A DNA stretch of 64,000 nucleotides, from NCBI RefSeq assembly GCF_003992615.1, contig NZ_RZMY01000017.1, positions 596 to 64,595 on the forward strand, in the 5' to 3' direction. Each line of letters starts with the position of its first letter. The first letter of the stretch is position 1. This document shows, one piece after another, positions 1 to 64,000 of the stretch. The notes below the pieces were generated by a model. It had not been told where the DNA came from, did not search any database, and saw nothing but the letters and a program-made list of their open reading frames with translations. The position numbers and the translations under genes are program-made. Source of the stretch: Flagellimonas beolgyonensis. Its GTDB lineage: Bacteria > Bacteroidota > Bacteroidia > Flavobacteriales > Flavobacteriaceae.

Positions 1-224
<224 letters not shown>

Positions 225-734
225 TTATTTCTTTCTTTTATAAAGCGGCACAGAAGAACAGGCTTCGCCGTACATCACGCTTTTGGCAATGGGTTGAAGT
301 TTGGCCATCGCCATGAGGTAGGCATTTTCAGGAACAGGTTTGTGGGAGCACCCTTTGATAATCACAGGCTTGTCCGTAAACTCGGAAACATCCAAATTTT
401 CCAAAAGGGTTTGGTACAATGCCGTTTCCAAATCTTCCAAGTCGCCCACGACCACTTTTTTGGCATACGGCAGCAATTTGGAGGTGACCAACATATACGC
501 CCAACCGGGGATAATGGCATCCGAGGAACACGTGAGTGCCACATATACATCTTGGTAAGCAGTCCAATCTTGGGCTTCCACATGGGTGCGAAATTCCTTT
601 TCCCGAAGAATCAGACCTTCGTACAACCAATCTTTGATGTCCAATACCCTTCGCTCTCCCTTTGGATAATAATCCTCCAGGTCGAAGGTCATCAATTGGC
701 TTTTTGCCACACGGTTTACGATTTCTTTTTCCAT
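225..734 (-). CDS. DUF2480 family protein at the end of the suf operon
   Basis: This 169-residue protein matches the flavobacterial DUF2480 family, of unknown biochemical function, which is usually encoded next to suf genes. I start it at the ATG at 734 (MEKEIVNRVAKS). The frame stays open to 809, but that upstream part is made of dispersed repeat sequence and would give an unconserved leader. Three cysteines lie in conserved-looking contexts: C69 (VALTCSS), C129 (KGCSHKP) and C159 (GEACSS). They could bind a metal or cluster, which is inference. It is last in the suf gene run, 118 bases after sufT, and the gap holds a dispersed inverted repeat. Confidence 0.85.
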   Translation of the reverse strand: MEKEIVNRVAKSQLMTFDLEDYYPKGERRVLDIKDWLYEGLILREKEFRTHVEAQDWTAYQDVYVALTCSSDAIIPGWAYMLVTSKLLPYAKKVVVGDLEDLETALYQTLLENLDVSEFTDKPVIIKGCSHKPVPENAYLMAMAKLQPIAKSVMYGEACSSVPLYKRKK

Positions 735-751
735 AATTGTCATTCCTGCAG

Positions 752-831
752 GTACCTGAGCGTAGTCGAAGGTAGTCAGAAATTGTTTTGAAATAAGTTG
801 GATCCGCATCGTGCTTCGACTTCGCTCAGCA
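752..831. repeat. Inverted pair of dispersed flavobacterial repeats
   Basis: Between sufT and the DUF2480 start, TGAGCGTAGTCGAAG (about 757-771) and CTTCGACTTCGCTCA (about 813-827) face each other. The arms are complementary over 15 bases with one mismatch and enclose about 40 bases. The word is a well-known dispersed repeat in Bacteroidota genomes. In RNA it would form a long hairpin upstream of the last cistron, where it could act as a processing or stabilising element. That role is inference. Confidence 0.8.
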
Positions 832-852
832 TCCGTGCGGAATTAGATCCAA

Positions 853-1182
853 TTAAAGCAGTCCCAATTCCAATTTGGCTTCTTCGCTCATCAATTCCTG
901 GGTCCAAGGTGGGTCAAAAGTGATTTCCACCTCCACATCGTTCAGGCTATCTATGGTCTTTACCTTTTCCTCGACTTCAACGGGGAGGGTTTCGGCCACG
1001 GGACAGTTGGGGGAGGTCAAGGTCATCAGGATTTTCACATCATTCGCCTCGTTTACGAACACATCGTAGATCAATCCCAATTCATAAATATCCACAGGGA
1101 TTTCGGGATCATAAATGGTCTTTAAGATCTTTACTATTTTCTCCCCCAGTTCTTGGGTATCTATGGTGATTTCTTCGCTCAT
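853..1182 (-). CDS. sufT: SufT-like DUF59/MIP18 iron-sulfur assembly factor
   Basis: The 109-residue protein is a single DUF59 (MIP18) domain. It contains the family signature DPEIPVDIYELGLIYDV (residues 25-41) and a conserved cysteine, C60, in TSPNCPVAE. SufT-type proteins help mature iron-sulfur proteins, probably by assisting cluster transfer in the cytoplasm. The gene lies 7 bases after sufE, which places it firmly in the suf operon. The name follows usual annotation of suf-linked DUF59 genes. Confidence 0.9.
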   Translation of the reverse strand: MSEEITIDTQELGEKIVKILKTIYDPEIPVDIYELGLIYDVFVNEANDVKILMTLTSPNCPVAETLPVEVEEKVKTIDSLNDVEVEITFDPPWTQELMSEEAKLELGLL

Positions 1183-1189
1183 CCTGTTT

Positions 1190-1612
1190 TTATTTTAGTT
1201 GTGTTTGATAGGCCACGGCGTACAATTTCAATTGCTTGATCATACTGACCAGTCCGTTGGCACGGGTGGGCGACAAGTGTTCTTTCAGGCCTATTTCATC
1301 TATAAAATCGGTATTCGCATCAATGATATCCTGCGGCTTTTGGTTGCTGAAAGCGCGAATCAAAATCGCAATGATGCCTTTGGTAATAATGGCATCACTA
1401 TCTGCCGTAAACACCAGCTTATCGCCGTCCAGCTCTGCATGTACCCACACCTTGCTCTGACATCCTTTAATGAGGTTGTCATCAGTCTTGTATTGCTCTT
1501 CTATCAACGGAAGGGATTTGCCAAGCTCGATCATGTATTCGTAGCGCTGCATCCAGTCGTCGAACATGGAAAACTCATCAACTATCTCTTCCTGTATATC
1601 TTGTATGTTCAT
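1190..1612 (-). CDS. sufE: Cysteine desulfuration protein SufE
   Basis: The 140-residue protein is a complete SufE. It carries the sulfur-accepting cysteine C51 in the loop KGCQSKVWV, the same position as in the E. coli enzyme. SufE takes persulfide sulfur from SufS and hands it to the SufBCD scaffold. It follows sufS after 71 bases and precedes sufT by 7 bases. The short gap before it holds a small palindrome (ATAACC TTT GGTTAT, 1673-1687) that overlaps the sufS stop codon. Confidence 0.96.
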   Translation of the reverse strand: MNIQDIQEEIVDEFSMFDDWMQRYEYMIELGKSLPLIEEQYKTDDNLIKGCQSKVWVHAELDGDKLVFTADSDAIITKGIIAILIRAFSNQKPQDIIDANTDFIDEIGLKEHLSPTRANGLVSMIKQLKLYAVAYQTQLK

Positions 1613-1683
1613 GTTGCTGTTTTATTCAAAAGTACAAAGTGAAATGTTGTACGTCAAATCGTGGCTATAAACATAACCTTTGG

Positions 1684-2910
1684 TTATAAAAGCATGTTCT
1701 TGGCCCGCTTTACTCCTTCCACCAACTTGTCCACTTCTTCCTTGGTATTGTAAAAGCTGAAACTGGCCCGAACGGTTCCCGGTATCTTGTAAAAATCCAT
1801 GATAGGCTGTGCACAATGGTGCCCTGTTCGTACCGCAATGCCCAATTTGTCGAGAATGGTCCCGATATCATACGGATGCACCCCTTCAATATTGAAGGAA
1901 ATGACCGAAGTCTTATGCTTGGCAGTGCCATAGATTTTTAAACCCTCAATGCTGAGCAAGCGTTCCGTGGCATACTGCAACAGTTCGTCTTCGTACTGGG
2001 CAATGGCATCAAAACCGAGTTGGTTCATGTAATCCAAAGCAGCTCCGAAAGCAATACCGCCGCATATGTTGGGCGTTCCCGCCTCAAATTTATGGGGCAA
2101 ATCGGCATAGGTGGTCTTTTCAAAGGTGACCTCGGCAATCATTTCGCCCCCTCCTTGGTAGGGTGGCAGTTTGTTGAGCCATGCTTCTTTTCCGTACAAA
2201 ATTCCCACCCCGGTAGGACCGCACATTTTGTGGGCCGATACGGTGTAAAAATCAACATCCAACGCTTGTAGGTCAGATTTAATATGCGCTGCCGCCTGTG
2301 CACCATCGATCAAAACCGCCGCACCCACTTTGTGGGCTCCTTCAATGATTTCTTCAATGGGATTCACTGTTCCCAATGCGTTCGACACATGGTTGCAAAA
2401 TACCAATTTTGTCTTTTCTGATAATAGATTGTGGTACTTCTCCATCACCAATTCGCCCTCCATGTTCATCGGAATCACTTTCAAAGTGGCTCCTGTACGT
2501 TCGCAAAGCATTTGCCATGGCACAATGTTGGAATGGTGCTCCATGGCCGAAACCAAAACCTCATCCCCTTTCTTAAGAAAGGAAGTGAAACCTGTGGCCA
2601 CCAAATTTATACTATGTGTGGTCCCAGAAGTAAAAATCACCTCATGGCTTTTACCAATATTGAAATGCTTCTGGATTTTTTGTCGTGCCACCTCATAGGC
2701 GTCCGTGGCCTCTTGGGACAACGTGTGCACCCCGCGGTGAATGTTGGCGTTGTATCGGTGGTAGTAGTCCACAATCACATTTACCACCTGATTGGGAGTC
2801 TGTGATGTGGCCGCATTGTCCAAATACACCAAAGGTTGCCCATGTACCGTGCGAGCCAGTATGGGAAAATCCTTTCGGATAGTTTGTATGTCCAAAGAGG
2901 TTTCTAACAT
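1684..2910 (-). CDS. sufS: Cysteine desulfurase SufS (class V aminotransferase fold)
   Basis: This 408-residue PLP enzyme removes sulfur from cysteine, giving alanine and a protein persulfide. The Schiff-base lysine is K228 (TVSAHKMCGPTG). The persulfide cysteine is C366 (RTGHHCAQP), typical of group II desulfurases. H124-H125 (AMEHHSNIVPW) contacts PLP. Length and motifs are normal for SufS. It sits between sufD and sufE in the operon and starts at an ATG 23 bases after sufD. Confidence 0.97.
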   Translation of the reverse strand: MLETSLDIQTIRKDFPILARTVHGQPLVYLDNAATSQTPNQVVNVIVDYYHRYNANIHRGVHTLSQEATDAYEVARQKIQKHFNIGKSHEVIFTSGTTHSINLVATGFTSFLKKGDEVLVSAMEHHSNIVPWQMLCERTGATLKVIPMNMEGELVMEKYHNLLSEKTKLVFCNHVSNALGTVNPIEEIIEGAHKVGAAVLIDGAQAAAHIKSDLQALDVDFYTVSAHKMCGPTGVGILYGKEAWLNKLPPYQGGGEMIAEVTFEKTTYADLPHKFEAGTPNICGGIAFGAALDYMNQLGFDAIAQYEDELLQYATERLLSIEGLKIYGTAKHKTSVISFNIEGVHPYDIGTILDKLGIAVRTGHHCAQPIMDFYKIPGTVRASFSFYNTKEEVDKLVEGVKRAKNMLL

Positions 2911-2933
2911 CTTGGGGTTTCTATTTTGGAGAA

Positions 2934-4250
2934 TTACAGGTCAAAACCAACGCGTACACCCAGTTTATTGGCAATGATCTTGTTGATCCGGGCTTTGAGT
3001 TCCGGGATGCGTACACTTTGCAACACGTTGTTGGCAAAAGCATACATCAACAGGGCCGTAGCTTCCTTTTTGGGTATGCCACGCGACCTTAAGTAGAAAA
3101 GTGCCTCATCATCCAACTGGCCAATGGTACATCCGTGGGAACATTTTACGTCATCCGCAAAGATCTCCAATTGGGGCTTGGAATTGATAGTGGCCTTATC
3201 ACTCAACAAAATATTATTGTTCTGCTGGAAGGCATCCGTTTTTTGGGCAATCTTGTCCACAATGATCTTTCCGTTGAAGACGCCAGTGGAGCTGTCCCCA
3301 AAAATTCCCTTGTAATCTTGATGGCTCTCACAGTTGGGCTGTGCATGGTTCACCAAGGTATGGTGATCCACATGTTGCTTATCGCCCAAAATGGTCACGC
3401 CCTTCAAGGTTGAATCGATGCGCTCCCCGTTCTGGTAAAAGTTCAGGTTGTTACGAATCAGTTTTCCACCAAAGGAAAAGGTATGCACCCGAACCACACT
3501 ATGGTCCTTTTGGGAAATATAGGTGTTGTCCACCAACGAAGCGGTCAAGGCATCGTTCTGTACTTTGTAATAATCCACAATGGCATCCTTGCCTGCAAAG
3601 ATTTCGGTCACCGAATTGGTGAATACCTCATTCTCTGTTAAGCTTTGGTGCCGCTCAATGATCTGTACCTCGGCATTGTCCTCGGCAACTATCAAGTTAC
3701 GGGGTTGCAACATCAAAGCTGCTTCATTACCCGTGGCCAAATGCAAGATCTGGATGGGCTTTTTGGGCATTTTATTCTTTGGAATGTAGATGTACGCCCC
3801 TTCCCTGCTGAAAGCCGTGTTCAAGGTAGTCAAAGACTCGTCCTTGGAGGCCACTTTGTTGAAATACACATCGATCACCGGTTGGAACATAGGCTTACTG
3901 AACGCGGAGCTCATCAAGCAGACATCCACTCCATCATGCGTAGTTTCGGACAGGTACGAACTGTACACCCCATCCACAAAAACAATCTTGTAGGTGTCGA
4001 TTTCGTGCAAGAAATATTTCTTGATGTCCTTGTATTCCAAAGCCGTTTCCTGCTTGGGAAAAATGCTGAAATCAATTTTTTGAAGACTGTTCAGCGATGT
4101 ATATTTCCAGGCCTCCTCCTTTTTGGACGGAAAGCCCTTTTCCTCAAAATTCTTGATGGCCGCGGAACGCACCTCATGAACAGGATTGTCCAAATCCACG
4201 GTGTCCTCGAATGCCAAAAATGATGAGATCAGTTTTTCCTTTAAATCCAT
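2934..4250 (-). CDS. sufD: Iron-sulfur scaffold subunit SufD
   Basis: The 438-residue protein is the SufD partner of SufB and SufC in the cytoplasmic iron-sulfur scaffold. The C-terminal SUFBD core shows the conserved SHGCTIGQLDDEALFYLRS segment (about residues 370-390), including the histidine that lies at the SufB-SufD interface in known structures. The N-terminal 100 residues are the usual divergent helical part. It is separated from sufC by 75 bases of simple-repeat DNA, the largest gap within the core suf genes except that before DUF2480. Confidence 0.96.
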   Translation of the reverse strand: MDLKEKLISSFLAFEDTVDLDNPVHEVRSAAIKNFEEKGFPSKKEEAWKYTSLNSLQKIDFSIFPKQETALEYKDIKKYFLHEIDTYKIVFVDGVYSSYLSETTHDGVDVCLMSSAFSKPMFQPVIDVYFNKVASKDESLTTLNTAFSREGAYIYIPKNKMPKKPIQILHLATGNEAALMLQPRNLIVAEDNAEVQIIERHQSLTENEVFTNSVTEIFAGKDAIVDYYKVQNDALTASLVDNTYISQKDHSVVRVHTFSFGGKLIRNNLNFYQNGERIDSTLKGVTILGDKQHVDHHTLVNHAQPNCESHQDYKGIFGDSSTGVFNGKIIVDKIAQKTDAFQQNNNILLSDKATINSKPQLEIFADDVKCSHGCTIGQLDDEALFYLRSRGIPKKEATALLMYAFANNVLQSVRIPELKARINKIIANKLGVRVGFDL

Positions 4251-4325
4251 ATTTTTTTCAGTTATCAGTGGTCAGTTTTCAGTAATTAGTCTTCTGAAAT
4301 CCGATGTCTGAAATCTTATTTCTGT
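4251..4325. repeat. Intercistronic CAGT/TCTGAAAT simple-repeat tract between sufC and sufD
   Basis: The gap consists of degenerate repeats: CAGTTATCAGTGGTCAGTTTTCAGT, in pieces around 4259-4283, then two copies of TCTGAAAT(C) around 4291-4318. It resembles the tracts at 105-160 and 55432-55500. Such tracts recur between operon genes in this window. I see no promoter consensus or terminator in it. Confidence 0.75.
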
Positions 4326-5078
4326 TTAAACCGTTGCTTCCTGTTTGATCCAGTCGTATCCTTTTTCTTCCAGTTCCAAAGCCAATTCCTTGGTACCGGA
4401 TTTCACGATCTTTCCGTTGTACAATACGTGCACATAATCGGGTACGATGTATTCCAACAATCGCTGGTAGTGGGTAATTACAACCACGGCGTTGTCCTTG
4501 TTGCGCAATTTGTTCACACCATTGGCCACAATGCGCAAGGCGTCGATATCCAACCCTGAATCGGTCTCGTCCAAAATGGCCAATTTGGGTTCCATCATCG
4601 CCATTTGGAAAATCTCGTTCCGCTTTTTCTCACCTCCGGAGAATCCTTCGTTCAGGGAACGTGACAAGAATTTTCGGTCGATTTCCAACAACTCGGATTT
4701 CTCACGGATTTTTTTCAACATCTCGTTGGCTGGCATTTCTTCCAATCCCCTTGCTTTTCGGGATTCGTTGATGGCCGTTTTCATAAAGTTGGTCACCGTA
4801 ACCCCTGGAATTTCAACAGGATACTGGAACGATAGGAAAATTCCCTTGTGGGCTCTTTCCTCTGGGGCAAGGTCTTCCAAATCCTCACCTTCCAACAGGA
4901 TGCTCCCTTCGCTCACTTCAAACTCTTCTTTTCCGGCTATAACAGAAGCCAACGTACTTTTTCCGGAACCATTGGGTCCCATAATGGCATGGACCTCCCC
5001 TGCATTCACCTTCAGGTCAATGCCCTTTAGGATTTCCTTATCTTCTACGCTCGCGTGTAAATTCTTGATTTCTAGCAT
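4326..5078 (-). CDS. sufC: ABC-type ATPase SufC of the SufBCD scaffold
   Basis: The ATPase powers conformational change in SufBCD during cluster assembly. Walker A is GPNGSGKST (residues 34-42), the signature is FSGGEKKR (about 146-153), Walker B is LAILDE (166-171) and the switch histidine is H203. I start at the ATG at 5078 (MLEIKNLHAS), giving 250 residues. A TTG five codons upstream is also in frame but would add only KKNS-type residues that are not usual in the family. It lies 18 bases after the inserted metallo-hydrolase gene. Confidence 0.97.
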   Translation of the reverse strand: MLEIKNLHASVEDKEILKGIDLKVNAGEVHAIMGPNGSGKSTLASVIAGKEEFEVSEGSILLEGEDLEDLAPEERAHKGIFLSFQYPVEIPGVTVTNFMKTAINESRKARGLEEMPANEMLKKIREKSELLEIDRKFLSRSLNEGFSGGEKKRNEIFQMAMMEPKLAILDETDSGLDIDALRIVANGVNKLRNKDNAVVVITHYQRLLEYIVPDYVHVLYNGKIVKSGTKELALELEEKGYDWIKQEATV

Positions 5079-5096
5079 GCTATTCTTCTTCAAATA

Positions 5097-5972
5097 TTAT
5101 TTTAAATAATTGGGTGCCTTGGGCAACTTTTCAAAATCTTCCTTGGAATGCTGTAGGTATACCTTGGCTCCATTTGCTTCCGCAAATTCCTCAAAGGCTG
5201 CCATACTCGCTTTGGTCTGGGCCACATCGAAATTAAAAATGGGCACTCTACGATATTCCCTGTTCTCATAAAAATGGTACATATCCCCTGAAAGTAACAT
5301 AGGGCCATGTTCGGCCAAATCCACATACAACACTTGATGGCCAGGGGTATGGCCCGGCATGTATTTCATAACAACTGTACCGTCGCCAAAAACATCATAA
5401 TCCGTATTGGCAATTTTTTGGATGTTGTTCAAATCCTTGATGGAGTTGTAGATGTCTGGGTTGCTTTTTTGGTTCTCCTCACTGGTCACAAAATCGTATT
5501 CCTTTTCTTGGACCAACCACGTGGACCCGGCCAATTGATTGGCATGTCCGATATGGTCGAAGTGGGTATGGGAAAGGCCAATAAAATCGATATCCTCTAG
5601 TTTCATCCCGATACTGGCCAGTTGATTGGCCAATGAATCCTTTCTGGAAACGGTAAAGGCACCATCGGGCGAAGTGTAGGGAGCGTCCATGCCCACTAAA
5701 CTTTCGGGAAGGCCAGCATCCCACATCAAGGTGCCTTTTGGGTGCACAATCACGTAAAACGCATCGGCAAACTCCTTGGACTGCCCTGTATAGGTAGTGT
5801 CCTGTGAAAAGAGTTCCAATTTGTTGGCATTCACGGTTCCTCCACTGAATGCATATAACTTAACCTCGGGTTTTGCTTCTTCCGTAACGGTTTCCGCCTC
5901 AGCGGTCTCCTTTTTGGCATCTTTACAAGCAAACGCTCCGATAATGAACAATACTGCGATTACCTTTTTCAT
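5097..5972 (-). CDS. Metallo-beta-lactamase-fold lipoprotein (AHL-lactonase-like) inserted in the suf operon
   Basis: The 291-residue protein has a lipoprotein signal ending at C16 (IGAFAC) and a metallo-beta-lactamase domain. The metal-binding motif is HTHFDHIGH (H135, H137, D139, H140), with further ligands H208 (MPGHTPGHQ), D230 (LSGD) and H275. The spacing and the late histidine resemble N-acyl-homoserine lactone lactonases, but the substrate is not established. Acting from the envelope, it could hydrolyse lactones or other esters. It lies between sufB and sufC with only 18 bases on each side, so it should be co-transcribed with the suf genes. No role in cluster assembly is evident. Confidence 0.85.
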   Translation of the reverse strand: MKKVIAVLFIIGAFACKDAKKETAEAETVTEEAKPEVKLYAFSGGTVNANKLELFSQDTTYTGQSKEFADAFYVIVHPKGTLMWDAGLPESLVGMDAPYTSPDGAFTVSRKDSLANQLASIGMKLEDIDFIGLSHTHFDHIGHANQLAGSTWLVQEKEYDFVTSEENQKSNPDIYNSIKDLNNIQKIANTDYDVFGDGTVVMKYMPGHTPGHQVLYVDLAEHGPMLLSGDMYHFYENREYRRVPIFNFDVAQTKASMAAFEEFAEANGAKVYLQHSKEDFEKLPKAPNYLK

Positions 5973-5990
5973 CTGATTCTGACTTTTTGA

Positions 5991-7436
5991 TTATCCTACT
6001 GAACCTTCCAAACTGATCTCCAGCAATTTTTGGGCTTCCACGGCAAACTCCATGGGCAATTTGTTCAACACTTCCTTGCTGAAACCGTTCACGATCAACG
6101 CGATGGCTTTTTCCGTGTCGATACCCCTTTGGTTGCAGTAGAAAATTTGGTCTTCCCCAATTTTACTGGTGGTGGCCTCATGCTCTATCTGGGCCGTTTT
6201 GTTCTTTACCTCAATGTAAGGGAAGGTATGTGCGCCACAACGATTGCCCATCAATAAGGAATCGCACTGGGAAAAGTTCCGGGCATTTTCCGCCCTGCTG
6301 TTCACCTGCACCAAACCGCGGTAGCTGTTTTGGGACTGCCCTGCGGAAATTCCTTTGGAAATGATCGTACTTCGGGTGTTTTTGCCCAAATGAATCATTT
6401 TGGTACCCGTATCCGCCTGCTGAAAATTATTGGTCACCGCAATGGAATAAAATTCCCCGATGGAATTGTCCCCTTTCAAAATACAGGATGGGTATTTCCA
6501 AGTAACTGCGGATCCTGTTTCTACTTGGGTCCACGAAATTTTGGCGTTTTTCTCGCAAAGTCCCCTTTTGGTCACAAAGTTGAAAACACCTCCCTTGCCT
6601 TCTTTGTTGCCAGGGAACCAGTTTTGTACGGTGGAGTATTTAATTTCGGCGTTGTCCAATGCAATCAATTCCACCACAGCGGCATGCAATTGGTTTTCGT
6701 CGCGCGATGGCGCGGTACAACCTTCCAAGTAACTCACGTAACTGCCTTCATCAGCAATTACCAACGTTCTTTCGAACTGACCCGTTCCTGCTTGATTGAT
6801 CCGGAAATAGGTGGAGAGTTCCATGGGGCAACGCACACCTTTTGGGATATAACAGAACGACCCATCGGAAAATACGGCAGAGTTCAAGGCCGCATAAAAG
6901 TTGTCCTTTTTGGGCACTACGGTACCGATGTATTTTTTGACCAATTCTGGATGTTCCTTTATGGCCTCCGAAATAGAGCAGAAAATAATGCCCTTCTCGG
7001 CCAACGTCTTTTTAAAGGTGGTGGCCACCGACACAGAATCCATCACAATGTCCACGGCAACACCGGCCAATTTCTTTTGCTCCTCAATGGAAATGCCCAA
7101 CTTTTTGAAGGTATCCAACAATTCGGGATCTACTTCGTCCAAACTGTCGTACTTCGGTTTTTTATTGGGTGCCGAGTAATAGGAGATATCTTGAAAATCG
7201 GGTTTTTTATAGGTCACATTGGCCCATTCGGGTTCCTCCATTTCCTGCCAAGCACGAAAGGCTTCCAATCGCCATTCGGTCATCCAATCCGGTTCTTCCT
7301 TCTTTTTGGAAATGGCAATCACGATTTCCTCGTTCAACCCTTTGGGCAGGGTATCCGATTCTATATCCGTATAGAAACCATACTCGTATTCCTTGGTCTC
7401 CAGTTCTTTCTTTAATTCTTCCTCAGTATATGCCAT
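5991..7436 (-). CDS. sufB: Iron-sulfur scaffold subunit SufB
   Basis: At 481 residues this is a full-length SufB, the central scaffold on which clusters form. Recognisable family segments include [15 protein letters not shown] (about residues 205-219), [24 protein letters not shown] (about 235-258) and the C-terminal [17 protein letters not shown] region. The GCTAP cysteine and the late-core residues correspond to those needed for assembly in E. coli. It follows the four-helix-bundle gene by 35 bases and precedes the metallo-hydrolase gene by 18. Confidence 0.97.
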
Positions 7437-7471
7437 AAATTCTTAAGTTAAAAGTTAAAAAGACAAAATGG

Positions 7472-7855
7472 TCAAAGTCCACTGCGCTTTTTAACATACT
7501 TGATATAATTTGCCAACTGTTTTGAAATGTTGATGATATCCTTTTTGTATTCATCCAATTCTACAGCTTCAAAATAACCTATCTCTTCCATCAGGTTGAA
7601 AAGATTTCTAACTTCTCCGGCAGAGCCTTTGGAGAAATACAGGAATCGTATCAATTCTTTGTCGGTCTCTCTTTCAAAACCTTCACTTACATTATTCGAA
7701 ATTGAAATGGTCGCCCTTCTCATCTGGTCAACCATAGCAAAATCTTCTTTCAAAGGACTTTTCTTCAATAATTCATAAACTTTGGCCATAAACTTTACTG
7801 CCATTTTATAAACCTCCAAATTTTCAAAACAGGAATATTTGTTCGTATTATTCAA
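7472..7855 (-). CDS. Four-helix-bundle protein (S23/IVP family, TIGR02436-like)
   Basis: The 127-residue, fully helical protein resembles the four-helix-bundle family first seen in 23S rRNA intervening sequences. Family hallmarks are FENLEVYKMA at the start, DQMRRATISISNNVSEGFER (residues 44-63) and the FLYFSKGSAGEVRN segment. The molecular function of the family is unknown. The only start fitting the family N-terminus is a TTG at 7855, preceded by AAAGGA. It sits between the iscA-like gene and sufB, an unusual place, and is not next to any rRNA gene. Genes of this family move readily between genomes, so this may be a recent insertion. Confidence 0.85.
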   Translation of the reverse strand: MNNTNKYSCFENLEVYKMAVKFMAKVYELLKKSPLKEDFAMVDQMRRATISISNNVSEGFERETDKELIRFLYFSKGSAGEVRNLFNLMEEIGYFEAVELDEYKKDIINISKQLANYIKYVKKRSGL

Positions 7856-7897
7856 TAATCCTTTACTTATTTCCTTTTAACTCAGTTCGCTTTCATT

Positions 7898-8227
7898 TTA
7901 CAGTGAAAAACTTTCGCCACAACCACAGGTACGTTGGGCATTGGGATTGTTGAAAACGAATCCTTTCCCATTAAGGCCACCCGAATATTCCAAGGTGGTG
8001 CCCACCAGGTACAAAAAGCTCTTTTTGTCCACAATGATGCGTACATTATTGTCTTCAAAAATCTTATCCGATTCGTCGGCGGTCTTGTCAAATTTCAATT
8101 CGTAAGACAATCCGCTACATCCCCCACTCTTTACACCAACACGCACAAAATCGGTAGCCGCATCGTAGCCATCCTCTGTCATAAGGGACACTACTTTTTG
8201 TTTTGCTGAATCCGACACTTTTATCAT
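7898..8227 (-). CDS. A-type iron-sulfur carrier (HesB/IscA/SufA family)
   Basis: The 109-residue protein has the three cluster-binding cysteines of the A-type carrier family: C37 (SGGCSGLSYEL) and C101 and C103 (RTCGCGESF). A-type carriers pass clusters from the SufBCD scaffold to target enzymes. It is the first gene of the suf operon, starts at an ATG at 8227, and has a good Bacteroidota promoter box 29 bases upstream. Whether it is called sufA, iscA or erpA cannot be decided from sequence alone. Confidence 0.93.
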   Translation of the reverse strand: MIKVSDSAKQKVVSLMTEDGYDAATDFVRVGVKSGGCSGLSYELKFDKTADESDKIFEDNNVRIIVDKKSFLYLVGTTLEYSGGLNGKGFVFNNPNAQRTCGCGESFSL

Positions 8228-8255
8228 CTTACTTGTATTAATTCTAAATAGTCCA

Positions 8256-8263
8256 CAAATATA
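8256..8263 (-). promoter_or_regulatory. Probable suf operon promoter, -7 box TATATTTG
   Basis: The minus strand reads TATATTTG, an exact match to the Bacteroidota TAnnTTTG box. It lies 29 bases before the ATG of the iscA-like gene. The -33 region about 20 bases further upstream reads GTGG/TGGT and is only a weak match to TTTG. No other promoter-like sequence is visible before the operon. Confidence 0.65.
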
Positions 8264-8345
8264 CTGTATTAGAAGGGTTTTACCACATATACTAACATTA
8301 TAATAACGTATAATTCCATAGGGGTTCTCTATGGATTTGGGAAGG

Positions 8346-9686
8346 TCAATTTATTTTAATCACGACAAGATCATTGGAGCCTTTGGAAGTGAGTCCTTCA
8401 AAGTCGACACTGGCAGTTTCTCCGATCAGCACCAAACTGCCTTGGGCATCTTCGATCACATCAAATCCAAAATCCAAATTGGCTCCGCCGAAGGTTTTTT
8501 GATAGGTAATGTTACCCTTGGCATCGGTCTTGATGACCCAAAAGTCGTTTTCCCCTTTATTTTCAGTAACGTCTCCATCATTGCTCTTGGAATTTCCGGC
8601 AATCACAAATCCACCATCTTTAGTAACTTCTAGCCCCTTGGCATCATCAAATTCGGTGCCGCCGAAGGTTTTTTCCCAAAGCAGATTGCCCTTATCATCA
8701 ATTTTGATGAGCCAAATATCAGAGCTTCCTTTGTTTTGGGAAACATCCAAATCATTACTAAACGTATGTCCCAAAATGGCATAGCCATTATCCGGGGTTT
8801 TTTTGATATCGTAGGAAACCTCTATTCCCGTTCCCCCAAACGATTTTTCCCAAATCAAATTACCAGTCACATCTATATGAACTACCCAAAAATCATAGCT
8901 TCCCTTGGTGTTCGAAATGTCAAAATCATTGCTTTCTGAAAACCCACTGAGCACAAATCCGCCATCATTGGATTGAACAACTGCATGGGCCCGATCGTTA
9001 TTGGTGCCTCCAAAATAACGGCGCCATTCCAAATTACCGTTGGCATCGATCTTATTGCCCCAAAATTCACCCACCCCATGACGGGTAAGGCTGGGACTCA
9101 ACCCAAAATTGCCCTCGCCGTTGGACAGGGTCACATCCAAAAAACCGGCAAAGAAAAACCCTCCGTCTTCGGTTTCCACAACATCGTAACAATGGTCATG
9201 GCCGGCAAAACCATAGCTATGTTCCCATAAAATGTTTCCGCTGGCATCCAATCGGACTACCCAATTGTCGTGGAAACCCTCATTATTGCTTCCATCCCCG
9301 TCATCGCTCATCGCATAGCCAACAATGGCATAGCCACCATCTGTTGTTTGAACCAGCGACTGGCCCCGGTCGTCTTTTGAGCCACCATAGGTCTTGCTCC
9401 ACTGTACGTTGCCATCCACATCCAATTTTAACAACCAATAATCGTTCACTTCCAGTTGTTTTCCAGACAAATCACCATCAATGCTATTACTGTAACCCAA
9501 AATGGCATAGCCACCATCGTTGGTAGGGATTATTTTTTGTCCCACATCGTCGCCAGAGCCACCAAAATTTTTGATCCATTCCACTTCACCTTTAAAGCTT
9601 ACATCATTAATTATGATTGGGTCCACCTCCTCATCGGAACAGGACCAAAAACCAATCAATATCAGGATACCACATAGTTTTTTCAT
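8346..9686 (-). CDS. Secreted lipoprotein with about seven beta-propeller-like repeats
   Basis: The 446-residue protein starts with a lipoprotein signal (C16 in FWSCSDEE). The rest is about seven repeats of roughly 55 residues with the pattern W-k-x-(F/Y)-GG-x-x-x-D-x-(G/A) ... DGG(Y/F)-x-(I/L)-x-G-(Y/F/N)-S-x-S-(N/D)-D. This type is annotated as T9SS-associated or Kelch-like repeat protein in Bacteroidota and likely folds as a beta-propeller. No enzyme motif is visible, so binding or adhesion at the cell surface is the likeliest role. It starts 3 bases after the stop of the LVIVD gene and so is the second gene of that unit. Confidence 0.75.
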   Translation of the reverse strand: MKKLCGILILIGFWSCSDEEVDPIIINDVSFKGEVEWIKNFGGSGDDVGQKIIPTNDGGYAILGYSNSIDGDLSGKQLEVNDYWLLKLDVDGNVQWSKTYGGSKDDRGQSLVQTTDGGYAIVGYAMSDDGDGSNNEGFHDNWVVRLDASGNILWEHSYGFAGHDHCYDVVETEDGGFFFAGFLDVTLSNGEGNFGLSPSLTRHGVGEFWGNKIDANGNLEWRRYFGGTNNDRAHAVVQSNDGGFVLSGFSESNDFDISNTKGSYDFWVVHIDVTGNLIWEKSFGGTGIEVSYDIKKTPDNGYAILGHTFSNDLDVSQNKGSSDIWLIKIDDKGNLLWEKTFGGTEFDDAKGLEVTKDGGFVIAGNSKSNDGDVTENKGENDFWVIKTDAKGNITYQKTFGGANLDFGFDVIEDAQGSLVLIGETASVDFEGLTSKGSNDLVVIKIN

Positions 9687-9689
9687 ACC

Positions 9690-10991
9690 CTAATTGGACT
9701 TCTGCACCACAAATAGGCCTCGATTCATATCATTGATGATGATCTTCCCGCTATCAAAGTAGGGGTAGATGCTCCATACGCCATCAAACCGTGCCGTATT
9801 GCTGGACGGATACGTATCAAAATACCCTGATTCCGTAAGGTTACCAGAAGCAATTTCCGATAAATCCAATACCCGCATACCAGCCGTATAATTTGCCAAG
9901 AAAAATTCGTTGCCCTTGGTATAACCATTATGATCAATGGCTCCAGTTGTTCCAATATAGGTGGCATATAAAGAAGGATTATCCAAGTCTGAAAAATCGA
10001 AAATCAGGGTTCTGGAATTGAAGCCGAAGTTGACTTCATCCAGTTCATCACCCAAAATAAAATACCGTTGGTCCTCGGTAAACCAACCTTGGTGGGTATA
10101 GCTTAAATTTGAATAGGCAAGTGTTTTGATTTCAACCGGATTGGATTTATCGGTAATATCCACAATGGCAATTTGGTTTTCGTTGGCCCCGATATAAATC
10201 TCGCGTCCCAAATAATCCAGATCAGGCCCAAAATAAGTTACTACCTGGGCATCATGACTATAGCCATTGGCACCATGTCCGCCAACGCCAACGGGATTCA
10301 AAGGGTTTTGAATATCCACAAAGTGAACTCCGCCATTAAACGCATCGTCCCTCGCGGTTCCCACAGGATAGGCAAACCCCGAATTGGGATTGATCACCAC
10401 GTTATGGGCATTTCCGATGCCAATGTAGCGCGCATCCGCTTCAAAAACTTGGGGAGGGTCTGTCACGTTCCTAAGTTTTGTCAAATCGAATACCTGCATG
10501 CCATGCCCTGTAGCCTCTGCTACGATGTATGCATAATCGCCATACACCTTGACATCGCGCCATGGGCTATTGCTGGTGGCCGTCATCAATTTTCCGAGAT
10601 AAAGGGGATTTTGGGCATCCGTAATATCCACAAATGCAGTTCCATTATTCAATCCAATAATGGCATATTCATTCCCTGTTGTGGTATCGGTCCAGCCCCA
10701 GATATCATTTCCAGATTGGGCATTTAATGCGGCTAGATCCATGTTGAAAAGTAAATCGTAGCCGTCGCACGGGAAGATTCCTGCCATACCCCCAATACAG
10801 GTTGACGACCCGTGTGTGATTTCTCCCGAGCCCATATCTGGGGAGCCTCCTCCCCCTGTTCCGCCTCCAGTGTCGCCACCTTGATTGCCGGGGTTTTGCA
10901 CTATGGGATTATTTCCCGGATCACTGCTTTCTTTTGAACAGGCCCAAAAAAGCGTAAGCACGAAAATGGCACAGATTCCTTTCTTCAACAT
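9690..10991 (-). CDS. LVIVD-repeat lipoprotein (choice-of-anchor B family)
   Basis: The 433-residue protein has a lipoprotein signal (C18 in FWACSKES) and a glycine-rich linker at residues 39-57. It then shows six or more repeats with core motifs such as TAFVDITDAQNP, VHFVDIQNPLNP, IAIVDITDKSNP and LIFDFSDLDNP. These are LVIVD repeats, predicted to form a beta-propeller, in the choice-of-anchor B family. The protein is exported and anchored in the envelope; its ligand is unknown. The next gene begins 3 bases later, so the two propeller lipoproteins probably act together. Confidence 0.8.
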   Translation of the reverse strand: MLKKGICAIFVLTLFWACSKESSDPGNNPIVQNPGNQGGDTGGGTGGGGSPDMGSGEITHGSSTCIGGMAGIFPCDGYDLLFNMDLAALNAQSGNDIWGWTDTTTGNEYAIIGLNNGTAFVDITDAQNPLYLGKLMTATSNSPWRDVKVYGDYAYIVAEATGHGMQVFDLTKLRNVTDPPQVFEADARYIGIGNAHNVVINPNSGFAYPVGTARDDAFNGGVHFVDIQNPLNPVGVGGHGANGYSHDAQVVTYFGPDLDYLGREIYIGANENQIAIVDITDKSNPVEIKTLAYSNLSYTHQGWFTEDQRYFILGDELDEVNFGFNSRTLIFDFSDLDNPSLYATYIGTTGAIDHNGYTKGNEFFLANYTAGMRVLDLSEIASGNLTESGYFDTYPSSNTARFDGVWSIYPYFDSGKIIINDMNRGLFVVQKSN

Positions 10992-11043
10992 ATCACAGCA
11001 ATTTTATGTTTCTTTTAAAGATACAATTTAATATTATCCTCTT

Positions 11044-11051
11044 TACTTTTG
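11044..11051 (+). promoter_or_regulatory. Promoter box TACTTTTG just before thiL
   Basis: TACTTTTG matches the TAnnTTTG box exactly and ends only 4 bases before the thiL ATG. Transcription should start at or within a few bases of the start codon, so the thiL mRNA would be leaderless or nearly so. The -33 element is not obvious in the AT-rich sequence upstream. Confidence 0.6.
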
Positions 11052-11055
11052 CAAA

Positions 11056-12102
11056 ATGCTAGAAGACAAGAATCCACAACGCACTGCATTGGAACAATTG
11101 GGCGAATTTGGCCTTATTGACCACCTTACCAAAAATTTTGAGTTGAAACAACCGTCCTCCCTGCTTGGTGTAGGCGACGATGCCGCTGTTATGGACTTTA
11201 AGGGCCAACGGACTGTTGTCTCTACCGATATGCTGGTGGAAGGTGTCCACTTCGACCTTTCCTACATGCCGCTCAAACATTTGGGGTATAAATCCATCAT
11301 GGTCAATCTATCGGATATTTATGCCATGAACGCCATAGCCACACAAGTGACCTTGTCCTTGGCTGTTTCCAACCGTTTTCCTTTGGAAGCCCTGGAAGAA
11401 TTTTATGAAGGGGTGGCCTTGGCGTGCAAACTGTACCACGTGGATTTGGTTGGGGGCGATACCACCTCATCCAACAAGGGCATGATCATCAGTGTTACCT
11501 CCATTGGCATGGCCGATGCAAAGGATATCGTTTACCGAAAAGGGGCAAAGCCCAATGATCTTTTAGTGGTTTCCGGTGACGTGGGTGGTGCATATTTGGG
11601 ATTGCAGGTTTTGGAACGGGAAAAGGAAGTTTTCAAGGTAAATCCCAATAACCAGCCCGACCTTTCACCCTACTCCTATATCGTGGAACGTCAATTAAAG
11701 CCAGAATCGAGAAAGGACATTGTCGAATTATTGCAAAAAGTGGAGGTGAAGCCTACCTCCATGATAGACATCAGTGATGGACTTTCTTCTGAAATTATGC
11801 ATTTGTGCAAACGAAGTGATGTGGGTTGTAACCTCTTTGAAGATAAAATTCCATTGGACCCTACGGTAATCTCGACCTGCGAGGAATTTCAAATGGACAG
11901 TACCATGGTGGCCTTAAGTGGAGGTGAAGATTATGAACTGTTGTTTACCATCGATCAGGCAGATTTTCCAAAAATAAAAGGCAACCCCAATTTGACGGTT
12001 ATCGGCCATATGACGGAAAAAAGTGAAGGCGTTCATTTAATAACCCGTGCCAATACCAAAATACCTATAACTGCCCAAGGCTGGAACTCCTTCAAAGCAT
12101 AA
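11056..12102 (+). CDS. thiL: Thiamine-monophosphate kinase ThiL
   Basis: ThiL phosphorylates thiamine monophosphate to the active cofactor thiamine diphosphate. The 348-residue protein has the PurM/ThiL-type ATP- and Mg-binding motifs GVGDDAAVMD (residues 38-47), STDMLVEGVHF (56-66) and VNLSDIYAMN (83-92). A glycine-rich segment SGDVGGAYLG lies in the middle and MIDISDGLSSE in the second half. Length is normal. The gene stands alone, divergent from the LVIVD gene. Its 3' end abuts a structured element that seems to belong to the opposite strand. Confidence 0.96.
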   Translation: MLEDKNPQRTALEQLGEFGLIDHLTKNFELKQPSSLLGVGDDAAVMDFKGQRTVVSTDMLVEGVHFDLSYMPLKHLGYKSIMVNLSDIYAMNAIATQVTLSLAVSNRFPLEALEEFYEGVALACKLYHVDLVGGDTTSSNKGMIISVTSIGMADAKDIVYRKGAKPNDLLVVSGDVGGAYLGLQVLEREKEVFKVNPNNQPDLSPYSYIVERQLKPESRKDIVELLQKVEVKPTSMIDISDGLSSEIMHLCKRSDVGCNLFEDKIPLDPTVISTCEEFQMDSTMVALSGGEDYELLFTIDQADFPKIKGNPNLTVIGHMTEKSEGVHLITRANTKIPITAQGWNSFKA

Positions 12103-12188
12103 AAAAATCCCGAAAATCAAGGGCATCCCTACTCATGGTCTTGGGGCACGTAACCATTAGCAGCAGGCAATTACTTAAGTTTCCGGGA
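12101..12188 (-). ncRNA. Candidate structured small RNA or structured 3' end, followed by a U-tract
   Basis: Read on the minus strand, 12188-12108 folds into a closed structure. P1 pairs 12180-12188 with 12108-12116, then continues 12174-12178 with 12117-12121 after one bulged base. P2 pairs 12162-12167 with 12128-12133. P3 pairs 12153-12157 with 12135-12139 and closes a 13-base loop. Three pairs are G-U on the minus strand but would be A-C mismatches on the plus strand, which indicates the transcribed strand. Seven T residues follow P1 directly, as in an intrinsic terminator. It could be an independent small RNA or the 3' end of the small gene upstream. Identity is unknown to me; the Flavo-1 family is worth testing. 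Confidence 0.55.
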
Positions 12189-12221
12189 TAAGATTTGGGC
12201 CTCTTAAAACCAAAAAAAGGG

Positions 12222-12476
12222 CTATGCCACTTGGTGCACTACCCTACTTTTTCTTTTTTGGTACATTTCTTCCAATGTACTGTTGATTTCTTGCATTTGG
12301 GGGGTTAGGGCCGAAAGTTTGCCGCTAACATCCGTGGTGACTTCTTTTTGGCAATGGATACATTTGTATTCCTTGATGTGTTGGGTCACTTTTTTGGAAA
12401 CCACATAATGGTGACCGAACAAGTTGCAGAAAAAAGCGGAGAATTTGTTACCATGGTGATGGGTAGAAGTTTTCAT
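12222..12476 (-). CDS. Small hypothetical protein with a CxxC zinc-ribbon-like knuckle
   Basis: I do not recognise this 84-residue protein beyond a general likeness to short DUF1660-type zinc-ribbon proteins. It has C17 and the pair H22-H23 in FCNLFGHHYVV, followed by C39 and C42 in EYKCIHCQKE, a plausible metal site. The C-terminus is charged and helical. I start at the ATG at 12476 (MKTSTHHHGNK). An ATG at 12503 in the same frame would add nine residues. The gene stands alone, and the structured RNA candidate begins 33 bases beyond its stop codon. Confidence 0.6.
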   Translation of the reverse strand: MKTSTHHHGNKFSAFFCNLFGHHYVVSKKVTQHIKEYKCIHCQKEVTTDVSGKLSALTPQMQEINSTLEEMYQKRKSRVVHQVA

Positions 12477-12741
12477 AAGCTGGGGCGGTGTTTGGAAAAG
12501 CATTGGAAGCGATTTGGGGAATCGAAAAATGCTGTAACTTGTTAATGGTAATTTTTTGTTATATCGTTATTGTTTAGTTAGACATTTCTATACGAACGCT
12601 TGTTGATAACTTTTTATTTTGCGCGCATCCACTTAAAATTATTTTTTCGATGAAATGCTTCTTTTTCGTTATAAACGCAAAAAAACTCGTTGAATTACAG
12701 TTTTGAAATATACCAATTCGAAAAGAAATTATCAACACCCT

Positions 12742-14028
12742 ATGAACAAAAAATCGTTAACAATTACCGCTTTCGCCCTTTTTTCCCTCTTTTTTGGAGC
12801 CGGTAACCTTATCCTACCTCCTTTACTGGGATTCAAATCGGGAAACATGTGGTGGTTGGTCGCTTTGGGCTTTTGTGTTTCTGGGGTCTTGGTTCCCCTA
12901 TTGGGCATTTTGGCCCATGCCAAATTACAGGGAACCATGTTCGATTTTGCCAAAAAGGTATCACCCCTTTTCAGTACGGTATATTGTTTTATTGTTTATG
13001 CCATCGCCATAGCTTTGCCCTCGCCCAGAACAGCTTCCGTGACGCACGAAATGGCCATTCAACCGCTATGGGATTCCTCCTATTTGCTTACAAGCTTTGT
13101 CTATTTTGTTTTGGTGTTTGTATTTGTTATCAACCGTTCCAAAATACTGGACCTTCTGGGGAAATTGTTGACACCCGCTATTCTTATTCTTCTTCTTTTG
13201 ATCATTGGTGCGGCTGTTTTCAAAATGGATTTTGACTTATCTGCATCCACTATTACAGCCCCATTCAGTAATGGCATTTTGGAAGGTTACCAAACCTTTG
13301 ATGCCATCGGAGCCGTTGTGGTTGGGGCGGTGATCATTATTTCCATCAACCTGAAGGAAACTTCTTCGGATTATGTGGAAAAACGCCAACTGATTACCCG
13401 AGCCGGAATTTGGGCAGGAACGGGTCTATTTTTGGTCTATGCAGGACTGATTCTGACAGGAGCTTTGTTCAGCGCTTCGTTTGACCATGGCATTACCCGA
13501 ACGGCATTGCTTCGAAACATCAGTCAAGGCACCTTGGGGGGTACGGCCAATTTGATGCTCAGCATCTTGGTTAGTTTGGCCTGTTTTACCACCGCTGTTG
13601 GGATTGTTACGGGCACTGCGGATTTTATAAAGGGCCAGTTCAAGGGTTCGGATATGGCCTATAAAATCACAGCCTTGTTGGGTTGTTTGTTGGGTGTTTT
13701 GGTCGGACAGTTTAATGTGGGCTATATTATTGCCGTGGCATTGCCAGCACTGATGTTCATTTACCCCATTACCATCATCTTGATCTTATTGAACGTGCTG
13801 CCTGAAAAATATACTTCGCTATTCACCTTCCGTGGCGTGGTGTTCACGACCATCCTGTTCAGTATTCCAGATTTTTTGGGAAGTATTGGATTTGGAGACA
13901 AAATCGCACCCTATGTCGATTGGATTCCTTTCCATCAATATCAAATGGGATGGGTACTTCCCGCTTTTATGGTGTTTGTGGCCCTTAACTTCTACCATAT
14001 TGGCAAAGGAAGGGTCAATGCCTTTTGA
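12742..14028 (+). CDS. brnQ: Branched-chain amino acid transport carrier BrnQ (LIVCS family)
   Basis: The 428-residue inner-membrane protein has about 12 hydrophobic segments and the N-terminal family signature FFGAGNLILPPLLGFKSG (about residues 17-34). LIVCS carriers import leucine, isoleucine and valine with a cation. I start at the ATG at 12742 (MNKKSLTITAF), since the 13 upstream codons are not typical of the family. The leader of about 240 bases is AT-rich with no clear attenuator. The stop codon is directly followed by the stop of the convergent methyltransferase gene. Confidence 0.93.
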   Translation: MNKKSLTITAFALFSLFFGAGNLILPPLLGFKSGNMWWLVALGFCVSGVLVPLLGILAHAKLQGTMFDFAKKVSPLFSTVYCFIVYAIAIALPSPRTASVTHEMAIQPLWDSSYLLTSFVYFVLVFVFVINRSKILDLLGKLLTPAILILLLLIIGAAVFKMDFDLSASTITAPFSNGILEGYQTFDAIGAVVVGAVIIISINLKETSSDYVEKRQLITRAGIWAGTGLFLVYAGLILTGALFSASFDHGITRTALLRNISQGTLGGTANLMLSILVSLACFTTAVGIVTGTADFIKGQFKGSDMAYKITALLGCLLGVLVGQFNVGYIIAVALPALMFIYPITIILILLNVLPEKYTSLFTFRGVVFTTILFSIPDFLGSIGFGDKIAPYVDWIPFHQYQMGWVLPAFMVFVALNFYHIGKGRVNAF

Positions 14029-14637
14029 TCAAATAGCCTTTCTAAAACTGCAAAAAATAAAATTCTGCGTGGTCCCGAACGGTGTGATGTGATCGTGGGT
14101 CCTGCAGTTTAATGTATTGAAGCCAGTGAAGGTGCTTCCCATACTTTCCGGACTGTATTGGGTAATGTCCAATCCGCTGCATTTTTTGGGGCCATCCAAA
14201 GAAAAGGTGCCGATCACCAAATAACTATTAACACACTTGTTTACGATATCGACATAGTTTTTTACCTGATCGGGTTCGGTTAAAAAATGAAAAGCGGCAC
14301 GGTCGTGCCATACATCATAATTGCGTTCCGGTTTAAAATCGACAATGTCGCTCACCACCCACTTCACATTTTTGGCCCTATCCCCCAATCTCTTTTTTGC
14401 CTTTTCAATGGCTTTGGCGGATATGTCCAACACAGTGATGTCCTCAAAACCTTCATCCAATAAAAAATCGACCAGCAGACTGTCGCCACCTCCTACATCA
14501 ATAATACTTGAAGTATGTGGCAACTCAAAAGAATCCAAAAATTCCAATGAAACCTCTGGTCTTTTCTGTGTCCAGCTTACCTCTTCGGGCGATTTGGTGT
14601 TGTACACATTTTCCCAATGGGCTTTTCTATCCTCCAT
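14029..14637 (-). CDS. Class I SAM-dependent methyltransferase
   Basis: The 202-residue protein has a Rossmann-type SAM-binding motif I, SIIDVGGGDSLLVDFLL (about residues 41-57), an acidic strand ITVLDIS and the later VWHDRAAFHFLT. This resembles small methyltransferases of the UbiE/thiopurine type in Bacteroidota. The substrate is not clear. The start is the ATG at 14637; the frame is open three more codons only through TTG codons. It is convergent with brnQ, with no bases between the two stop codons. Confidence 0.85.
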   Translation of the reverse strand: MEDRKAHWENVYNTKSPEEVSWTQKRPEVSLEFLDSFELPHTSSIIDVGGGDSLLVDFLLDEGFEDITVLDISAKAIEKAKKRLGDRAKNVKWVVSDIVDFKPERNYDVWHDRAAFHFLTEPDQVKNYVDIVNKCVNSYLVIGTFSLDGPKKCSGLDITQYSPESMGSTFTGFNTLNCRTHDHITPFGTTQNFIFCSFRKAI

Positions 14638-14655
14638 AACCAACAAAATTTTTAA

Positions 14656-15888
14656 TCAATAAAACACAGTGTCAAAAAAGGCCTTCATCTTGGCCGCGTA
14701 AGGCACCCCGAACTTTTCAAAAGCGGCCCTGGTCTGGGCATCGGGTTTCCAGTCGAAAAAGGCATGGCCGGCACCATCCACTTCCCAGTATTCAACAGTT
14801 TGTCCTTGTTCTTTCATCTTATCGATAAACGGTCGAACGGTTTCATCCTTGATCAACATGTCCTCGGTACCCCGAACAATAAATTGTGGAACGGCCCGAT
14901 CTGCGACATTTGGAACATGGTGGGAAGGCGAAACAGCTACCAGATAGCCTTGATCGCTCTGTGAAATGAAATTCTTAAAATCCTTGGCATCGAAAGGACC
15001 ATAACTGGGAGCCGCGGCTTGAATGGCTTGGGTGATTTCGCTTTTCACCTGATCAACGGATTTCGCCTTTGGCATGTACGTGGGCATGTACTCGTATACC
15101 CCTTCGGTTTTACCAAAACCTCCATCGCCGATCATGGTACTGAGCAGTGCGGCAGAGGCTGATAAATGCCCCCCAGCACTATCTCCCGTGACGCCAATTT
15201 TGGTTGGATCGATTCCATATTCCGATGCATGTTCCTGAATATGCGCAATGGCTCCGAATACATCCTCGATCAAATTGTGCATGTAATTGGGTGTTTCGTC
15301 TCCATCCAATTTGTTCACCCAACGGTAATCGATGCTGAACACCACATATTGATTGTCCTTGGCCAATTCGCGGGCCAGGCCCCGCATAATGTCTTCGTTA
15401 TTGGAGGACCATCCCCCACCGTGAATGATCACCACAGCTGGTAAATTCTTGGCGTTCTTGGGTGCGAACACATCATACTTTAACGGTTTAACACCAGGTT
15501 GGGCATACACCACATCATGGGTGACCTTCAGATTTTCAACCAAGGTGTCTTCAATAAAAACTGCACCAACCCACATATCTTTGTCCACCGTAATTTTCAT
15601 GGTCGGCTCAAAACTTTCCACGCTGGTTGTCCCCCACATGCCTCCTTTGTAGGTGTAGTAAATGGCATCGAGGGCATACCCTGAATCCGGTGAGGCTGTG
15701 ATTGTTAACTCAGTGCCTGCGGCAACTTTACCATCTTCAGGAATTGAAGGTGAAACCGAATACGTGCCATGTTCCGATGGCACCAGAGTCACTGTGAAGC
15801 TTTCTTGGGCATTCAGGTTTACATTGGTTGTCAGAGCAGCTAAAAATAGGGCCATGAAAATAATGGGGTTGAAAGTGAAGGTTTTCAT
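14656..15888 (-). CDS. Secreted alpha/beta-hydrolase (BD-FAE-type esterase) with N-terminal repeat domain
   Basis: The 410-residue protein has a signal peptide ending near Q28. Residues 30-112 form an InlB-B-repeat-like beta domain (GTYSVSP ... GTELTITASPDSGY). An alpha/beta-hydrolase follows, with the oxyanion motif HGGGW (156-160), nucleophile S237 in GDSAGG and catalytic H375 in GAGHAFF. This fits carboxylesterases of the BD-FAE or acetyl-xylan type that release acyl groups from glycans or small esters. The substrate is unknown. It lies 18 bases upstream of the methyltransferase and may be co-transcribed with it. Confidence 0.88.
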   Translation of the reverse strand: MKTFTFNPIIFMALFLAALTTNVNLNAQESFTVTLVPSEHGTYSVSPSIPEDGKVAAGTELTITASPDSGYALDAIYYTYKGGMWGTTSVESFEPTMKITVDKDMWVGAVFIEDTLVENLKVTHDVVYAQPGVKPLKYDVFAPKNAKNLPAVVIIHGGGWSSNNEDIMRGLARELAKDNQYVVFSIDYRWVNKLDGDETPNYMHNLIEDVFGAIAHIQEHASEYGIDPTKIGVTGDSAGGHLSASAALLSTMIGDGGFGKTEGVYEYMPTYMPKAKSVDQVKSEITQAIQAAAPSYGPFDAKDFKNFISQSDQGYLVAVSPSHHVPNVADRAVPQFIVRGTEDMLIKDETVRPFIDKMKEQGQTVEYWEVDGAGHAFFDWKPDAQTRAAFEKFGVPYAAKMKAFFDTVFY

Positions 15889-15997
15889 TTAATGTTATAT
15901 TTCAAATAGATTTTTCGAAGAGACTAAAGTTAAGACATTGTTCGCTATTTCGATGCGGACTGCCAGAACTCCGCTTTTAAATTTAACCTTCAGGAAG

Positions 15998-16005
15998 TAT
16001 TTTTG
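15998..16005 (+). promoter_or_regulatory. Promoter box TATTTTTG before the TIGR03643 gene
   Basis: TATTTTTG fits TAnnTTTG exactly. A TTTT at 15975-15978 lies 19 bases upstream, at the -33 position. The box ends 7 bases before the ATG at 16013, so the transcript would have almost no leader. Confidence 0.6.
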
Positions 16006-16012
16006 TGATGCT

Positions 16013-16288
16013 ATGAAAGAATTAACCGAACGGGAAGTAGACCGTATCATAGAAATGGCGTGGGAAGACCGAACCCCTTTTGATGCCATTACGTTTCAAT
16101 TTGGTCTATCGGAACAAGAGACCATTGCCTTGATGCGCCGCGAAATGAAACCTTCCAGTTTTAGAATGTGGCGACAACGGGTGCAGGGCCGAAAAACCAA
16201 ACATGCAAAATTGCGTGACCAAGAAGTTGACCGTTTTAAATGTAGTCGGCAGCGTCACATTTCGGGCAATAAGATTTCCAAACGGTAG
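16013..16288 (+). CDS. TIGR03643 family small protein
   Basis: The 91-residue basic protein matches the TIGR03643 family of unknown function. Family features are REVDRIIEMAWEDRTPFDAI, the HTH-like QFGLSEQETIALMRREMKPSSFRMWR and a very basic C-terminus. The helix pattern suggests nucleic-acid binding, which is inference. I start at the ATG at 16013. The frame extends upstream, but the promoter box lies inside that extension. It is divergent from the esterase and convergent with the serine hydrolase. Confidence 0.85.
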   Translation: MKELTEREVDRIIEMAWEDRTPFDAITFQFGLSEQETIALMRREMKPSSFRMWRQRVQGRKTKHAKLRDQEVDRFKCSRQRHISGNKISKR

Positions 16289-16310
16289 TCCTATTATTAC
16301 CACTCCAAAA

Positions 16311-17402
16311 TCAATCGGAATGTGCTTGTGACAAAACCAATGCGGCAATGTCCCGCGTAATTTGGGTGGGTGAATTACAATCGCAATTGCTGAGCCCTAC
16401 AACATAAATATCGGCTTCAGGCAGGTACACCCCCATCGATTTGAAACCAAAAATAGAGCCTCCGTGTTCATAGCTCTTGGCACCGTCCAATTGTTTGATG
16501 TGCCATCCGTACCCATAATTGATGGGGTCACCATTGTTCAATGTGTAATTGGTAAACGCCAGTTGCGTGGTTTCTTTGCTGAGCAACACATTGTCCTTGA
16601 TGGCTTCTTGCCATTTAAACAAATCCTCTACGGTGGACATGAGCGAGCCAGAGGCATAGGGAATGGAAAAGCTGATGTGCCGCTTGTTCACATACCTGTC
16701 CTTATTGTGGTACCCTGAAGCCCTTTTGGGCACTACCGTGGTATGTGTGGCATACCTTGAAGATGACATGCCCAACTTTTTAAAAATCCGCTGTTCCACA
16801 AAATCAGCATAGCTCAATCCAGAAGCTTTTTCGATGATATGGCCCAAGATCACGTAGCCAGAATTGTTGTATTTGAAAGCTTCCCCAGGGGCAAAATCCA
16901 TAGGTTCGTTTTTGAAAAAATCAATCATTTCGAGAGGCTCCATATCCTGTTTGGCGATGGCATTCAATCCTTTAACGCTAGTGAAACTTTTAATACCCGA
17001 AGTATGGGTTAGCAAGTGATGGATCGTAATGGTGTGGCCTTGGGTTGGATAATCGGGTATGTATTTGGTAATATCATCTTCAAGTTTCAATTTTCCTTCT
17101 TCCATAAGCATGAGAATGGCCACTGCGGTAAACTGTTTGGTCATGGAACCGATCTCGAACACGTTATCCGTTTGCATGGGCACATCCAATTCCAGATTGG
17201 CCATGCCAAAAGCTTTTTCGTAAACAACCGACCCTCCCTTGGTAGCCATAAACACCGCTCCCGGGCCATTGGTTGAGAACTTGGCCTGCAAGATTTGGCC
17301 TATTTGATGTGCCAGGGTTTGGGATTGTACTTGAGAAATAACCCCGATAAAAATTAAAGTGATGGCAATGAACAGTTTTCTGCTCCAAGTTGTAAAATGC
17401 AT
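16311..17402 (-). CDS. Exported serine hydrolase of the beta-lactamase/penicillin-binding class C fold
   Basis: The 363-residue protein has a signal peptide (MHFTTWSRKLF ... SQVQSQ). It carries the class C type active-site motifs SMTK (S86, K89), YNN (Y178, N180) and HGGS near residue 310 in place of KTG. This pattern fits D-alanyl-D-alanine carboxypeptidase or esterase relatives rather than a true resistance enzyme. I chose the ATG at 17402 because GGAAGGAAG lies right before it and the signal peptide begins properly. An ATG 13 codons upstream is also in frame. Confidence 0.88.
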   Translation of the reverse strand: MHFTTWSRKLFIAITLIFIGVISQVQSQTLAHQIGQILQAKFSTNGPGAVFMATKGGSVVYEKAFGMANLELDVPMQTDNVFEIGSMTKQFTAVAILMLMEEGKLKLEDDITKYIPDYPTQGHTITIHHLLTHTSGIKSFTSVKGLNAIAKQDMEPLEMIDFFKNEPMDFAPGEAFKYNNSGYVILGHIIEKASGLSYADFVEQRIFKKLGMSSSRYATHTTVVPKRASGYHNKDRYVNKRHISFSIPYASGSLMSTVEDLFKWQEAIKDNVLLSKETTQLAFTNYTLNNGDPINYGYGWHIKQLDGAKSYEHGGSIFGFKSMGVYLPEADIYVVGLSNCDCNSPTQITRDIAALVLSQAHSD

Positions 17403-17485
17403 TCTTCCTTCCGTTTTTTGATTGGTAAGGTTGGACGACATTAACTTGATAAAGGTTACAGCACAGTGAAATATAAAGACTTGAA

Positions 17486-17668
17486 CTAATCGTTTTGTCT
17501 ACGCTTTTTCTGGTAGTAGTAAATTGCGTAGGCAATGCCGGCCAAAACCACAAACGGCAAATAACTGCCTATTACCACGCCAATTTCATACCAATCGTCT
17601 GGTGCTTCCGCCATCTTTTTTTCGATGTCGGATTCCTGTAATAACATCATGGAAAACAGAAAGGACAT
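17486..17668 (-). CDS. Small single-pass membrane protein
   Basis: I do not recognise this 60-residue protein. It has an acidic N-terminal half (DIEKKMAEAPDDWYE), one membrane segment around residues 29-50 (GVVIGSYLPFVVLAGIAYAI) and a basic tail (KKRRQND). The charge pattern predicts the C-terminus in the cytoplasm. It starts 6 bases after the stop of pepP, which supports it as a real gene in the same transcript. Confidence 0.65.
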   Translation of the reverse strand: MSFLFSMMLLQESDIEKKMAEAPDDWYEIGVVIGSYLPFVVLAGIAYAIYYYQKKRRQND

Positions 17669-17674
17669 ACCTAT

Positions 17675-18967
17675 TTATTTGTTCATCAACTCTTCGATCT
17701 CTTCCACGGTTATGGGAATGTTGCGCATCAAATTAAAGGGCTCTCCTTTCTCCTGGATCACCACATCGTCCTCAATTCGGATACCCAGGCCTTCTTTGGG
17801 AATATAGATCCCAGGTTCCACCGTGAAGACCATATTCGCCTTCATCGGGGTCTTCAATTCGCCATAATCGTGGGTGTCCAGACCAATATGATGGCTGGTA
17901 CCGTGCATGAAGTATTTTTTGTAGGCAGGCCAATCCGGGTTTTCGTTCTGCACGTCCGCTGTGTCCAACAATCCCAAACCAAGCAATTCGGAGGTCATGA
18001 TCTTACCGACTTCTTTGTGGTATTCGGCCCAAAGGGTGCCAGGCACCAACATTTTGGTGGCTTCGTCCTTCACTCTTAAAACTGCATTGTATACCTGTTT
18101 TTGCCTATCGGTAAACCTTCCGTTGGCAGGAATGGTCCGGGTCATGTCGCTGGAATAGTTGGCGTATTCGGCAGCTAGGTCCATCAAGATCATGTCGCCA
18201 TCTTTCACCTGTTGGTTGTTCACCACATAATGGAGCACATTGGCGTTGGCGCCCGAGGCAATAATCGGGGTATAGGCAAATCCTTTGGAGCGGTTACGGA
18301 CAAATTCATGAAGGTATTCGGCCTCGATCTCGTATTCCCAAACCCCTGGTTTTACAAATTCCAAGATGCGACGGAACCCCTTTTCGGTGATATCGCAGGC
18401 CGTTTGCATCAGAGCTATTTCCTCCGGCTCTTTTACCCCTCGTATTTTTTGGAGTATGGGATTGCTCTTGGCCCATTGGTGGGCTGGATATTCTTTTTTG
18501 CATTTTTCAATAAAACGATCTTCCCGGGTCTGGGTTTCCACCGCTTGTCGGTAATGCTCGTTAGTGTTGAAGTAGATGGTGTCCGCCTCGGTCATCAGGT
18601 CAAAAAACACCTTGTCAAAATCGGTGAGCCAATAAATGGTCTCTATGCCCGAAACTGCGGTGGCCTGTTCCTTGGTGAGTTTTTCCCCTTCCCAAACGGC
18701 AATATGGTCGTTGGTTTCCCGAACAAAGAGCACTTCCCTGTGCTTTTTGTCCATCGAATCCGGAAACAACAATAAAATGGTTTCCTCCTGATCGGCGCCG
18801 CTCAAATAGAAAATGTCCCTTGCCTGTTCAAAGGGCATGGTACTGTCCGCGCTAATGGGATAAATATCATTGGAATTGAAGATCGCAATGCTTTTTGGCT
18901 TCATTTCGGCCATGAACTTTTTGCGGTTCTTAACAAACAAATTGCTGTCTATGGGGAAGTATTTCAT
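17675..18967 (-). CDS. pepP: Xaa-Pro aminopeptidase (aminopeptidase P, M24B family)
   Basis: The 430-residue enzyme removes N-terminal residues that precede proline. The pita-bread M24 domain shows the dinuclear metal ligands in MDLAAEYANYSSDMTRTIP (two aspartates), HGTSHHIGLDTHD, VEPGIYIP and RIEDDVV. The N-terminal domain is the usual creatinase-like part. I start at the ATG at 18967 (MKYFPIDSNLF). A textbook promoter lies 20-51 bases upstream, which rules out the longer in-frame start. Confidence 0.95.
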   Translation of the reverse strand: MKYFPIDSNLFVKNRKKFMAEMKPKSIAIFNSNDIYPISADSTMPFEQARDIFYLSGADQEETILLLFPDSMDKKHREVLFVRETNDHIAVWEGEKLTKEQATAVSGIETIYWLTDFDKVFFDLMTEADTIYFNTNEHYRQAVETQTREDRFIEKCKKEYPAHQWAKSNPILQKIRGVKEPEEIALMQTACDITEKGFRRILEFVKPGVWEYEIEAEYLHEFVRNRSKGFAYTPIIASGANANVLHYVVNNQQVKDGDMILMDLAAEYANYSSDMTRTIPANGRFTDRQKQVYNAVLRVKDEATKMLVPGTLWAEYHKEVGKIMTSELLGLGLLDTADVQNENPDWPAYKKYFMHGTSHHIGLDTHDYGELKTPMKANMVFTVEPGIYIPKEGLGIRIEDDVVIQEKGEPFNLMRNIPITVEEIEELMNK

Positions 18968-18986
18968 ACAAAAGTTTTGATTTCTC

Positions 18987-19018
18987 CAAATGTAGTTAAT
19001 TGCCATACCGATCACAAA
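18987..19018 (-). promoter_or_regulatory. pepP promoter, TTTG-N20-TACATTTG
   Basis: On the minus strand the -33 box TTTG (19015-19018) and the -7 box TACATTTG (18987-18994) are both exact Bacteroidota consensus matches, 20 bases apart. The pepP ATG follows 19 bases after the -7 box. Confidence 0.8.
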
Positions 19019-19046
19019 TGATTACCTTCCCTAATAAAACGGTACC

Positions 19047-19436
19047 ATGCAACTGACCCTGAGTATTCCTGCCTTGCTTTTTCCGGCCATTTCCTTGACC
19101 ATGTTGGCCTATAATGCACGTTATTTGGCCATTGCGGCCCTGATCAGGCAATTGCACAAACAGTTTGAAGAAACTTCGGCACAACCCTTACGGCAACAGA
19201 TCCATTATTTGCGAAACCGATTGGGCATTATCAAAAACATGCAAGCCTCGGCCATTGTCAGTTTTTTACTGGCAGCCGTTACCATGTTCTTGATCTATGT
19301 GGAAATGTCGGGTTGGGCCAATCTCTGTTTTGGCATCAGCTTGGTGTTGTTGATGGTTTCCCTCATTCTTTCCTTTTTGGAGGTACAACTCTCTACCAAG
19401 GCACTGGGAATACAACTGAAAAATATGGAAAAATAG
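19047..19436 (+). CDS. DUF2721 membrane protein
   Basis: The 129-residue protein fits the DUF2721 family of unknown function. It has three membrane segments (about residues 3-25, 71-89 and 92-115) around a basic cytoplasmic loop (ALIRQLHKQFEETSAQPLRQQIHYLRNRLGI). It is divergent from pepP with about 80 bases between start codons. No partner gene is apparent. Confidence 0.88.
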   Translation: MQLTLSIPALLFPAISLTMLAYNARYLAIAALIRQLHKQFEETSAQPLRQQIHYLRNRLGIIKNMQASAIVSFLLAAVTMFLIYVEMSGWANLCFGISLVLLMVSLILSFLEVQLSTKALGIQLKNMEK

Positions 19437-19616
19437 TCCTCCCAATCCATTATAACGGATTAAAAATCAGGGTTTATTTTGATTGTTGTAGGAATAGTAA
19501 TCACAATCCTGGATGCGCAAAAATCTTGGCCCTCAGCGTATCAATTGAAAACCCTTTTTTACCAATTTCATGGTGGCATCCATAAAAGAGCCTAGAATCC
19601 AACCTTTGTTGAAAAC

Positions 19617-19624
19617 TACATTTG
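19617..19624 (+). promoter_or_regulatory. Promoter box TACATTTG before the SpoIIAA-like gene
   Basis: TACATTTG matches TAnnTTTG exactly and lies 22 bases before the ATG at 19647. The -33 position has no clear TTTG. It supports the following short gene as a separate transcription unit. Confidence 0.5.
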
Positions 19625-19646
19625 TTCCAAATGAAAATGGAACACT

Positions 19647-20087
19647 ATGCAAAGGGTACGGGATTTGGATTTTTTTAGAAATATCAAGGAAATTAGGGAA
19701 TATGAGTTCGGTACTTTTTATTTTTTTGATGGTTTGGTCATCTCCGAAATGAACGAGGGGGCCACTTTTGATTGGACTGCCGCAGAAAGGGTAATCGCAT
19801 GCGTTTATGAAGTGCTTGGGAAAGGAAAGCCCGTTGCCTACATCAGTAATCGCATCAACGATTATTCGGTTGTCCCCACGGATTGGCTCAAATTTTATAA
19901 AAACAGGCACAAATTAAAGTACTATTCCGTTGTCGCTTATAATAAAAGCGGTTTGACCAGTTTGGTCTTGGAAAAAATGTTTTTCCGAAATAAGATCAGA
20001 CAATTTCCAGATTTACAAAGTGCCATAAATTGGAGTTTGGCACAGGTTGGCAATGGTATGGCACCCATTTCCAAACAACCTCTCTAG
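19647..20087 (+). CDS. Hypothetical SpoIIAA/STAS-like cytoplasmic protein
   Basis: The 146-residue protein has alternating strands and helices and no signal peptide. The layout (FGTFYFFDGLVISEM ... GKPVAYISNRINDYSVVPTDW ... YYSVVAYNKSGLTSLVLEKMFF ... FPDLQSAINW) recalls STAS or SpoIIAA-like domains in Bacteroidota, but I cannot assign it firmly. The final SLAQ-x-G-N-G segment may be disordered. It stands alone and converges with the rimK-like gene. Confidence 0.65.
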   Translation: MQRVRDLDFFRNIKEIREYEFGTFYFFDGLVISEMNEGATFDWTAAERVIACVYEVLGKGKPVAYISNRINDYSVVPTDWLKFYKNRHKLKYYSVVAYNKSGLTSLVLEKMFFRNKIRQFPDLQSAINWSLAQVGNGMAPISKQPL

Positions 20088-20121
20088 AATTCGTTCCTGA
20101 ACGGTATGCCAACAAATATCT

Positions 20122-21006
20122 TTATTTTCGAAACGCATTCCGCTCCACATACTGCACCATATGTTTGGCCACATTGATGCCGGTTGCGGTTTCAATCCCC
20201 TTTAAGCCGGGTGAGGCGTTCACTTCTATGAGCAAAGGCCCATTATTGGAACGGATCATATCCACCCCTGCAATGCCAAGTCCAAGGTGTTTTGTCGCAT
20301 TCAGAGCAATGAACTTTTCTTTGGGCGTTAATTGAACCGGTTCAATATTGCCCCCTCTGTGCACATTTGATCTGAAGTCGTCCAACCCACTGGTCCGTTT
20401 CATGCTGGCCACAATTTTGTTCCCAACCACTATCACCCGGAGGTCTTCTCCATTGGCTTCCGCTATATACTGTTGGAGCAAAATGCTGGTATTCATATTG
20501 TAAAGTGTATCAATAATAGATTTGGCCGACTTTTTACTCTCTGCCAACATTACTCCTTTACCTTGCGTGCCTTCCTGAAGCTTGATGATCACCGGTGGAC
20601 CGCCCAATAACTCGATTTGCTCTTCTACATTGTCCGGGTTGATGGAAAAAACGGTTTCCGGCACTGGGATTCCCTTTTTGGCCATGATCTGAAGCGTGGT
20701 CACCTTGTTCCTAGCTTGTAAAATACCCGAAGACCTGGCCGTACTGAACACATGGTTCAATTCAAATTGTTTTACGATGGCTGCCCCATGGCGGGTAACC
20801 GTGGTGCCTATTCTTGGAATGATTGCGTCGAAATCTTCTGTAATATTATCCGCTCCAAAATAAATCTGTGGTTTTTCAGCGCCCAGCTTCACCGAGCATT
20901 TGGTATGGTCGATCAGATCCACATAATGTCCGGCCAACGCTACTTCATCGGCAATTCTTTTTGTGGAATAAACATTGGCTCCTGTTGAGAGGATCGCGAT
21001 ATCCAT
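20122..21006 (-). CDS. RimK-type ATP-grasp ligase (alpha-L-glutamate ligase-like)
   Basis: The 294-residue protein is an ATP-grasp ligase of the RimK family, which joins glutamate or another amino acid to a protein or small-molecule carboxylate. The ATP-binding elements are PPVIIKLQEGTQGKG (residues 137-151) and the Mg-binding LLIEVNASPGLKGIE (258-272; E261 and N263). I start at the ATG at 21006 (MDIAILSTGANVY), because the 29 upstream codons are not conserved in style. It follows the histidine kinase gene by 70 bases on the same strand, so it may share regulation with it. The acceptor substrate is unknown; ribosomal protein S6 is only one option. Confidence 0.88.
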   Translation of the reverse strand: MDIAILSTGANVYSTKRIADEVALAGHYVDLIDHTKCSVKLGAEKPQIYFGADNITEDFDAIIPRIGTTVTRHGAAIVKQFELNHVFSTARSSGILQARNKVTTLQIMAKKGIPVPETVFSINPDNVEEQIELLGGPPVIIKLQEGTQGKGVMLAESKKSAKSIIDTLYNMNTSILLQQYIAEANGEDLRVIVVGNKIVASMKRTSGLDDFRSNVHRGGNIEPVQLTPKEKFIALNATKHLGLGIAGVDMIRSNNGPLLIEVNASPGLKGIETATGINVAKHMVQYVERNAFRK

Positions 21007-21076
21007 TTTTGGGCATAATTTCCCTTTCAAATTCGTATAAATCTTTGGATTATAGGACTTTTTCAGGAATTTTATT

Positions 21077-22627
21077 TTAGGCCGAATGGCCATCCATGAT
21101 CAGAATGGGCATGGTCAACACCACCTTTGTGCCCAAGGCCGCACCGGTTTTGTCATCCATAAGATCAACCACATCGAACTTAAAATCACCAGAATATTTT
21201 TTGGTGAAAAATTCCAACCTATCCTGAATAATGGACAATCCCAGCGATTTGCTCTTAAAGGGGTTTTCATGGTTTCGCAGTTGAGAGGCTTTGCGCCCTA
21301 CACCATTGTCTTCAATACAAATTTGCAGGTATGCTGCCGATCCTTCAAGGGAATTAACCGTTATCTGCAATCTTTTTTGTCCTTTTTTGGTGGTGAGTCC
21401 ATGCCAAATTGAATTTTCAACAAAAGGCTGTAGCAATAAAGATGGAATCAAAATATGATCTATTGAAAGGTCCTTTTCTATTTGGGTCTCATAAACAATG
21501 TTGTTCTTAAATCGGTCACTTTCAATTTCCACATACATTTGAATGATGTTCATTTCTTCTTCCAAGGTAACCAGATCACGGCGGGAACTTTCCAAAATGC
21601 CGCGGATCAGTTTGGAAAACCTCCCCAAATAATAAATGGCCTTTTCCTGATTGTTCTCTATCAAATAGGATTTTATGGAATTCAGCGCATTAAAAATAAA
21701 GTGGGGGTTCATTTGGCTCCGGAGTGCGTCCAACCGAAGCTGGGCAAACTTGTTCTCCATTTTCATGGTCAGTTTTTCCGTGCGTTCCTTTTGCGCTTCC
21801 GAGCTCAGCCCTTCGATCTCGGCCTTGGTCTGCAACAACTCGTCAGACAAGGTCCGGTTGATGCTTTCCTTGATCACTTGGTTCTCTTCCAGTTGATCGA
21901 TGTATTTTTTTTGCACATCCGCTTTTTCCTTGTATACCATTTTCTGTTCCAGGCCAATGGCCAATGCAAACAGCAGGCTCTCCACAAGTACGCCCAGGTA
22001 AAAAATGTAAAGGGTCTCCGAGTTGGCCCTGGTCTTTTCAAAAGAGAACAGGGTGATGATCAAATAAGAAACAAAAAGGGCCGACATACCGGACAAAATG
22101 TACCACTTGATCATTCGTTTTTGCAGCAGTACCAAGTAAAAACCCCAAACAAAAACAACCAGGCTCATGGGCAAGAAGAAGAACCCGTGAAAATAATCGA
22201 TCAAATACGATCTGGGATTGTTCAATTGCACGGCCCATAGGAGTAAATATATGGAGCCCACCCCAAAATAGGCCCTGTATGTCCACTTTACAAACCTGGG
22301 GTGGCTTTCCTTAAGCTTCATGATGTCGAGAATAAAAAAACTGAACAGCATGGAGGCCAACAATTGGGTGGGATAGTGTACCCATCCCACAAAAACCCTT
22401 CCGGCATGGGTATGAAAAAAATCAGAAAAAAAGACCCCATCGATATACTTGAGCAGGGTAATGCCGTTCATGAGGGCATAGAGGCTGTAAAAAAGATAAA
22501 ATCGTTTTTTGTGCTGAAAGAACTGGATCAGAAAGAAAACAAAAAGGTAGAAAAGCACGGACACCACAAAAAAACCAAATCCATTTTGGTTGCTTTCTTT
22601 GAGGAAATCGATCAACGTGTCTCCCAT
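21077..22627 (-). CDS. Sensor histidine kinase, LytS/YehU type with seven-helix sensor
   Basis: The 516-residue protein has seven membrane segments in residues 18-225, in the 7TM-DISM style. A coiled coil (about 228-300) and a HisKA_7TM/His_kinase domain follow. The phospho-accepting histidine is H309 in MNPHFIFNALNSIKSYL. The ATP-binding part shows LQPFVENSIWHGL and the G-box EDNGVG, so the kinase looks intact. The cognate LytTR regulator lies 3 bases upstream. The input signal is not evident. Confidence 0.92.
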   Translation of the reverse strand: MGDTLIDFLKESNQNGFGFFVVSVLFYLFVFFLIQFFQHKKRFYLFYSLYALMNGITLLKYIDGVFFSDFFHTHAGRVFVGWVHYPTQLLASMLFSFFILDIMKLKESHPRFVKWTYRAYFGVGSIYLLLWAVQLNNPRSYLIDYFHGFFFLPMSLVVFVWGFYLVLLQKRMIKWYILSGMSALFVSYLIITLFSFEKTRANSETLYIFYLGVLVESLLFALAIGLEQKMVYKEKADVQKKYIDQLEENQVIKESINRTLSDELLQTKAEIEGLSSEAQKERTEKLTMKMENKFAQLRLDALRSQMNPHFIFNALNSIKSYLIENNQEKAIYYLGRFSKLIRGILESSRRDLVTLEEEMNIIQMYVEIESDRFKNNIVYETQIEKDLSIDHILIPSLLLQPFVENSIWHGLTTKKGQKRLQITVNSLEGSAAYLQICIEDNGVGRKASQLRNHENPFKSKSLGLSIIQDRLEFFTKKYSGDFKFDVVDLMDDKTGAALGTKVVLTMPILIMDGHSA

Positions 22628-22630
22628 TTG

Positions 22631-23368
22631 CTATTGGCCCATACGATTTAAAAATGCATCCTTTTTGGTTCGGGAAATCGGTATCTTTTTATTGTTGGAC
22701 AAAACCAGATATCCTTCCGACCGAAGGTACTCGTTTACCTTGAGCAAGTGTACAATGTAGGAGTTGTGTATCCTAAAAAAGACCCTGTTGGGCAACATGT
22801 CCTCCAGCTCTTTCAACTTTTTGGAAACCAACAATTGTTCCCCCGACTGCAAAAAGACCTTGGAATAGTTGCCGTCCGACTCACAATACACAATTTCATC
22901 AACACGCAGGAAGAGAATTTTGCCACTTACCGGAATCTGAACCACTTGTGGCGCACTTGCCTTGGAAAGCGCCTCAAACGTCTGTTCAAACTGTAGTTGG
23001 AAGTTTTGTGAACCGTTCAACTTTTTCAATTTTTGAACGACCCCGGCAATATCGTCCTGATCCACCGGTTTCAATAAATAATCCACTGCACTTTCCTTAA
23101 TGGCCTGTATGGCATATTGGTTGTAGGCCGTGGTGATCACTATGGCAAAATTGCGATATTCCAGCTTGTCCAGAAGTGAAAAACCACTCATTTCGGGCAT
23201 CTCAATATCCAAAAAAACACAATCCGGTTTAAGGTAATTGATTCCCGAAATGGCTTCTTTGGGAGAGGTAAATGTCTCAATCAAAGAAATGAAATCCGGG
23301 TATTTTCGCAATTCCCACGATAAACTGTTTATGGCCGCAACCTCATCGTCCACAATAATTGCCCTCAT
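22631..23368 (-). CDS. LytTR-family response regulator
   Basis: The 245-residue protein has an N-terminal receiver domain with the phospho-acceptor D54 (VFLDIEMPEMSG), acidic pocket D7-D8 and K102 region YLLKPVDQDD. A C-terminal LytTR DNA-binding domain follows (about residues 142-243: ILFLRVDEIVYCESDGNYSKV ... FFRIHNSYIVHL). It should regulate transcription when phosphorylated by the kinase encoded 3 bases downstream. Likely targets include the divergent exported-protein genes starting at 23625, which is inference from position. Confidence 0.93.
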   Translation of the reverse strand: MRAIIVDDEVAAINSLSWELRKYPDFISLIETFTSPKEAISGINYLKPDCVFLDIEMPEMSGFSLLDKLEYRNFAIVITTAYNQYAIQAIKESAVDYLLKPVDQDDIAGVVQKLKKLNGSQNFQLQFEQTFEALSKASAPQVVQIPVSGKILFLRVDEIVYCESDGNYSKVFLQSGEQLLVSKKLKELEDMLPNRVFFRIHNSYIVHLLKVNEYLRSEGYLVLSNNKKIPISRTKKDAFLNRMGQ

Positions 23369-23624
23369 AATCTAGTGCTTCTTTTTCTCCAAATTAAAGA
23401 TTGAACCCCGTTCACTTTCCTTCATCGTGATGTATGGTACCAATTGGTGTATGTACGGCATTTATTGCGTATGGATGGCTTTTCACACATTGGACATCTC
23501 CGTTCATCGATCCGCACATTATTATTGGTTTCTGACGAAACTGATTCTACTACCAATCACAATTGCAAATTACCGCAGTATCCATCCTCCTAATTTGGCC
23601 CATTGAAACCCAAAAAACAAAAAA
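23369..23624. other. Divergent intergenic region between regulator and exported-protein genes
   Basis: This 256-base region must hold the start signals for the LytTR regulator and for the collagen-like lipoprotein genes. Both strands have near-consensus boxes one base short of TAnnTTTG: TAATTTG on the minus strand about 23388-23394 and TAATTTG on the plus strand about 23591-23597. No clear dyad for LytTR binding stood out. Confidence 0.4.
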
Positions 23625-24233
23625 ATGAAAACAAACGTATTATCATTTAAAGTATTCTTGCCAATGGTTTTGTCTATGGCCTTGGCTATTTCCTGTTCAC
23701 CGGACGATGGAGCCGATGGTGCTGTTGGACCACAAGGACCACAAGGACCACAAGGGGAACAAGGTGTTGCCGGACCACAAGGGGAACAGGGTGAGCAAGG
23801 CGAACCCGGAACGGCCAACGTGATTTACTCGGATTGGGTGAATACCGAATTTGGCAACAACATTATTGCTACCTCCGAATCCTTTTCCATAGCTGCGCCT
23901 GAAATCGATCCCGATATGTTGAATTTTGGCACCATCTTGGTCTATGCGCGACGAATAGATGCGGAAATCGGCAATATTGTTTACCAACTGCCGATCGTAT
24001 TTGGAGCAGCCAGGCAACAATCCTATTATTTCAGGGCCCAAAGTGAAGAGATTATCATTTCCGTTGTGGGCAATGAACAAGGTGAAAGCGTGGGCGACGG
24101 TGCATTTTTACAGCAATATCGCTATGTATTGATCCCAGGAGGTGTTTCCACTTCAGGAAAGTCGGGCCAAGAATTGGACTTTTCAAAAATGACCTATGAA
24201 GAGGTCATCAACCACTTCAATATTCCCGAATAG
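23625..24233 (+). CDS. Collagen-like surface lipoprotein
   Basis: The 202-residue protein has a lipoprotein signal ending at C24 ([10 protein letters not shown]). Directly after come 11 uninterrupted Gly-X-Y triplets (residues 29-62, rich in GPQ and GEQ). A globular beta-rich domain follows ([11 protein letters not shown] ...), then the tail [18 protein letters not shown]. Gly-X-Y runs form collagen triple helices, so a trimeric stalk anchored in the outer membrane is likely. It has a close paralog immediately downstream that shares both the stalk and the C-terminal tail. Confidence 0.85.
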
Positions 24234-24287
24234 GTCAACCCTTACCACCAAAGTTCCCCCTACTATCAATAATAAAAAAGAAAGGAG

Positions 24288-24878
24288 ATGAAAAAACCAA
24301 TTTTTGTAATCACCTTGCTGGCAACCCTAATCCTATCCTGCTCACCAGATGATGGAGCGGATGGAGCGATCGGACCGCAAGGCGAACAAGGGCCTGCAGG
24401 CCCACAAGGTATACAAGGGGAACAGGGACCTACGGGCCCACAGGGAGAACCCGGGGAAACCGGCACGGCAAATGTCATCTATTCCGATTGGATCCCATCC
24501 GGATTCGATTCACCCATTGCAGCTGTCAATGCCTCTTTTGCCATTGAAAATGTAGAAGCATTGACCGATGAAGTAAAAGCAACTGGTTACATTGCTGTAT
24601 ATGGCCGGTATACCCAGGCATACACCATTATTCAACCATTGCCAAAATCGTTGTTTGGCCTCCGTATGCAGCATTACGATTTCCAGATCAATGATCTGAA
24701 CCAGAACATTTACATCTGGATCAGTTCCATTGATGGCTCCGATATAGAAATTCCCATTTATGATGATTACAGATATATCATCATTCCCGGAGGGAATCCT
24801 GCCGCTGGAAAAAGCGCGTTGGATTATTCCAAAATGAGCTATAAGGAGCTAATTGCTCATTTCAAAATTCCCGAATAA
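24288..24878 (+). CDS. Collagen-like surface lipoprotein, paralog
   Basis: This 196-residue protein repeats the architecture of the gene before it. It has a lipobox cysteine C18 ([10 protein letters not shown]), 12 Gly-X-Y triplets (residues 23-59), the same junction TANVIYSDW, a divergent globular domain and the tail [18 protein letters not shown]. The shared ends and diverged middle suggest a tandem duplication under different selection. The two could form mixed trimers. A purine-rich AAAGGAG directly precedes the ATG. Confidence 0.85.
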
Positions 24879-24895
24879 CATACAATCCTCATTTT

Positions 24896-25513
24896 ATGAA
24901 AAAGTTGCTTATTATTTTTATCGCATTGCAGCCTCTTTTGGGTACAGGTCAGGAGAAGAATACCATCATCACCGTAAGTGCCAAAGCCATTTACGTTGAT
25001 CCCGCACCTACGTTTAAAGCCACCGTATCGCTAAGCCCGGCCTTCTCGAGCTATGCTTCGGACGGCATGGACCTTGAAGCTTTAAAATCCCATTTTAAAA
25101 AGGCTTTGGAATCGAAGGGAATTGCCTGGGAAGACATAAAGGAAACCCCCTTTGAATTTGGCTTTGAAACCATGGGCTATGACAAAGAAGGTGCCGTGTA
25201 CGAATACACCACGACATCCATCGAAAAAATGCGGGGCTTTTTGGAAATAAAATCCTTGGGGCTCCAACGCTTGAATGCCATTGCCCTATTGGGCATCAAC
25301 CAGCGTGAATACCAAACCCTTTACACCAATGCCCTGAAAGATGCCCACTCCAGGGCAACAGCCATTGCAGCTGCAATGGGAAAAAATATTGGAAAGATCG
25401 TGAAGGTGGAAGACAACAATTATATAGGCAAAAACTTAGAAGTCTCCATCTATTACGACCGACCTGTTGGGGAACATATCTTTAGCTTCAATGTTGCTTA
25501 TGAGACCCAATAA
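24896..25513 (+). CDS. Exported SIMPL/DUF541-domain protein
   Basis: The 205-residue protein has a signal peptide (cleavage near TGQ-EKN). One DUF541 (SIMPL) domain shows the typical start NTIITVSAKAIYVDPAPTFKATVSL and the later ALKDAHSRATAIAAAMGKNIGKIVKVED. SIMPL proteins are periplasmic or envelope proteins of poorly known function. It follows the second collagen-like gene after 17 bases and is likely in the same transcript. Confidence 0.82.
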   Translation: MKKLLIIFIALQPLLGTGQEKNTIITVSAKAIYVDPAPTFKATVSLSPAFSSYASDGMDLEALKSHFKKALESKGIAWEDIKETPFEFGFETMGYDKEGAVYEYTTTSIEKMRGFLEIKSLGLQRLNAIALLGINQREYQTLYTNALKDAHSRATAIAAAMGKNIGKIVKVEDNNYIGKNLEVSIYYDRPVGEHIFSFNVAYETQ

Positions 25514-25552
25514 CGAAAGCGCAAACCAGATGATTTCTTTAATTGATTTGCC

Positions 25553-26254
25553 ATGAGAAACTCCTTTTCATTATCTAAAATAGTATTGCTGCTTTTCGCC
25601 CTTGTCTTGGTCTGCTGTAGCAAGGATGATGCAAACGATGTGGCCTTTAGGTATGGCATGAGTCAATTTCAAGTTGATTTTCGAGCAAAGGAAACCATCC
25701 CCGCCCCTTCCATCAATTGGCCAAATGAAATTGGAAGTTTTGCCTTAAAAACTCCCGTACAAGGTTTGAAAATCGATGAAACCACCGGTTCCATTGCCAT
25801 TGATAGAGATTTGTCCTTAGGCGAAAACAAAGTAACCGTCATCGCACAAAGTGGCACCCAAACCTGGGAAACCAGCCTAACGGTGACCAGTGTAATGAAA
25901 TATTCTTTTTGGGTGGGTGGCCGAAACCACAATCCCGATTCTGATGTGGTCGAATATAATTCCATAATGCAGTTGTACGCCGATGGCACCTTGGAAATAG
26001 AACTAATCGACAATCCAGACTCGAAAGGTGTTGGGGTTTGGTCCATCGAGGACAACATTGTTCAATTATGGTTATGTACCTATTGCAGCGATGAAGATCC
26101 ACAGCAGATACCCCAATCCGACGAACATTCCTATTTTGAAGGAGTCATGGAAAACGACATATTCGACGCAAAAATTTCAGGAGCTTGGTATGTGGTGCGC
26201 TTTGATCCCGATTCAACGATCCAATACGGCAATTTCATTTTTGAATGGGACTGA
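25553..26254 (+). CDS. Hypothetical exported lipoprotein
   Basis: I do not recognise this 233-residue protein. It has a lipoprotein-type signal ending in VLVCCSKDD (C21 or C22). Residues about 30-110 look like an immunoglobulin-like or cadherin-like beta domain (LDENKVTVIAQSG style). The second half (SFWVGGRNHNPDS ... FDAKISGAWYVVRFDPDS) is a beta-rich domain like lipocalin-type DUF families in Bacteroidota. It ends the exported-protein run, and a strong terminator follows 25 bases later. Confidence 0.7.
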   Translation: MRNSFSLSKIVLLLFALVLVCCSKDDANDVAFRYGMSQFQVDFRAKETIPAPSINWPNEIGSFALKTPVQGLKIDETTGSIAIDRDLSLGENKVTVIAQSGTQTWETSLTVTSVMKYSFWVGGRNHNPDSDVVEYNSIMQLYADGTLEIELIDNPDSKGVGVWSIEDNIVQLWLCTYCSDEDPQQIPQSDEHSYFEGVMENDIFDAKISGAWYVVRFDPDSTIQYGNFIFEWD

Positions 26255-26278
26255 TTAAGGGTTCTTATGGCAACAATC

Positions 26279-26301
26279 AAAACTCCTTCGGGAGTTTTTT
26301 T
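26279..26301 (+). terminator. Intrinsic terminator with UUCG tetraloop
   Basis: The stem AACTCC / GGAGTT closes a TTCG tetraloop at 26287-26290 and is followed by a run of seven T residues. It closes the exported-protein gene run and isolates sdhCAB from it. Confidence 0.92.
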
Positions 26302-26362
26302 GGTTTAAAACCCAATTTTTCCTTATAAAGATTCTAAATAAGGTGTTCGAACCTGAGTATTG

Positions 26363-26394
26363 TTTGTTAATAACTCGACCGTACCGTAAATTTG
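26363..26394 (+). promoter_or_regulatory. sdhCAB promoter, TTTG-N20-TAAATTTG
   Basis: The -33 box TTTG (26363-26366) and the -7 box TAAATTTG (26387-26394) are exact consensus matches 20 bases apart. The sdhC ATG lies 18 bases after the -7 box. Confidence 0.82.
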
Positions 26395-26412
26395 TTGAAA
26401 AACTAGCTTATA

Positions 26413-27078
26413 ATGAGTTTGATAAAATCTTCGTTGGCCCGGAAATACGTGATGGCACTTTCGGGTCTTTTTTTGGTCACATTTTTGCTACTGCACGTGA
26501 CCATCAATCTAGCTTCGGTTATTTCCCCTGATTTTTTTAACGAAGCCTCCCATTTTATGGGCTACAACCCATTGGTTCAATTTCTGATGCAACCCATCCT
26601 GATTGCTGGTGTAATCGTCCATTTTGTTATGGGCTTTGTCTTGGAAATACAGAACAAAAAAGCCAGAAGCATTGGTTATGTGAAGTACAATGGGAGTGCC
26701 AACGCTCCTTGGGTTTCCAGAAACATGATCTATTCCGGTTTAGTGGTCTTGGCGTTCTTGGGACTTCATTTTTATGATTTTTGGGTACACGAAATGGCCT
26801 ACAAATATGTGGAGGCCAATCCAGAAGACCCAACCCGTTACTATCATGAGACGGTGGAGAAGTTTGCTCCCATCTGGAGAACGGTGCTCTACGTGGTATC
26901 CTTTGTGTTGCTCAGTCTGCACCTATGGCACGGATTCGCATCCTCCTTTCAATCCATGGGTGTTAACAACAAGTATACCCCGAACATTAAACGAATTGCC
27001 AAAACATTTGCGGTGGTGGTTCCCTTGCTATTTGCTTTTATAGCCATTTACCATCATCTTAACCCAATAACACATTAA
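26413..27078 (+). CDS. sdhC: Succinate dehydrogenase cytochrome b558 subunit
   Basis: The 221-residue membrane anchor has five hydrophobic helices, as in the single-subunit diheme anchors of Bacteroidota and Bacillus. Histidines for heme binding occur in the helices ([56 protein letters not shown]). It passes electrons between the SdhAB catalytic dimer and the menaquinone pool. It is first in the sdhCAB operon, with 2 bases to sdhA. Confidence 0.95.
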
Positions 27079-27080
27079 TT

Positions 27081-29084
27081 ATGGGCATATTGGATTCAAA
27101 AATTCCATCTGGGCCATTGGCCGACAAATGGACCAAACATAAAAACGACATCAACCTTGTTAACCCTGCCAACAAAAGGAACATCGACATCATTGTCGTG
27201 GGTACTGGATTGGCCGGTGGCGCTGCTGCTGCAACGCTGGCCGAATTGGGTTACAATGTAAAAACATTCTGCTACCAAGATTCACCCCGAAGGGCGCACT
27301 CCATTGCTGCACAAGGGGGTATCAACGCAGCCAAAAACTATCAGGGCGATGGCGACAGCAACTATCGCTTGTTCTACGATACCATAAAAGGGGGCGACTA
27401 CCGCTCACGCGAAGCCAACGTTTACCGATTGGCCGAGGTGTCCGGTAACATCATCGACCAGTGCGTGGCGCAAGGGGTTCCTTTTGCCCGTGAATATGGC
27501 GGTATGTTGGACAACCGTTCCTTTGGTGGTGTATTGGTTTCCCGAACCTTTTATGCGAAAGGACAAACCGGACAACAGTTGTTGTTGGGCGCCTACGCAG
27601 CCATGAACCGTCAAATCAATAGAGGTAAAATCCAATCCTTCACCCGTCATGAAATGATGGATTTGGTTTTGGTGGATGGCAAGGCACGTGGAATCATAGC
27701 CCGTGACTTGGTAAGCGGTGAAATTGAAAGACACAGTGCCCACGCCGTGGTATTGGCCACCGGTGGTTACGGTAACGTGTTCTTCCTTTCCACGAATGCC
27801 ATGGGAAGCAACGTGATGGCTGCATGGAGAGCACACAGAAAAGGTGCCTTTTTCGCCAACCCATGTTTTACCCAAATTCACCCAACCTGTATCCCGGTTT
27901 CAGGAGAGCATCAATCCAAGTTGACCTTGATGTCCGAATCGCTCCGTAACGATGGCCGTATTTGGGTGCCCAAGAAAATGGAAGATGCCGTGGCCATCCG
28001 AGAGGGAAGATTAAAACCTACCCAAATTGCCGAGGAAGATCGCGATTACTATTTGGAAAGAAGGTATCCCGCTTTTGGTAACTTGGTGCCCCGAGATGTG
28101 GCTTCAAGGGCTGCCAAAGAGCGTTGCGATGCCGGTTTTGGCGTGAACAAGACGGGCGAAGCCGTGTATTTGGATTTCGCTTCCGCCATCAAGCGATATG
28201 GTAAGGAAAAGGCCCTGACCTCTGGTATTAAAAATCCGGATGAGGCCACCATCATTAAATTGGGTGAAGAGGTCATCGAAGCAAAATACGGTAACCTATT
28301 CCAGATGTATGAAAAAATCGTGGACGAGAACCCGTACAAAACCCCAATGAAGATTTATCCTGCGGTGCACTACACCATGGGCGGACTTTGGGTAGATTAC
28401 AACTTACAGACCACCATCCCCGGTTGTTATGCTGCCGGAGAGGCCAACTTCAGTGATCACGGTGCCAACCGATTGGGTGCCTCTGCATTGATGCAAGGTT
28501 TGGCCGATGGATACTTTGTATTGCCTTACACCATTGGCGATTACCTTTCCAGCGATATTAGAACCGGTAAAATTCCTACGGATTCCAAAGAGTTTGAGGA
28601 AGCTGAAAAACAGGTTCGCGAACGAATGGAAAAATTGATGTCCGGTTCCGGAATCCACTCCGTGGATTACTACCATAAAAAACTGGGCAAGATCATGTGG
28701 AACAAATGTGGTATGGCCCGTAATGCCAAAGGTCTTGAAGAAGCCATCAAGGAAATTTCTGAGCTTCGTAAAGATTTCTGGGAAAACGTAAAGGTGACAG
28801 GAAGCATCGAATCCAAAAACCAGGAATTGGAAAAAGCCGGAAGGGTCGCCGACTTCTTGGAGCTTGGTGAATTGTTTGCGAAAGATGCACTCCATCGAAA
28901 TGAATCCTGTGGAGGTCACTTCCGTGAGGAATACCAAACCGAGGAAGGAGAGGCACTGCGTGACGACAAGAACTTTAAATATGTGGCCGCTTGGGAATAC
29001 GTGGGCGAGCCCAAAGATGCCAAATTGCACAAAGAGGATTTGGTGTATGAGAATATTGAACTGAAGACACGATCCTACAAATAA
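27081..29084 (+). CDS. sdhA: Succinate dehydrogenase/fumarate reductase flavoprotein
   Basis: The 667-residue catalytic subunit oxidises succinate to fumarate. The FAD-binding fold begins at [21 protein letters not shown] (about residues 37-57). The histidine that covalently holds FAD is H73 in [16 protein letters not shown]. Other expected parts are the HPTCIP segment, the [15 protein letters not shown] substrate region and the C-terminal capping helices. Length is typical of the class with the five-helix anchor. Confidence 0.97.
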
Positions 29085-29090
29085 AACGCT

Positions 29091-29837
29091 ATGAAATTAT
29101 ATCTAAAAATATGGCGTCAAAAAGACGCATCCTCACCAGGTAAAATAGTAGATTATACCCTAGATGGTGTAGAAGGGGACATGTCTTTCCTGGAGATGTT
29201 GGATATCCTAAATGAAGATTTGATCGCCAAAGGCGAAGAACCTGTGGAATTTGACCATGACTGTAGGGAAGGGATCTGCGGAACCTGTTCGCTACAGATC
29301 AATGGGGAGCCGCACGGTCCGGATAGATTGGTGACCACTTGCCAATTGCACATGCGTAAATTCAACGATGGAGACACCATTGTTATTGAACCCTTCAGGG
29401 CAAACGCCTTTCCAGTGATCAAGGATTTGATCGTGGACCGAAGTGCTTTTGATCGCATTCAGCAGGCCGGTGGCTATATTTCCGTGAACACTTCCGGAAA
29501 TACGGTAGATGCCAACTGTATCCCGATCAATAAGCACGCTGCGGACGAAGCCATGGATGCAGCCACCTGTATCGGTTGTGGTGCTTGTGTGGCCGCTTGT
29601 AAAAATGCCAGTGCCATGTTGTTCACCTCAGCCAAGGTATCCCAGTTTGCTTTGTTGCCGCAAGGACGAGTGGAAGCTGTGGAGCGCGTACAGAACATGG
29701 TCCGCCAAATGGATTTGGAAGGCTTTGGAAACTGCACCAACACCGGTGCCTGTGAAGTGGAATGTCCCAAAGGCATTTCGTTGACGAACATCGCCAGAAT
29801 GAACCGAGAGTACTTGTCTGCCTCAGTGAAGGGATAA
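29091..29837 (+). CDS. sdhB: Succinate dehydrogenase iron-sulfur subunit
   Basis: The 248-residue protein carries electrons from FAD to the anchor. The 2Fe-2S ligands are C58, C63, C66 (CREGICGTC) and C84. The first cysteine cluster of the ferredoxin half is C160, C163, C166 and C170 ([11 protein letters not shown]). The second is C215, C221 and C225 ([11 protein letters not shown]). It ends the operon and is followed by an intrinsic terminator. Confidence 0.97.
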
Positions 29838-29860
29838 GAAAATCGTTTATACCACTAAGA

Positions 29861-29893
29861 AAGCCCAAATTCCGATCGGAGTTTGGGTTTTTT
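29861..29893 (+). terminator. Intrinsic terminator of sdhCAB
   Basis: A ten-pair stem (CCCAAATTCC at 29864-29873 with GGAGTTTGGG at 29878-29887, one G-T pair) closes a GATC loop and is followed by six or more T residues. Confidence 0.92.
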
Positions 29894-29907
29894 GTTATCT
29901 TAAGGAT

Positions 29908-30387
29908 ATGTCCAAACCCTATTCCGAAGATCGCATTAAGGTACCCCGTTTTAACGAGGAAGGTGGTTTTTATACCACCCCGGAACGTTCCAAGATCATG
30001 GGCAAGATCCGTGGTAAGAACACCAAGCCCGAACTGGCTTTTAGAAAGGCATTATGGGAAGCGGGCTACCGATACCGGATCGACTACAAAAAACTTATTG
30101 GCAAGCCCGATATTGCCCTTAAAAAGTACAAGACCGTTATTTTTATCGATGGGGAATTCTGGCACGGTTACAATTGGGAGGAGCGCAAGCACAAGATCAA
30201 AACGAACCGTGAATTTTGGATTCCAAAAATTGAGCGCAACATCCAACGGGATGTGGAAGTGAATAACGCCCTTGCAGAAAAAGGCTATACCGTGTTTCGG
30301 TTTTGGGAAACAGAAGTAAAAAAGAACCTAGAGACCTGTCTGGCAACCGTTTTAGCCCATTTGGATGCCGTTAAAGCTGCTTCTTGA
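29908..30387 (+). CDS. Vsr-family DNA mismatch endonuclease lacking the zinc ligands
   Basis: The 159-residue protein has the fold signature of very-short-patch repair endonucleases: TTPERSKIMGKIRGKNTKPELAFRKALWEAGYRY, then GKPDIALKKYKTVIFIDGEFWHGYNW. The catalytic aspartate is D68 and the W85-H86 pair is kept. In E. coli Vsr the FTHGCFWHHHHC segment supplies a threonine, histidines and zinc-binding cysteines. Here it reads FIDGEFWHGYNW, so the zinc cysteines are gone. No dcm-like methylase is in the window, so the target may differ from T:G mismatches in Dcm sites. Its 3' end overlaps the convergent repressor gene by 17 bases. Confidence 0.8.
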   Translation: MSKPYSEDRIKVPRFNEEGGFYTTPERSKIMGKIRGKNTKPELAFRKALWEAGYRYRIDYKKLIGKPDIALKKYKTVIFIDGEFWHGYNWEERKHKIKTNREFWIPKIERNIQRDVEVNNALAEKGYTVFRFWETEVKKNLETCLATVLAHLDAVKAAS

Positions 30388-31075
30388 CCACCTTGAACAC
30401 TTGAAGGACCTCGCCCAAGGGCAGCTCAAAATCCTGGTATTCTGGGGAAGTGTTCAAATTATGGCAAAGTAATGACTTGGTAGCCTTATCGTACCCTGTA
30501 AGTTGCTTACAGATAATCCGATCTGCACAAACCAAGACATAGGACTGGTTCCAATGGGTTTCTTTGTCTCGTGCCAAATGTTCCTTTTTGATTTCCAATC
30601 CCAGCACAAAGGCTTTGTTGGGAATGGTCTCCAAACTGCCATCGTTCATGGAATCCCCGGAAATTTCAAAAATCCTGTGGGGTTCATCAGCCAAAAAATC
30701 GACAATAAATCCACCCTGAAACGGATTCTGTACCTTCTCATCCTTTAAACTGGCCAAGTACTTTTTGTGCCATTCCATCAACACCAAAGGTGCCATCACC
30801 AAATACTTTCCATGTTCCAACGGATAAAAAACGCTACCATGTTTGGTAAAGGGCTGTTTGTTGGTATAGGCCTCGCCCATATCGTTTACCTCATGCATGT
30901 ACATTTCGGCAATGGTAAGCCCAAAATACTCGGCAATTTTGGTCAAGTTCTTAATGGGAATGTTCGCGTCCTTTCTTTCGTAGAGCTGTATGGTACGCAG
31001 GCTAACACCTATTTCTTTGCCCAATTCGGATTGGCTGATATTTTTTTTCCGCCTTAACTGCTTAATTATATACAT
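30371..31075 (-). CDS. XRE/S24 phage-repressor-type regulator
   Basis: The 234-residue protein joins an N-terminal XRE helix-turn-helix (residues 3-58: LRRKKNISQSELGKEIGVSLRTIQLYER) to a C-terminal S24 (LexA/CI-like) domain. The serine S142 (EISGDSMNDGS) and the lysine K190 (RIICKQL) are both kept. I see no Ala-Gly or Cys-Gly dipeptide between residues 60 and 140, so self-cleavage may not occur or may use another site. A 27-base dyad lies 10 bases before its start codon, and a second dyad follows, pointing to autoregulation. It is divergent from a small HTH gene. Confidence 0.88.
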   Translation of the reverse strand: MYIIKQLRRKKNISQSELGKEIGVSLRTIQLYERKDANIPIKNLTKIAEYFGLTIAEMYMHEVNDMGEAYTNKQPFTKHGSVFYPLEHGKYLVMAPLVLMEWHKKYLASLKDEKVQNPFQGGFIVDFLADEPHRIFEISGDSMNDGSLETIPNKAFVLGLEIKKEHLARDKETHWNQSYVLVCADRIICKQLTGYDKATKSLLCHNLNTSPEYQDFELPLGEVLQVFKVVKKQL

Positions 31076-31084
31076 TTATTTTCT

Positions 31085-31111
31085 ATATTGTGTAATATTG
31101 TTACGCAATAT
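31085..31111. promoter_or_regulatory. Operator dyad 1 next to the XRE/S24 gene
   Basis: Arms ATATTGTGTAA (31085-31095) and TTACGCAATAT (31101-31111) are inverted complements with one mismatch, separated by TATTG. The dyad lies 10 bases upstream of the regulator start codon, so a bound protein would block its own gene. The core TGTAA-N5-TTAC recurs at 31142-31155. Confidence 0.75.
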
Positions 31112-31140
31112 GCACTAGCTGCAGCGAATCCATCGCTTTT

Positions 31141-31157
31141 CTGTAATTGGGTTACAG
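31141..31157. promoter_or_regulatory. Operator dyad 2 in the same divergent region
   Basis: CTGTAA (31141-31146) and TTACAG (31152-31157) are perfect inverted complements around TTGGG. The core TGTAA-N5-TTAC matches operator 1 and has the same five-base spacer. The dyad centres are 51 bases apart, close to five helical turns, so two dimers would bind the same face of the DNA. It lies 64 bases before the divergent HTH gene. Confidence 0.65.
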
Positions 31158-31220
31158 GCCAAATATAGAAAATAGGATTAGACCCCAACCAATTATTGTT
31201 CAATCCTAAATGAATTTTAT

Positions 31221-31541
31221 ATGGGTTCCATCAAAAATCTGGGTCTGGTCATCAACAGTGATCTTATTTTTAACGAGGATGATTTTGGCAGGCCGATCAG
31301 TGAGCGGCTTTCCGAAATCTTGAGGCGAAACACCTCCAAAAACGACTTGGCCAACATTGCCATCCAAAGCGAAGTTAGCTTTTCCACCATCCGGGATGTG
31401 ATTTACCGGACCAATAGCTTGACCAAGGTGAATGCCATGGCCATTTCGCTCTTAATCCACGCTGCTTATGAAAACTCCATTGGGTACAAGTTGCGGGCCG
31501 AAGGGGACATTATGTTCTTGGGGAGACTATTGAAGGTCTAA
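31221..31541 (+). CDS. Small HTH-like protein divergent from the XRE/S24 repressor
   Basis: I do not recognise this 106-residue protein as a named family. Residues about 41-78 (NDLANIAIQSEVSFSTIRDVIYRTNSLTKVNAMAI) have the spacing of an XRE-type helix-turn-helix. The rest is helical with no membrane segment. The position opposite a CI-like repressor, with shared operators, suggests a Cro-like role; this is inference. Its last 15 bases overlap the end of the convergent GNAT gene. Confidence 0.65.
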   Translation: MGSIKNLGLVINSDLIFNEDDFGRPISERLSEILRRNTSKNDLANIAIQSEVSFSTIRDVIYRTNSLTKVNAMAISLLIHAAYENSIGYKLRAEGDIMFLGRLLKV

Positions 31542-32045
31542 TCGCAACAACCAATCGGTCTGTTTATCGTTTCCGATATAGTATGGGTGTTCGCCAAATT
31601 TGGTGAATCCGTGCCTTTGGTAGAATCGTATGGCTTTCGGGTTATGCTCCCATACGCCAAGCCAAACAAAGGATTTGTTCCATTTTTTTGCTAAACAAAC
31701 GACCTCTTGCAATAGCCAAGCACCTATTTGTTTGCCCTGATGTTCGCCAAGCACATAAATACGTTCCAGTTCCACAGCTTCCTTTTCATGTACATCGGTT
31801 TGGGCAGCTCCCACGTTCAGTTTACAATAACCGACCAAATCGTTGTCATCGAAAACAAAATAAAAGAAGGTGTCCGGATCATTGAGTTCCTTGTCCAATT
31901 GATTGGGGGCAAAAGCCTTTTTCAGGTACGCCTTAAAATCATCGGGGTCATTGTCCTTTTCGAAAGCGTCGATAAAGGTATCCCTGGACAGGTTCACCAG
32001 GGTTTGTAGATCAGCATTGGTGCATGCACGCAGGGTAAGCGACAT
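31527..32045 (-). CDS. GNAT family N-acetyltransferase
   Basis: The 172-residue protein has the GNAT fold. Strand beta-4 and the acetyl-CoA loop appear as LERIYVLGEHQGKQIGAWLLQEVVCLAKK (Q/R-x-x-G-x-A/G type: EHQGKQIGAW). The C-terminal WLGVWEHNPKAIRFYQRHGF is typical of the family. It transfers an acetyl group from acetyl-CoA to an unknown amine. It starts at an ATG at 32045, 28 bases after the terminator of the micro-transcript on the same strand, so it needs its own promoter; TACATTTA on the minus strand just upstream is a near match. Confidence 0.9.
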   Translation of the reverse strand: MSLTLRACTNADLQTLVNLSRDTFIDAFEKDNDPDDFKAYLKKAFAPNQLDKELNDPDTFFYFVFDDNDLVGYCKLNVGAAQTDVHEKEAVELERIYVLGEHQGKQIGAWLLQEVVCLAKKWNKSFVWLGVWEHNPKAIRFYQRHGFTKFGEHPYYIGNDKQTDWLLRLDLQ

Positions 32046-32072
32046 TACGGTTGTTTCCGTTAAATGTATCGC

Positions 32073-32102
32073 AAAAAAAAGAGCCTAACAAAGTGTTGGC
32101 TC
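32073..32102 (-). terminator. Intrinsic terminator of the micro-transcript
   Basis: On the minus strand GAGCC (32098-32102) and GGCTC (32081-32085) form a stem around a 12-base loop and are followed by eight T residues. It separates the small gene upstream from the GNAT gene. Confidence 0.8.
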
Positions 32103-32133
32103 CAAATTTTTCAGGGGGAATTGATCTATGGTT

Positions 32134-32238
32134 TTAAAGCATAAAAAGCTTTTTGATCAAAAGCATGAATCCTGTAAAAAAATCATTTCTGTAAACCTGT
32201 ACGTTCTCGTCCATTGTGTTATTAGATTTTAGGGCCAT
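32134..32238 (-). CDS. Candidate 34-residue microprotein
   Basis: An ATG at 32238 opens a frame of 34 codons that begins MALKSNNTMDENV and ends FTGFMLLIKKLFML. The first half is polar. The second half is a hydrophobic stretch with two lysines, which could be a short membrane or amphipathic helix. What makes it credible is its setting: an exact TATATTTG promoter box 47 bases upstream and an intrinsic terminator 31 bases after the stop. I know no family for it. The alternative is that the transcript is a non-coding RNA of about 200 bases. Confidence 0.5.
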   Translation of the reverse strand: MALKSNNTMDENVQVYRNDFFTGFMLLIKKLFML

Positions 32239-32285
32239 GGTTAATTTGGATTAGGTGTTAATTTGGGTGAAAAAATCGATATAAC

Positions 32286-32293
32286 CAAATATA
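32286..32293 (-). promoter_or_regulatory. Promoter box TATATTTG of the micro-transcript
   Basis: The minus strand reads TATATTTG, an exact TAnnTTTG match. A TTTT at 32314-32317 lies 20 bases upstream at the -33 position. Expected transcription start is near 32280, giving a leader of about 40 bases before the 34-codon frame. Confidence 0.6.
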
Positions 32294-32368
32294 AATCCGA
32301 TAAACGGCAATTTAAAACTAATGTTGTGTAATCAATTCTTTTTGTTGTAAAAAAACTGTTACTATTTG

Positions 32369-33022
32369 CTAAATCTGCATTTCTGGAATTTCACCTTCCA
32401 CAATGAGATTTCCTTCCGTTGCCTTTTCGATTTCCTCAACGGAAACTCCTGGGGCCCGTTCCAATAGCTTGAAGCCTTCCGGGGTTACTTCCAGAACGGC
32501 CAAATTGGTCACTATCTTCTTTACACAACCCACTCCGGTCAAGGGTAGGGTACAACGTTTTAAGAGCTTGGATTCGCCTGCCCGGTTGGTATGCATCATG
32601 GCCACGATAATATTCTCTGCCGATGCGACCAAATCCATAGCGCCCCCCATGCCCTTTACCATTTTTCCAGGAATCTTCCAGTTGGCGATATCCCCGTTTT
32701 CGGCCACTTCCATGGCCCCTAAAATGGTCAAATCCACATGCTTCCCCCGTATCATGGAGAAACTCATGGCAGAGTCAAAAAAGGAAGCTCCAGGCAAGGT
32801 GGTGATGGTCTGCTTGCCCGCATTGATGATATCTGGGTCTTCCTCCCCTTCAAATGGGAAGGGACCCATGCCTAAAACCCCATTTTCACTTTGGAACTCC
32901 ACGCTGATATCGTCCCGTACAAAATTGGCCACCAAGGTGGGTATACCGATGCCGAGGTTCACATAATACCCATCCTTTACTTCTTTGGCTATTCGTTTTG
33001 CTATTCCGTTTTTATCTAACAT
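32369..33022 (-). CDS. scoB: 3-oxoacid CoA-transferase subunit B
   Basis: The 217-residue subunit contains the catalytic glutamate motif SENGVLGMGPFP (about residues 40-51) of class I CoA transferases. The N-terminal GYYVNLGIGIPTLVANFV and the later GAMDLVASAENIIVAMMH are also typical. With subunit A it moves CoA from succinyl-CoA to acetoacetate or a similar 3-oxoacid. Its ATG overlaps the scoA stop codon in TAATG, so translation is coupled. Confidence 0.94.
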   Translation of the reverse strand: MLDKNGIAKRIAKEVKDGYYVNLGIGIPTLVANFVRDDISVEFQSENGVLGMGPFPFEGEEDPDIINAGKQTITTLPGASFFDSAMSFSMIRGKHVDLTILGAMEVAENGDIANWKIPGKMVKGMGGAMDLVASAENIIVAMMHTNRAGESKLLKRCTLPLTGVGCVKKIVTNLAVLEVTPEGFKLLERAPGVSVEEIEKATEGNLIVEGEIPEMQI

Positions 33023-33723
33023 TAGTTTCTAGTTCTAACGGTTCGTTGTTCGATTCGCTTCTCATACTTCTCCCCTTGGAAAATGCGCTGCACAAAAATG
33101 CCCGGGATGTGAATCTCATTGGGGTCAAGACTTCCTGCTGGGAGCAGTTCCTCCACTTCGGCCACGGTAATGGTGGCTGCGCCGCACATACACGGGTTAA
33201 AATTTCGGGCCGTTCCCTTAAATATTAGGTTGCCGGCCTCATCCCCTTTCCAGGCCTTTACGAACGAGAAATCGGCCTTAAATGCAGGCTCCAAAACGTA
33301 CATTTTACCATCGAATTCCCGAGTTTCCTTTCCTTCGGCCACCTCGGTTCCATAGCCTGCCGGGGTATAGAATGCAGGGAATCCAGCTTGGGCCGCCCTG
33401 CATTTTTCTGCCAATGTTCCTTGGGGAGTGAGTTCCACCTCCAACTCGCCACTCAACATTTGGCGTTCGAACTCATCGTTTTCGCCCACGTAGGACGATA
33501 TCATTTTTTTGATCTGGTGCTTTTGCAACAACAATCCCAAACCAAAATCATCCACACCGGCATTGTTGGAGATACACGTAATATCCTTAATACCCAAACG
33601 CACCAGTTCGGCTATTGCATTTTCAGGAATACCACAAAGGCCAAAACCGCCCAACATAAAGGTCATACCATCCTCAACGCCCTGTAGCGCCTGTTGTACA
33701 TTGGCAACTGTTTTCTTGATCAT
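33022..33723 (-). CDS. scoA: 3-oxoacid CoA-transferase subunit A
   Basis: The 233-residue subunit A shows the CoA-binding [15 protein letters not shown] (about residues 22-36) and the [12 protein letters not shown] segment after it. It pairs with subunit B for ketone-body or branched-chain 3-oxoacid use. It is first of the two-gene operon, downstream of the PBP1A terminator, with only a weak promoter match (TAATTTCA) ahead of it. Confidence 0.94.
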
Positions 33724-33763
33724 TCAATTCTCATTTTTGATTGCCTGAAATTACGATATAAAT

Positions 33764-33799
33764 AAAAAAGCCCCAAGCAAATTGGCATATGCTTGGGGC
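33764..33799 (-). terminator. Intrinsic terminator after PBP1A
   Basis: A ten-pair stem (GCCCCAAGCA at 33770-33779 with TGCTTGGGGC at 33790-33799) is followed on the minus strand by six T residues. It ends the PSP1-gldH-PBP1A operon before scoAB. Confidence 0.93.
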
Positions 33800-33822
33800 A
33801 AATCGTTCAATAAATGCCGTGG

Positions 33823-36138
33823 TTAGAAATCCAGATCGTCCAAATCGTCTTCGGTGTCTATTTCATCTTCTTGCTGTTTGGAACAGTCAATATTGATTGT
33901 CATTTCTTCAGGAGCCACAAATTCTTCTTTTGAGACACCCAATTCTTGATTAGCATAATTCTTTTTCATGTACAGGGCCCAAATCGGCAAGGCCATAGCA
34001 GCTCCTTGTCCATAAGTTATACTCGAAAAGTGTATGGAACGCTCTTCTCCGCCGACCCACACGCCGGTCACCAAGTTGGGTACCATGCCCATGAACCAAC
34101 CATCACTTTGATTTTGGGTGGTTCCTGTTTTACCGGCGATAGGATTGTTCAGTTCGTAGGGGTATCCTGTTATGATCTCTTTGTACACGGTTTGGTCTTT
34201 TGCACCTGTATGTCTTAGTCGAGCTCCAGATCCATATTGTGTCACCCCTTCCAAAAGGTTGATCATGGCATAAGCAACTTCTTTGCTCAACACATCCTTT
34301 GTTTCCGGAGTGTATTCATAAAGTGCGGTTCCATTTTTATCCTCGATACGGGTAACCATTACAGGTTTTACATATACCCCTTGGTTGGCATAGGTTCCAA
34401 ATGCACCAACCATTTCGTAAACACTCACATCAGGTGTACCCAAGGCAATGGATGGCACAGCAAGGATATCTTTGGTAATTCCCATGTTTTTAGCCAATGA
34501 AACCACAGAACCGGGTCCTACTCTATCTATAAGCTGTGCAGTGATGGTATTCACTGAATTGGCCAAAGCACTTTTTAAAGTCATATTTTCACCCGAATAC
34601 TTTCCATCGGAATTTTTGGGCCTCCATGCCTCCATGTTTCCATGTTTTCCTGCTTCAATACTATATAGGTTATCTGGTAGGGTGAAACATGGGGAATAGC
34701 GCAATTGATCTATGGCGGCAGCATACACAAAAGGCTTGAACAGAGACCCTGCCTGCCTAGAGCCTTGTTTAACCAGGTCGTATTGGAAATGTTTGTAATC
34801 GATACCGCCTACCCAAGCTTTTACGTGCCCTGTTTGGGGTTCCATGGACATCATGGCCGTTCTTAAAAATGTCTTGTAGTAACGAATGGAATCCATTGGA
34901 GTCATAATTGTATCCTTTTCATAAGAATCAGTATTCCAATCGAAAACGGTCATTTCTGTTTTTTCGTGGAAGGTGGCCTCAATTTCCTTTTCGGACAATC
35001 CCTCCCTTTTATAGTGGCGCCATCTTTCCGAATTCCGCATGGCACGATCCATAATGGTATCAATTGCACCGTTAGAGATGTCCAAGAATGGTGTAGTAGG
35101 ATTTCGTTTGGGCGTGTTTTGATGGAAGAACTCGGCCTGTAAATTTTTCATGTGTTCCTGCACGGCCTCTTCGGCATTGCGCTGCATACGGGAATCCACA
35201 GTAGTATACACCTTAAGACCGTCCAAGTAGATATTGTACTTTTCCCCATCGGGTTTCGGATTCTCCTCAACCCAATTGTTCAGCCAACCTTGTAAATACA
35301 TCCTAAAATAAGTAGCCAATCCTTCCCTATGCGATTCCGGACTGAAATTGATCTTCATCTCGGTCTGCTGAAGGGAATCTTTTTCCGATTCGGTGATATA
35401 GCCATATTTGGCCATCTGGGCCAAGACAGTATTCCTCCTGTTTTTCACCAATTCTTCCCTGCGTATGGGATTAAACAACGATGAGTTTTTCAACATCCCT
35501 ACCAAAACTGCCGATTCTTCCGTTCTCAGTTCTGAAGGTTCCTTCCCAAAATAAATACGTGCTGCGGAACGAATACCATCTGCATTGTTGATAAAATCAT
35601 ATTGATTTAAATACATTGCGATGATTTCCTCCTTTGTGTATTGTCTTTCCAGTCGAGTAGCTATAACCCACTCTTTAACCTTTTGAACAAGTCTTTCCAA
35701 ACCTCCTGAAGGCTTTTTTGTAAACAACAATTTTGAAAGTTGTTGGGAGATTGTACTTGCACCACCTTTTGTTCCCAAAAAAGCTACAGCCCTTAAAGTG
35801 CCACGTGCATCTATTCCTGAATGCTTAAAAAACCTTGCGTCTTCAGTAGCAACCAAGGCATCTACTAAATTTTGGGGCAACTCATTGTAATCAACAGGTG
35901 TCCGATTATCATTTAAATATAATTTTCCCAAGGTTACTCCATCGGAAGAGATGAATTCTGTGGCCAAATTCGTTTCCGGGTTTTCCAACCGTTCAAAAGT
36001 CGGCATCTCGCCGAACACGCCCCATGAGGCCAGTTGAAAAATCAATACAACGGACAGAATGCCCACTGCGAATAGAATCCAAAACCATTTTATGAACTTA
36101 AAAAAGTCCTGCTGTTTTTTTTGTCTGGTCTTTGCCAT
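33823..36138 (-). CDS. Bifunctional penicillin-binding protein 1A
   Basis: The 771-residue protein polymerises and cross-links peptidoglycan. It has one membrane segment (residues 17-37). The glycosyltransferase domain includes catalytic E99 in VATEDARFFKHSG, then GGASTISQQLSKLLF and RLERQYTKEEIIAMYLNQ. The transpeptidase domain has SLFK (S465, K468), SVN (528-530) and KTGTTQ (670-675). The acidic tail (EDEIDTEDDLDDLDF type) is common in Bacteroidota. It is third in an operon with a RicT-like gene and gldH. Confidence 0.96.
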   Translation of the reverse strand: MAKTRQKKQQDFFKFIKWFWILFAVGILSVVLIFQLASWGVFGEMPTFERLENPETNLATEFISSDGVTLGKLYLNDNRTPVDYNELPQNLVDALVATEDARFFKHSGIDARGTLRAVAFLGTKGGASTISQQLSKLLFTKKPSGGLERLVQKVKEWVIATRLERQYTKEEIIAMYLNQYDFINNADGIRSAARIYFGKEPSELRTEESAVLVGMLKNSSLFNPIRREELVKNRRNTVLAQMAKYGYITESEKDSLQQTEMKINFSPESHREGLATYFRMYLQGWLNNWVEENPKPDGEKYNIYLDGLKVYTTVDSRMQRNAEEAVQEHMKNLQAEFFHQNTPKRNPTTPFLDISNGAIDTIMDRAMRNSERWRHYKREGLSEKEIEATFHEKTEMTVFDWNTDSYEKDTIMTPMDSIRYYKTFLRTAMMSMEPQTGHVKAWVGGIDYKHFQYDLVKQGSRQAGSLFKPFVYAAAIDQLRYSPCFTLPDNLYSIEAGKHGNMEAWRPKNSDGKYSGENMTLKSALANSVNTITAQLIDRVGPGSVVSLAKNMGITKDILAVPSIALGTPDVSVYEMVGAFGTYANQGVYVKPVMVTRIEDKNGTALYEYTPETKDVLSKEVAYAMINLLEGVTQYGSGARLRHTGAKDQTVYKEIITGYPYELNNPIAGKTGTTQNQSDGWFMGMVPNLVTGVWVGGEERSIHFSSITYGQGAAMALPIWALYMKKNYANQELGVSKEEFVAPEEMTINIDCSKQQEDEIDTEDDLDDLDF

Positions 36139-36140
36139 TG

Positions 36141-36629
36141 TTATTTGGGTACTTTTTCTATTTCCAGTCCAACATCGGTTATTCCATCCAATTCATGGAG
36201 GCCATCCACCTCACCATTTTTCCGCATGGCATGGAAAACATTCACCTTATATACGCCAGATTGGGAAAAAACGATGTTTTCCTTGTACCAAAGTTTGTTT
36301 TCCTTCACACTGCCCACGCCTTTGCCGAGCCATTCCCCGGTAGGTTGGGCCATCTTGTATTCGAGGGTATCCTTTATGGTGTTGCCATCCGGATATTCAA
36401 ACTCAGTAATCAAAAATAAATTGCTAAACGGGTAGGTTTCATCATTTCTAACGTTGATGAACATGTTGTAGTTGGCCGTGGAATCGAGTTCGGAAAACTC
36501 AAAATTGACAGGCGTGTCCATCTGCCATTTTCCATTTTTTATCGGTCTGAAATCGGAATAGACCAAATTATCGTTACAGGAAGCCAAAACGACCGAGGCC
36601 ATACAAACAAACAACATCTTATTTCGCAT
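36141..36629 (-). CDS. gldH: Gliding motility lipoprotein GldH
   Basis: The 162-residue protein has a lipoprotein signal ending at C18 (VVLASCNDN) and the GldH pattern YSDFRPIKNGKWQMDTPVNFEFSELD, then NMFINVRNDETYPFSNLFLITEFEYPDG. GldH is needed for gliding and type IX secretion in Flavobacterium. Its start overlaps the end of the RicT-like gene by 11 bases, and PBP1A begins 2 bases after it, a conserved neighbourhood in the family. Confidence 0.93.
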   Translation of the reverse strand: MRNKMLFVCMASVVLASCNDNLVYSDFRPIKNGKWQMDTPVNFEFSELDSTANYNMFINVRNDETYPFSNLFLITEFEYPDGNTIKDTLEYKMAQPTGEWLGKGVGSVKENKLWYKENIVFSQSGVYKVNVFHAMRKNGEVDGLHELDGITDVGLEIEKVPK

Positions 36630-37779
36630 TATTGGATGCTTTGGGTTTCGATTTTCTGCGTTTCTTATTTCTTCTTTGCTTCTTTTTTGGCCTGTCGAAC
36701 CTGGTCAGGCTGTCTTGTCCTACCACATTCTCAAAGGTTGTTTTTTCTTCGCTCACATTGTCCGCTGCATAATCCTCCAGGCTTTCGATTTTTTGGTTCT
36801 TCTTGTTCAGTTCCAAAATTTCCAGCACTTGATCCTTGGTCAATGCATGCCAATTGGCAGGTTCGTCTTTATAGGAAAACCACAAGGTCTCTTTAAAAAT
36901 ATCGGCTTTTTGGCAGAATGCGATTCCTTTCTTGGTCTGTAGCTTACTGTCGGATGGTGGGAAATCTTTGAGGGCTTCGAGGTACACATCCAGTTCGTAG
37001 TTGAGGCAACATTTGAGCTTGCCACATTGCCCAGCCAATTTTTGGGGGTTAAGTGCCAATTGTTGGTACCTTGCCGATGCCGTGCTTACCGATCTAAAGT
37101 CGGTCAACCAAGTGGAGCAGCACAGTTCTCGACCGCATGATCCTATACCGCCCAAACGTTGGGCTTCTTGTCGGTAACCGATTTGGCGCATTTCTATTCG
37201 GATTCCAAAGGCCCTGGCCATATCCTTGATCAACTGCCTAAAATCGACCCGATCCTCTGCCGTGTAATAAAACGTGGCCTTGGATCCATCCCCTTGAAAC
37301 TCCACATCGCTCAGCTTCATTTCCAGTTTCAGGGCAATGGCAATTTCGCGGGATCGTTTTTTGATTTCCTCCTCACGATCACGGCATTTCTGCCAAATAT
37401 CGATGTCCCGTTGGGTCGCCTTTCGATACACTTTGGGAAGTGTTTTGTCGTCCGGTGAAACCTTTTTCCGCTTCATCTGTACACGGACCAACTCCCCGGT
37501 CAACGTGACTACGCCCACATCGTGTCCTGACTTGGCCTGGGTGGCCACAACATCGCCAATGGACAGGGTCAGGTTATCCGAGTTCCTAAAAAATTCTTTT
37601 CTACTGTTCTTGAAACGTACCTCAACACAATCAAAAGGTTTTTGACCGTTGGGCAACGACATATTGGAAAGCCAATCAAAGACCGTTAGCTTGTTACAAC
37701 CATCAGTGCCGCAAGTACCATTGTTCTTGCACCCACGCGGTTGTCCATCCTTCCCGGTTGAACAACTGCTACACGCCAT
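36619..37779 (-). CDS. PSP1-domain protein (RicT/YaaT-like)
   Basis: The 386-residue protein begins with a cysteine-rich segment (CSSCSTGKDGQPRGCKNNGTCG). It has a PSP1 domain with paired cysteine motifs GSCGRELCC and GQCGKLKCCLNYELD in residues about 210-260. The C-terminal 45 residues are lysine- and arginine-rich. In Bacillus the homolog RicT joins a complex with iron-sulfur clusters that controls RNA maturation and development. The cysteines suggest metal or cluster binding here too. It leads the operon with gldH and PBP1A. Confidence 0.9.
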   Translation of the reverse strand: MACSSCSTGKDGQPRGCKNNGTCGTDGCNKLTVFDWLSNMSLPNGQKPFDCVEVRFKNSRKEFFRNSDNLTLSIGDVVATQAKSGHDVGVVTLTGELVRVQMKRKKVSPDDKTLPKVYRKATQRDIDIWQKCRDREEEIKKRSREIAIALKLEMKLSDVEFQGDGSKATFYYTAEDRVDFRQLIKDMARAFGIRIEMRQIGYRQEAQRLGGIGSCGRELCCSTWLTDFRSVSTASARYQQLALNPQKLAGQCGKLKCCLNYELDVYLEALKDFPPSDSKLQTKKGIAFCQKADIFKETLWFSYKDEPANWHALTKDQVLEILELNKKNQKIESLEDYAADNVSEEKTTFENVVGQDSLTRFDRPKKKQRRNKKRRKSKPKASNNAK

Positions 37780-37969
37780 ATATAGTATCTTGATTTAAGG
37801 AAGTGTCAACCAATTCCTTAAAAAGGGTTCATAAATAATTTACATGGTAAATATAGTACAATTTGTTGCAGTAGTGAAATGCTATCTTCCCGATTTACAA
37901 CCTTTGAGAGGATCAAAATGGAATTGTGCAGATTGGTTGGGCCAATTAGAAAAACCATTTGGTGGGTAC

Positions 37970-38092
37970 AAGTCCCAAAAATGAAAGAGCCTTCCCGTGG
38001 AAGGCCCTTGCTCAATAGTATATCTTTTTCACAGCTAACTTTTCCCCACCCTGTAAATCTGAGCTCAATAGCTCTATGGATATGAGTTAGTA
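37970..38092 (-). ncRNA. Possible small RNA or leader with terminator
   Basis: On the minus strand, CTAACT (about 38085-38090) can pair with AGTTAG (about 38035-38040) and encloses a GAGCT-ATTG-AGCTC hairpin. Further on, GAGC ... GCTC around a perfect GCCTTCC-ACG-GGAAGGC hairpin (37989-38005) is followed by a T-rich stretch (TTTCATTTTT), like a terminator. The whole would be about 120 bases. I found no exact promoter box upstream. It could instead be an attenuator for the RicT-like operon, whose start is about 195 bases further on. Confidence 0.35.
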
Positions 38093-38130
38093 TTTAGAAG
38101 ATGTGTTGTTATTAAAAAGGTTGCGTCCCT

Positions 38131-38162
38131 TTTGTCGTATGTGGAAAGAAATGGTATTTTAG
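38131..38162 (+). promoter_or_regulatory. recA promoter, TTTG-N20-TATTTTAG
   Basis: The -33 box TTTG (38131-38134) is exact. The -7 box TATTTTAG (38155-38162) differs from TAnnTTTG at one position, and the spacing is 20 bases. The recA ATG lies 20 bases downstream. No LexA-type dyad is apparent in it. Confidence 0.6.
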
Positions 38163-38182
38163 CCCTCTAACAATTTGGAAAG

Positions 38183-39190
38183 ATGAGCAACGAAAAAGAA
38201 GCAAAATTAAAGGCGCTAAAGTTAACCCTGGATAAGTTGGACAAGACCTACGGCAAAGGAGCGGTCATGAAAATGGGCGACAGTGTTGTGGAGAATGTCG
38301 AGGTGATTCCTTCTGGATCACTGGGACTGGACATCGCATTGGGTGTTGGCGGTTACCCCAGAGGCAGGGTCATCGAAATATACGGTCCTGAGTCTTCAGG
38401 TAAGACCACGCTAACCCTTCATGCCATTGCCGAAGCACAAAAAGCCGGTGGTATTGCTGCCTTTATCGATGCGGAACATGCTTTTGATCGTTTTTATGCC
38501 AAAAAGTTGGGTGTGGACATCGATAACTTGATCATCTCCCAGCCCGATCACGGGGAACAGGCACTGGAAATTACCGACAACCTTATTCGTTCGGGTGCCA
38601 TTGATATTGTTATTGTGGATTCCGTTGCCGCATTGACCCCAAAGAGTGAAATTGAAGGAGAAATGGGGGATTCCAAAATGGGGCTCCATGCCCGATTGAT
38701 GTCCCAGGCATTGCGAAAGCTCACTTCCACCATCAGCAAGACCAAATGTACCGTAATCTTCATCAACCAGTTACGGGAAAAAATCGGTGTTATGTTCGGC
38801 AATCCCGAAACCACTACCGGGGGTAATGCCCTTAAATTTTATGCCTCTGTCCGTTTAGACATAAGACGTTCAACGCAGATCAAGGATACCGATGGAGAGG
38901 TCCAAGGAAACAAGACACGGGTAAAAGTGGTCAAGAACAAGGTGGCACCACCCTTCAAAACTGCTGAGTTTGACATCATGTATGGCGAAGGCATTTCCAA
39001 AATTGGGGAAATCCTGGATTTGGGCGTAGCCTATGAGATTGTTAAGAAAAGTGGCTCTTGGTTCAGTTATGGGGACACCAAATTGGGTCAGGGCAGGGAT
39101 GCCGTAAAAGCACTTTTAATGGACAATCCAGAGCTTTCCGAAGAATTGGAGAACAAGATAAAGGAAGCCATTACCGCTGTTAAATCGTAG
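38183..39190 (+). CDS. recA: Recombinase RecA
   Basis: The 335-residue protein catalyses strand exchange in recombinational repair and promotes self-cleavage of LexA/CI-type repressors. Walker A is GPESSGKTT (residues 68-76). The Walker B region [12 protein letters not shown], loop L1 [23 protein letters not shown] and loop L2 [20 protein letters not shown] are all intact. It stands alone under its own promoter. Confidence 0.98.
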
Positions 39191-39288
39191 TTCCGACATC
39201 CTTCCTTTTAGGATAATTAACTTTTGACATTTAAAATCCTACGCAACCCTTGCCATTACTGCACATCTAGGGATAAAAAGGATTTGTT

Positions 39289-39726
39289 ATGAAAAAAGTA
39301 TTGATGCCCGTATTCCTATTTGTGGCATTGGCATTGTTCAGCTCTTGTGAACTGGACGATGATTCCCCCAACTTTTACTTTACGGCACTTACCGTTGTTG
39401 AGGCAGATGTGCCCGAATCATTTGTATATGGAAATACTTATGATATTAACGTAACTTACATCAGACCAAATGGCTGTACCTTCTTCGAAGGGTTTGATGT
39501 GGCTAAAACCGCAGAGACCGAACGGGAAATTGTGGTTGTTGGTTCCGTCCTAACCGATGAGGACAGGGCCTGCACACAAGCTTTGGAAGAAGTTGTGGCC
39601 ACAATGAAATTCAGCGTAATTTACACGGGCCAATACACATTCAAATTTTACACCGGGGAAGATGCGAATGGTAATCCCACTTATATTGAGTATGCAATCC
39701 CGGTAACTGAAAGAACAACTAATTAG
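39289..39726 (+). CDS. Small exported lipoprotein
   Basis: I do not recognise this 145-residue protein as a named family. It has a lipoprotein signal ending at C20 (LFSSCELDDD) and then a compact beta-rich domain (FYFTALTVVEADVPESFVYG ... IYTGQYTFKFYTGEDANGNP), as in many small Bacteroidota lipoproteins. Two further cysteines (GCTFFEG and RACTQAL) may form a disulfide. The sigma factor gene follows after about 26 bases, so the two may share a transcript. Confidence 0.7.
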   Translation: MKKVLMPVFLFVALALFSSCELDDDSPNFYFTALTVVEADVPESFVYGNTYDINVTYIRPNGCTFFEGFDVAKTAETEREIVVVGSVLTDEDRACTQALEEVVATMKFSVIYTGQYTFKFYTGEDANGNPTYIEYAIPVTERTTN

Positions 39727-39752
39727 GGAAACAAGCCAAAATTGACCAACAT

Positions 39753-40283
39753 TTGGATCTTGAAGAGCTGATACATAATTGCAAAAAAGGAAAACGGCAG
39801 GCGCAGGCCGAACTATACCGGAGATATTCCGGTATTCTTTTCGGTATGTGTCTCAAGTATTCCAGGAACAGAACTGAGGCGGAGGATAATCTGCACGACA
39901 GTTTTATGACCATTTTTGACAAAATCGATCAGTACAGTTTTCAAGGGTCGTTTGAAGGTTGGATGAAGCGGATCACCATAAATACGGTGCTACAGAAATA
40001 CAGAAAGGATCAATACTTGAATGTTATTTCTGAAAATATTGAAGAAGAAGTAGAGGTGGAAACGGACCAAACCGATATCCGTTTGTCCACATTATTGGGA
40101 TATATCCAGGAACTGCCCAATAAGTACAGAATCACATTTTGTTTGTACGTATTGGATGGATATAGCCACAAGGAAATCAGTGAGATGTTGGGGACATCCA
40201 CTGGCACCTCAAAATCAAATTTGGCCAGGGCCAAATCCATTTTGAGGGATAAAATCGAAAAAACCAAAATAAACATTGCTTAA
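39753..40283 (+). CDS. ECF-type RNA polymerase sigma factor
   Basis: The 176-residue protein has sigma region 2 (ELYRRYSGILFGMCLKYSRNRTEAEDNLHDSFMTIFDKIDQY, about residues 20-61) and region 4 (LPNKYRITFCLYVLDGYSHKEISEMLGTSTGTSKSNLARAK, about 112-152). The frame has no ATG near the expected N-terminus. A TTG at 39753 (DLEELIHNCKKG) is my choice, with an ATT 12 bases upstream as an alternative. The next gene, 12 bases downstream, encodes its likely membrane-bound partner. Confidence 0.9.
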   Translation: MDLEELIHNCKKGKRQAQAELYRRYSGILFGMCLKYSRNRTEAEDNLHDSFMTIFDKIDQYSFQGSFEGWMKRITINTVLQKYRKDQYLNVISENIEEEVEVETDQTDIRLSTLLGYIQELPNKYRITFCLYVLDGYSHKEISEMLGTSTGTSKSNLARAKSILRDKIEKTKINIA

Positions 40284-40295
40284 AAGAGACCAACG

Positions 40296-41789
40296 ATGGG
40301 GAAAAAGAAATTAGAGCAATTGTTCAAGGAACGTTTTCAGGACTTTAGGGAAGTTCCGGACGAAAAGGTCTGGAATTCCATAGAAGCCTCTTTGGACAAC
40401 AAAAAACAACGAAAACGGGTATTGCCTATCTGGTGGCCCTTGGGAGGCATTGCCGCTGCAATGCTTTTATTACTGATGGTGTTCAATCCTTTTGAAGACC
40501 AAATTACAGAAACGGAGCAGATTATTTCCGATACCGAAGTGACCGATCCGAATGTTTCCAGCAAAGAAAATAAAACAAACGGCGAAACACCAAGCGCGAT
40601 CGTAAACAGCCCTGTTGAAGAAAGTGTGGCGAATACAACGACCCGAAAAGATGTGGTGGAAAAGGAAAATCAGCCTATTGTATCTTCATCAGATATCGGA
40701 AAAATTGTTGCCGAAACTTCGGGCCAAAAATCAAATTCCAACAAAAAAGATGCTTTGGCAATTGCTTCTGATAAAAGTTTGGCTTCGGCTAATTTGAAGG
40801 AAGAAAATGCCAATGAAAATGGGTTGTCCAATGCACAAGATCAAGAAGCCGGTGTGATCAAAACCATCATGGATCGTGAAAAAGAGGCCATTGCACTACA
40901 TGATGAAACAAGGGAAAAACCCAATGCCATTGGCAATGAAAGCGAGGTTGAAAAAGAAACCGATGCAGTCGTTGAAAACCAAGAAGAAGGCAAAATATCC
41001 ATCTATGATGCCATTAAGGAACAAGAAATGGAAAGGGATGCCGTGGCAGCAAATTCATCCGGCAAGTGGTCCGTTGGGCCTTCCGTTGCTCCAGTTTATT
41101 ACAACGCATCGGGAAATGGCTCACCCATACACTCCGACTTTGCTTCCAATTCCAAGTCGGGCAATCTTAATTTGAGTTATGGTCTTACACTGGGCTATGA
41201 AATTGGCAAAAAACTGAAGGTGCGGTCCGGGGTGCACAAGGTCAACTTTGGCTATGATACGAACGATGTTGTATTTTCATCTTCACTTCGGTCCTCTACC
41301 AGCGACAAGTTTGCCAACATCGATTACAGCCAAAATTCAGAGACCATAGTGGTGCAGAGCAAAAAGGTGCCTTCCAATTCGGACGTTGCCAGTGCCAAGG
41401 AAATTGCTGTGAACGAAACCCCCGCCTTGGATGGAAAAATGGTTCAGCAACTGGGGTACATCGAAGTACCACTGGAACTGAATTATACCCTTATGGACAG
41501 AAAATTTGGAATGGACCTCATCGGCGGTTTCAGTTCCTTGTTTCTCGTGGACAATGCCGTATTGCTTGAATCCAACGAACTGGTCACCGAAATGGGAGAA
41601 GCCAATAATGTGAACAATTTTAATTTCAGTGCCAATTTTGGAATGGGCTTCAATTACGAGATTGCCCCCAAGTTCCAAATCAATTTAGAGCCCGTATTCA
41701 AATATCAATTGAACACGTTTACGAATACCGCAGGTAGTTTCCGGCCGTATTCCATTGGCGTATATAGTGGTCTTCGATTCAAGTTTTAG
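40296..41789 (+). CDS. Membrane-anchored anti-sigma-like protein with C-terminal outer-membrane-type domain
   Basis: The 497-residue protein has a short cytoplasmic part (residues 1-42, KLEQLFKERFQDFREVPDEKVWNSIEASL) and one membrane segment (about 43-63). A long polar low-complexity region (70-250) follows. The C-terminal part (about 255-497) has alternating strands like a PorT-type outer-membrane barrel (LNLSYGLTLGYEIGKKLKVRSGVH ... PYSIGVYSGLRFKF). Coupling to the sigma gene 12 bases upstream suggests an anti-sigma role for the N-terminus. The barrel may lie in the outer membrane, so the protein would span the periplasm. Confidence 0.75.
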   Translation: MGKKKLEQLFKERFQDFREVPDEKVWNSIEASLDNKKQRKRVLPIWWPLGGIAAAMLLLLMVFNPFEDQITETEQIISDTEVTDPNVSSKENKTNGETPSAIVNSPVEESVANTTTRKDVVEKENQPIVSSSDIGKIVAETSGQKSNSNKKDALAIASDKSLASANLKEENANENGLSNAQDQEAGVIKTIMDREKEAIALHDETREKPNAIGNESEVEKETDAVVENQEEGKISIYDAIKEQEMERDAVAANSSGKWSVGPSVAPVYYNASGNGSPIHSDFASNSKSGNLNLSYGLTLGYEIGKKLKVRSGVHKVNFGYDTNDVVFSSSLRSSTSDKFANIDYSQNSETIVVQSKKVPSNSDVASAKEIAVNETPALDGKMVQQLGYIEVPLELNYTLMDRKFGMDLIGGFSSLFLVDNAVLLESNELVTEMGEANNVNNFNFSANFGMGFNYEIAPKFQINLEPVFKYQLNTFTNTAGSFRPYSIGVYSGLRFKF

Positions 41790-41836
41790 ATATAAAGAAG
41801 TTGGTTAGGAAGATTGTCCCTTTAGACAATCACTTA

Positions 41837-41868
41837 AGTGCCCCCTATCGGTGAGGGGCACTTTTTTT
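41837..41868 (+). terminator. Intrinsic terminator after the sigma/anti-sigma unit
   Basis: AGTGCCCC (41837-41844) pairs with GGGGCACT (41855-41862), and seven T residues follow. It closes the sigma factor operon. Confidence 0.93.
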
Positions 41869-41899
41869 GTAAGTAATTCATTTATAAATTTTTAGTACA

Positions 41900-43093
41900 T
41901 TGACCCCAACACTAACCTCAAATGCCGTGAAAGACGAATCATTTGAAGATATTCTTATTTATTTTTCCAAATCACTATTGGGCAAAGAAAATGAGGAAGA
42001 CATCCTGTGGGACGTAGCCAAGAACTGCATATCACAATTGGATTTTGTGGACTGTGTGATCTATGTCCTTGATGAAAAACGGAAGGTTTTGGTGCAAGAA
42101 GCTGCGCACGGACCCAAAAACCCTAAGGATAAAATCTTGTTCAACCATTTGGAAATCCCGCTGGGCAGTGGCATTACCGGAGCAGTGGCAGTCTCGGGAA
42201 TTCCGGAGATCATCAACGATACCTCCAAGGATGTTCGATATATCCGGGACGACGAAAACAGGCTGTCCGAGATTTGCGTCCCTATTTTATATGAAGAGGA
42301 ACTATTTGGAGTTATTGATTGCGAGCATCCAGAAAAAGACTTTTTTACCGCCAGGCATTTAAAAATGCTCACTGCAATAGCATCCATTTGCGCCATCAAA
42401 ATAAAAAGTGTCCGTGCCAATAAGGCCCTGTTGGATAAACAGGATAAACTGTTCAAGATCCGGGAGGAAATGTTGGAACTGAAGCTCAAAGCCCTCAATT
42501 CACAACTCAATCCTCACTTTGTCTTCAATTCGTTGAACGCCATCCAATATTTTGTTACTTCCGAAAACAAGCCAATGGCCTTGGAATACCTATCCACTTT
42601 TAGCAGGCTCATCCGATTTTATTTGAAACAATTGGGCAAGGACACGGTTTCGCTATATAACGAGATAGACATGCTCCACTGGTATCTCAAATTGCAAAAA
42701 TTAAGGTATGATGATGCTTTTTCCTATGATATTTCTTTGGAGAAAAATTCCGATAAACTTCAAGAGGCGAGCATCCCTACTTTGGTCATACATACCCTCT
42801 TTGAAAATATTATTGAACACGCCATGTTCAACCAACACCAAGGACAATACTTCAACATAGCATTTAGGGCAGCTTCGGAATTTGTGACCGTTGCCGTTTC
42901 CTGTCAAAAGAATAATTCAAAAAACAACGTGCTCCCAGAATACAGGGAAGGTATTTTAAGATGGAAAGACCATTTGGAACTGCTGAACATGGTAAAGGGC
43001 TATGATATAAAAAATGAAGTAAAGACCAGTTCCGATAATGGAAAAACCATCGATACAATTGTTCTAACCCTTCCCAATTTGACCAAAGCCTGA
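41900..43093 (+). CDS. GAF-domain histidine kinase, LytS type, with eroded ATPase half
   Basis: The 397-residue cytoplasmic protein has a GAF domain (about residues 20-170), a helical linker and a LytS-type dimerisation domain with H206 in LNPHFVFNSLNAIQYF. In the C-terminal part the expected N-box VEN-x-x-x-H is FENIIEHAM and I cannot find a DxGxG G-box. Catalytic activity is therefore doubtful. No ATG fits; the start is a TTG at 41900 or a GTG at 41927. No response regulator gene is adjacent. Confidence 0.82.
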   Translation: MTPTLTSNAVKDESFEDILIYFSKSLLGKENEEDILWDVAKNCISQLDFVDCVIYVLDEKRKVLVQEAAHGPKNPKDKILFNHLEIPLGSGITGAVAVSGIPEIINDTSKDVRYIRDDENRLSEICVPILYEEELFGVIDCEHPEKDFFTARHLKMLTAIASICAIKIKSVRANKALLDKQDKLFKIREEMLELKLKALNSQLNPHFVFNSLNAIQYFVTSENKPMALEYLSTFSRLIRFYLKQLGKDTVSLYNEIDMLHWYLKLQKLRYDDAFSYDISLEKNSDKLQEASIPTLVIHTLFENIIEHAMFNQHQGQYFNIAFRAASEFVTVAVSCQKNNSKNNVLPEYREGILRWKDHLELLNMVKGYDIKNEVKTSSDNGKTIDTIVLTLPNLTKA

Positions 43094-43105
43094 TCGAGTC
43101 AAAAT

Positions 43106-43843
43106 TTAATTTGAACTTAGTTCCTGTAGAATAACTTCCCTAACTTCCTCCCGAAGTGTGGAAGTATCCTCCGTCGCCAAAATACCTGTTTCGAAAAACG
43201 GATGTACCTTGACCCGCACCCTGCCGGGGCCACCACTCAGAAAAGTAAATGAAAAGCGTTTTTTGTTGTCGTAAAAGGTCATGGGAACCACCGGGATTTT
43301 GTGCGCAATGGCCATTTTAAAAGCGCCGTCCTTAAATTGGTCCAGGACCACATGTTCTTCCGGAACACCACCTTCTGGAAAGATACAGATGCTCAATCCC
43401 TGATCCAAACGCCTTTGTGCCCTGCGGTATACCCCAGTGCGACTTCGCACATCGTCACGATCCACCATAATGCACACCCTTTTGTAGAAAAAGCCAAAAA
43501 TGGGGATGTTCACCAATTCTTTTTTTCCAACAAAGACAAAAGGATTGCGGCTCACCACCAATATGAGCATAATATCGAGCATACTGGTATGGTTGGCCAC
43601 CAGCATATAGCTCTTGCCCTTCACCATGCGTTGCTCCCTTTTGATGATGGGAATGCATCCCATGCCATATAAAATGGGGCGTGCCCAAAAATTTCTTGCC
43701 AGCCAAAAAAATTGGGGATAGGTGTGTTCGGAAAGCGTGAGGGCCAACAAAAAAGGAAAAAATAGAAGAATGGGTAACGTTACCAGCACATAGAACCAAA
43801 TCCTATATAAAACATGACCCAAGTTTTTGATCAGTCCGAGCAT
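43106..43843 (-). CDS. plsC: 1-acyl-sn-glycerol-3-phosphate acyltransferase (PlsC family)
   Basis: The 245-residue membrane enzyme makes phosphatidic acid for phospholipids. The acyltransferase motif HX4D appears as NHTSMLD (H85, D90), followed by the substrate motif FPEGGVPEE and VVPMTFYDNKK. One strong membrane segment lies near the N-terminus (YRIWFYVLVTLPILLFFPFLLAL). I start at the ATG at 43843 (MLGLIKNLGHV), because the 32 upstream codons are atypical. An ATG at 43939 is the alternative. Confidence 0.88.
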   Translation of the reverse strand: MLGLIKNLGHVLYRIWFYVLVTLPILLFFPFLLALTLSEHTYPQFFWLARNFWARPILYGMGCIPIIKREQRMVKGKSYMLVANHTSMLDIMLILVVSRNPFVFVGKKELVNIPIFGFFYKRVCIMVDRDDVRSRTGVYRRAQRRLDQGLSICIFPEGGVPEEHVVLDQFKDGAFKMAIAHKIPVVPMTFYDNKKRFSFTFLSGGPGRVRVKVHPFFETGILATEDTSTLREEVREVILQELSSN

Positions 43844-43991
43844 GCGCCAAAAGTAGAATTTTTGGAAATGAATACGGCATTTCCTCAAAAATCTTTGGAA
43901 TTGACCAAGAATTGATGCCAATTTTTCCAAGTTGTCCATGTCGCTTTTTTTAATCCTAGGGTATACGTACTTTTACGGGCAAAATTGAGAT

Positions 43992-44960
43992 ATGGCCCGA
44001 ATTCTGACCGGAATACAAAGTACTGGAGTGCCCCATTTGGGAAATATTTTGGGAGCGATCATCCCTGCCATAGAAATGGCCCAAGATCCCAAAAACGATT
44101 CCTTTCTTTTCATTGCGGATATGCACTCCCTTACCCAGATCAAGGATGGTGAACTATTGCGTAAAAACACCTACGCCATTGCCGCAGCATGGTTGGCCTT
44201 TGGCCTAGACGTGGAAAAGACCGTATTCTACAGGCAAAGTGATATTCCACAAACCGCAGAATTGGCCTGGTACCTGTCCTGTTTTTTTCCTTACCAAAGA
44301 TTGACGCTGGCCCACTCCTTTAAGGACAAGGCCGATCGGTTGGACGATGTTAATGCTGGCATCTTTACCTATCCGATGCTCATGGCTGCGGATATCTTGT
44401 TATACGACGCAGATATCGTTCCCGTAGGCAAGGACCAATTGCAACATTTGGAAATGACCCGTGATGTAGCTTCCCGTTTCCATCATCAAATGGGGGAAAC
44501 CTTTGTGTTGCCTCAGGCCAAGGTGCATGAACAGACCATGTACGTACCCGGTACAGACGGTGAAAAAATGAGCAAGAGCCGTGGCAACCTCATTGATATT
44601 TTTCAACCGGATAAAAAATTGCGCAAACAGATTATGGGCATCGTAACGGACAGCACCCCCATGGAAGAGCCCAAAGATCCTTCCAGCGATAATGTGTTTG
44701 CCCTTTACAAACTGTTGGCATCACAAGAACAGATCGAGGAAATGAGCGCCAATTATTTGGCGGGCAATTATGGCTATGGACATGCCAAACAGGCTCTCTA
44801 CGAGGTGATCGTTGAAAAGTTCAATGAACCTCGAGAAAAATTCGACTACTACATGAACCACTTGGACGAAGTGGACGAAGCCTTGGCCATCGGTGCCGAA
44901 AAAGCACGCAAAGTGGCCCATGAGGTGCTAGGCCGGGTAAGGACGAAGTTGGGGTATTAA
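43992..44960 (+). CDS. trpS: Tryptophanyl-tRNA synthetase
   Basis: The 322-residue class I synthetase has the HIGH-type motif PHLGNILGA (residues 14-22) and the KMSKS motif at 192-196 (EKMSKSRGN). The tryptophan-binding region MLMAADILLYDADIVPVGKDQLQHLEMTRD is intact. Length is normal. A near-consensus promoter box, TACTTTTA, lies at 43968-43975. Its 3' end overlaps the convergent dprA by 4 bases. Confidence 0.97.
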   Translation: MARILTGIQSTGVPHLGNILGAIIPAIEMAQDPKNDSFLFIADMHSLTQIKDGELLRKNTYAIAAAWLAFGLDVEKTVFYRQSDIPQTAELAWYLSCFFPYQRLTLAHSFKDKADRLDDVNAGIFTYPMLMAADILLYDADIVPVGKDQLQHLEMTRDVASRFHHQMGETFVLPQAKVHEQTMYVPGTDGEKMSKSRGNLIDIFQPDKKLRKQIMGIVTDSTPMEEPKDPSSDNVFALYKLLASQEQIEEMSANYLAGNYGYGHAKQALYEVIVEKFNEPREKFDYYMNHLDEVDEALAIGAEKARKVAHEVLGRVRTKLGY

Positions 44961-46063
44961 ATCGCCTCGAACAATTTACCGGGCAAGGGTCGGATTACAC
45001 CCTTCATTTCCATGGACAATAAAGTGGATGATGTTTTAAAAATAGGAAGGTTACAAGCCAAAGCAACGGTGTCCAACAATTGTTTACCGTTCAACTGCAA
45101 ATACGAGTAGATAGACTGTTCTGTTGGGTCCAAGTCGACGAACAGTTGTTTTTGAATGGGTTGTTGCACCTTTTTTTCCTCCAATTCCCATCCCAAAAGG
45201 TAGACCAATTCCGCTGCCGAAGTCAACAGATGTGCCTTTTGTTGTTTAATCAGATCGTTGCAGCCCTTGCTCAGTTTATCGGTGGTTCTGCCGGGTACCG
45301 CAAATACTTCCCGGTTGTAACCGTTGGCCAACTCGGCCGTGACCAAACTCCCTCCTTTTTCGGCAGACTCCACTACAATGGTTGCCTCACTCATCCCGGC
45401 AATGATTCGGTTGCGTTTTAAAAAGTTCTCCCGGTCCGGTTTGCTCGTACTCCAAAACTCGGTAACAAACCCTCCGTTGGCTTCCATCTTGCGCTGGTAC
45501 TTTTTATGGGCCTTTGGATAGATTTGGTTGAGGCCGTGCGCCAAGCAAGCAATGGTCTGCAAACCCTTGTCCATGGCCGCCTTTTGGATGGAAATATCCA
45601 CGCCATAGGCAAATCCACTCACAATGACCGGGTCCAAAGGGGCCAATTCCTCAATAAACTCCATGCAGAAGGAACTGCCATAATTGGTAATGTTGCGCGT
45701 TCCCACCACACTGATGATCTTTTGCCCCGACAAATCCATCTTTCCCTTTGAGAAAAGCAAAATGGGGCCATCCACGCAATGTTTTAATCGAAAAGGATAA
45801 TCGGCATCATTAAAATAGGAGATGTGCACTTGTTCTTTGGACAAAAACTCAAATTCCCTTTTGGCGTCTTCCAAATAAATGGGGTCGTGCAACCCTTTCA
45901 AGGTTTGGGTTCCAATACCATCAATTTTTAAAAGTCGGTGCTGTTTGTCCTCAAAAACTGCCGTTGGACTACCGCAATGGGCTATTAATTTTTTGGCAGT
46001 GATATCGCCAATATTGGGAATGGCCTGCAGCCTCAGGGCCGCAATAATTTCAGGTTCAGTCAT
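44957..46063 (-). CDS. dprA: DNA processing protein DprA
   Basis: DprA binds incoming single-stranded DNA in transformation and loads RecA. The 368-residue protein has an N-terminal helix-hairpin-helix-like part (LQAIPNIGDITAKKLIAHCG) and the Rossmann core. Core motifs are ISVVGTRNITNYG, PVIVSGFAYGVDISIQKAAM, TIACLAHGLNQIYP and IVVESAEKGGSLVTAELANGYNREVFAVPG. A C-terminal winged-helix DML1 domain follows. It overlaps trpS by 4 bases and is divergent from the HU/SPOR gene. Confidence 0.95.
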   Translation of the reverse strand: MTEPEIIAALRLQAIPNIGDITAKKLIAHCGSPTAVFEDKQHRLLKIDGIGTQTLKGLHDPIYLEDAKREFEFLSKEQVHISYFNDADYPFRLKHCVDGPILLFSKGKMDLSGQKIISVVGTRNITNYGSSFCMEFIEELAPLDPVIVSGFAYGVDISIQKAAMDKGLQTIACLAHGLNQIYPKAHKKYQRKMEANGGFVTEFWSTSKPDRENFLKRNRIIAGMSEATIVVESAEKGGSLVTAELANGYNREVFAVPGRTTDKLSKGCNDLIKQQKAHLLTSAAELVYLLGWELEEKKVQQPIQKQLFVDLDPTEQSIYSYLQLNGKQLLDTVALACNLPIFKTSSTLLSMEMKGVIRPLPGKLFEAI

Positions 46064-46132
46064 TTGATTTGGGAGTCAAAGTTGTCCACAAAATACAGAT
46101 TTTCAAATGTTAATAAAAAGTTATCCGGCATA

Positions 46133-46163
46133 TTTTGTACTCTTCCAATTTTTACAATATTTG
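46133..46163 (+). promoter_or_regulatory. Promoter-like boxes before the HU/SPOR gene
   Basis: A TTTTG at 46133-46137 and a TATTTG at 46158-46163 are spaced by 20 bases. The -7 box is two bases short of full TAnnTTTG. It ends 5 bases before the ATG at 46169, implying a very short leader. Confidence 0.45.
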
Positions 46164-46168
46164 TGGCT

Positions 46169-47110
46169 ATGCGGATTGATTCTTATATCGAAAAATTGCT
46201 TTTTGAGTACAATTGTGTCGTGGTACCCGGTTTCGGGGCCTTTTTGGCACATACTACCTCAGCTGTGATCGATGCCGCAAAAAACACTTTTGTACCCCCA
46301 TCCAAGATCATTTCCTTTAATGCCCAACTTTCCAAGAATGATGGCCTGTTGGTTTCCCATATTGCCAAGGAAAAAAAATTAGGGTACGAGGAAATGCTTC
46401 AGGAGGTAGAGGCTGTTGCCAAAATGTGGAAACAACGGCTTAACCAAGGTGAATCCATCGAATTGTTCGGTATTGGCAAACTCTCCCAAAAGGACCAACG
46501 GATTCAGTTTCAACCAGAGAACAAAGTAAATTTCCTTACCTCATCCTTCGGGTTGTCCTCATTTACGGCCAATCCAGTACAACGTGAAGTAATGAAAGAG
46601 GAAATCCAGGAACTTGAAGAAAAAATACCGTTCATTATCACACCTGAACAGCGAGAGACCGCTTCATTCCGCTCCTGGTTAAAATATGCCGCTGTTATCT
46701 TCTTGGCCGTCTCCATGGCCGCAACTTCGTATCGCACCTACGATGACTTGAAAGAAAAAGAAGTGGCCGCGCAAGAAATAAAGGACAAAGAAGTATCCCG
46801 ATTGATCCAGGAAGCCACCTTTTTTGAAAGTGCACCATTAGAACTTCCTGCCATCAGTATTGAAGTGACCAAAAAACAATTGGGCAAGCACCATGTAATT
46901 GCCGGTGCATTCCGTGAAGAACAAAATGCCGAAAAGCGAGTGGCCCAACTGAAGGACAAAGGCTTCAATGCCTTCTATTTGGGCATGAACCGCTACGGCC
47001 TGCACCAAGTAGCCTATGATAGCTTTGAGGACCCCAAGGAAGCCTTGGCCTTTTTGAAAAAGGTAAAGGCTACCGATTCGAGGGATGCGTGGTTGCTTTC
47101 GGAAAAATAG
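46169..47110 (+). CDS. HU-like (CCDC81-type) domain protein with membrane segment and SPOR domain
   Basis: The 313-residue protein joins two HU-like halves (about residues 1-65 and 66-135: IEKLLFEYNCVVVPGFGAFLAH, then ESIELFGIGKLSQKD) to a single membrane segment (170-187). A charged linker and a SPOR domain follow (238-310: KQLGKHHVIAGAFREEQNAEKRVAQLKDKGFNAFYL). SPOR domains bind denuded peptidoglycan at division sites, so the C-terminus should be periplasmic and the HU part cytoplasmic. I start at the ATG at 46169 (MRIDSYIEKL); the 35 upstream codons contain the promoter-like boxes. Confidence 0.87.
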   Translation: MRIDSYIEKLLFEYNCVVVPGFGAFLAHTTSAVIDAAKNTFVPPSKIISFNAQLSKNDGLLVSHIAKEKKLGYEEMLQEVEAVAKMWKQRLNQGESIELFGIGKLSQKDQRIQFQPENKVNFLTSSFGLSSFTANPVQREVMKEEIQELEEKIPFIITPEQRETASFRSWLKYAAVIFLAVSMAATSYRTYDDLKEKEVAAQEIKDKEVSRLIQEATFFESAPLELPAISIEVTKKQLGKHHVIAGAFREEQNAEKRVAQLKDKGFNAFYLGMNRYGLHQVAYDSFEDPKEALAFLKKVKATDSRDAWLLSEK

Positions 47111-47143
47111 GTCTGCTTTCTTTATTTCCTATTCCCACTTGAA

Positions 47144-47151
47144 TATCTTTG
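47144..47151 (+). promoter_or_regulatory. Promoter box TATCTTTG before the thioesterase gene
   Basis: TATCTTTG matches TAnnTTTG exactly and lies 16 bases before the ATG at 47168. The -33 region is T-rich without a clear TTTG. Confidence 0.6.
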
Positions 47152-47167
47152 CGCAAAAATTAAAGGT

Positions 47168-47680
47168 ATGCGCGCTAAAACTCCCAGTGAATCACGTACA
47201 ATCATGACCGATTTGGTCCTGCCCAGTGAAACCAACCCCTTGAACAATCTGTTTGGCGGGGAACTTTTGGCGCGAATGGACCGTGCCGCCAGCATTGCGG
47301 CCAGACGTCACAGCCGCCGCATCACAGTAACTGCTTCGGTAAACCACGTAGCATTTAACCGTGCCGTACCACTGGGCAGTGTAGTCACCGTGGAAGCTTC
47401 CGTTTCCCGTGCATTTACATCTTCCATGGAGATTTTCTTGGATGTGTGGATCGAAGATCGCTTTACAGGGGAACGCACCAAGGCCAATGAGGCCATTTAT
47501 ACCTTTGTGGCCGTAGATGATACGGGAAAACCCACCGAGGTGCCCCCATTGGAACCGGAAACAGAATTGGAAAAGGAGCGATATGCCGCAGCCCTTCGCA
47601 GAAAACAGTTGAGTTTGGTATTGGCCGGAAAAATGAAGCCTGCAGATGCCACCGAGCTGAAGGCGCTTTTTATGTCCTAA
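47168..47680 (+). CDS. Acyl-CoA thioesterase (hotdog fold, YciA/BFIT type)
   Basis: The 170-residue protein has a single hotdog domain. The conserved LPSETNPLNNLFGGELLARMDRAASIAARRHS (residues 18-49) includes N27 and D38 at the usual active-site positions. SVNHVAFNRAVPLGSVVTVEASV follows. It hydrolyses acyl-CoA; chain-length preference is unknown. It runs convergently to the aldo/keto reductase with 3 bases between the stop codons. Confidence 0.92.
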   Translation: MRAKTPSESRTIMTDLVLPSETNPLNNLFGGELLARMDRAASIAARRHSRRITVTASVNHVAFNRAVPLGSVVTVEASVSRAFTSSMEIFLDVWIEDRFTGERTKANEAIYTFVAVDDTGKPTEVPPLEPETELEKERYAAALRRKQLSLVLAGKMKPADATELKALFMS

Positions 47681-47683
47681 GGT

Positions 47684-48520
47684 TTAAAAATCGAAGTTGT
47701 CCGGATCAGGTCCAAAACGCTTGCCCCTATCCAAGGCATTCAGTGCTTTCATATCCGCCTCGCTGATCTCGAAATCGAACAAGTCCGCATTGGCGATGAT
47801 CCGTTCCTTTTTGGACGACTTTGGAATGGTCACCACGCCTTTCTGCAAATCCCATCGCAAAACAATTTGGGCTATGGTCTTGTTGTACCTATGGGCCATT
47901 TCTTTCATTACCTCCAAATCGAAAATATGGCCCTGCATCAAAGGGGACCATGCCTCGTATTGGATATTATTGGCATTGCAGAAATCCAATAGCTCTTGTT
48001 GCACCAAATACGGATGAAACTCCATTTGATTGATCATGGGTACAATCTCGACACTTGGCAACAAGTCTTCCAAATGGTGCTTCAAAAAGTTGCTCACCCC
48101 AATGGAACGTACTCGTTTTTCCTTATACAACCGCTCCAAAGCTTTCCAGGTGTCCTTGGAAAGTTCCCCTTTCGGCCAATGGATGAGGTAGAGATCCAAA
48201 TAATCGGTCCCCAACCGCTTCAGGCTGGCGTCAAAGGCTCGTAGGGTTGCATCATAACCTTGATCGTTGTTCCAGACCTTGCTCACCAAAAAAACGTCTT
48301 TTCGGTCCACTTCACTTTCGCGAATGCCCTGACCTACACCTTCCTCATTATCGTAGATCGATGCGGTGTCGATATGTCTATATCCATGATTGAGGGCATC
48401 TTTTACCGCATGGATTACTTCATTGCCATCTTTGGAAAGATACACCCCCAATCCAAAATAGGGCATTTGGACCCCGTTGTGTAACTCGAAGGTCCCTTGT
48501 AGATTCGTAATTTTCTTCAT
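47684..48520 (-). CDS. Aldo/keto reductase
   Basis: The 278-residue NADPH-dependent reductase has the catalytic tetrad D51, Y56, K81 and H114 (RHIDTASIYDNEE, LVSKVW, LYLIHWPKG). The later cofactor region IPKSSKKERIIANADLFDFEIS is typical. It resembles 2,5-diketo-gluconate reductase and glyoxal reductase types, but the substrate is unknown. It is last of a seven-gene minus-strand run, 3 bases after envC. Confidence 0.93.
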   Translation of the reverse strand: MKKITNLQGTFELHNGVQMPYFGLGVYLSKDGNEVIHAVKDALNHGYRHIDTASIYDNEEGVGQGIRESEVDRKDVFLVSKVWNNDQGYDATLRAFDASLKRLGTDYLDLYLIHWPKGELSKDTWKALERLYKEKRVRSIGVSNFLKHHLEDLLPSVEIVPMINQMEFHPYLVQQELLDFCNANNIQYEAWSPLMQGHIFDLEVMKEMAHRYNKTIAQIVLRWDLQKGVVTIPKSSKKERIIANADLFDFEISEADMKALNALDRGKRFGPDPDNFDF

Positions 48521-48523
48521 GGT

Positions 48524-49750
48524 TTACAGTTGATAGATCCAATCTTCCGGATTCAAGCGATTGGAATCCCTATAAAGATAAAACTTCAATTTGGTTGTGC
48601 CATCCAACCGATTGGTATTTATTTCGCCCAATACCTCCTTGGCGGCCACTTTGTCGCCCTTCTTTACATATAAAGTGGACAAATTGTAGTATGTGCTGAT
48701 GTAGTTTCCGTGCTTCAGCGTTACCCCTTTACCGCCGCCTGGTACCGAGATGATGGCAATGACCTCGCCTTCAAAAATGGCCCGTGCTTTGCTTCCCTTA
48801 TCAGTAGTGATGGTAACTCCGTTATTGCGATGTTTGATGCCAGGGTACAATTTATCGGCATACTCGCCATACCCTTGGCTTTTGATGCCTTTTTCCACTG
48901 GCCAGATCAATCTTCCCTTATTGGCCGAAAAATTATCGGCCACCAATTTCGCTTCCGGGGTAAGGGCAAATGTGGCACTACTTGCAGATTTACCCGAACT
49001 TCTGTTGGAACTGGCAATGGCACTCTTGATCAGGTTCTCAATCTCACGATCGATCCTGCGGGCCTCTTTTTGTTTTTCGGCAATTGCTGCGGAATATTTG
49101 GCCTCATTTTGCTTTATGCTTCTCAAAAGGCTCCGTTGCGACTCAATTTCTTTGGACAGTTCGTTCTTGGCCTTGGTATTTTCGGCCAACAAGATTTCCT
49201 TTTCCTTTCGTTGACGGACCAAATCTTGGTTCAATTGGGTAAGCTCATCCGTTTTCTGGACAATTTCTTCCCCCTGTTGCTTTCGATGCTTTGCATATTG
49301 CTGCATATACTGCAGCCGTTTAAAGGCTTGGAAAAAGTTGTCTGCCGATAACAAAAACATCAATCGATTGCTCTGGGATTTGCTTTGATAGGTTTTCCGA
49401 ATAAGATTGGCATAATCTTCCTTCAACAGCTTTAAATCTTCCCGAAGCTTACTGATGTTTCGAATATTGACATTGATCTGCCGATTGAGCAGATTGCTTT
49501 GTTGGTTGGTGACCCTAATCAGCTCTTGGCGCACATTGATTTTGTTATCCAATGCCTCCATTTGGTCCAAAACCGAGCCCTTTTCTTTACGCTCCGCAAA
49601 CAGCAATCGGTTGATTTCCTTTATTTCCTGTTGCAGTCGGGAGCGTTTGGCCTCCAAGGCCTTTTGTTCACTGGTTTGTGCAGCTACAAATGTTGATGTA
49701 AAAAATACAACTAAAAGTATATGAATAAAATATGAAGTTTTACCTTTCAT
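48524..49750 (-). CDS. envC: EnvC-type murein hydrolase activator with degenerate LytM domain
   Basis: The 408-residue exported protein has a signal peptide, long coiled coils (about residues 25-250) and a C-terminal LytM/M23 domain. In active M23 enzymes zinc is held by HxxxD and HxH motifs. Here the corresponding segments read KHRNNGVTI and KHGNYISTYYNL, so the metal site is incomplete. That fits EnvC, which activates amidases at the septum instead of cutting itself. It lies 1 base after the DUF4292 lipoprotein gene. Confidence 0.9.
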   Translation of the reverse strand: MKGKTSYFIHILLVVFFTSTFVAAQTSEQKALEAKRSRLQQEIKEINRLLFAERKEKGSVLDQMEALDNKINVRQELIRVTNQQSNLLNRQINVNIRNISKLREDLKLLKEDYANLIRKTYQSKSQSNRLMFLLSADNFFQAFKRLQYMQQYAKHRKQQGEEIVQKTDELTQLNQDLVRQRKEKEILLAENTKAKNELSKEIESQRSLLRSIKQNEAKYSAAIAEKQKEARRIDREIENLIKSAIASSNRSSGKSASSATFALTPEAKLVADNFSANKGRLIWPVEKGIKSQGYGEYADKLYPGIKHRNNGVTITTDKGSKARAIFEGEVIAIISVPGGGKGVTLKHGNYISTYYNLSTLYVKKGDKVAAKEVLGEINTNRLDGTTKLKFYLYRDSNRLNPEDWIYQL

Positions 49751-49751
49751 A

Positions 49752-50534
49752 TTACTTTAATGTAATTTTATCGTAGCCTTTGGGGATTTTATAGGGAAAA
49801 CTTATGGGTTTGTTCAATTCCAAGTTACGAAAACTTAGATCAATTGTGGTAAAATCGCCTTCTTCCTCCGCCACGATCTTGATTTCATCCGGCAACACGT
49901 TTCCAGAAATATCCTGATAGGTATATTTTGCTTTTAACTGTCTTGATTTCTCGGGCTGGGAAATTTCTTGGGCCGCAATTTTGAAATGTTTTGGCTCCAA
50001 TTGGAACAAAATCTTGAACAGTTCTTGCGCATTTTTTGGCTTTAGTTGATAGTTACCCTCATACACATTCGAAGTAAATTTCTCCTTTCGCAGATCCAAC
50101 ACTGCGTTCCCCAACAAAAGGTTCTGGACTTTGTCAAAGTCGAGCTCGGTACCCAAAAGTTGGCTCAAGTAACTGAAGTCCCCTTCAAAATACTCGTTTT
50201 GCAGCTTGTTATAAAACGACACCTGTTTTGGGGTAATATGTGCCTTGACCATACCCAGGGGCGCACTCATCCAGATGACTTTGTCCTTTTCCATCCGAAG
50301 GCTTACGTTAACGCCTTGGCTTTCCTCTCCATCCGAATAATCAATTTTCACCCTGCCACTCAACGTTTTAAATCTGGGCTGATTGGTGTAGTGGTTATTG
50401 ATGATGTTCTTTACTGACATTTTGGAATCCACTTCCCCGCCTGTCACTGTTCGTGTGCTTTTACAAGCGCCCAGTGTAAGCAGAAACACGCCCAAAAGCG
50501 ATAGTTTAACAAATATGTTCTTATGTTGATGCAT
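49752..50534 (-). CDS. DUF4292 lipoprotein
   Basis: The 260-residue protein has a lipoprotein signal ending at C24 (LTLGACKSTRT) and one DUF4292 domain. Family features are the NNHYTNQPRFKTLSGRVKIDYSDGEESQGVNVSLRMEKDKVIWMS start, a LolA/LolB-like beta layout and the LEDPFRNLELNKPISFPYKIPKGY-type end (here SFRNLELNKPISFPYKIP). A role in lipoprotein or LPS traffic has been suggested by fold only. Its start overlaps the TPR gene stop by one base. Confidence 0.9.
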   Translation of the reverse strand: MHQHKNIFVKLSLLGVFLLTLGACKSTRTVTGGEVDSKMSVKNIINNHYTNQPRFKTLSGRVKIDYSDGEESQGVNVSLRMEKDKVIWMSAPLGMVKAHITPKQVSFYNKLQNEYFEGDFSYLSQLLGTELDFDKVQNLLLGNAVLDLRKEKFTSNVYEGNYQLKPKNAQELFKILFQLEPKHFKIAAQEISQPEKSRQLKAKYTYQDISGNVLPDEIKIVAEEEGDFTTIDLSFRNLELNKPISFPYKIPKGYDKITLK

Positions 50535-51454
50535 TATAATCCTGTGTTGATTTTGTTCAAATATTCATTGGCTTTTTGGGTATTGCCAATGGCAGTGTAC
50601 GCTTTGGATAATTCTCTGTACATGTCATTGGCCAATTGTTGGTCGTCCAACAGATAGTCCAAACCGCTTTCCAATACCTCTATGGCCTTGTTCGAATTGC
50701 CATTGCGATGCAATGCTGCACCGTAGGCATAGTAAAAATAGGGCTGCAAGGGGTAGTTGTCCAAGGCATCCTTCGCCACATCCAAAAGCCCATTGTCGGA
50801 TGCTGCAAGCAAATTTTCGATTTCGGCTCGTAATTGAGCGACGGGGTCTGTACTTTCTTCTTCTTCTTTCAATTTGGGAGCCGGTGTTTTGGCCAATTCC
50901 TGTCCTTTTTGAAGGGAATCATTGATTTTTTCGGTCAATTCGGTGACCAATCTTGAAGTGCCTAGCTCTTTCAAGATTCGCCTTGCCTCTTCATACTTTT
51001 GTTTTTTAAAATAGGCTACGGCCAGGTTCTCCTTTAATTTTTGATTGGCGTATGGAATTCGTTCCTGTATTGTTTCAAGTGGAGTTCCTTGCAGCTCCAG
51101 AATGGTGAGTAGATTGTCCGCATACCAAAAATCCGTTGGCTCTGCAATCAATGCCGCTATGGCGTACTCCTGTGCCTTGATGTATTGTTTATCCAGCAAA
51201 TAAGCTTTGCCCAATTCATAATCCACCACGCTGTTATCGGGCTCCAGTTGCTTGCACTTAAGCAAAAGGTCAATGGCGCGGTCGTAGTTTTGAATACCCT
51301 TCTGCTTAAGGGCCTCAAAAAAGTTTTCTTGAAATTCGTCGGTGTATTCTTCGAGATAGACTGCGGCGCTTTCTTGTTCGTCTTGGGCATGAGAGGTGCC
51401 CCATGTCATCGCTGACACTGCAATTCCCATCCAAAGCAAAACCTTTTTTTTCAT
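50534..51454 (-). CDS. Tetratricopeptide-repeat exported protein
   Basis: The 306-residue protein has a signal peptide (VSAMTWGTSHAQ) and several TPR units. These include ALKQKGIQNYDRAIDLLLKCKQLEPDN and YELGKAYLLDKQYIKAQEYAIAALIAEP near the N-terminus, and FYYAYGAALHRNGNSNKAIEVLESG and LSKAYTAIGNTQKANEYLNKI at the end. TPR proteins form scaffolds, here in the periplasm. It precedes the DUF4292 gene with a one-base overlap, a pair common in Flavobacteriaceae. Confidence 0.88.
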   Translation of the reverse strand: MKKKVLLWMGIAVSAMTWGTSHAQDEQESAAVYLEEYTDEFQENFFEALKQKGIQNYDRAIDLLLKCKQLEPDNSVVDYELGKAYLLDKQYIKAQEYAIAALIAEPTDFWYADNLLTILELQGTPLETIQERIPYANQKLKENLAVAYFKKQKYEEARRILKELGTSRLVTELTEKINDSLQKGQELAKTPAPKLKEEEESTDPVAQLRAEIENLLAASDNGLLDVAKDALDNYPLQPYFYYAYGAALHRNGNSNKAIEVLESGLDYLLDDQQLANDMYRELSKAYTAIGNTQKANEYLNKINTGL

Positions 51455-51496
51455 AACATCCTAAGTCCCCATCAACCCAATAAATCCATCTTAAAG

Positions 51497-52513
51497 TTAT
51501 TCCAAAACGGAATAATCACCAATACTTATGGATTCAAAATTTCCATTGAATACCACATGGTTACCGATCATGGCATTATCCAAGTTGGCATTATATATTT
51601 TACTGTTCCCTTGGATCAAGCTGTTTTTGACCGTGCAATTCTCCAATACGGTATTATCGCCCACTGAAACATATGGGCCAACCGTTGTATTTTTCAGCAC
51701 CACGTTTTCCCCGATGAAACAGGGTTCGATGATATTTGCGTTCTCTTGTTGTACCGAAGAAGAAATCATATTTTCTCCCTCTTGCTCCAAAAAGCCCAAC
51801 ATACGCTGATTTGTTTCCACGGTCACGTTTTTGTTCCCACAATCCATCCACTCACTCACCTTACCTGGTACAAATTTCATGCCCTTTTCCATCATTCGTT
51901 TGATACCATCATTAATTTGGTATTCGCCTCCGTTGGTGATGTCATTGTCCAGGACATGTTGCAGCTCATCTTTTAGCACCCCAACGTCCTTAAAGTAATA
52001 AATACCGATAACGGCAAGGTCGGAAATGAACTCCTTCGGCTTTTCTACCAACTCGACGATATGATTGTCCCCATTGAGCTTCACCACACCATAGGCTTCA
52101 GGCCGTTCCACTTGTTTTACCCAGATAACACTGTCCGCTGACTTATCAAGGTCGAAATCGGCCCGGATCAAGGTATCGGCATATGCAATTACCGCGGGGC
52201 CGCTCAACGACTCTTTCGCACTCATGATGGCGTGTCCGGTGCCCAATGGCAAATCTTGTCGGTATATAGATCCCTTAGCGCCTAACTCATTGGCCAGGTC
52301 CATCAGACTTTCAACTACATCATCCCCAAAAAATGCGGGGTCTCCTAAAATAAAGGCAACTTCCTCGATGGGTTCGCCCAACACTTTGGCAATATCGCTG
52401 ACCAATCGGTGTACGATGGGTTTACCAGCTACCGGAATCAGTGGTTTGGGAACTGTTAATGTGTGTGGTCTTAATCGGGAACCCCTTCCCGCCATAGGGA
52501 CAATTATCTTCAT
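51497..52513 (-). CDS. Sugar nucleotidyltransferase with left-handed beta-helix tail
   Basis: The 338-residue protein has an N-terminal nucleotidyltransferase domain with the signature VPMAGRGSRLRPHTLTVPKPLIPVAGKP (residues 5-32) and the metal-binding ADTL. The C-terminal 80 residues form hexapeptide-type repeats (PCFIGENVVLKNTTVGPYVSVGDNTVLENCTV). It resembles glucose-1-phosphate thymidylyl- or uridylyltransferases that make activated sugars for surface glycans. Exact sugar and base are not certain. It lies between dut and the TPR gene. Confidence 0.9.
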   Translation of the reverse strand: MKIIVPMAGRGSRLRPHTLTVPKPLIPVAGKPIVHRLVSDIAKVLGEPIEEVAFILGDPAFFGDDVVESLMDLANELGAKGSIYRQDLPLGTGHAIMSAKESLSGPAVIAYADTLIRADFDLDKSADSVIWVKQVERPEAYGVVKLNGDNHIVELVEKPKEFISDLAVIGIYYFKDVGVLKDELQHVLDNDITNGGEYQINDGIKRMMEKGMKFVPGKVSEWMDCGNKNVTVETNQRMLGFLEQEGENMISSSVQQENANIIEPCFIGENVVLKNTTVGPYVSVGDNTVLENCTVKNSLIQGNSKIYNANLDNAMIGNHVVFNGNFESISIGDYSVLE

Positions 52514-52544
52514 TTTTTACTAGTATCGTTATTAGTGTTTGTTT

Positions 52545-52979
52545 TTATTTGGTACCCGTACTGCCAAATCCGCCGGCTCCCCTATCGGTATCCGAAAGGG
52601 ATGCGACCTCGACCCATTCGGCGCGTTCGTGTTTGGCTATCACCATTTGGGCGATGCGTTCGCCGTTTTCCACAACAAATTCATCGGAAGACATATTGGC
52701 CAAAATCACACCGACCTCTCCACGATAATCGGCATCGATAGTACCCGGTGCATTTAAAACGGTGATGCCTTTTTTGGCCGCCAAGCCGCTCCGTGGGCGC
52801 ACTTGGGCTTCATAGCCAATGGGCAATTCCATGTAAATACCAGTTGGGATGATAGCTCTTTCCAAAGGTTTTAAAACAATGGGTTTATCCAAATTTGCCC
52901 TAAGATCCATCCCGGCCGAAGCCAAGGTTTCATAGTGTGGCAATGCATGCCCAGACTTGTTTATGATCTTAATTTCCAC
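52545..52979 (-). CDS. dut: dUTP diphosphatase
   Basis: The trimeric enzyme converts dUTP to dUMP, keeping uracil out of DNA. The five motifs are present: SAGMDLRAN (I), [12 protein letters not shown] (II), [16 protein letters not shown] (III), GERIAQMVI (IV) and [11 protein letters not shown] (V). I start at a GTG at 52979 ([17 protein letters not shown]), giving 144 residues, because it matches the usual N-terminus; a TTG three codons upstream is possible. Its start overlaps the end of the flippase gene by 11 bases. Confidence 0.94.
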
Positions 52980-54438
52980 GTTTAACAAAAATGCTTTTTA
53001 GATTATCGCCTTCCATCTTATATACTAACCCCAAAAATACTAAAAGTAGTATGCTGCCGGCTATTAAATTTCTATTAAAAACATAGAAGGAAAGCGTTGA
53101 AAACAGGATGGATACGGAAAGATAAAATAGGATCTTCCGCATGTTGTAGGGCACTGGGTAATACTTTCTTCCAAAATAATAGGAAAGTAGCATCATACTA
53201 CCATAAGCGGCCAGTGTGGCCAGTGCCGAGGCCATATAGCCAATTTTTGGAATGAACGCAATGTTAATGGTCAAGGTGATTATGGCCCCAATGGATGAGA
53301 TGTATGCCCCGAACTTGGTCTGGTCCGTTACCTTGTACCAAACGGACAGATTGTGGTAGATGCCCAAACAAAAACTGCCCAAAAGGATGATGGGGACCAC
53401 ATTCAAGGCTTCCCAATACACTGGATTATGGAGCAACAATTTGCCCAACACATCGATAAAGACAATAACCCCCAAAAGAATGATACTGCCCAAAATGACA
53501 AAATAATTGGTGATTTGGGCATAGGTCCTTTCGGGTTTTTCAGAATTGGCATGGCTAAAGAAAAACGGTTCCACACCCATGCGAAACGCTGTGCCAAACA
53601 GCGTCATGAATAAGGCCAGTTTATAGCATGCCCCATACTTCCCCACTTCGGTTTCGGCAATGTCCGACGGCAATATTTGGGTCAGCAGGATCTTGTCCAA
53701 CACCTCGTTAATGGTAAAGGCAATACCGGCTATCATTACTGGTCCGGCATACTTCATCATCTGCTTCCACAGCTTCGAATCGAATGTATAGGATGCCTTG
53801 AAATAACCAGGCAACAAGATCAAGAGGGTAATACCACTGGCAATCACATTGGAAATCAATACATAATGGATTTCCCAATTGGGCCTGTAGATGGATGCCA
53901 TTAGAACGGATTCAGCATTTTCTGCCAATTCGGGCAAAATCAGCAGGAAAAACACATTGAATCCAAGGTTGATCGCCACATTCACCGTTTTCAAAACGGC
54001 ATAGCGCATGGGTTTTTCATTCGCCCTCAATAAGGCAAACGGAATAATGACCAAGGCATCCAAGACCAATATGTAGGTGGTGAATTTCAGGTAATCCGGA
54101 TTGATATCGGTTACCGAGGACAACCATTGTTTAACGGAAAGGGCGAAAATCAAAAAACCAACCGAAGTGGCCAATAAGGAAATCAACGAAGTGGAAACTA
54201 CTTTGGCCTTATCTTCACTTTTATGATAGAACCTAAAAAACGCGGTTTCCATGCCATACGCCAAGAACACATTGAAAATGGCTATCCATGCATAAATATT
54301 GGTATACTGGCCATAGCCCGATGCATTTTCAAATACCGAAGTGTACAGCGGCAATAGGAAGAATGAAATGACCCTCGGCAATACCGTGGCCAATCCATAG
54401 ATAAAAGTCTGTTTAAATAGCCTTTTTAACGGGTTCAA
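52969..54438 (-). CDS. Polysaccharide flippase (MOP/Wzx-like)
   Basis: The 489-residue membrane protein has about 14 hydrophobic segments and the N-terminal family pattern [29 protein letters not shown]. It belongs to the polysaccharide export MOP superfamily that flips lipid-linked oligosaccharides across the inner membrane. The start codon is a TTG at 54438 ([11 protein letters not shown]), as no ATG fits. It is first in the seven-gene run ending with the aldo/keto reductase. Confidence 0.9.
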
Positions 54439-54514
54439 TAGGTGCGTGTTCTTTTAATGCCCCTGTTAGGCGGCTACAAGTTACACAAAAGCCCTTAGTC
54501 CCAATAGGTGCACA

Positions 54515-54545
54515 AACAAAAAGGCCACCTAAAGGTGGCCTTTTC
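54515..54545 (-). terminator. Bidirectional-type terminator after atpG
   Basis: AAGGCCACC (54521-54529) pairs with GGTGGCCTT (54534-54542) around TAAA, with A and T runs on the two sides. On the minus strand it follows atpG by 20 bases and separates the atp operon from the flippase gene. Confidence 0.93.
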
Positions 54546-54563
54546 TATAATATCTTGTTTTGA

Positions 54564-55424
54564 TTACCCGTTCAAAGCCTCAGCTCCACCAACAATTTCC
54601 AAAATTTCGTTGGTAATGGCTGCCTGGCGTGCCTTGTTGTAGGAAAGGGTCAATTGCGCCTTAAGATCCTTGGCGTTATCAGTGGCCTTGTGCATTGCCG
54701 TCATACGTGCACCATGCTCACTGGCAAAGGAATCTCGAATGGCCTTGAACAATTGTGTTTTAAGCGATTTTGGAATCAACTGCTGTACAATTTCCAACTT
54801 GGAGGGCTCAAAAATGTAATCTCCAGCGGTTGCAGTATCGCCTTCCATGGCAACAATCGGCAAAAATTGCTCGGTCATTACAATTTGGGTCGCGGCATTT
54901 TTGAACTTGTTGTACACCAAATCAATCTTATCATAGTTGCCCGAAGTGAATTGCTCCATCAAGTACTCGGCAATTTCGGCAACATTGTCGAAGGTCAAAT
55001 CATCAAAGATGCCATTGTGATTGGAAACGATGGTGTTCTTTTTACGAAGAATGTCATTTCCTTTCTTGCCAATGGTCACAAAATCCACTTGCTTTCCTGC
55101 ATAGGTATCGGCAACCAACATATTGCTCTGCTTGATGATGTTGGTGTTGAAAGCCCCACAAAGGCCCCGGTTCGAGGTAATGGCAACCACCAATACCTTT
55201 TTAACCGGTCTGCTCATTGCAAATTCACTACCGCCATCGCCTTCCAAACTGGCACTCAACCCTTGCAAAAGTTCAGTGAGTTTGTCCGCATACGGGCGCA
55301 TGGCCGTGATGGCATCCTGGGCTTTTTTCAACTTTGCAGCAGACACCATTTTCATGGCACTGGTAATCTGCATTGTTGATCCGATGGATGAAATCCTATT
55401 CCGTATTTCCTTTAGATTCGCCAT
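54564..55424 (-). CDS. atpG: F1Fo ATP synthase gamma subunit
   Basis: The 286-residue subunit forms the central rotor shaft. The N-terminal coiled coil MANLKEIRNRISSIGSTMQITSAMKMVSAAKLKKAQ and the C-terminal HGARMTAMHKATDNAKDLKAQLTLSYNKARQAAITNEILEIVGGAEAL are both typical. It is last of the operon; no atpD or atpC follows, as is usual in Bacteroidota, where these lie elsewhere. Confidence 0.97.
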   Translation of the reverse strand: MANLKEIRNRISSIGSTMQITSAMKMVSAAKLKKAQDAITAMRPYADKLTELLQGLSASLEGDGGSEFAMSRPVKKVLVVAITSNRGLCGAFNTNIIKQSNMLVADTYAGKQVDFVTIGKKGNDILRKKNTIVSNHNGIFDDLTFDNVAEIAEYLMEQFTSGNYDKIDLVYNKFKNAATQIVMTEQFLPIVAMEGDTATAGDYIFEPSKLEIVQQLIPKSLKTQLFKAIRDSFASEHGARMTAMHKATDNAKDLKAQLTLSYNKARQAAITNEILEIVGGAEALNG

Positions 55425-55504
55425 ATAATTTTAGTAACCAGGTTCTAGTAGTTAGTATGGAGTTCGTGTTCATTTACCCTATACTAACCACTAAATACTT
55501 TAGA
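55425..55504. repeat. CTAACTA-type simple-repeat tract between atpA and atpG
   Basis: The 80-base gap is composed of degenerate CTAGTAGTTAGTA and ACTAACCACTAAATACTTTAG words, like the tracts at 105-160 and 4251-4325. It is the largest gap within the F1 genes. No promoter or terminator is evident. Confidence 0.65.
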
Positions 55505-57085
55505 CTAATTTTTGTACTTACTTGAAAGATCTTTACAAACCGCAGTCAATGTATCAGCAACCTCATCGGTCAACTTACCGGCCTTAAGGGCATCCAGTAC
55601 ATCTCTGTGCTTGGCATTCAAGAACTCCAAGAAATCCTTTTCAAATTCTTTTACCTTGTTCACGGGAACATCCCTCAACAAGTTTTTGGAACCGGCAAAG
55701 ATGATGGCTACCTGATCTTCCACGGTGTAAGGGTCGTTTTGACCTTGTTTCAAAATCTCCACGTTTCTTCGTCCTTTTTCGATCACGTTCAAGGTAGCGG
55801 CATCCAAATCGGAACCGAACTTGGCAAATGCTTCCAATTCACGGAACTGGGCTTGGTCCAATTTCAAGGTACCGGCCACTTTTTTCATGGACTTGATCTG
55901 CGCGGAACCACCCACACGAGATACGGAGATACCCACGTTGATCGCCGGACGTACACCTTGGTTGAACAAATCCTGCTCCAAGAAGATCTGACCATCGGTA
56001 ATGGAGATCACGTTGGTTGGGATATAGGCAGAAACGTCACCTGCTTGGGTTTCAATGATCGGCAATGCGGTCAAAGATCCTCCTCCTTTTACTTTGGACT
56101 TCAAAGATTCAGGAAGGTCGTTCATGTTTTTTGCAATATCGTCATCGGCGATGACCTTGGCAGCACGCTCCAACAATCTGGAGTGCAAGTAGAAAACGTC
56201 ACCAGGGTACGCTTCACGTCCCGGTGGTCTTCTCAACAACAAGGACACCTCACGATACGCCACGGCCTGTTTGGACAAATCATCATAGATGATCAAGGCT
56301 GGACGACCTGTATCCCTAAAATACTCCCCGATGGCAGCACCGGCAAAGGGAGCATATACCTGCATTGGGGCAGGATCGGATGCGTTTGCAGCAACAATGG
56401 TAGTATAGGCCAAAGCGCCTTTGTCTTCCAATGTCTTGGCGATGGCAGCCACTGTTGATGCCTTTTGTCCTACGGCAACGTAGATACAGTACACAGGCTC
56501 ACCAGCGTCAAAAAATTCTTTTTGGTTCAGGATGGTATCGATACAAACCGTGGTCTTACCTGTTTGCTTGTCACCGATTACCAACTCCCGTTGTCCACGA
56601 CCGATTGGGATCATAGCATCTACTGCCTTGATACCAGTTTGCAATGGTTCGTTTACAGGCTGTCTGAAGATTACCCCAGGCGCCTTTCTTTCCAATGGCA
56701 TTTCAACGGTTTCGCCAGCGATAGGTCCTTTACCGTCGATGGGAGTTCCCAAGGTGTCGATAACACGACCAACAATTCCTTCACCAACGTTGATGGATGC
56801 GATACGTTCCGTTCTTTTAACGGTAGCACCTTCCACGATTTCTTTGGTTGGGCCCAACAATACCACACCAACGTTGTCTTCTTCAAGGTTCAAAACGATT
56901 CCCTGCATGCCGCCATCAAACTCCACCAACTCCCCGTACTGGGCATTGGCAAGTCCATAGACACGGGCAATACCGTCACCTACCTGTAATACGGTACCTA
57001 CTTCGTCCAACGAAGCGGTCGCTTCGAAACCTGATAACTGTTTTTTCAAAATTGCTGATACCTCAGCGGCTTTTACTCCTGCCAT
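55505..57085 (-). CDS. atpA: F1Fo ATP synthase alpha subunit
   Basis: The 526-residue subunit has the Walker [10 protein letters not shown] (residues 171-179), the [29 protein letters not shown] signature and the regulatory arginine region [18 protein letters not shown]. It forms the alpha-beta hexamer with AtpD, which is not encoded here. It follows atpH by 2 bases. Confidence 0.98.
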
Positions 57086-57087
57086 TT

Positions 57088-57627
57088 TTATAGACTATTT
57101 GTAAATTCTCTTTTTAATCCGTTCAATTTGTTAGCGATGCTCGCATCGTATTGGGTGTCGCCCACGCGAAGCACAAAACCGCCCAAAATGCTTTCGTCGA
57201 TCTTGTTTTCCAGGGTTACTTTTTTTCCGGTTACCTTGGTCACTTGGTCCAACAGCTTCTTTTCCAATTCGGGGGTCAAAGGAACTGCCGTGGTTACATA
57301 GGCCACTTCCTCGCCCTTCATCTTTTCATATTGAATGATGTACTTATAGGCCACTTCCTGCAACATGGCAATCCGCTTGTTGTCCAACAGGGTCTGCACG
57401 AGGCCTTTTGTGATCTCATCGTAACCCTTGAAGACTTCCAACAAAACATTTTTCTTAAGCTCAGCTTTGATAACAGGGCTCTCCAACAGTCCCTGAAGCT
57501 CTTTGTTCCCAGAAAGTGTATCGGCAATGGAACGCATGTCCTTTTCCACGGCCTCGGCCGCTTTCTTTTCCACTGCGTAGTCCAATGTTGCCTTTGCGTA
57601 GCGTATGGCTGCCCTGTTCCCGTTCAT
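57088..57627 (-). CDS. atpH: F1Fo ATP synthase delta subunit
   Basis: The 179-residue subunit links the stator stalk to the F1 head. It shows the family start [28 protein letters not shown] and the C-terminal [30 protein letters not shown]. It lies 4 bases after atpF and 2 before atpA. Confidence 0.96.
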
Positions 57628-57631
57628 GCCC

Positions 57632-58132
57632 TTAGTTCAATTTAATATCACCCAACATATCGTCAACCATTTTCAGTTGCTTTTTTTTGTCGGATAGTTC
57701 TTCCTTGATCACTTTTTCGGCAATCTCTAAAGAAAGGCTTGCCACTTGGGCCTTGATATCGGCCACAGCTGCCTTTTTCTCCGCTTCGATGGCGGCTTGG
57801 GCCTGTTTGATCATTTTATCGCCTTCGGTCTGTGCTTGTGCTTTGGCCTCGGAAACAATGCCTTCCTTGATTTCGCGAGCCTCCTTCAACATGGCATCGC
57901 GCTCTGCCCTAGCTTCTTTCAACAGTTTTTCACTATCGGCGGTAACGTTTTGCATTTCCTTTTTGGCAGCCTCTGCTGCTTCAAGGGCATCCTTGATCCC
58001 TTCTTCTCTTTTTTCAACAGCATTGAGGATGGGTTTCCATGCGAACTTGCGCAACAAAAGCAATAGCCCAATGAAAAGCACCAATTGCCATACGAACAAA
58101 CCAAGTGAAAACTGTTCTAGTAACTTCTCCAT
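57632..58132 (-). CDS. atpF: F1Fo ATP synthase b subunit
   Basis: The 166-residue stator subunit has an N-terminal membrane helix (LGLFVWQLVLFIGLLLLLRKFAWKPIL) and a long charged coiled coil. It follows atpE after 94 bases that contain a strong hairpin. Confidence 0.97.
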   Translation of the reverse strand: MEKLLEQFSLGLFVWQLVLFIGLLLLLRKFAWKPILNAVEKREEGIKDALEAAEAAKKEMQNVTADSEKLLKEARAERDAMLKEAREIKEGIVSEAKAQAQTEGDKMIKQAQAAIEAEKKAAVADIKAQVASLSLEIAEKVIKEELSDKKKQLKMVDDMLGDIKLN

Positions 58133-58173
58133 TTATCTTGAATATTTAAAGTCTTTTAGTACTATACCATTTT

Positions 58174-58211
58174 AAATGAAGGGCCATAGCCAACCGCTAT
58201 GGCCTTCATTT
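58174..58211 (-). promoter_or_regulatory. Strong intercistronic hairpin between atpE and atpF
   Basis: Left arm 58174-58190 and right arm 58196-58211 pair over 16 base pairs with one bulged G and a five-base loop (core GGCCATAGC / GCTATGGCC). On the minus strand it lies 15 bases after the atpE stop and is followed only by TTCATTTAAAA-like sequence, so it is at most a leaky terminator. It may protect the 3' end of atpE message and so raise c-subunit supply relative to the other subunits. Confidence 0.8.
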
Positions 58212-58226
58212 TTGTTTTTCCGGTAA

Positions 58227-58418
58227 TTACGCTGCAAATAGAGCGGCGAAACCGATACCTTCAATAAGAGCGGCAGCGATCAACATGGCAGTTTGGATCT
58301 TACCAGAAGCTTCAGGTTGACGGGCAATGGCTTCCATTGCCTGACCACCGATTCTACCGATACCCAATCCTGCTCCGATTACGATCAAACCAGCACCTAC
58401 GATGTTTGGAATTGTCAT
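58227..58418 (-). CDS. atpE: F1Fo ATP synthase c subunit
   Basis: The 63-residue proteolipid has two membrane helices joined by the loop ARQPE (residues 32-36). The proton-binding carboxylate is E53 in ALIEGIGFAAL. Nothing near it suggests sodium binding. Many copies form the rotor ring, so it is needed in excess over other subunits. Confidence 0.97.
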   Translation of the reverse strand: MTIPNIVGAGLIVIGAGLGIGRIGGQAMEAIARQPEASGKIQTAMLIAAALIEGIGFAALFAA

Positions 58419-58449
58419 GATATATGTATTTAAATATTAAACGTTCTAA

Positions 58450-59589
58450 TTAATGATGATCTTCTTCCACTGCCATTCCAAAATAAAGGGCAGACAGCAT
58501 GGTGAAAATATAAGCCTGCAATGCTGCCACCAACAATTCCAACAAGGAAAGTGCAAAGGCCAAAGCAAACGATAATGGACTTCCGATCCAGTTCTTAAAA
58601 ATGAACATGAGTCCGATGATACTCATCAATACTACGTGGCCCGCCGTAATGTTGGCATACAAACGAATCATCAACGAAAAAGGTTTGATGAAGGTTCCCA
58701 ACAATTCGATAGGGGCCAAAATGATTTTCATGGGAACGGGGACGCCTGGCATCCAAAAAATGTGTTTCCAGTAATTCTTGTTTCCGGAAAATGTTGTTAT
58801 AAAATAGGTGATCAAAGCCAAGGCAAAGGTCACGGCAATATTGTTGGTCACGTTCACGCCAAGTGGGGTCAGACCCAATAGGTTGATGATCCACACAAAG
58901 AAGAAAACGGTCAACAAATAGCTCATGTACTTTTTGTACTTGTGCTCCCCAATATTGGGCACAGCGATTTCATCGCGAACAAAAACCACCAAGGGCTCCA
59001 AAACACGACCCAATCCTTTGGGCAAATGGCTCTTTTTGTAATTGTTCGCCACGGAGCGGAACATCAAGAACATCAACAAGCCAACCAATGCAATAAAAAC
59101 CACGTTTTTGGTAATTGAGAAATCCAAGGGCTTTTCGTTGGTAGGATGTGCCTCCTCAACCACCAAATTTTCGCCAAAGGCATCCTCAGTGTGGGTGTCC
59201 TCATCATGATGGGCGCCAAAATTAATGGTACCCTCGGAATCGGTCTTGTAAATTTTATTGTGGTAAAGTGCATAATAGCTACCATCGACTTCGGCAACGG
59301 CTTCTCCGTGCTCGAATTTAGAAGAGGAGAAAACCTTCAACCCATTGTCCCAAAGAATCACGGGCAATGGAAACCCAATGTATTTGTGCTCACCTTCATC
59401 CGTAGTGTATGAAAACAAAGTGAAGTCATACGAATCCAAAAGGTGGTGATCGATATATTCCTTTATTTCGGTCTTAAGATCATGGGCGCCAGTTTCGTGG
59501 GCTTCTTCCTCATGGCCTTGGGCCGATACAAATCCCGTTGTCAATATGAAAACGGCAACAAAAATTTTACTTAAAAACGAATATCGCAT
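58450..59589 (-). CDS. atpB: F1Fo ATP synthase a subunit with long exported N-terminal region
   Basis: The 379-residue subunit begins with a signal peptide (MRYSFLSKIFVAVFILTTGFVSAQ). About 150 residues follow that are rich in His, Glu and Asp (HEEEAHETGAHD, AHHDEDTHTED), before the usual membrane core. The core keeps the essential arginine in PFSLMIRLYANITAGHV and ends ELLVAALQAYIFTMLSALYF. Such long a-subunits are typical of Bacteroidota. I start at the ATG at 59589, 34 bases after a promoter box, which excludes the longer frame. Confidence 0.96.
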   Translation of the reverse strand: MRYSFLSKIFVAVFILTTGFVSAQGHEEEAHETGAHDLKTEIKEYIDHHLLDSYDFTLFSYTTDEGEHKYIGFPLPVILWDNGLKVFSSSKFEHGEAVAEVDGSYYALYHNKIYKTDSEGTINFGAHHDEDTHTEDAFGENLVVEEAHPTNEKPLDFSITKNVVFIALVGLLMFLMFRSVANNYKKSHLPKGLGRVLEPLVVFVRDEIAVPNIGEHKYKKYMSYLLTVFFFVWIINLLGLTPLGVNVTNNIAVTFALALITYFITTFSGNKNYWKHIFWMPGVPVPMKIILAPIELLGTFIKPFSLMIRLYANITAGHVVLMSIIGLMFIFKNWIGSPLSFALAFALSLLELLVAALQAYIFTMLSALYFGMAVEEDHH

Positions 59590-59622
59590 ATCACTGCAAC
59601 TAAGGGTCCTGAAAAATTGGTG

Positions 59623-59630
59623 CAAAAATA
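59623..59630 (-). promoter_or_regulatory. Internal promoter box TATTTTTG before atpB
   Basis: The minus strand reads TATTTTTG, an exact TAnnTTTG match, with a TTTT-rich -33 region about 20 bases upstream. It would allow atpBEFHAG to be transcribed independently of the genes ahead. Confidence 0.62.
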
Positions 59631-59705
59631 CATTGCTCCGTTAAAAGAAAAAAGCTTTTTGTAGTAATATTTCCCAGTTTGATTTTTTTACGAGATTTTA
59701 AGGCT

Positions 59706-60098
59706 TTATTCCACAGTATTAAGCAGTTTCACCAAAAAAAAGGTCTCAATAAAGAGGGAAAATAGATAGGGAACGAAAAAAGCCAGAAACTCGATACGGT
59801 CAAGAACGCCATCCCGGTGATAGCCGGGATACATAAAAATGAAAAATAGCACGAACTTCAGCAGGCTTCCACCCAAAAAAAAGAAGCCCAAAAGGTCGCG
59901 ATACTTGTTTCGGAAGCTATAAATGGAAAAGAAGACCATGGAGGCCATCACCAAATTGAGCAGGTAGCTTTTCACCAACTGATGGCCAAAGGGCTCAAAA
60001 CCTTGATGCTCCAAAACCCAGGCATGGCCGAAGAAAAGCAGCGCCAATCCCAATACGATCAAAACAATAAAAAAAATAGGGAACGATTTGATGTTCAA
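59706..60098 (-). CDS. Small four-helix membrane protein linked to ATP synthase (DUF6168-like)
   Basis: The 130-residue protein has four membrane segments (FFIVLIVLGLALLFFGHAWV, LVMASMVFFSIYS, GFFFLGGSLLKFVLFFIFMYPG, FLAFFVPYLFSLFIETFFLV). It sits where atpI is found in other bacteria and may help assemble or supply the c-ring; this is inference. The start is a TTG at 60098 that overlaps the atpZ stop codon in TTGA, so translation is coupled. The frame continues upstream without a suitable start. Confidence 0.75.
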   Translation of the reverse strand: MNIKSFPIFFIVLIVLGLALLFFGHAWVLEHQGFEPFGHQLVKSYLLNLVMASMVFFSIYSFRNKYRDLLGFFFLGGSLLKFVLFFIFMYPGYHRDGVLDRIEFLAFFVPYLFSLFIETFFLVKLLNTVE

Positions 60099-60325
60099 TT
60101 TTGAATCTTTTTCAATTGCTGAAGCACCAAATATATGGAAATGGCAACACCCAATAAGGTGCAAATGGGCATGAAAATCTTTTCGGTCCCAAAATGCCCA
60201 TCGAGCCATTTTCCCCCTTGCACCGATAAATAAATAACAACGCCCATTTGTATGGCCGAACCAGACAAACGGGCTGCAGTATTCAATGTGTTTTTTAAGT
60301 CCTTACGAGGCTTTTGCTGGCTCAT
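60095..60325 (-). CDS. AtpZ/AtpI-family membrane protein
   Basis: The 76-residue protein has the AtpZ pattern LNTAARLSGSAIQMGVVIYLSVQGGKWLDGHFGTEKIFMPICTLLGVAISIYLVL, with two membrane helices. AtpZ/AtpI proteins assist ATP synthase assembly and may aid Mg uptake. I start at the ATG at 60325 (MSQQKPRKDLKN). This overlaps the bactofilin gene end by 23 bases. Confidence 0.88.
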   Translation of the reverse strand: MSQQKPRKDLKNTLNTAARLSGSAIQMGVVIYLSVQGGKWLDGHFGTEKIFMPICTLLGVAISIYLVLQQLKKIQN

Positions 60326-60725
60326 TGCTCTTGGTCTCCATTTTTGGAGAAGAAACCACTGAAGCGCCCTTGCCCATGGTACAGGCAGCGTTAAAGGTTG
60401 CTCCCGGCTCCACGGCCAATTTGGATACACTTACGGTACCTTCGATCACGGCGGAGGCCTTTAGTGCAAGCAGGTCGGTCACCATAAGTTCACCATTGAA
60501 TTTTCCTTCAATGTCGGCATTCACGCATTCAACTTTTCCTTTGATGTAGCCATCCTTGCCGATCACCACTTTTCCGGAAGTTTTAACGTTGCCTTCCAGT
60601 TTGCCGTCGATTCTAAAGTCCGCTTCGGAAGTGATATCTCCCTTTATCTTCGTGTTCTTCTCTATTCTGTTGGGTTGTCCGCCAAATTCATTCATAGGTC
60701 GTGGTTTTTTGTTGTCAGAAAACAT
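60303..60725 (-). CDS. Bactofilin (polymer-forming cytoskeletal protein)
   Basis: The 140-residue protein has one bactofilin domain of right-handed beta-helix type (residues 20-105: NRIEKNTKIKGDITSEADFRIDGKLEGNVKTSGKVVIGKDGYIKGKVECVNADIEGKFNGEL), with short flexible ends. Bactofilins polymerise without nucleotides and organise envelope or morphogenesis proteins. It begins 21 bases after sprE/porW and overlaps atpZ. Confidence 0.94.
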   Translation of the reverse strand: MFSDNKKPRPMNEFGGQPNRIEKNTKIKGDITSEADFRIDGKLEGNVKTSGKVVIGKDGYIKGKVECVNADIEGKFNGELMVTDLLALKASAVIEGTVSVSKLAVEPGATFNAACTMGKGASVVSSPKMETKSNEPAKAS

Positions 60726-60746
60726 TGTGTTCTAGGGTTTTGGGGT

Positions 60747-63287
60747 TTAATATTGTGCTTTGTATGATTCTATGTTCTTATGGACCTGGATGATTTTGTA
60801 ATTGTCCGATAAAACTACAAAATTCTCATCTTTAATGCGGTAGTCCTTATTGTTTTTTATCAGTTCCGCAAAGCCCAGGGCAAAGTCCTTGGACCTAAAT
60901 CCATGAACTACTATAAACTCGTCCTCCAGGTTGTAAATGTCCTTGGATACGATGTTTCTGTAATTGAGGTCCTTTATCGCTTCTTCCAATCGGTTCTTCA
61001 AGGCCATTGCCTTTACATCGTCCCTGATCTTGAAAGGGAACACTACTTTCCAATTGCCGGTTCCCGGTGAACCGGTTTCCGGTGAAAATTCCTTGTTTTC
61101 CAACTTGGGCAATTGTTCCTCCACCATTTGTTCCGCTTTTTTCCCCTCAGGGTTATTCGGATAGGTAAGGGCCACATAGTTCAAGGCTTCCTTGAACGGT
61201 TCAAAACCTTGCAGTCGTCCTATGGCATTTGCCTTTAACATTTCGAATTTGGGCACAATGGGGTCTCCTGTAAATTTGCTGATATAGGCCTCCGACTGGG
61301 TGATCACCTGCAAAAATTGCTGGTCTTGGTACAATTTGTACAATTCGGCATAGCGGGCATCGGGGCTATCGGTATTGCCTTCCAACACCGCTTGGGGGTT
61401 CAATAATATCTCGGCATAGCGGGTATCCGGATGGTTGTTGATGATATCCTGTTTCATGTTCGTTGCCAAGGGACTTCCCGATTCCTCATAGATTTTGAAC
61501 AGGTTGTATTTAGAAGGAAGGATCAATCTTTCTTCAGGATTTGAAACCAATACACGCTCCAATTTGGCCGCAGCCAACATATTGTCCTTGAATTGTTCCT
61601 TATAGATCAATCCAAGCTGATAGTTGGCAAAGTTCCGTTCAGTCTTTAGGCTATCGATTGCTGAAACTTCTGTTGGAATTTGTGCCAAGTAAAAGTCCAG
61701 ATCGTATTTGTTGTCGTCCGTAAGGGTTTGCGAAGGCTGATTCGTCTCAGCTATGATCTCGCCCGTAGCTTCGGAAACCAACGCTTTGGATTTGTTGCTC
61801 CATCGCCAATCGTCCTCTAGGGAGCGGCTGCCCCATCGGGTCTTGAACTCGTTTTTGCCATACCCCAAACTGGTGATGTTGTAAAAGTAGAACTTACCTT
61901 GGTTTTCCTTGCCCCCCTTGCTATTGGCGAACGTTGCGAAACCGGCGGTGGCCCGTTTTAGTTCCTTTTCAGCGGCTTCGGCATCCTTGCGTTTCAGCTC
62001 TGCAATATAGTCTTCAAAATAGGCCTTGCGTTCGGCCTCCGACATTTGGTACAATGTGATCACACTATCGGCATGCTGTACAATGTCCTCGTATTTGATC
62101 ACATTTTCGAGGTTGTCCAGTTTCTTTTTGATGTTCCGGTGCTCGCGGGTATTCTCGGCCAAATTGGTCAAAGTACTGTCATAATAAGCGCCGGCTGTTT
62201 TGTACTGGTCCTGATCAAAATAGTAGTCGGCCAAGCTTTGATAGTTCAAGGCATTCAGTTTACGCTCTCCTTGGGTAGCCTTCAGCGATTTGTTATAGTA
62301 GGCAATGGCCAAACTATCAGATTCGGTTGCCAAATGGAATTCGGCTATTTCACGATAAATCTTGTCCAAAAAGGGACGGTTTTCCCTGTTTTCCTCCAAA
62401 TCGGTGAGGTATTCCAATAATTCTTCTTGGTTATCAGCCGTTAAGGTGGTGTTCTGGATTTTCTTCAAATGGGCGTTGATCATGTAGACGCGTGGCGACT
62501 TTCGGTTAAGATCGATCACCTTATTAAAGGCATAATTGGCACTGTCCTTATGGCCCATTTGGTTGTACAACTGCCCAATTATGAACAGATACCTGCCTTT
62601 TTCTGGATTCTTTTTGGTGTAGGCTTGGGCCACCTTCAATTTTTGAATTGCAGTATCGGGTGCATTCAGGTTGATGTAACATTGGGCCAACACGGCATTG
62701 GCATCGGCATACTCTTGGTCTTTAAGCTTTTCGTACTTGAACAAACGCTTTAGGTTCTTAATGGCCACTTCGGGATTGTCCAGCCGCATATTGGTTTTTT
62801 CACGCCAAATGGTGGCTTCGTTCAGCTTATCGCTTTCGGCATATTTGCGGAGTATGTAGTTGAAGGCTTCAAGTGCCGGAATATACCGTTGATCAAAATA
62901 GCGCGACTTACCCAGCAGCAGGAATGCTTCATCGGTTTGCGGATTTCGTTCCTCATCCTTGATGTCCATGCTGTGCTTTTGAATGGCCTTGGTGGCCTTT
63001 TCCTCAGCAATGATAAAATTAGGGTTGTTGTCCTCGGAATCGAGCTTGACCTCATCGGTTACTTTTAACCGCTCCACGGGAAGGATTTCCCAATAATCGT
63101 CACGGTAGGTGGCACTGATCTCTTCCAGCCCTTTTTCAAAGGCCAAATTGCCATTGTACAGAGTGTTGTACTTGGTGTTGAGTGCGTGCCAATTTCGGTT
63201 GATGAATTTATCCTTTTGAGTGGAACAGGCATTAAATACAATGCCCGCCAAAACCAAAGCACCTAAAAATGTATGACGAAGCTTCAA
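60747..63287 (-). CDS. sprE: Type IX secretion/gliding lipoprotein SprE (PorW)
   Basis: The 846-residue lipoprotein (signal ending FNACSTQKDK) has the SprE/PorW start NRNWHALNTKYNTLYNGNLAFEKGLEEI. Many TPR units follow (LGKSRYFDQRYIPALEAFNYILRKY, YLFIIGQLYNQMGHKDSANYAFNKVI and others). It is needed for type IX secretion and gliding in Flavobacterium and Porphyromonas relatives. The start codon is a TTG at 63287 (KLRHTFLGALVLAG), since no ATG precedes the signal peptide in frame. Confidence 0.93.
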   Translation of the reverse strand: MKLRHTFLGALVLAGIVFNACSTQKDKFINRNWHALNTKYNTLYNGNLAFEKGLEEISATYRDDYWEILPVERLKVTDEVKLDSEDNNPNFIIAEEKATKAIQKHSMDIKDEERNPQTDEAFLLLGKSRYFDQRYIPALEAFNYILRKYAESDKLNEATIWREKTNMRLDNPEVAIKNLKRLFKYEKLKDQEYADANAVLAQCYINLNAPDTAIQKLKVAQAYTKKNPEKGRYLFIIGQLYNQMGHKDSANYAFNKVIDLNRKSPRVYMINAHLKKIQNTTLTADNQEELLEYLTDLEENRENRPFLDKIYREIAEFHLATESDSLAIAYYNKSLKATQGERKLNALNYQSLADYYFDQDQYKTAGAYYDSTLTNLAENTREHRNIKKKLDNLENVIKYEDIVQHADSVITLYQMSEAERKAYFEDYIAELKRKDAEAAEKELKRATAGFATFANSKGGKENQGKFYFYNITSLGYGKNEFKTRWGSRSLEDDWRWSNKSKALVSEATGEIIAETNQPSQTLTDDNKYDLDFYLAQIPTEVSAIDSLKTERNFANYQLGLIYKEQFKDNMLAAAKLERVLVSNPEERLILPSKYNLFKIYEESGSPLATNMKQDIINNHPDTRYAEILLNPQAVLEGNTDSPDARYAELYKLYQDQQFLQVITQSEAYISKFTGDPIVPKFEMLKANAIGRLQGFEPFKEALNYVALTYPNNPEGKKAEQMVEEQLPKLENKEFSPETGSPGTGNWKVVFPFKIRDDVKAMALKNRLEEAIKDLNYRNIVSKDIYNLEDEFIVVHGFRSKDFALGFAELIKNNKDYRIKDENFVVLSDNYKIIQVHKNIESYKAQY

Positions 63288-63368
63288 AATTATCGATAAT
63301 CGTGTGTAACCTTAACTCAAAAAAGTTCGGATTATTATAAGGCTTATCGATAAAATACCATTAAATAA

Positions 63369-64000
63369 TCATTTGGTTATGAGCTTTAAATAAATGGTGC
63401 CTTCTTCCCATAAAAATCCTTTAGAGCCAATTACGATTCTGGAAATGGCTTCTTTAATAGGAAGAACATTTTTATGGGGCCCTATTTCAAACAATTTCAC
63501 CAAAGAATTTAGGTTATCGTCATAGCTAAGCCCCACATCACCAAGTAATCCATATTTTTTTAAATACTTGGCGTCATTCTTGCTCTCTACCCCAATACGT
63601 AGGAGCAATTGTTTTTCTCCATTTCTTACAAGTTCAATCTTGGAATCCATTTTCACATCCAGCAAAAGAGTGAACCCTTCAATTTCACCAGTAACAATGG
63701 AAAACAGGGCCTCGTCAATGAACTGAGTGTCCAAAGACGATGAAGATGGGCCTTGCTTTTTGATTTTTTCCAGCTCTTCTTTGAACTGATTGACCATAAT
63801 ATTGGTAAACTCGTCGTTGTAAAGATTATGATTTCTCTTATTGGAATATTGGTCAATCTCCCATTCCAACCTTTTGATTTTAGGATAATTACGGTCCTTC
63901 AACCTTAAGAGGCAATCCAATTCTCTTTGGACATAGCCCAATTCCTTGTAGTTATTGTCTACAGCAATAAAATCGTGATCCCTTTTATTATCTTCAATGG
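63369..64000 (-). CDS. Hypothetical protein, partial at the right edge
   Basis: The frame on the minus strand is open from the window edge to a stop at 63369, about 210 residues, so the true start probably lies beyond 64000. A TTG at 63941 is not a convincing start. I do not recognise the protein. It is charged, with a helical first half (RLEWEIDQYSNKRNH ... EELEKIKKQGP) and a mixed second half (SIVTGEIEGFTLLLDVKMDSKIELV ... GSKGFLWEEGTIYLKLITK). No signal peptide can be seen in this part. It may precede sprE in transcription, with an 80-base gap. Confidence 0.55.
   Translation of the reverse strand, partial: IEDNKRDHDFIAVDNNYKELGYVQRELDCLLRLKDRNYPKIKRLEWEIDQYSNKRNHNLYNDEFTNIMVNQFKEELEKIKKQGPSSSSLDTQFIDEALFSIVTGEIEGFTLLLDVKMDSKIELVRNGEKQLLLRIGVESKNDAKYLKKYGLLGDVGLSYDDNLNSLVKLFEIGPHKNVLPIKEAISRIVIGSKGFLWEEGTIYLKLITK

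Follow-up and report, generated by a model that had tools for sequence, protein, structure and literature searches.

A conserved rod-shaped RNA element at the predicted 3' end of a small flavobacterial gene, and its relation to the antisense strand of thiL

Based on the comparison of genomes across the Flavobacteriaceae, we propose that an 81-nt element on the minus strand of a 64-kb stretch of Flagellimonas beolgyonensis DNA (the window) is, with good probability, the structured 3' end of the transcript of a small gene: a long, rod-shaped intrinsic terminator with a conserved C-rich apical loop (GUGCCCCAA), which probably does more than terminate. At the level of sequence, comparison between genomes shows the strand, the predicted structure, the conservation and the position of this element directly after the small gene. 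It further shows the relatedness of the element to the antisense strand of thiL, the convergent neighbour, at its C-terminal coding end. We thus describe a structured 3'-end RNA without a match in Rfam, whose history inside and outside thiL is its interesting part. The features of the locus are as follows.

11056 to 12102, plus strand: thiL, thiamine-phosphate kinase (TIGR01379), the convergent neighbour
11959 to 12051, plus strand: thiL segment homologous to the place of the antisense element in other genera; element absent here (antisense z +1.08)
12101 to 12107, minus strand: U-tract of seven U (sequence; T-run conserved in the genus)
12108 to 12188, minus strand: rod-shaped structured RNA element, 81 nt (predicted fold, conservation in the genus, covariation)
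12108 to 12121, minus strand: closing stem, 3' arm (fold, pair counts)
12141 to 12149, minus strand: apical loop sequence GUGCCCCAA (fold; GUGCCCCA invariant in 47 distinct sequences of the genus)
12174 to 12188, minus strand: closing stem, 5' arm, 14 pairs with one bulged base (fold, pair counts)
12189 to 12221, minus strand: spacer of 33 nt from the small-gene stop to the element (sequence; without the TAnnTTTG promoter motif)
12222 to 12503, minus strand: small gene of 93 codons (84 aa, 12222-12476, from the conserved start) with one Cys plus CxxC; proposed source of the transcript

An earlier note on this DNA had placed an 81-nt minus-strand fold, directly followed by seven T, between thiL (plus strand, stop codon 12100-12102) and a small minus-strand gene (12222-12503), and both the site and the fold were confirmed. 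The minus strand from 12188 to 12108 with the seven T reaches a minimum free energy of -27.9 kcal/mol (z -2.62 in dinucleotide shuffles, of which 2 of 200 were as good), against -17.3 kcal/mol (z +0.18, likewise in dinucleotide shuffles) for the plus strand. The U-tract (12107-12101) shares two bases with the thiL stop codon. In two details the earlier description needs correction: it counted three G-U pairs, of which the predicted fold has four (12183/12113, 12177/12118, 12164/12131 and 12152/12140), and it called the structure more branched than simple terminators, while the fold is one unbranched rod made of the closing stem, inner helices with internal loops between them, and an 11-nt apical loop that holds GUGCCCCAA. 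As in an intrinsic terminator, a stable stem is directly followed by a U run on the same strand; a simple terminator scan of the window with a loop limit of 8 did not list the element. By energy it ranks only fourth of the 498 windows ending in a T-run in the 64 kb, so the case for it rests on comparison: conservation raises it above chance, and energy alone does not make it unique in the window. The windows that fold better lie near 33403 (plus), 5274 (minus) and 29888 (plus). A repeat family of the genome was considered and rejected, as there is a single full copy; the 13 other matches are fragments of 14-29 nt, 12 of them at the terminator end.

Conservation was examined in 99 genomes: the own genome, 59 of the same genus (Flagellimonas/Allomuricauda (Muricauda), Flavobacteriaceae) and 39 of the same order. 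The element was found in 57 of the 59 other genomes of the genus, the two without it being 83% and 79% complete, and the sole match among the 39 order-level genomes is a 26-nt terminator fragment. After exclusion of one fragment row (G095/L066, 26 nt and unlike the others), the genus alignment holds 58 sequences, 47 of them distinct, aligned from the start of the stem. The loop GTGCCCCA, which includes GUGCCCCA, is invariant in all 47, as are much of the closing stem and the four T that follow it; stem and U-tract are the best-kept part. Two-sided compensatory changes occur at 11 of 25 pairs, a count that none of 500 shuffles reached and that was made on a structure whose inner helices were taken from projected single-sequence folds, and thus chosen with knowledge of these sequences. 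On this given structure 90.9% of the cells pair, and the covariation score is 0.238, versus 0.035-0.089 when the partners are slid. Covariation, on which the earlier note had made its proposal depend, is thus present under shuffles and slides alike. Most of the two-sided changes belong to the inner helices and the apical one, in which pairing holds for about 82% of the cells. The closing stem has them at just 2 of its 14 pairs, the others being changed on one side or unvarying, and RNAalifold alone recovers the closing stem only.

A covariance model (R1) carried the search to 397 genomes of the family at an E-value of 0.01 or less. It matched in 69 of them, at full length in 57, or 56 after a spurious match was dropped (G192/L120; 110 nt, lacking both GCCCC and an adjoining small gene). 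By our count over these 397 genomes, the full-length element is present in the own genus and 34 others. Twelve genomes with R1 matches of 22-36 nt only were also dropped, one of which, G470, proved to carry the element; in the later locus search a stricter threshold removed matches that were short or on the opposite strand. Seven of the 80 loci covered by that later search gave no R1 match (L202, L203, L204, L206, L212, L213, L221). A sample of 148 genomes of the order gave four R1 matches, all in Flavobacteriaceae. Across genera, two-sided changes appear at 18 of 25 pairs (0 of 500 shuffles) among 69 distinct rows, which were fitted to the model in an alignment biased toward the structure. 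The choice of the minus strand, made in the earlier note from the G-U pairs, also agrees with the relatives. Among 77 distinct noncoding copies (47 from the genus, 30 from others) the RNA strand folds to a mean of -26.1 and its complement to -21.2, with mean z of -3.01 and -1.14, respectively, and the RNA strand is the lower one in 67 of the 77 (46 of 47 in the genus, 21 of 30 elsewhere). Comparison across genomes therefore supports a structured minus-strand RNA, or else a structured 3' end there, as had been proposed.

No Rfam family accounts for the element. Rfam 15 at gathering scores gave no match in the whole window, and a search of the site (11900-12400, E up to 10) returned only matches far below threshold. 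Those to U12, SpR20, NsiR1 and sau-5971 are far under their cut-offs and were taken as chance. Flavo-1 (RF01705), which had been suggested as a possible identity, was not among the matches at the site; its best score in the genome, 14.6 bits against a gathering cut-off of 42 bits, lies at another place. 6S-Flavo is a long hairpin-like RNA and in this respect resembles the element, but the genome's member of that family (RF01685; 102.9 bits, gathering cut-off 85 bits) sits on another contig, with none in the window. Flavo-1 shares with the element its occurrence as a structured RNA of Flavobacteriaceae and a similar length (76 model positions); it differs in that its model leaves the element unmatched and in that the element is confined, as a single copy, to one kind of locus. 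In F. psychrophilum, according to a passage of PMC9723704, Flavo-1 hits lie within transcribed regions, in sense or antisense orientation, and often outside such regions. Among the matches listed in our literature searches no publication on the element was present, which does not by itself prove its absence from print.

The small gene accompanies the element closely. Its product has an invariant Cys and a CxxC motif, together with FGHHY and HIKEYKC, and no Pfam or NCBIfam family at cut-off; the nearest recurring family is DUF1660, at 15.6 to 19.8 bits against a cut-off of 21.4. A relative of the small protein is encoded in 265 of the 397 family genomes. Many genomes have two matches, which stand in tandem beside thiL in L265, L267 and L268. 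In other genera 53 of 55 loci have the small gene immediately upstream of the element, the exceptions being the spurious L120 and L085, from a genome (G404) whose other copy, L115, has the small gene. The 68 best small-protein relatives (E at most 4.2e-35, followed by 5.4e-30) cover all 56 genomes with the element. Among the other 12, a smaller search gave R1 matches on the right strand at four loci (L253, L257, L262, L264; E no higher than 0.002), and by eye L256 has a similar hairpin. In seven of the 68 genomes no element match exceeds 16 bits, and in these thiL and the small gene are close together. G178 and G386 carry the element beside the small gene although no thiL was found in about 19 kb downstream.

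At the window locus the element begins 33 nt 3' of the small-gene stop on the same strand, and no TAnnTTTG motif (the promoter consensus as given in a passage of PMC9723704) occurs on the minus strand from 12740 to 12101, hence none was found for either the element or the small gene. This position, the missing motif and the stem with its U-tract make a terminating 3' UTR the most likely reading: the element would be transcribed together with the small gene, and transcription would end at the U-tract. The conserved apical loop suggests that it probably does more than terminate; the loop may confer stability, serve as a binding site or seed, or mark an RNA of about 85 nt that is released from the transcript.

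The stronger form of this proposal, compatible with it, is a trans-acting small RNA of about 85 nt, released or separately made, whose C-rich loop would pair with G-rich target mRNAs. We regard it as possible, if somewhat improbable. A conserved single-stranded stretch, expected for 3'-UTR-derived small RNAs, is present in the form of the loop GTGCCCCA in the 47 distinct genus sequences, where GUGCCCCA is invariant in the absence of any coding constraint. GCCCC occurs in all 77 distinct noncoding copies, those from other genera having been found with a model that scores GCCCC. Such RNAs have been described in Bacteroides thetaiotaomicron, where, according to a part of PMC7366714, they share the terminator of the mRNA; the element resembles them in its 3'-UTR position, shared terminator and size range, and differs in lacking an Rfam family match and in being known here from sequence alone. 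Against a small RNA of this kind stands the lack of the promoter motif between the small gene and the element.

The relation to thiL became apparent in the other genera. We distinguish class I loci, in which the element lies antisense inside the 3' coding end of thiL, from class II loci, in which it lies outside a full-length thiL end, as in the window. Of 73 loci, 25 are class I (at least 16 genera), 39 are class II, and for 9 no thiL end was found in the piece analyzed. A few loci represent the same genome, present in two collections; distinct thiL segments number 23 among the 25 loci and 37 among the 39. Several outer copies retain a likeness to the C-terminus of thiL (49% over aa 299-341, 65% over 304-337, 77% over 299-346). 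Within Flagellimonas/Allomuricauda, tblastn found no thiL remnant in the element, and the link to thiL runs through the R1 family.

The thiL codons at the place of the element were recoded synonymously with pooled usage and the antisense strand was folded. The mean z is -2.14 for class I (n=25; the sense strand folds well too, at -1.68), +0.71 for the coding copies of class II (n=39; sense +0.15) and +0.80 for loci without the element (n=13), a contrast that, like those in codons and residues below, is partly selected because class I was found with a model scoring structure and loop; positional and homologous-gene controls lessen this inflation and do not abolish it. In the merged sets the means are -2.18 (26), +0.66 (42) and +0.83 (13), and z falls below -1 in 23/26, 2/42 and 1/13, respectively. 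Along thiL, ten 93-nt windows are extreme in class I only at the element (-2.28; others +0.40 to -0.52), with +0.96 at the corresponding place and +0.46 to -1.12 elsewhere in class II. Two class II coding copies fold well despite an outer element (L117, z -3.17; L065, -1.13), and three class I loci are weak (L100, -0.35; L087, -0.57; L085, -0.94). Inside thiL, the structure thus exceeds what the protein needs, and where the element is outside, this structure is absent.

The codons and residues follow the same division. Under the loop, Gly is encoded by GGG in 25/26 class I loci, 8/42 of class II and 6/13 without the element; GGG makes up 160 of all 658 Gly codons in class I thiL genes. The codon before it ends in G in 24/26 class I loci (Val, Leu or Met) and in none of the 42 and 13 others, so that the opposite strand reads GCCCC. 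At the closing stem and U-tract, the residue after K is E or K in 24/26 class I loci, and D in 39/42 of class II and 13/13 without the element. A final R-N is found there in 25/26 class I loci and in none of the 42 and 13, and a T-run of five or more follows the stem in 21/26, 7/42 and 4/13. Where the element overlaps thiL it thus goes, on this comparison of sequences, with particular codons and amino acids, and the coding copies of loci with an outer element lack such marks.

These data bear on the view that the element is an ordinary intrinsic terminator, its odd length being the scar of an old thiL 3' fragment with a body and loop devoid of function. We consider this unlikely. It would agree with stem and U-tract being the best-conserved part, with the resemblance of displaced copies to the thiL C-terminus in several genera and with the fourth rank by energy. 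It does not account for a loop that is invariant in noncoding copies, for the covariation of the inner helices, or for the skewed class I loop codons, a skew that is partly due to ascertainment. The element shares with intrinsic (Rho-independent) terminators a stem running directly into a U-tract and a position 3' of a gene that is read from the same strand; it differs as an 81-nt rod with a conserved C-rich loop, which in many relatives lies inside the coding sequence of the convergent gene. For S. aureus terminators an average of about 30 nt is quoted in a passage of PMC7821165.

A cis-antisense regulator of thiL is very improbable. The RNA of a class I locus would be complementary over its whole length to the 3' coding end of thiL, but in class II, the window included, the element lies outside, so that pairing with thiL cannot be the conserved function, and it persists where thiL is not near.

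Tentatively, and with less than even confidence, we propose a functional RNA family born antisense to the 3' coding end of thiL, bending the codons and amino acids of the enzyme to stem, loop and U-tract. In several lineages it would then have been released when thiL was partly duplicated or recombined, and would have lived on as a regulatory RNA in its own right, still with a C-rich loop. The overlapping state would be the older one. From the thiL antisense strand, where it may have arisen, the element would have been displaced repeatedly, through recombination or incomplete duplication at the thiL 3' end, and sometimes with gene insertions. Two-copy genomes are represented by L108 and L216 (Arenibacter), L115 (G404) and L124 (G383). 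In Arenibacter the copies lie 173 nt apart (1501-1589 and 1674-1762 in L108; 5310-5398 and 5483-5571 in L216), and L216 combines a strong outer copy (50.4 bits) with a weak one inside thiL (32.9 bits). The inner Arenibacter copy looks weaker, as if decaying. Both states occur within three genus codes, namely g100 (G173 inside, G383 two copies), g133 (G206 inside, G404 two copies) and g228 (G301 inside, G467 outside), which suggests repeated moves. A thiL tree, built without the overlapped end and excluding L071, identical proteins and partial thiL sequences, mixes the classes (15 changes versus a shuffled mean of 27.9); it is poorly resolved, its well-supported branches force only 2 changes per class, and the supported independent pairs of class I with another state number 2, too few for any significance.

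In L131, L132 and L135-L142 genes are inserted between thiL and the outer copy on the thiL strand, encoding either an alpha/beta hydrolase or an AraC-type regulator together with a DUF2306-like membrane protein. The insert of G383 (L141) lies between near-identical repeats of the thiL 3' end, and the two copies there agree almost fully over about 150 nt. Such insertions in several genera, and the repeats of G383, would fit the idea that mobile gene cassettes integrate at the thiL 3' end, with the element as their attachment site; we give this the least credence, since a scan of 9 insert proteins from 5 loci (the remaining inserts were compared by eye) revealed no integrase, and since neither RNA-strand folding nor a U-tract is necessary for integration. 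In two genomes of the own genus, G001 (L129) and G034 (L130), roughly 200-260 bp of other sequence separate the element from the thiL stop.

The arrangement is reminiscent of overlapping convergent 3' UTRs and excludon-like loci, as treated in a part of PMC7821165, in that the transcript would run antisense into the convergent neighbour. Here the overlap is a defined structure, tied to the codons and residues of that neighbour and kept when outside it. Bacterial 3' UTRs diverge fast even between orthologous mRNAs, according to a passage of the same article; the present case is one structured 3' end kept across dozens of genera while its host sequence is coding in some and noncoding in others. 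Genomes that carry the element inside thiL, in two copies, outside only or not at all provide a natural comparison for the cost of the overlap to the protein and for its release. If birth antisense to thiL and later escape are true, they form a natural series of an overlapping RNA arising in, and leaving, its host gene. The element also adds an RNA candidate to a family with few known regulatory RNAs, beside a widespread uncharacterised protein.

A few copies depart from the loop rule. The clearest exception is G383, in which both copies (L124, L141) read GACC in the loop instead of GCCCC. L256 (G200), which has no R1 match, and L257 (G467) carry diverged outer hairpins by the small gene, with GCCCT instead of GCCCCA.
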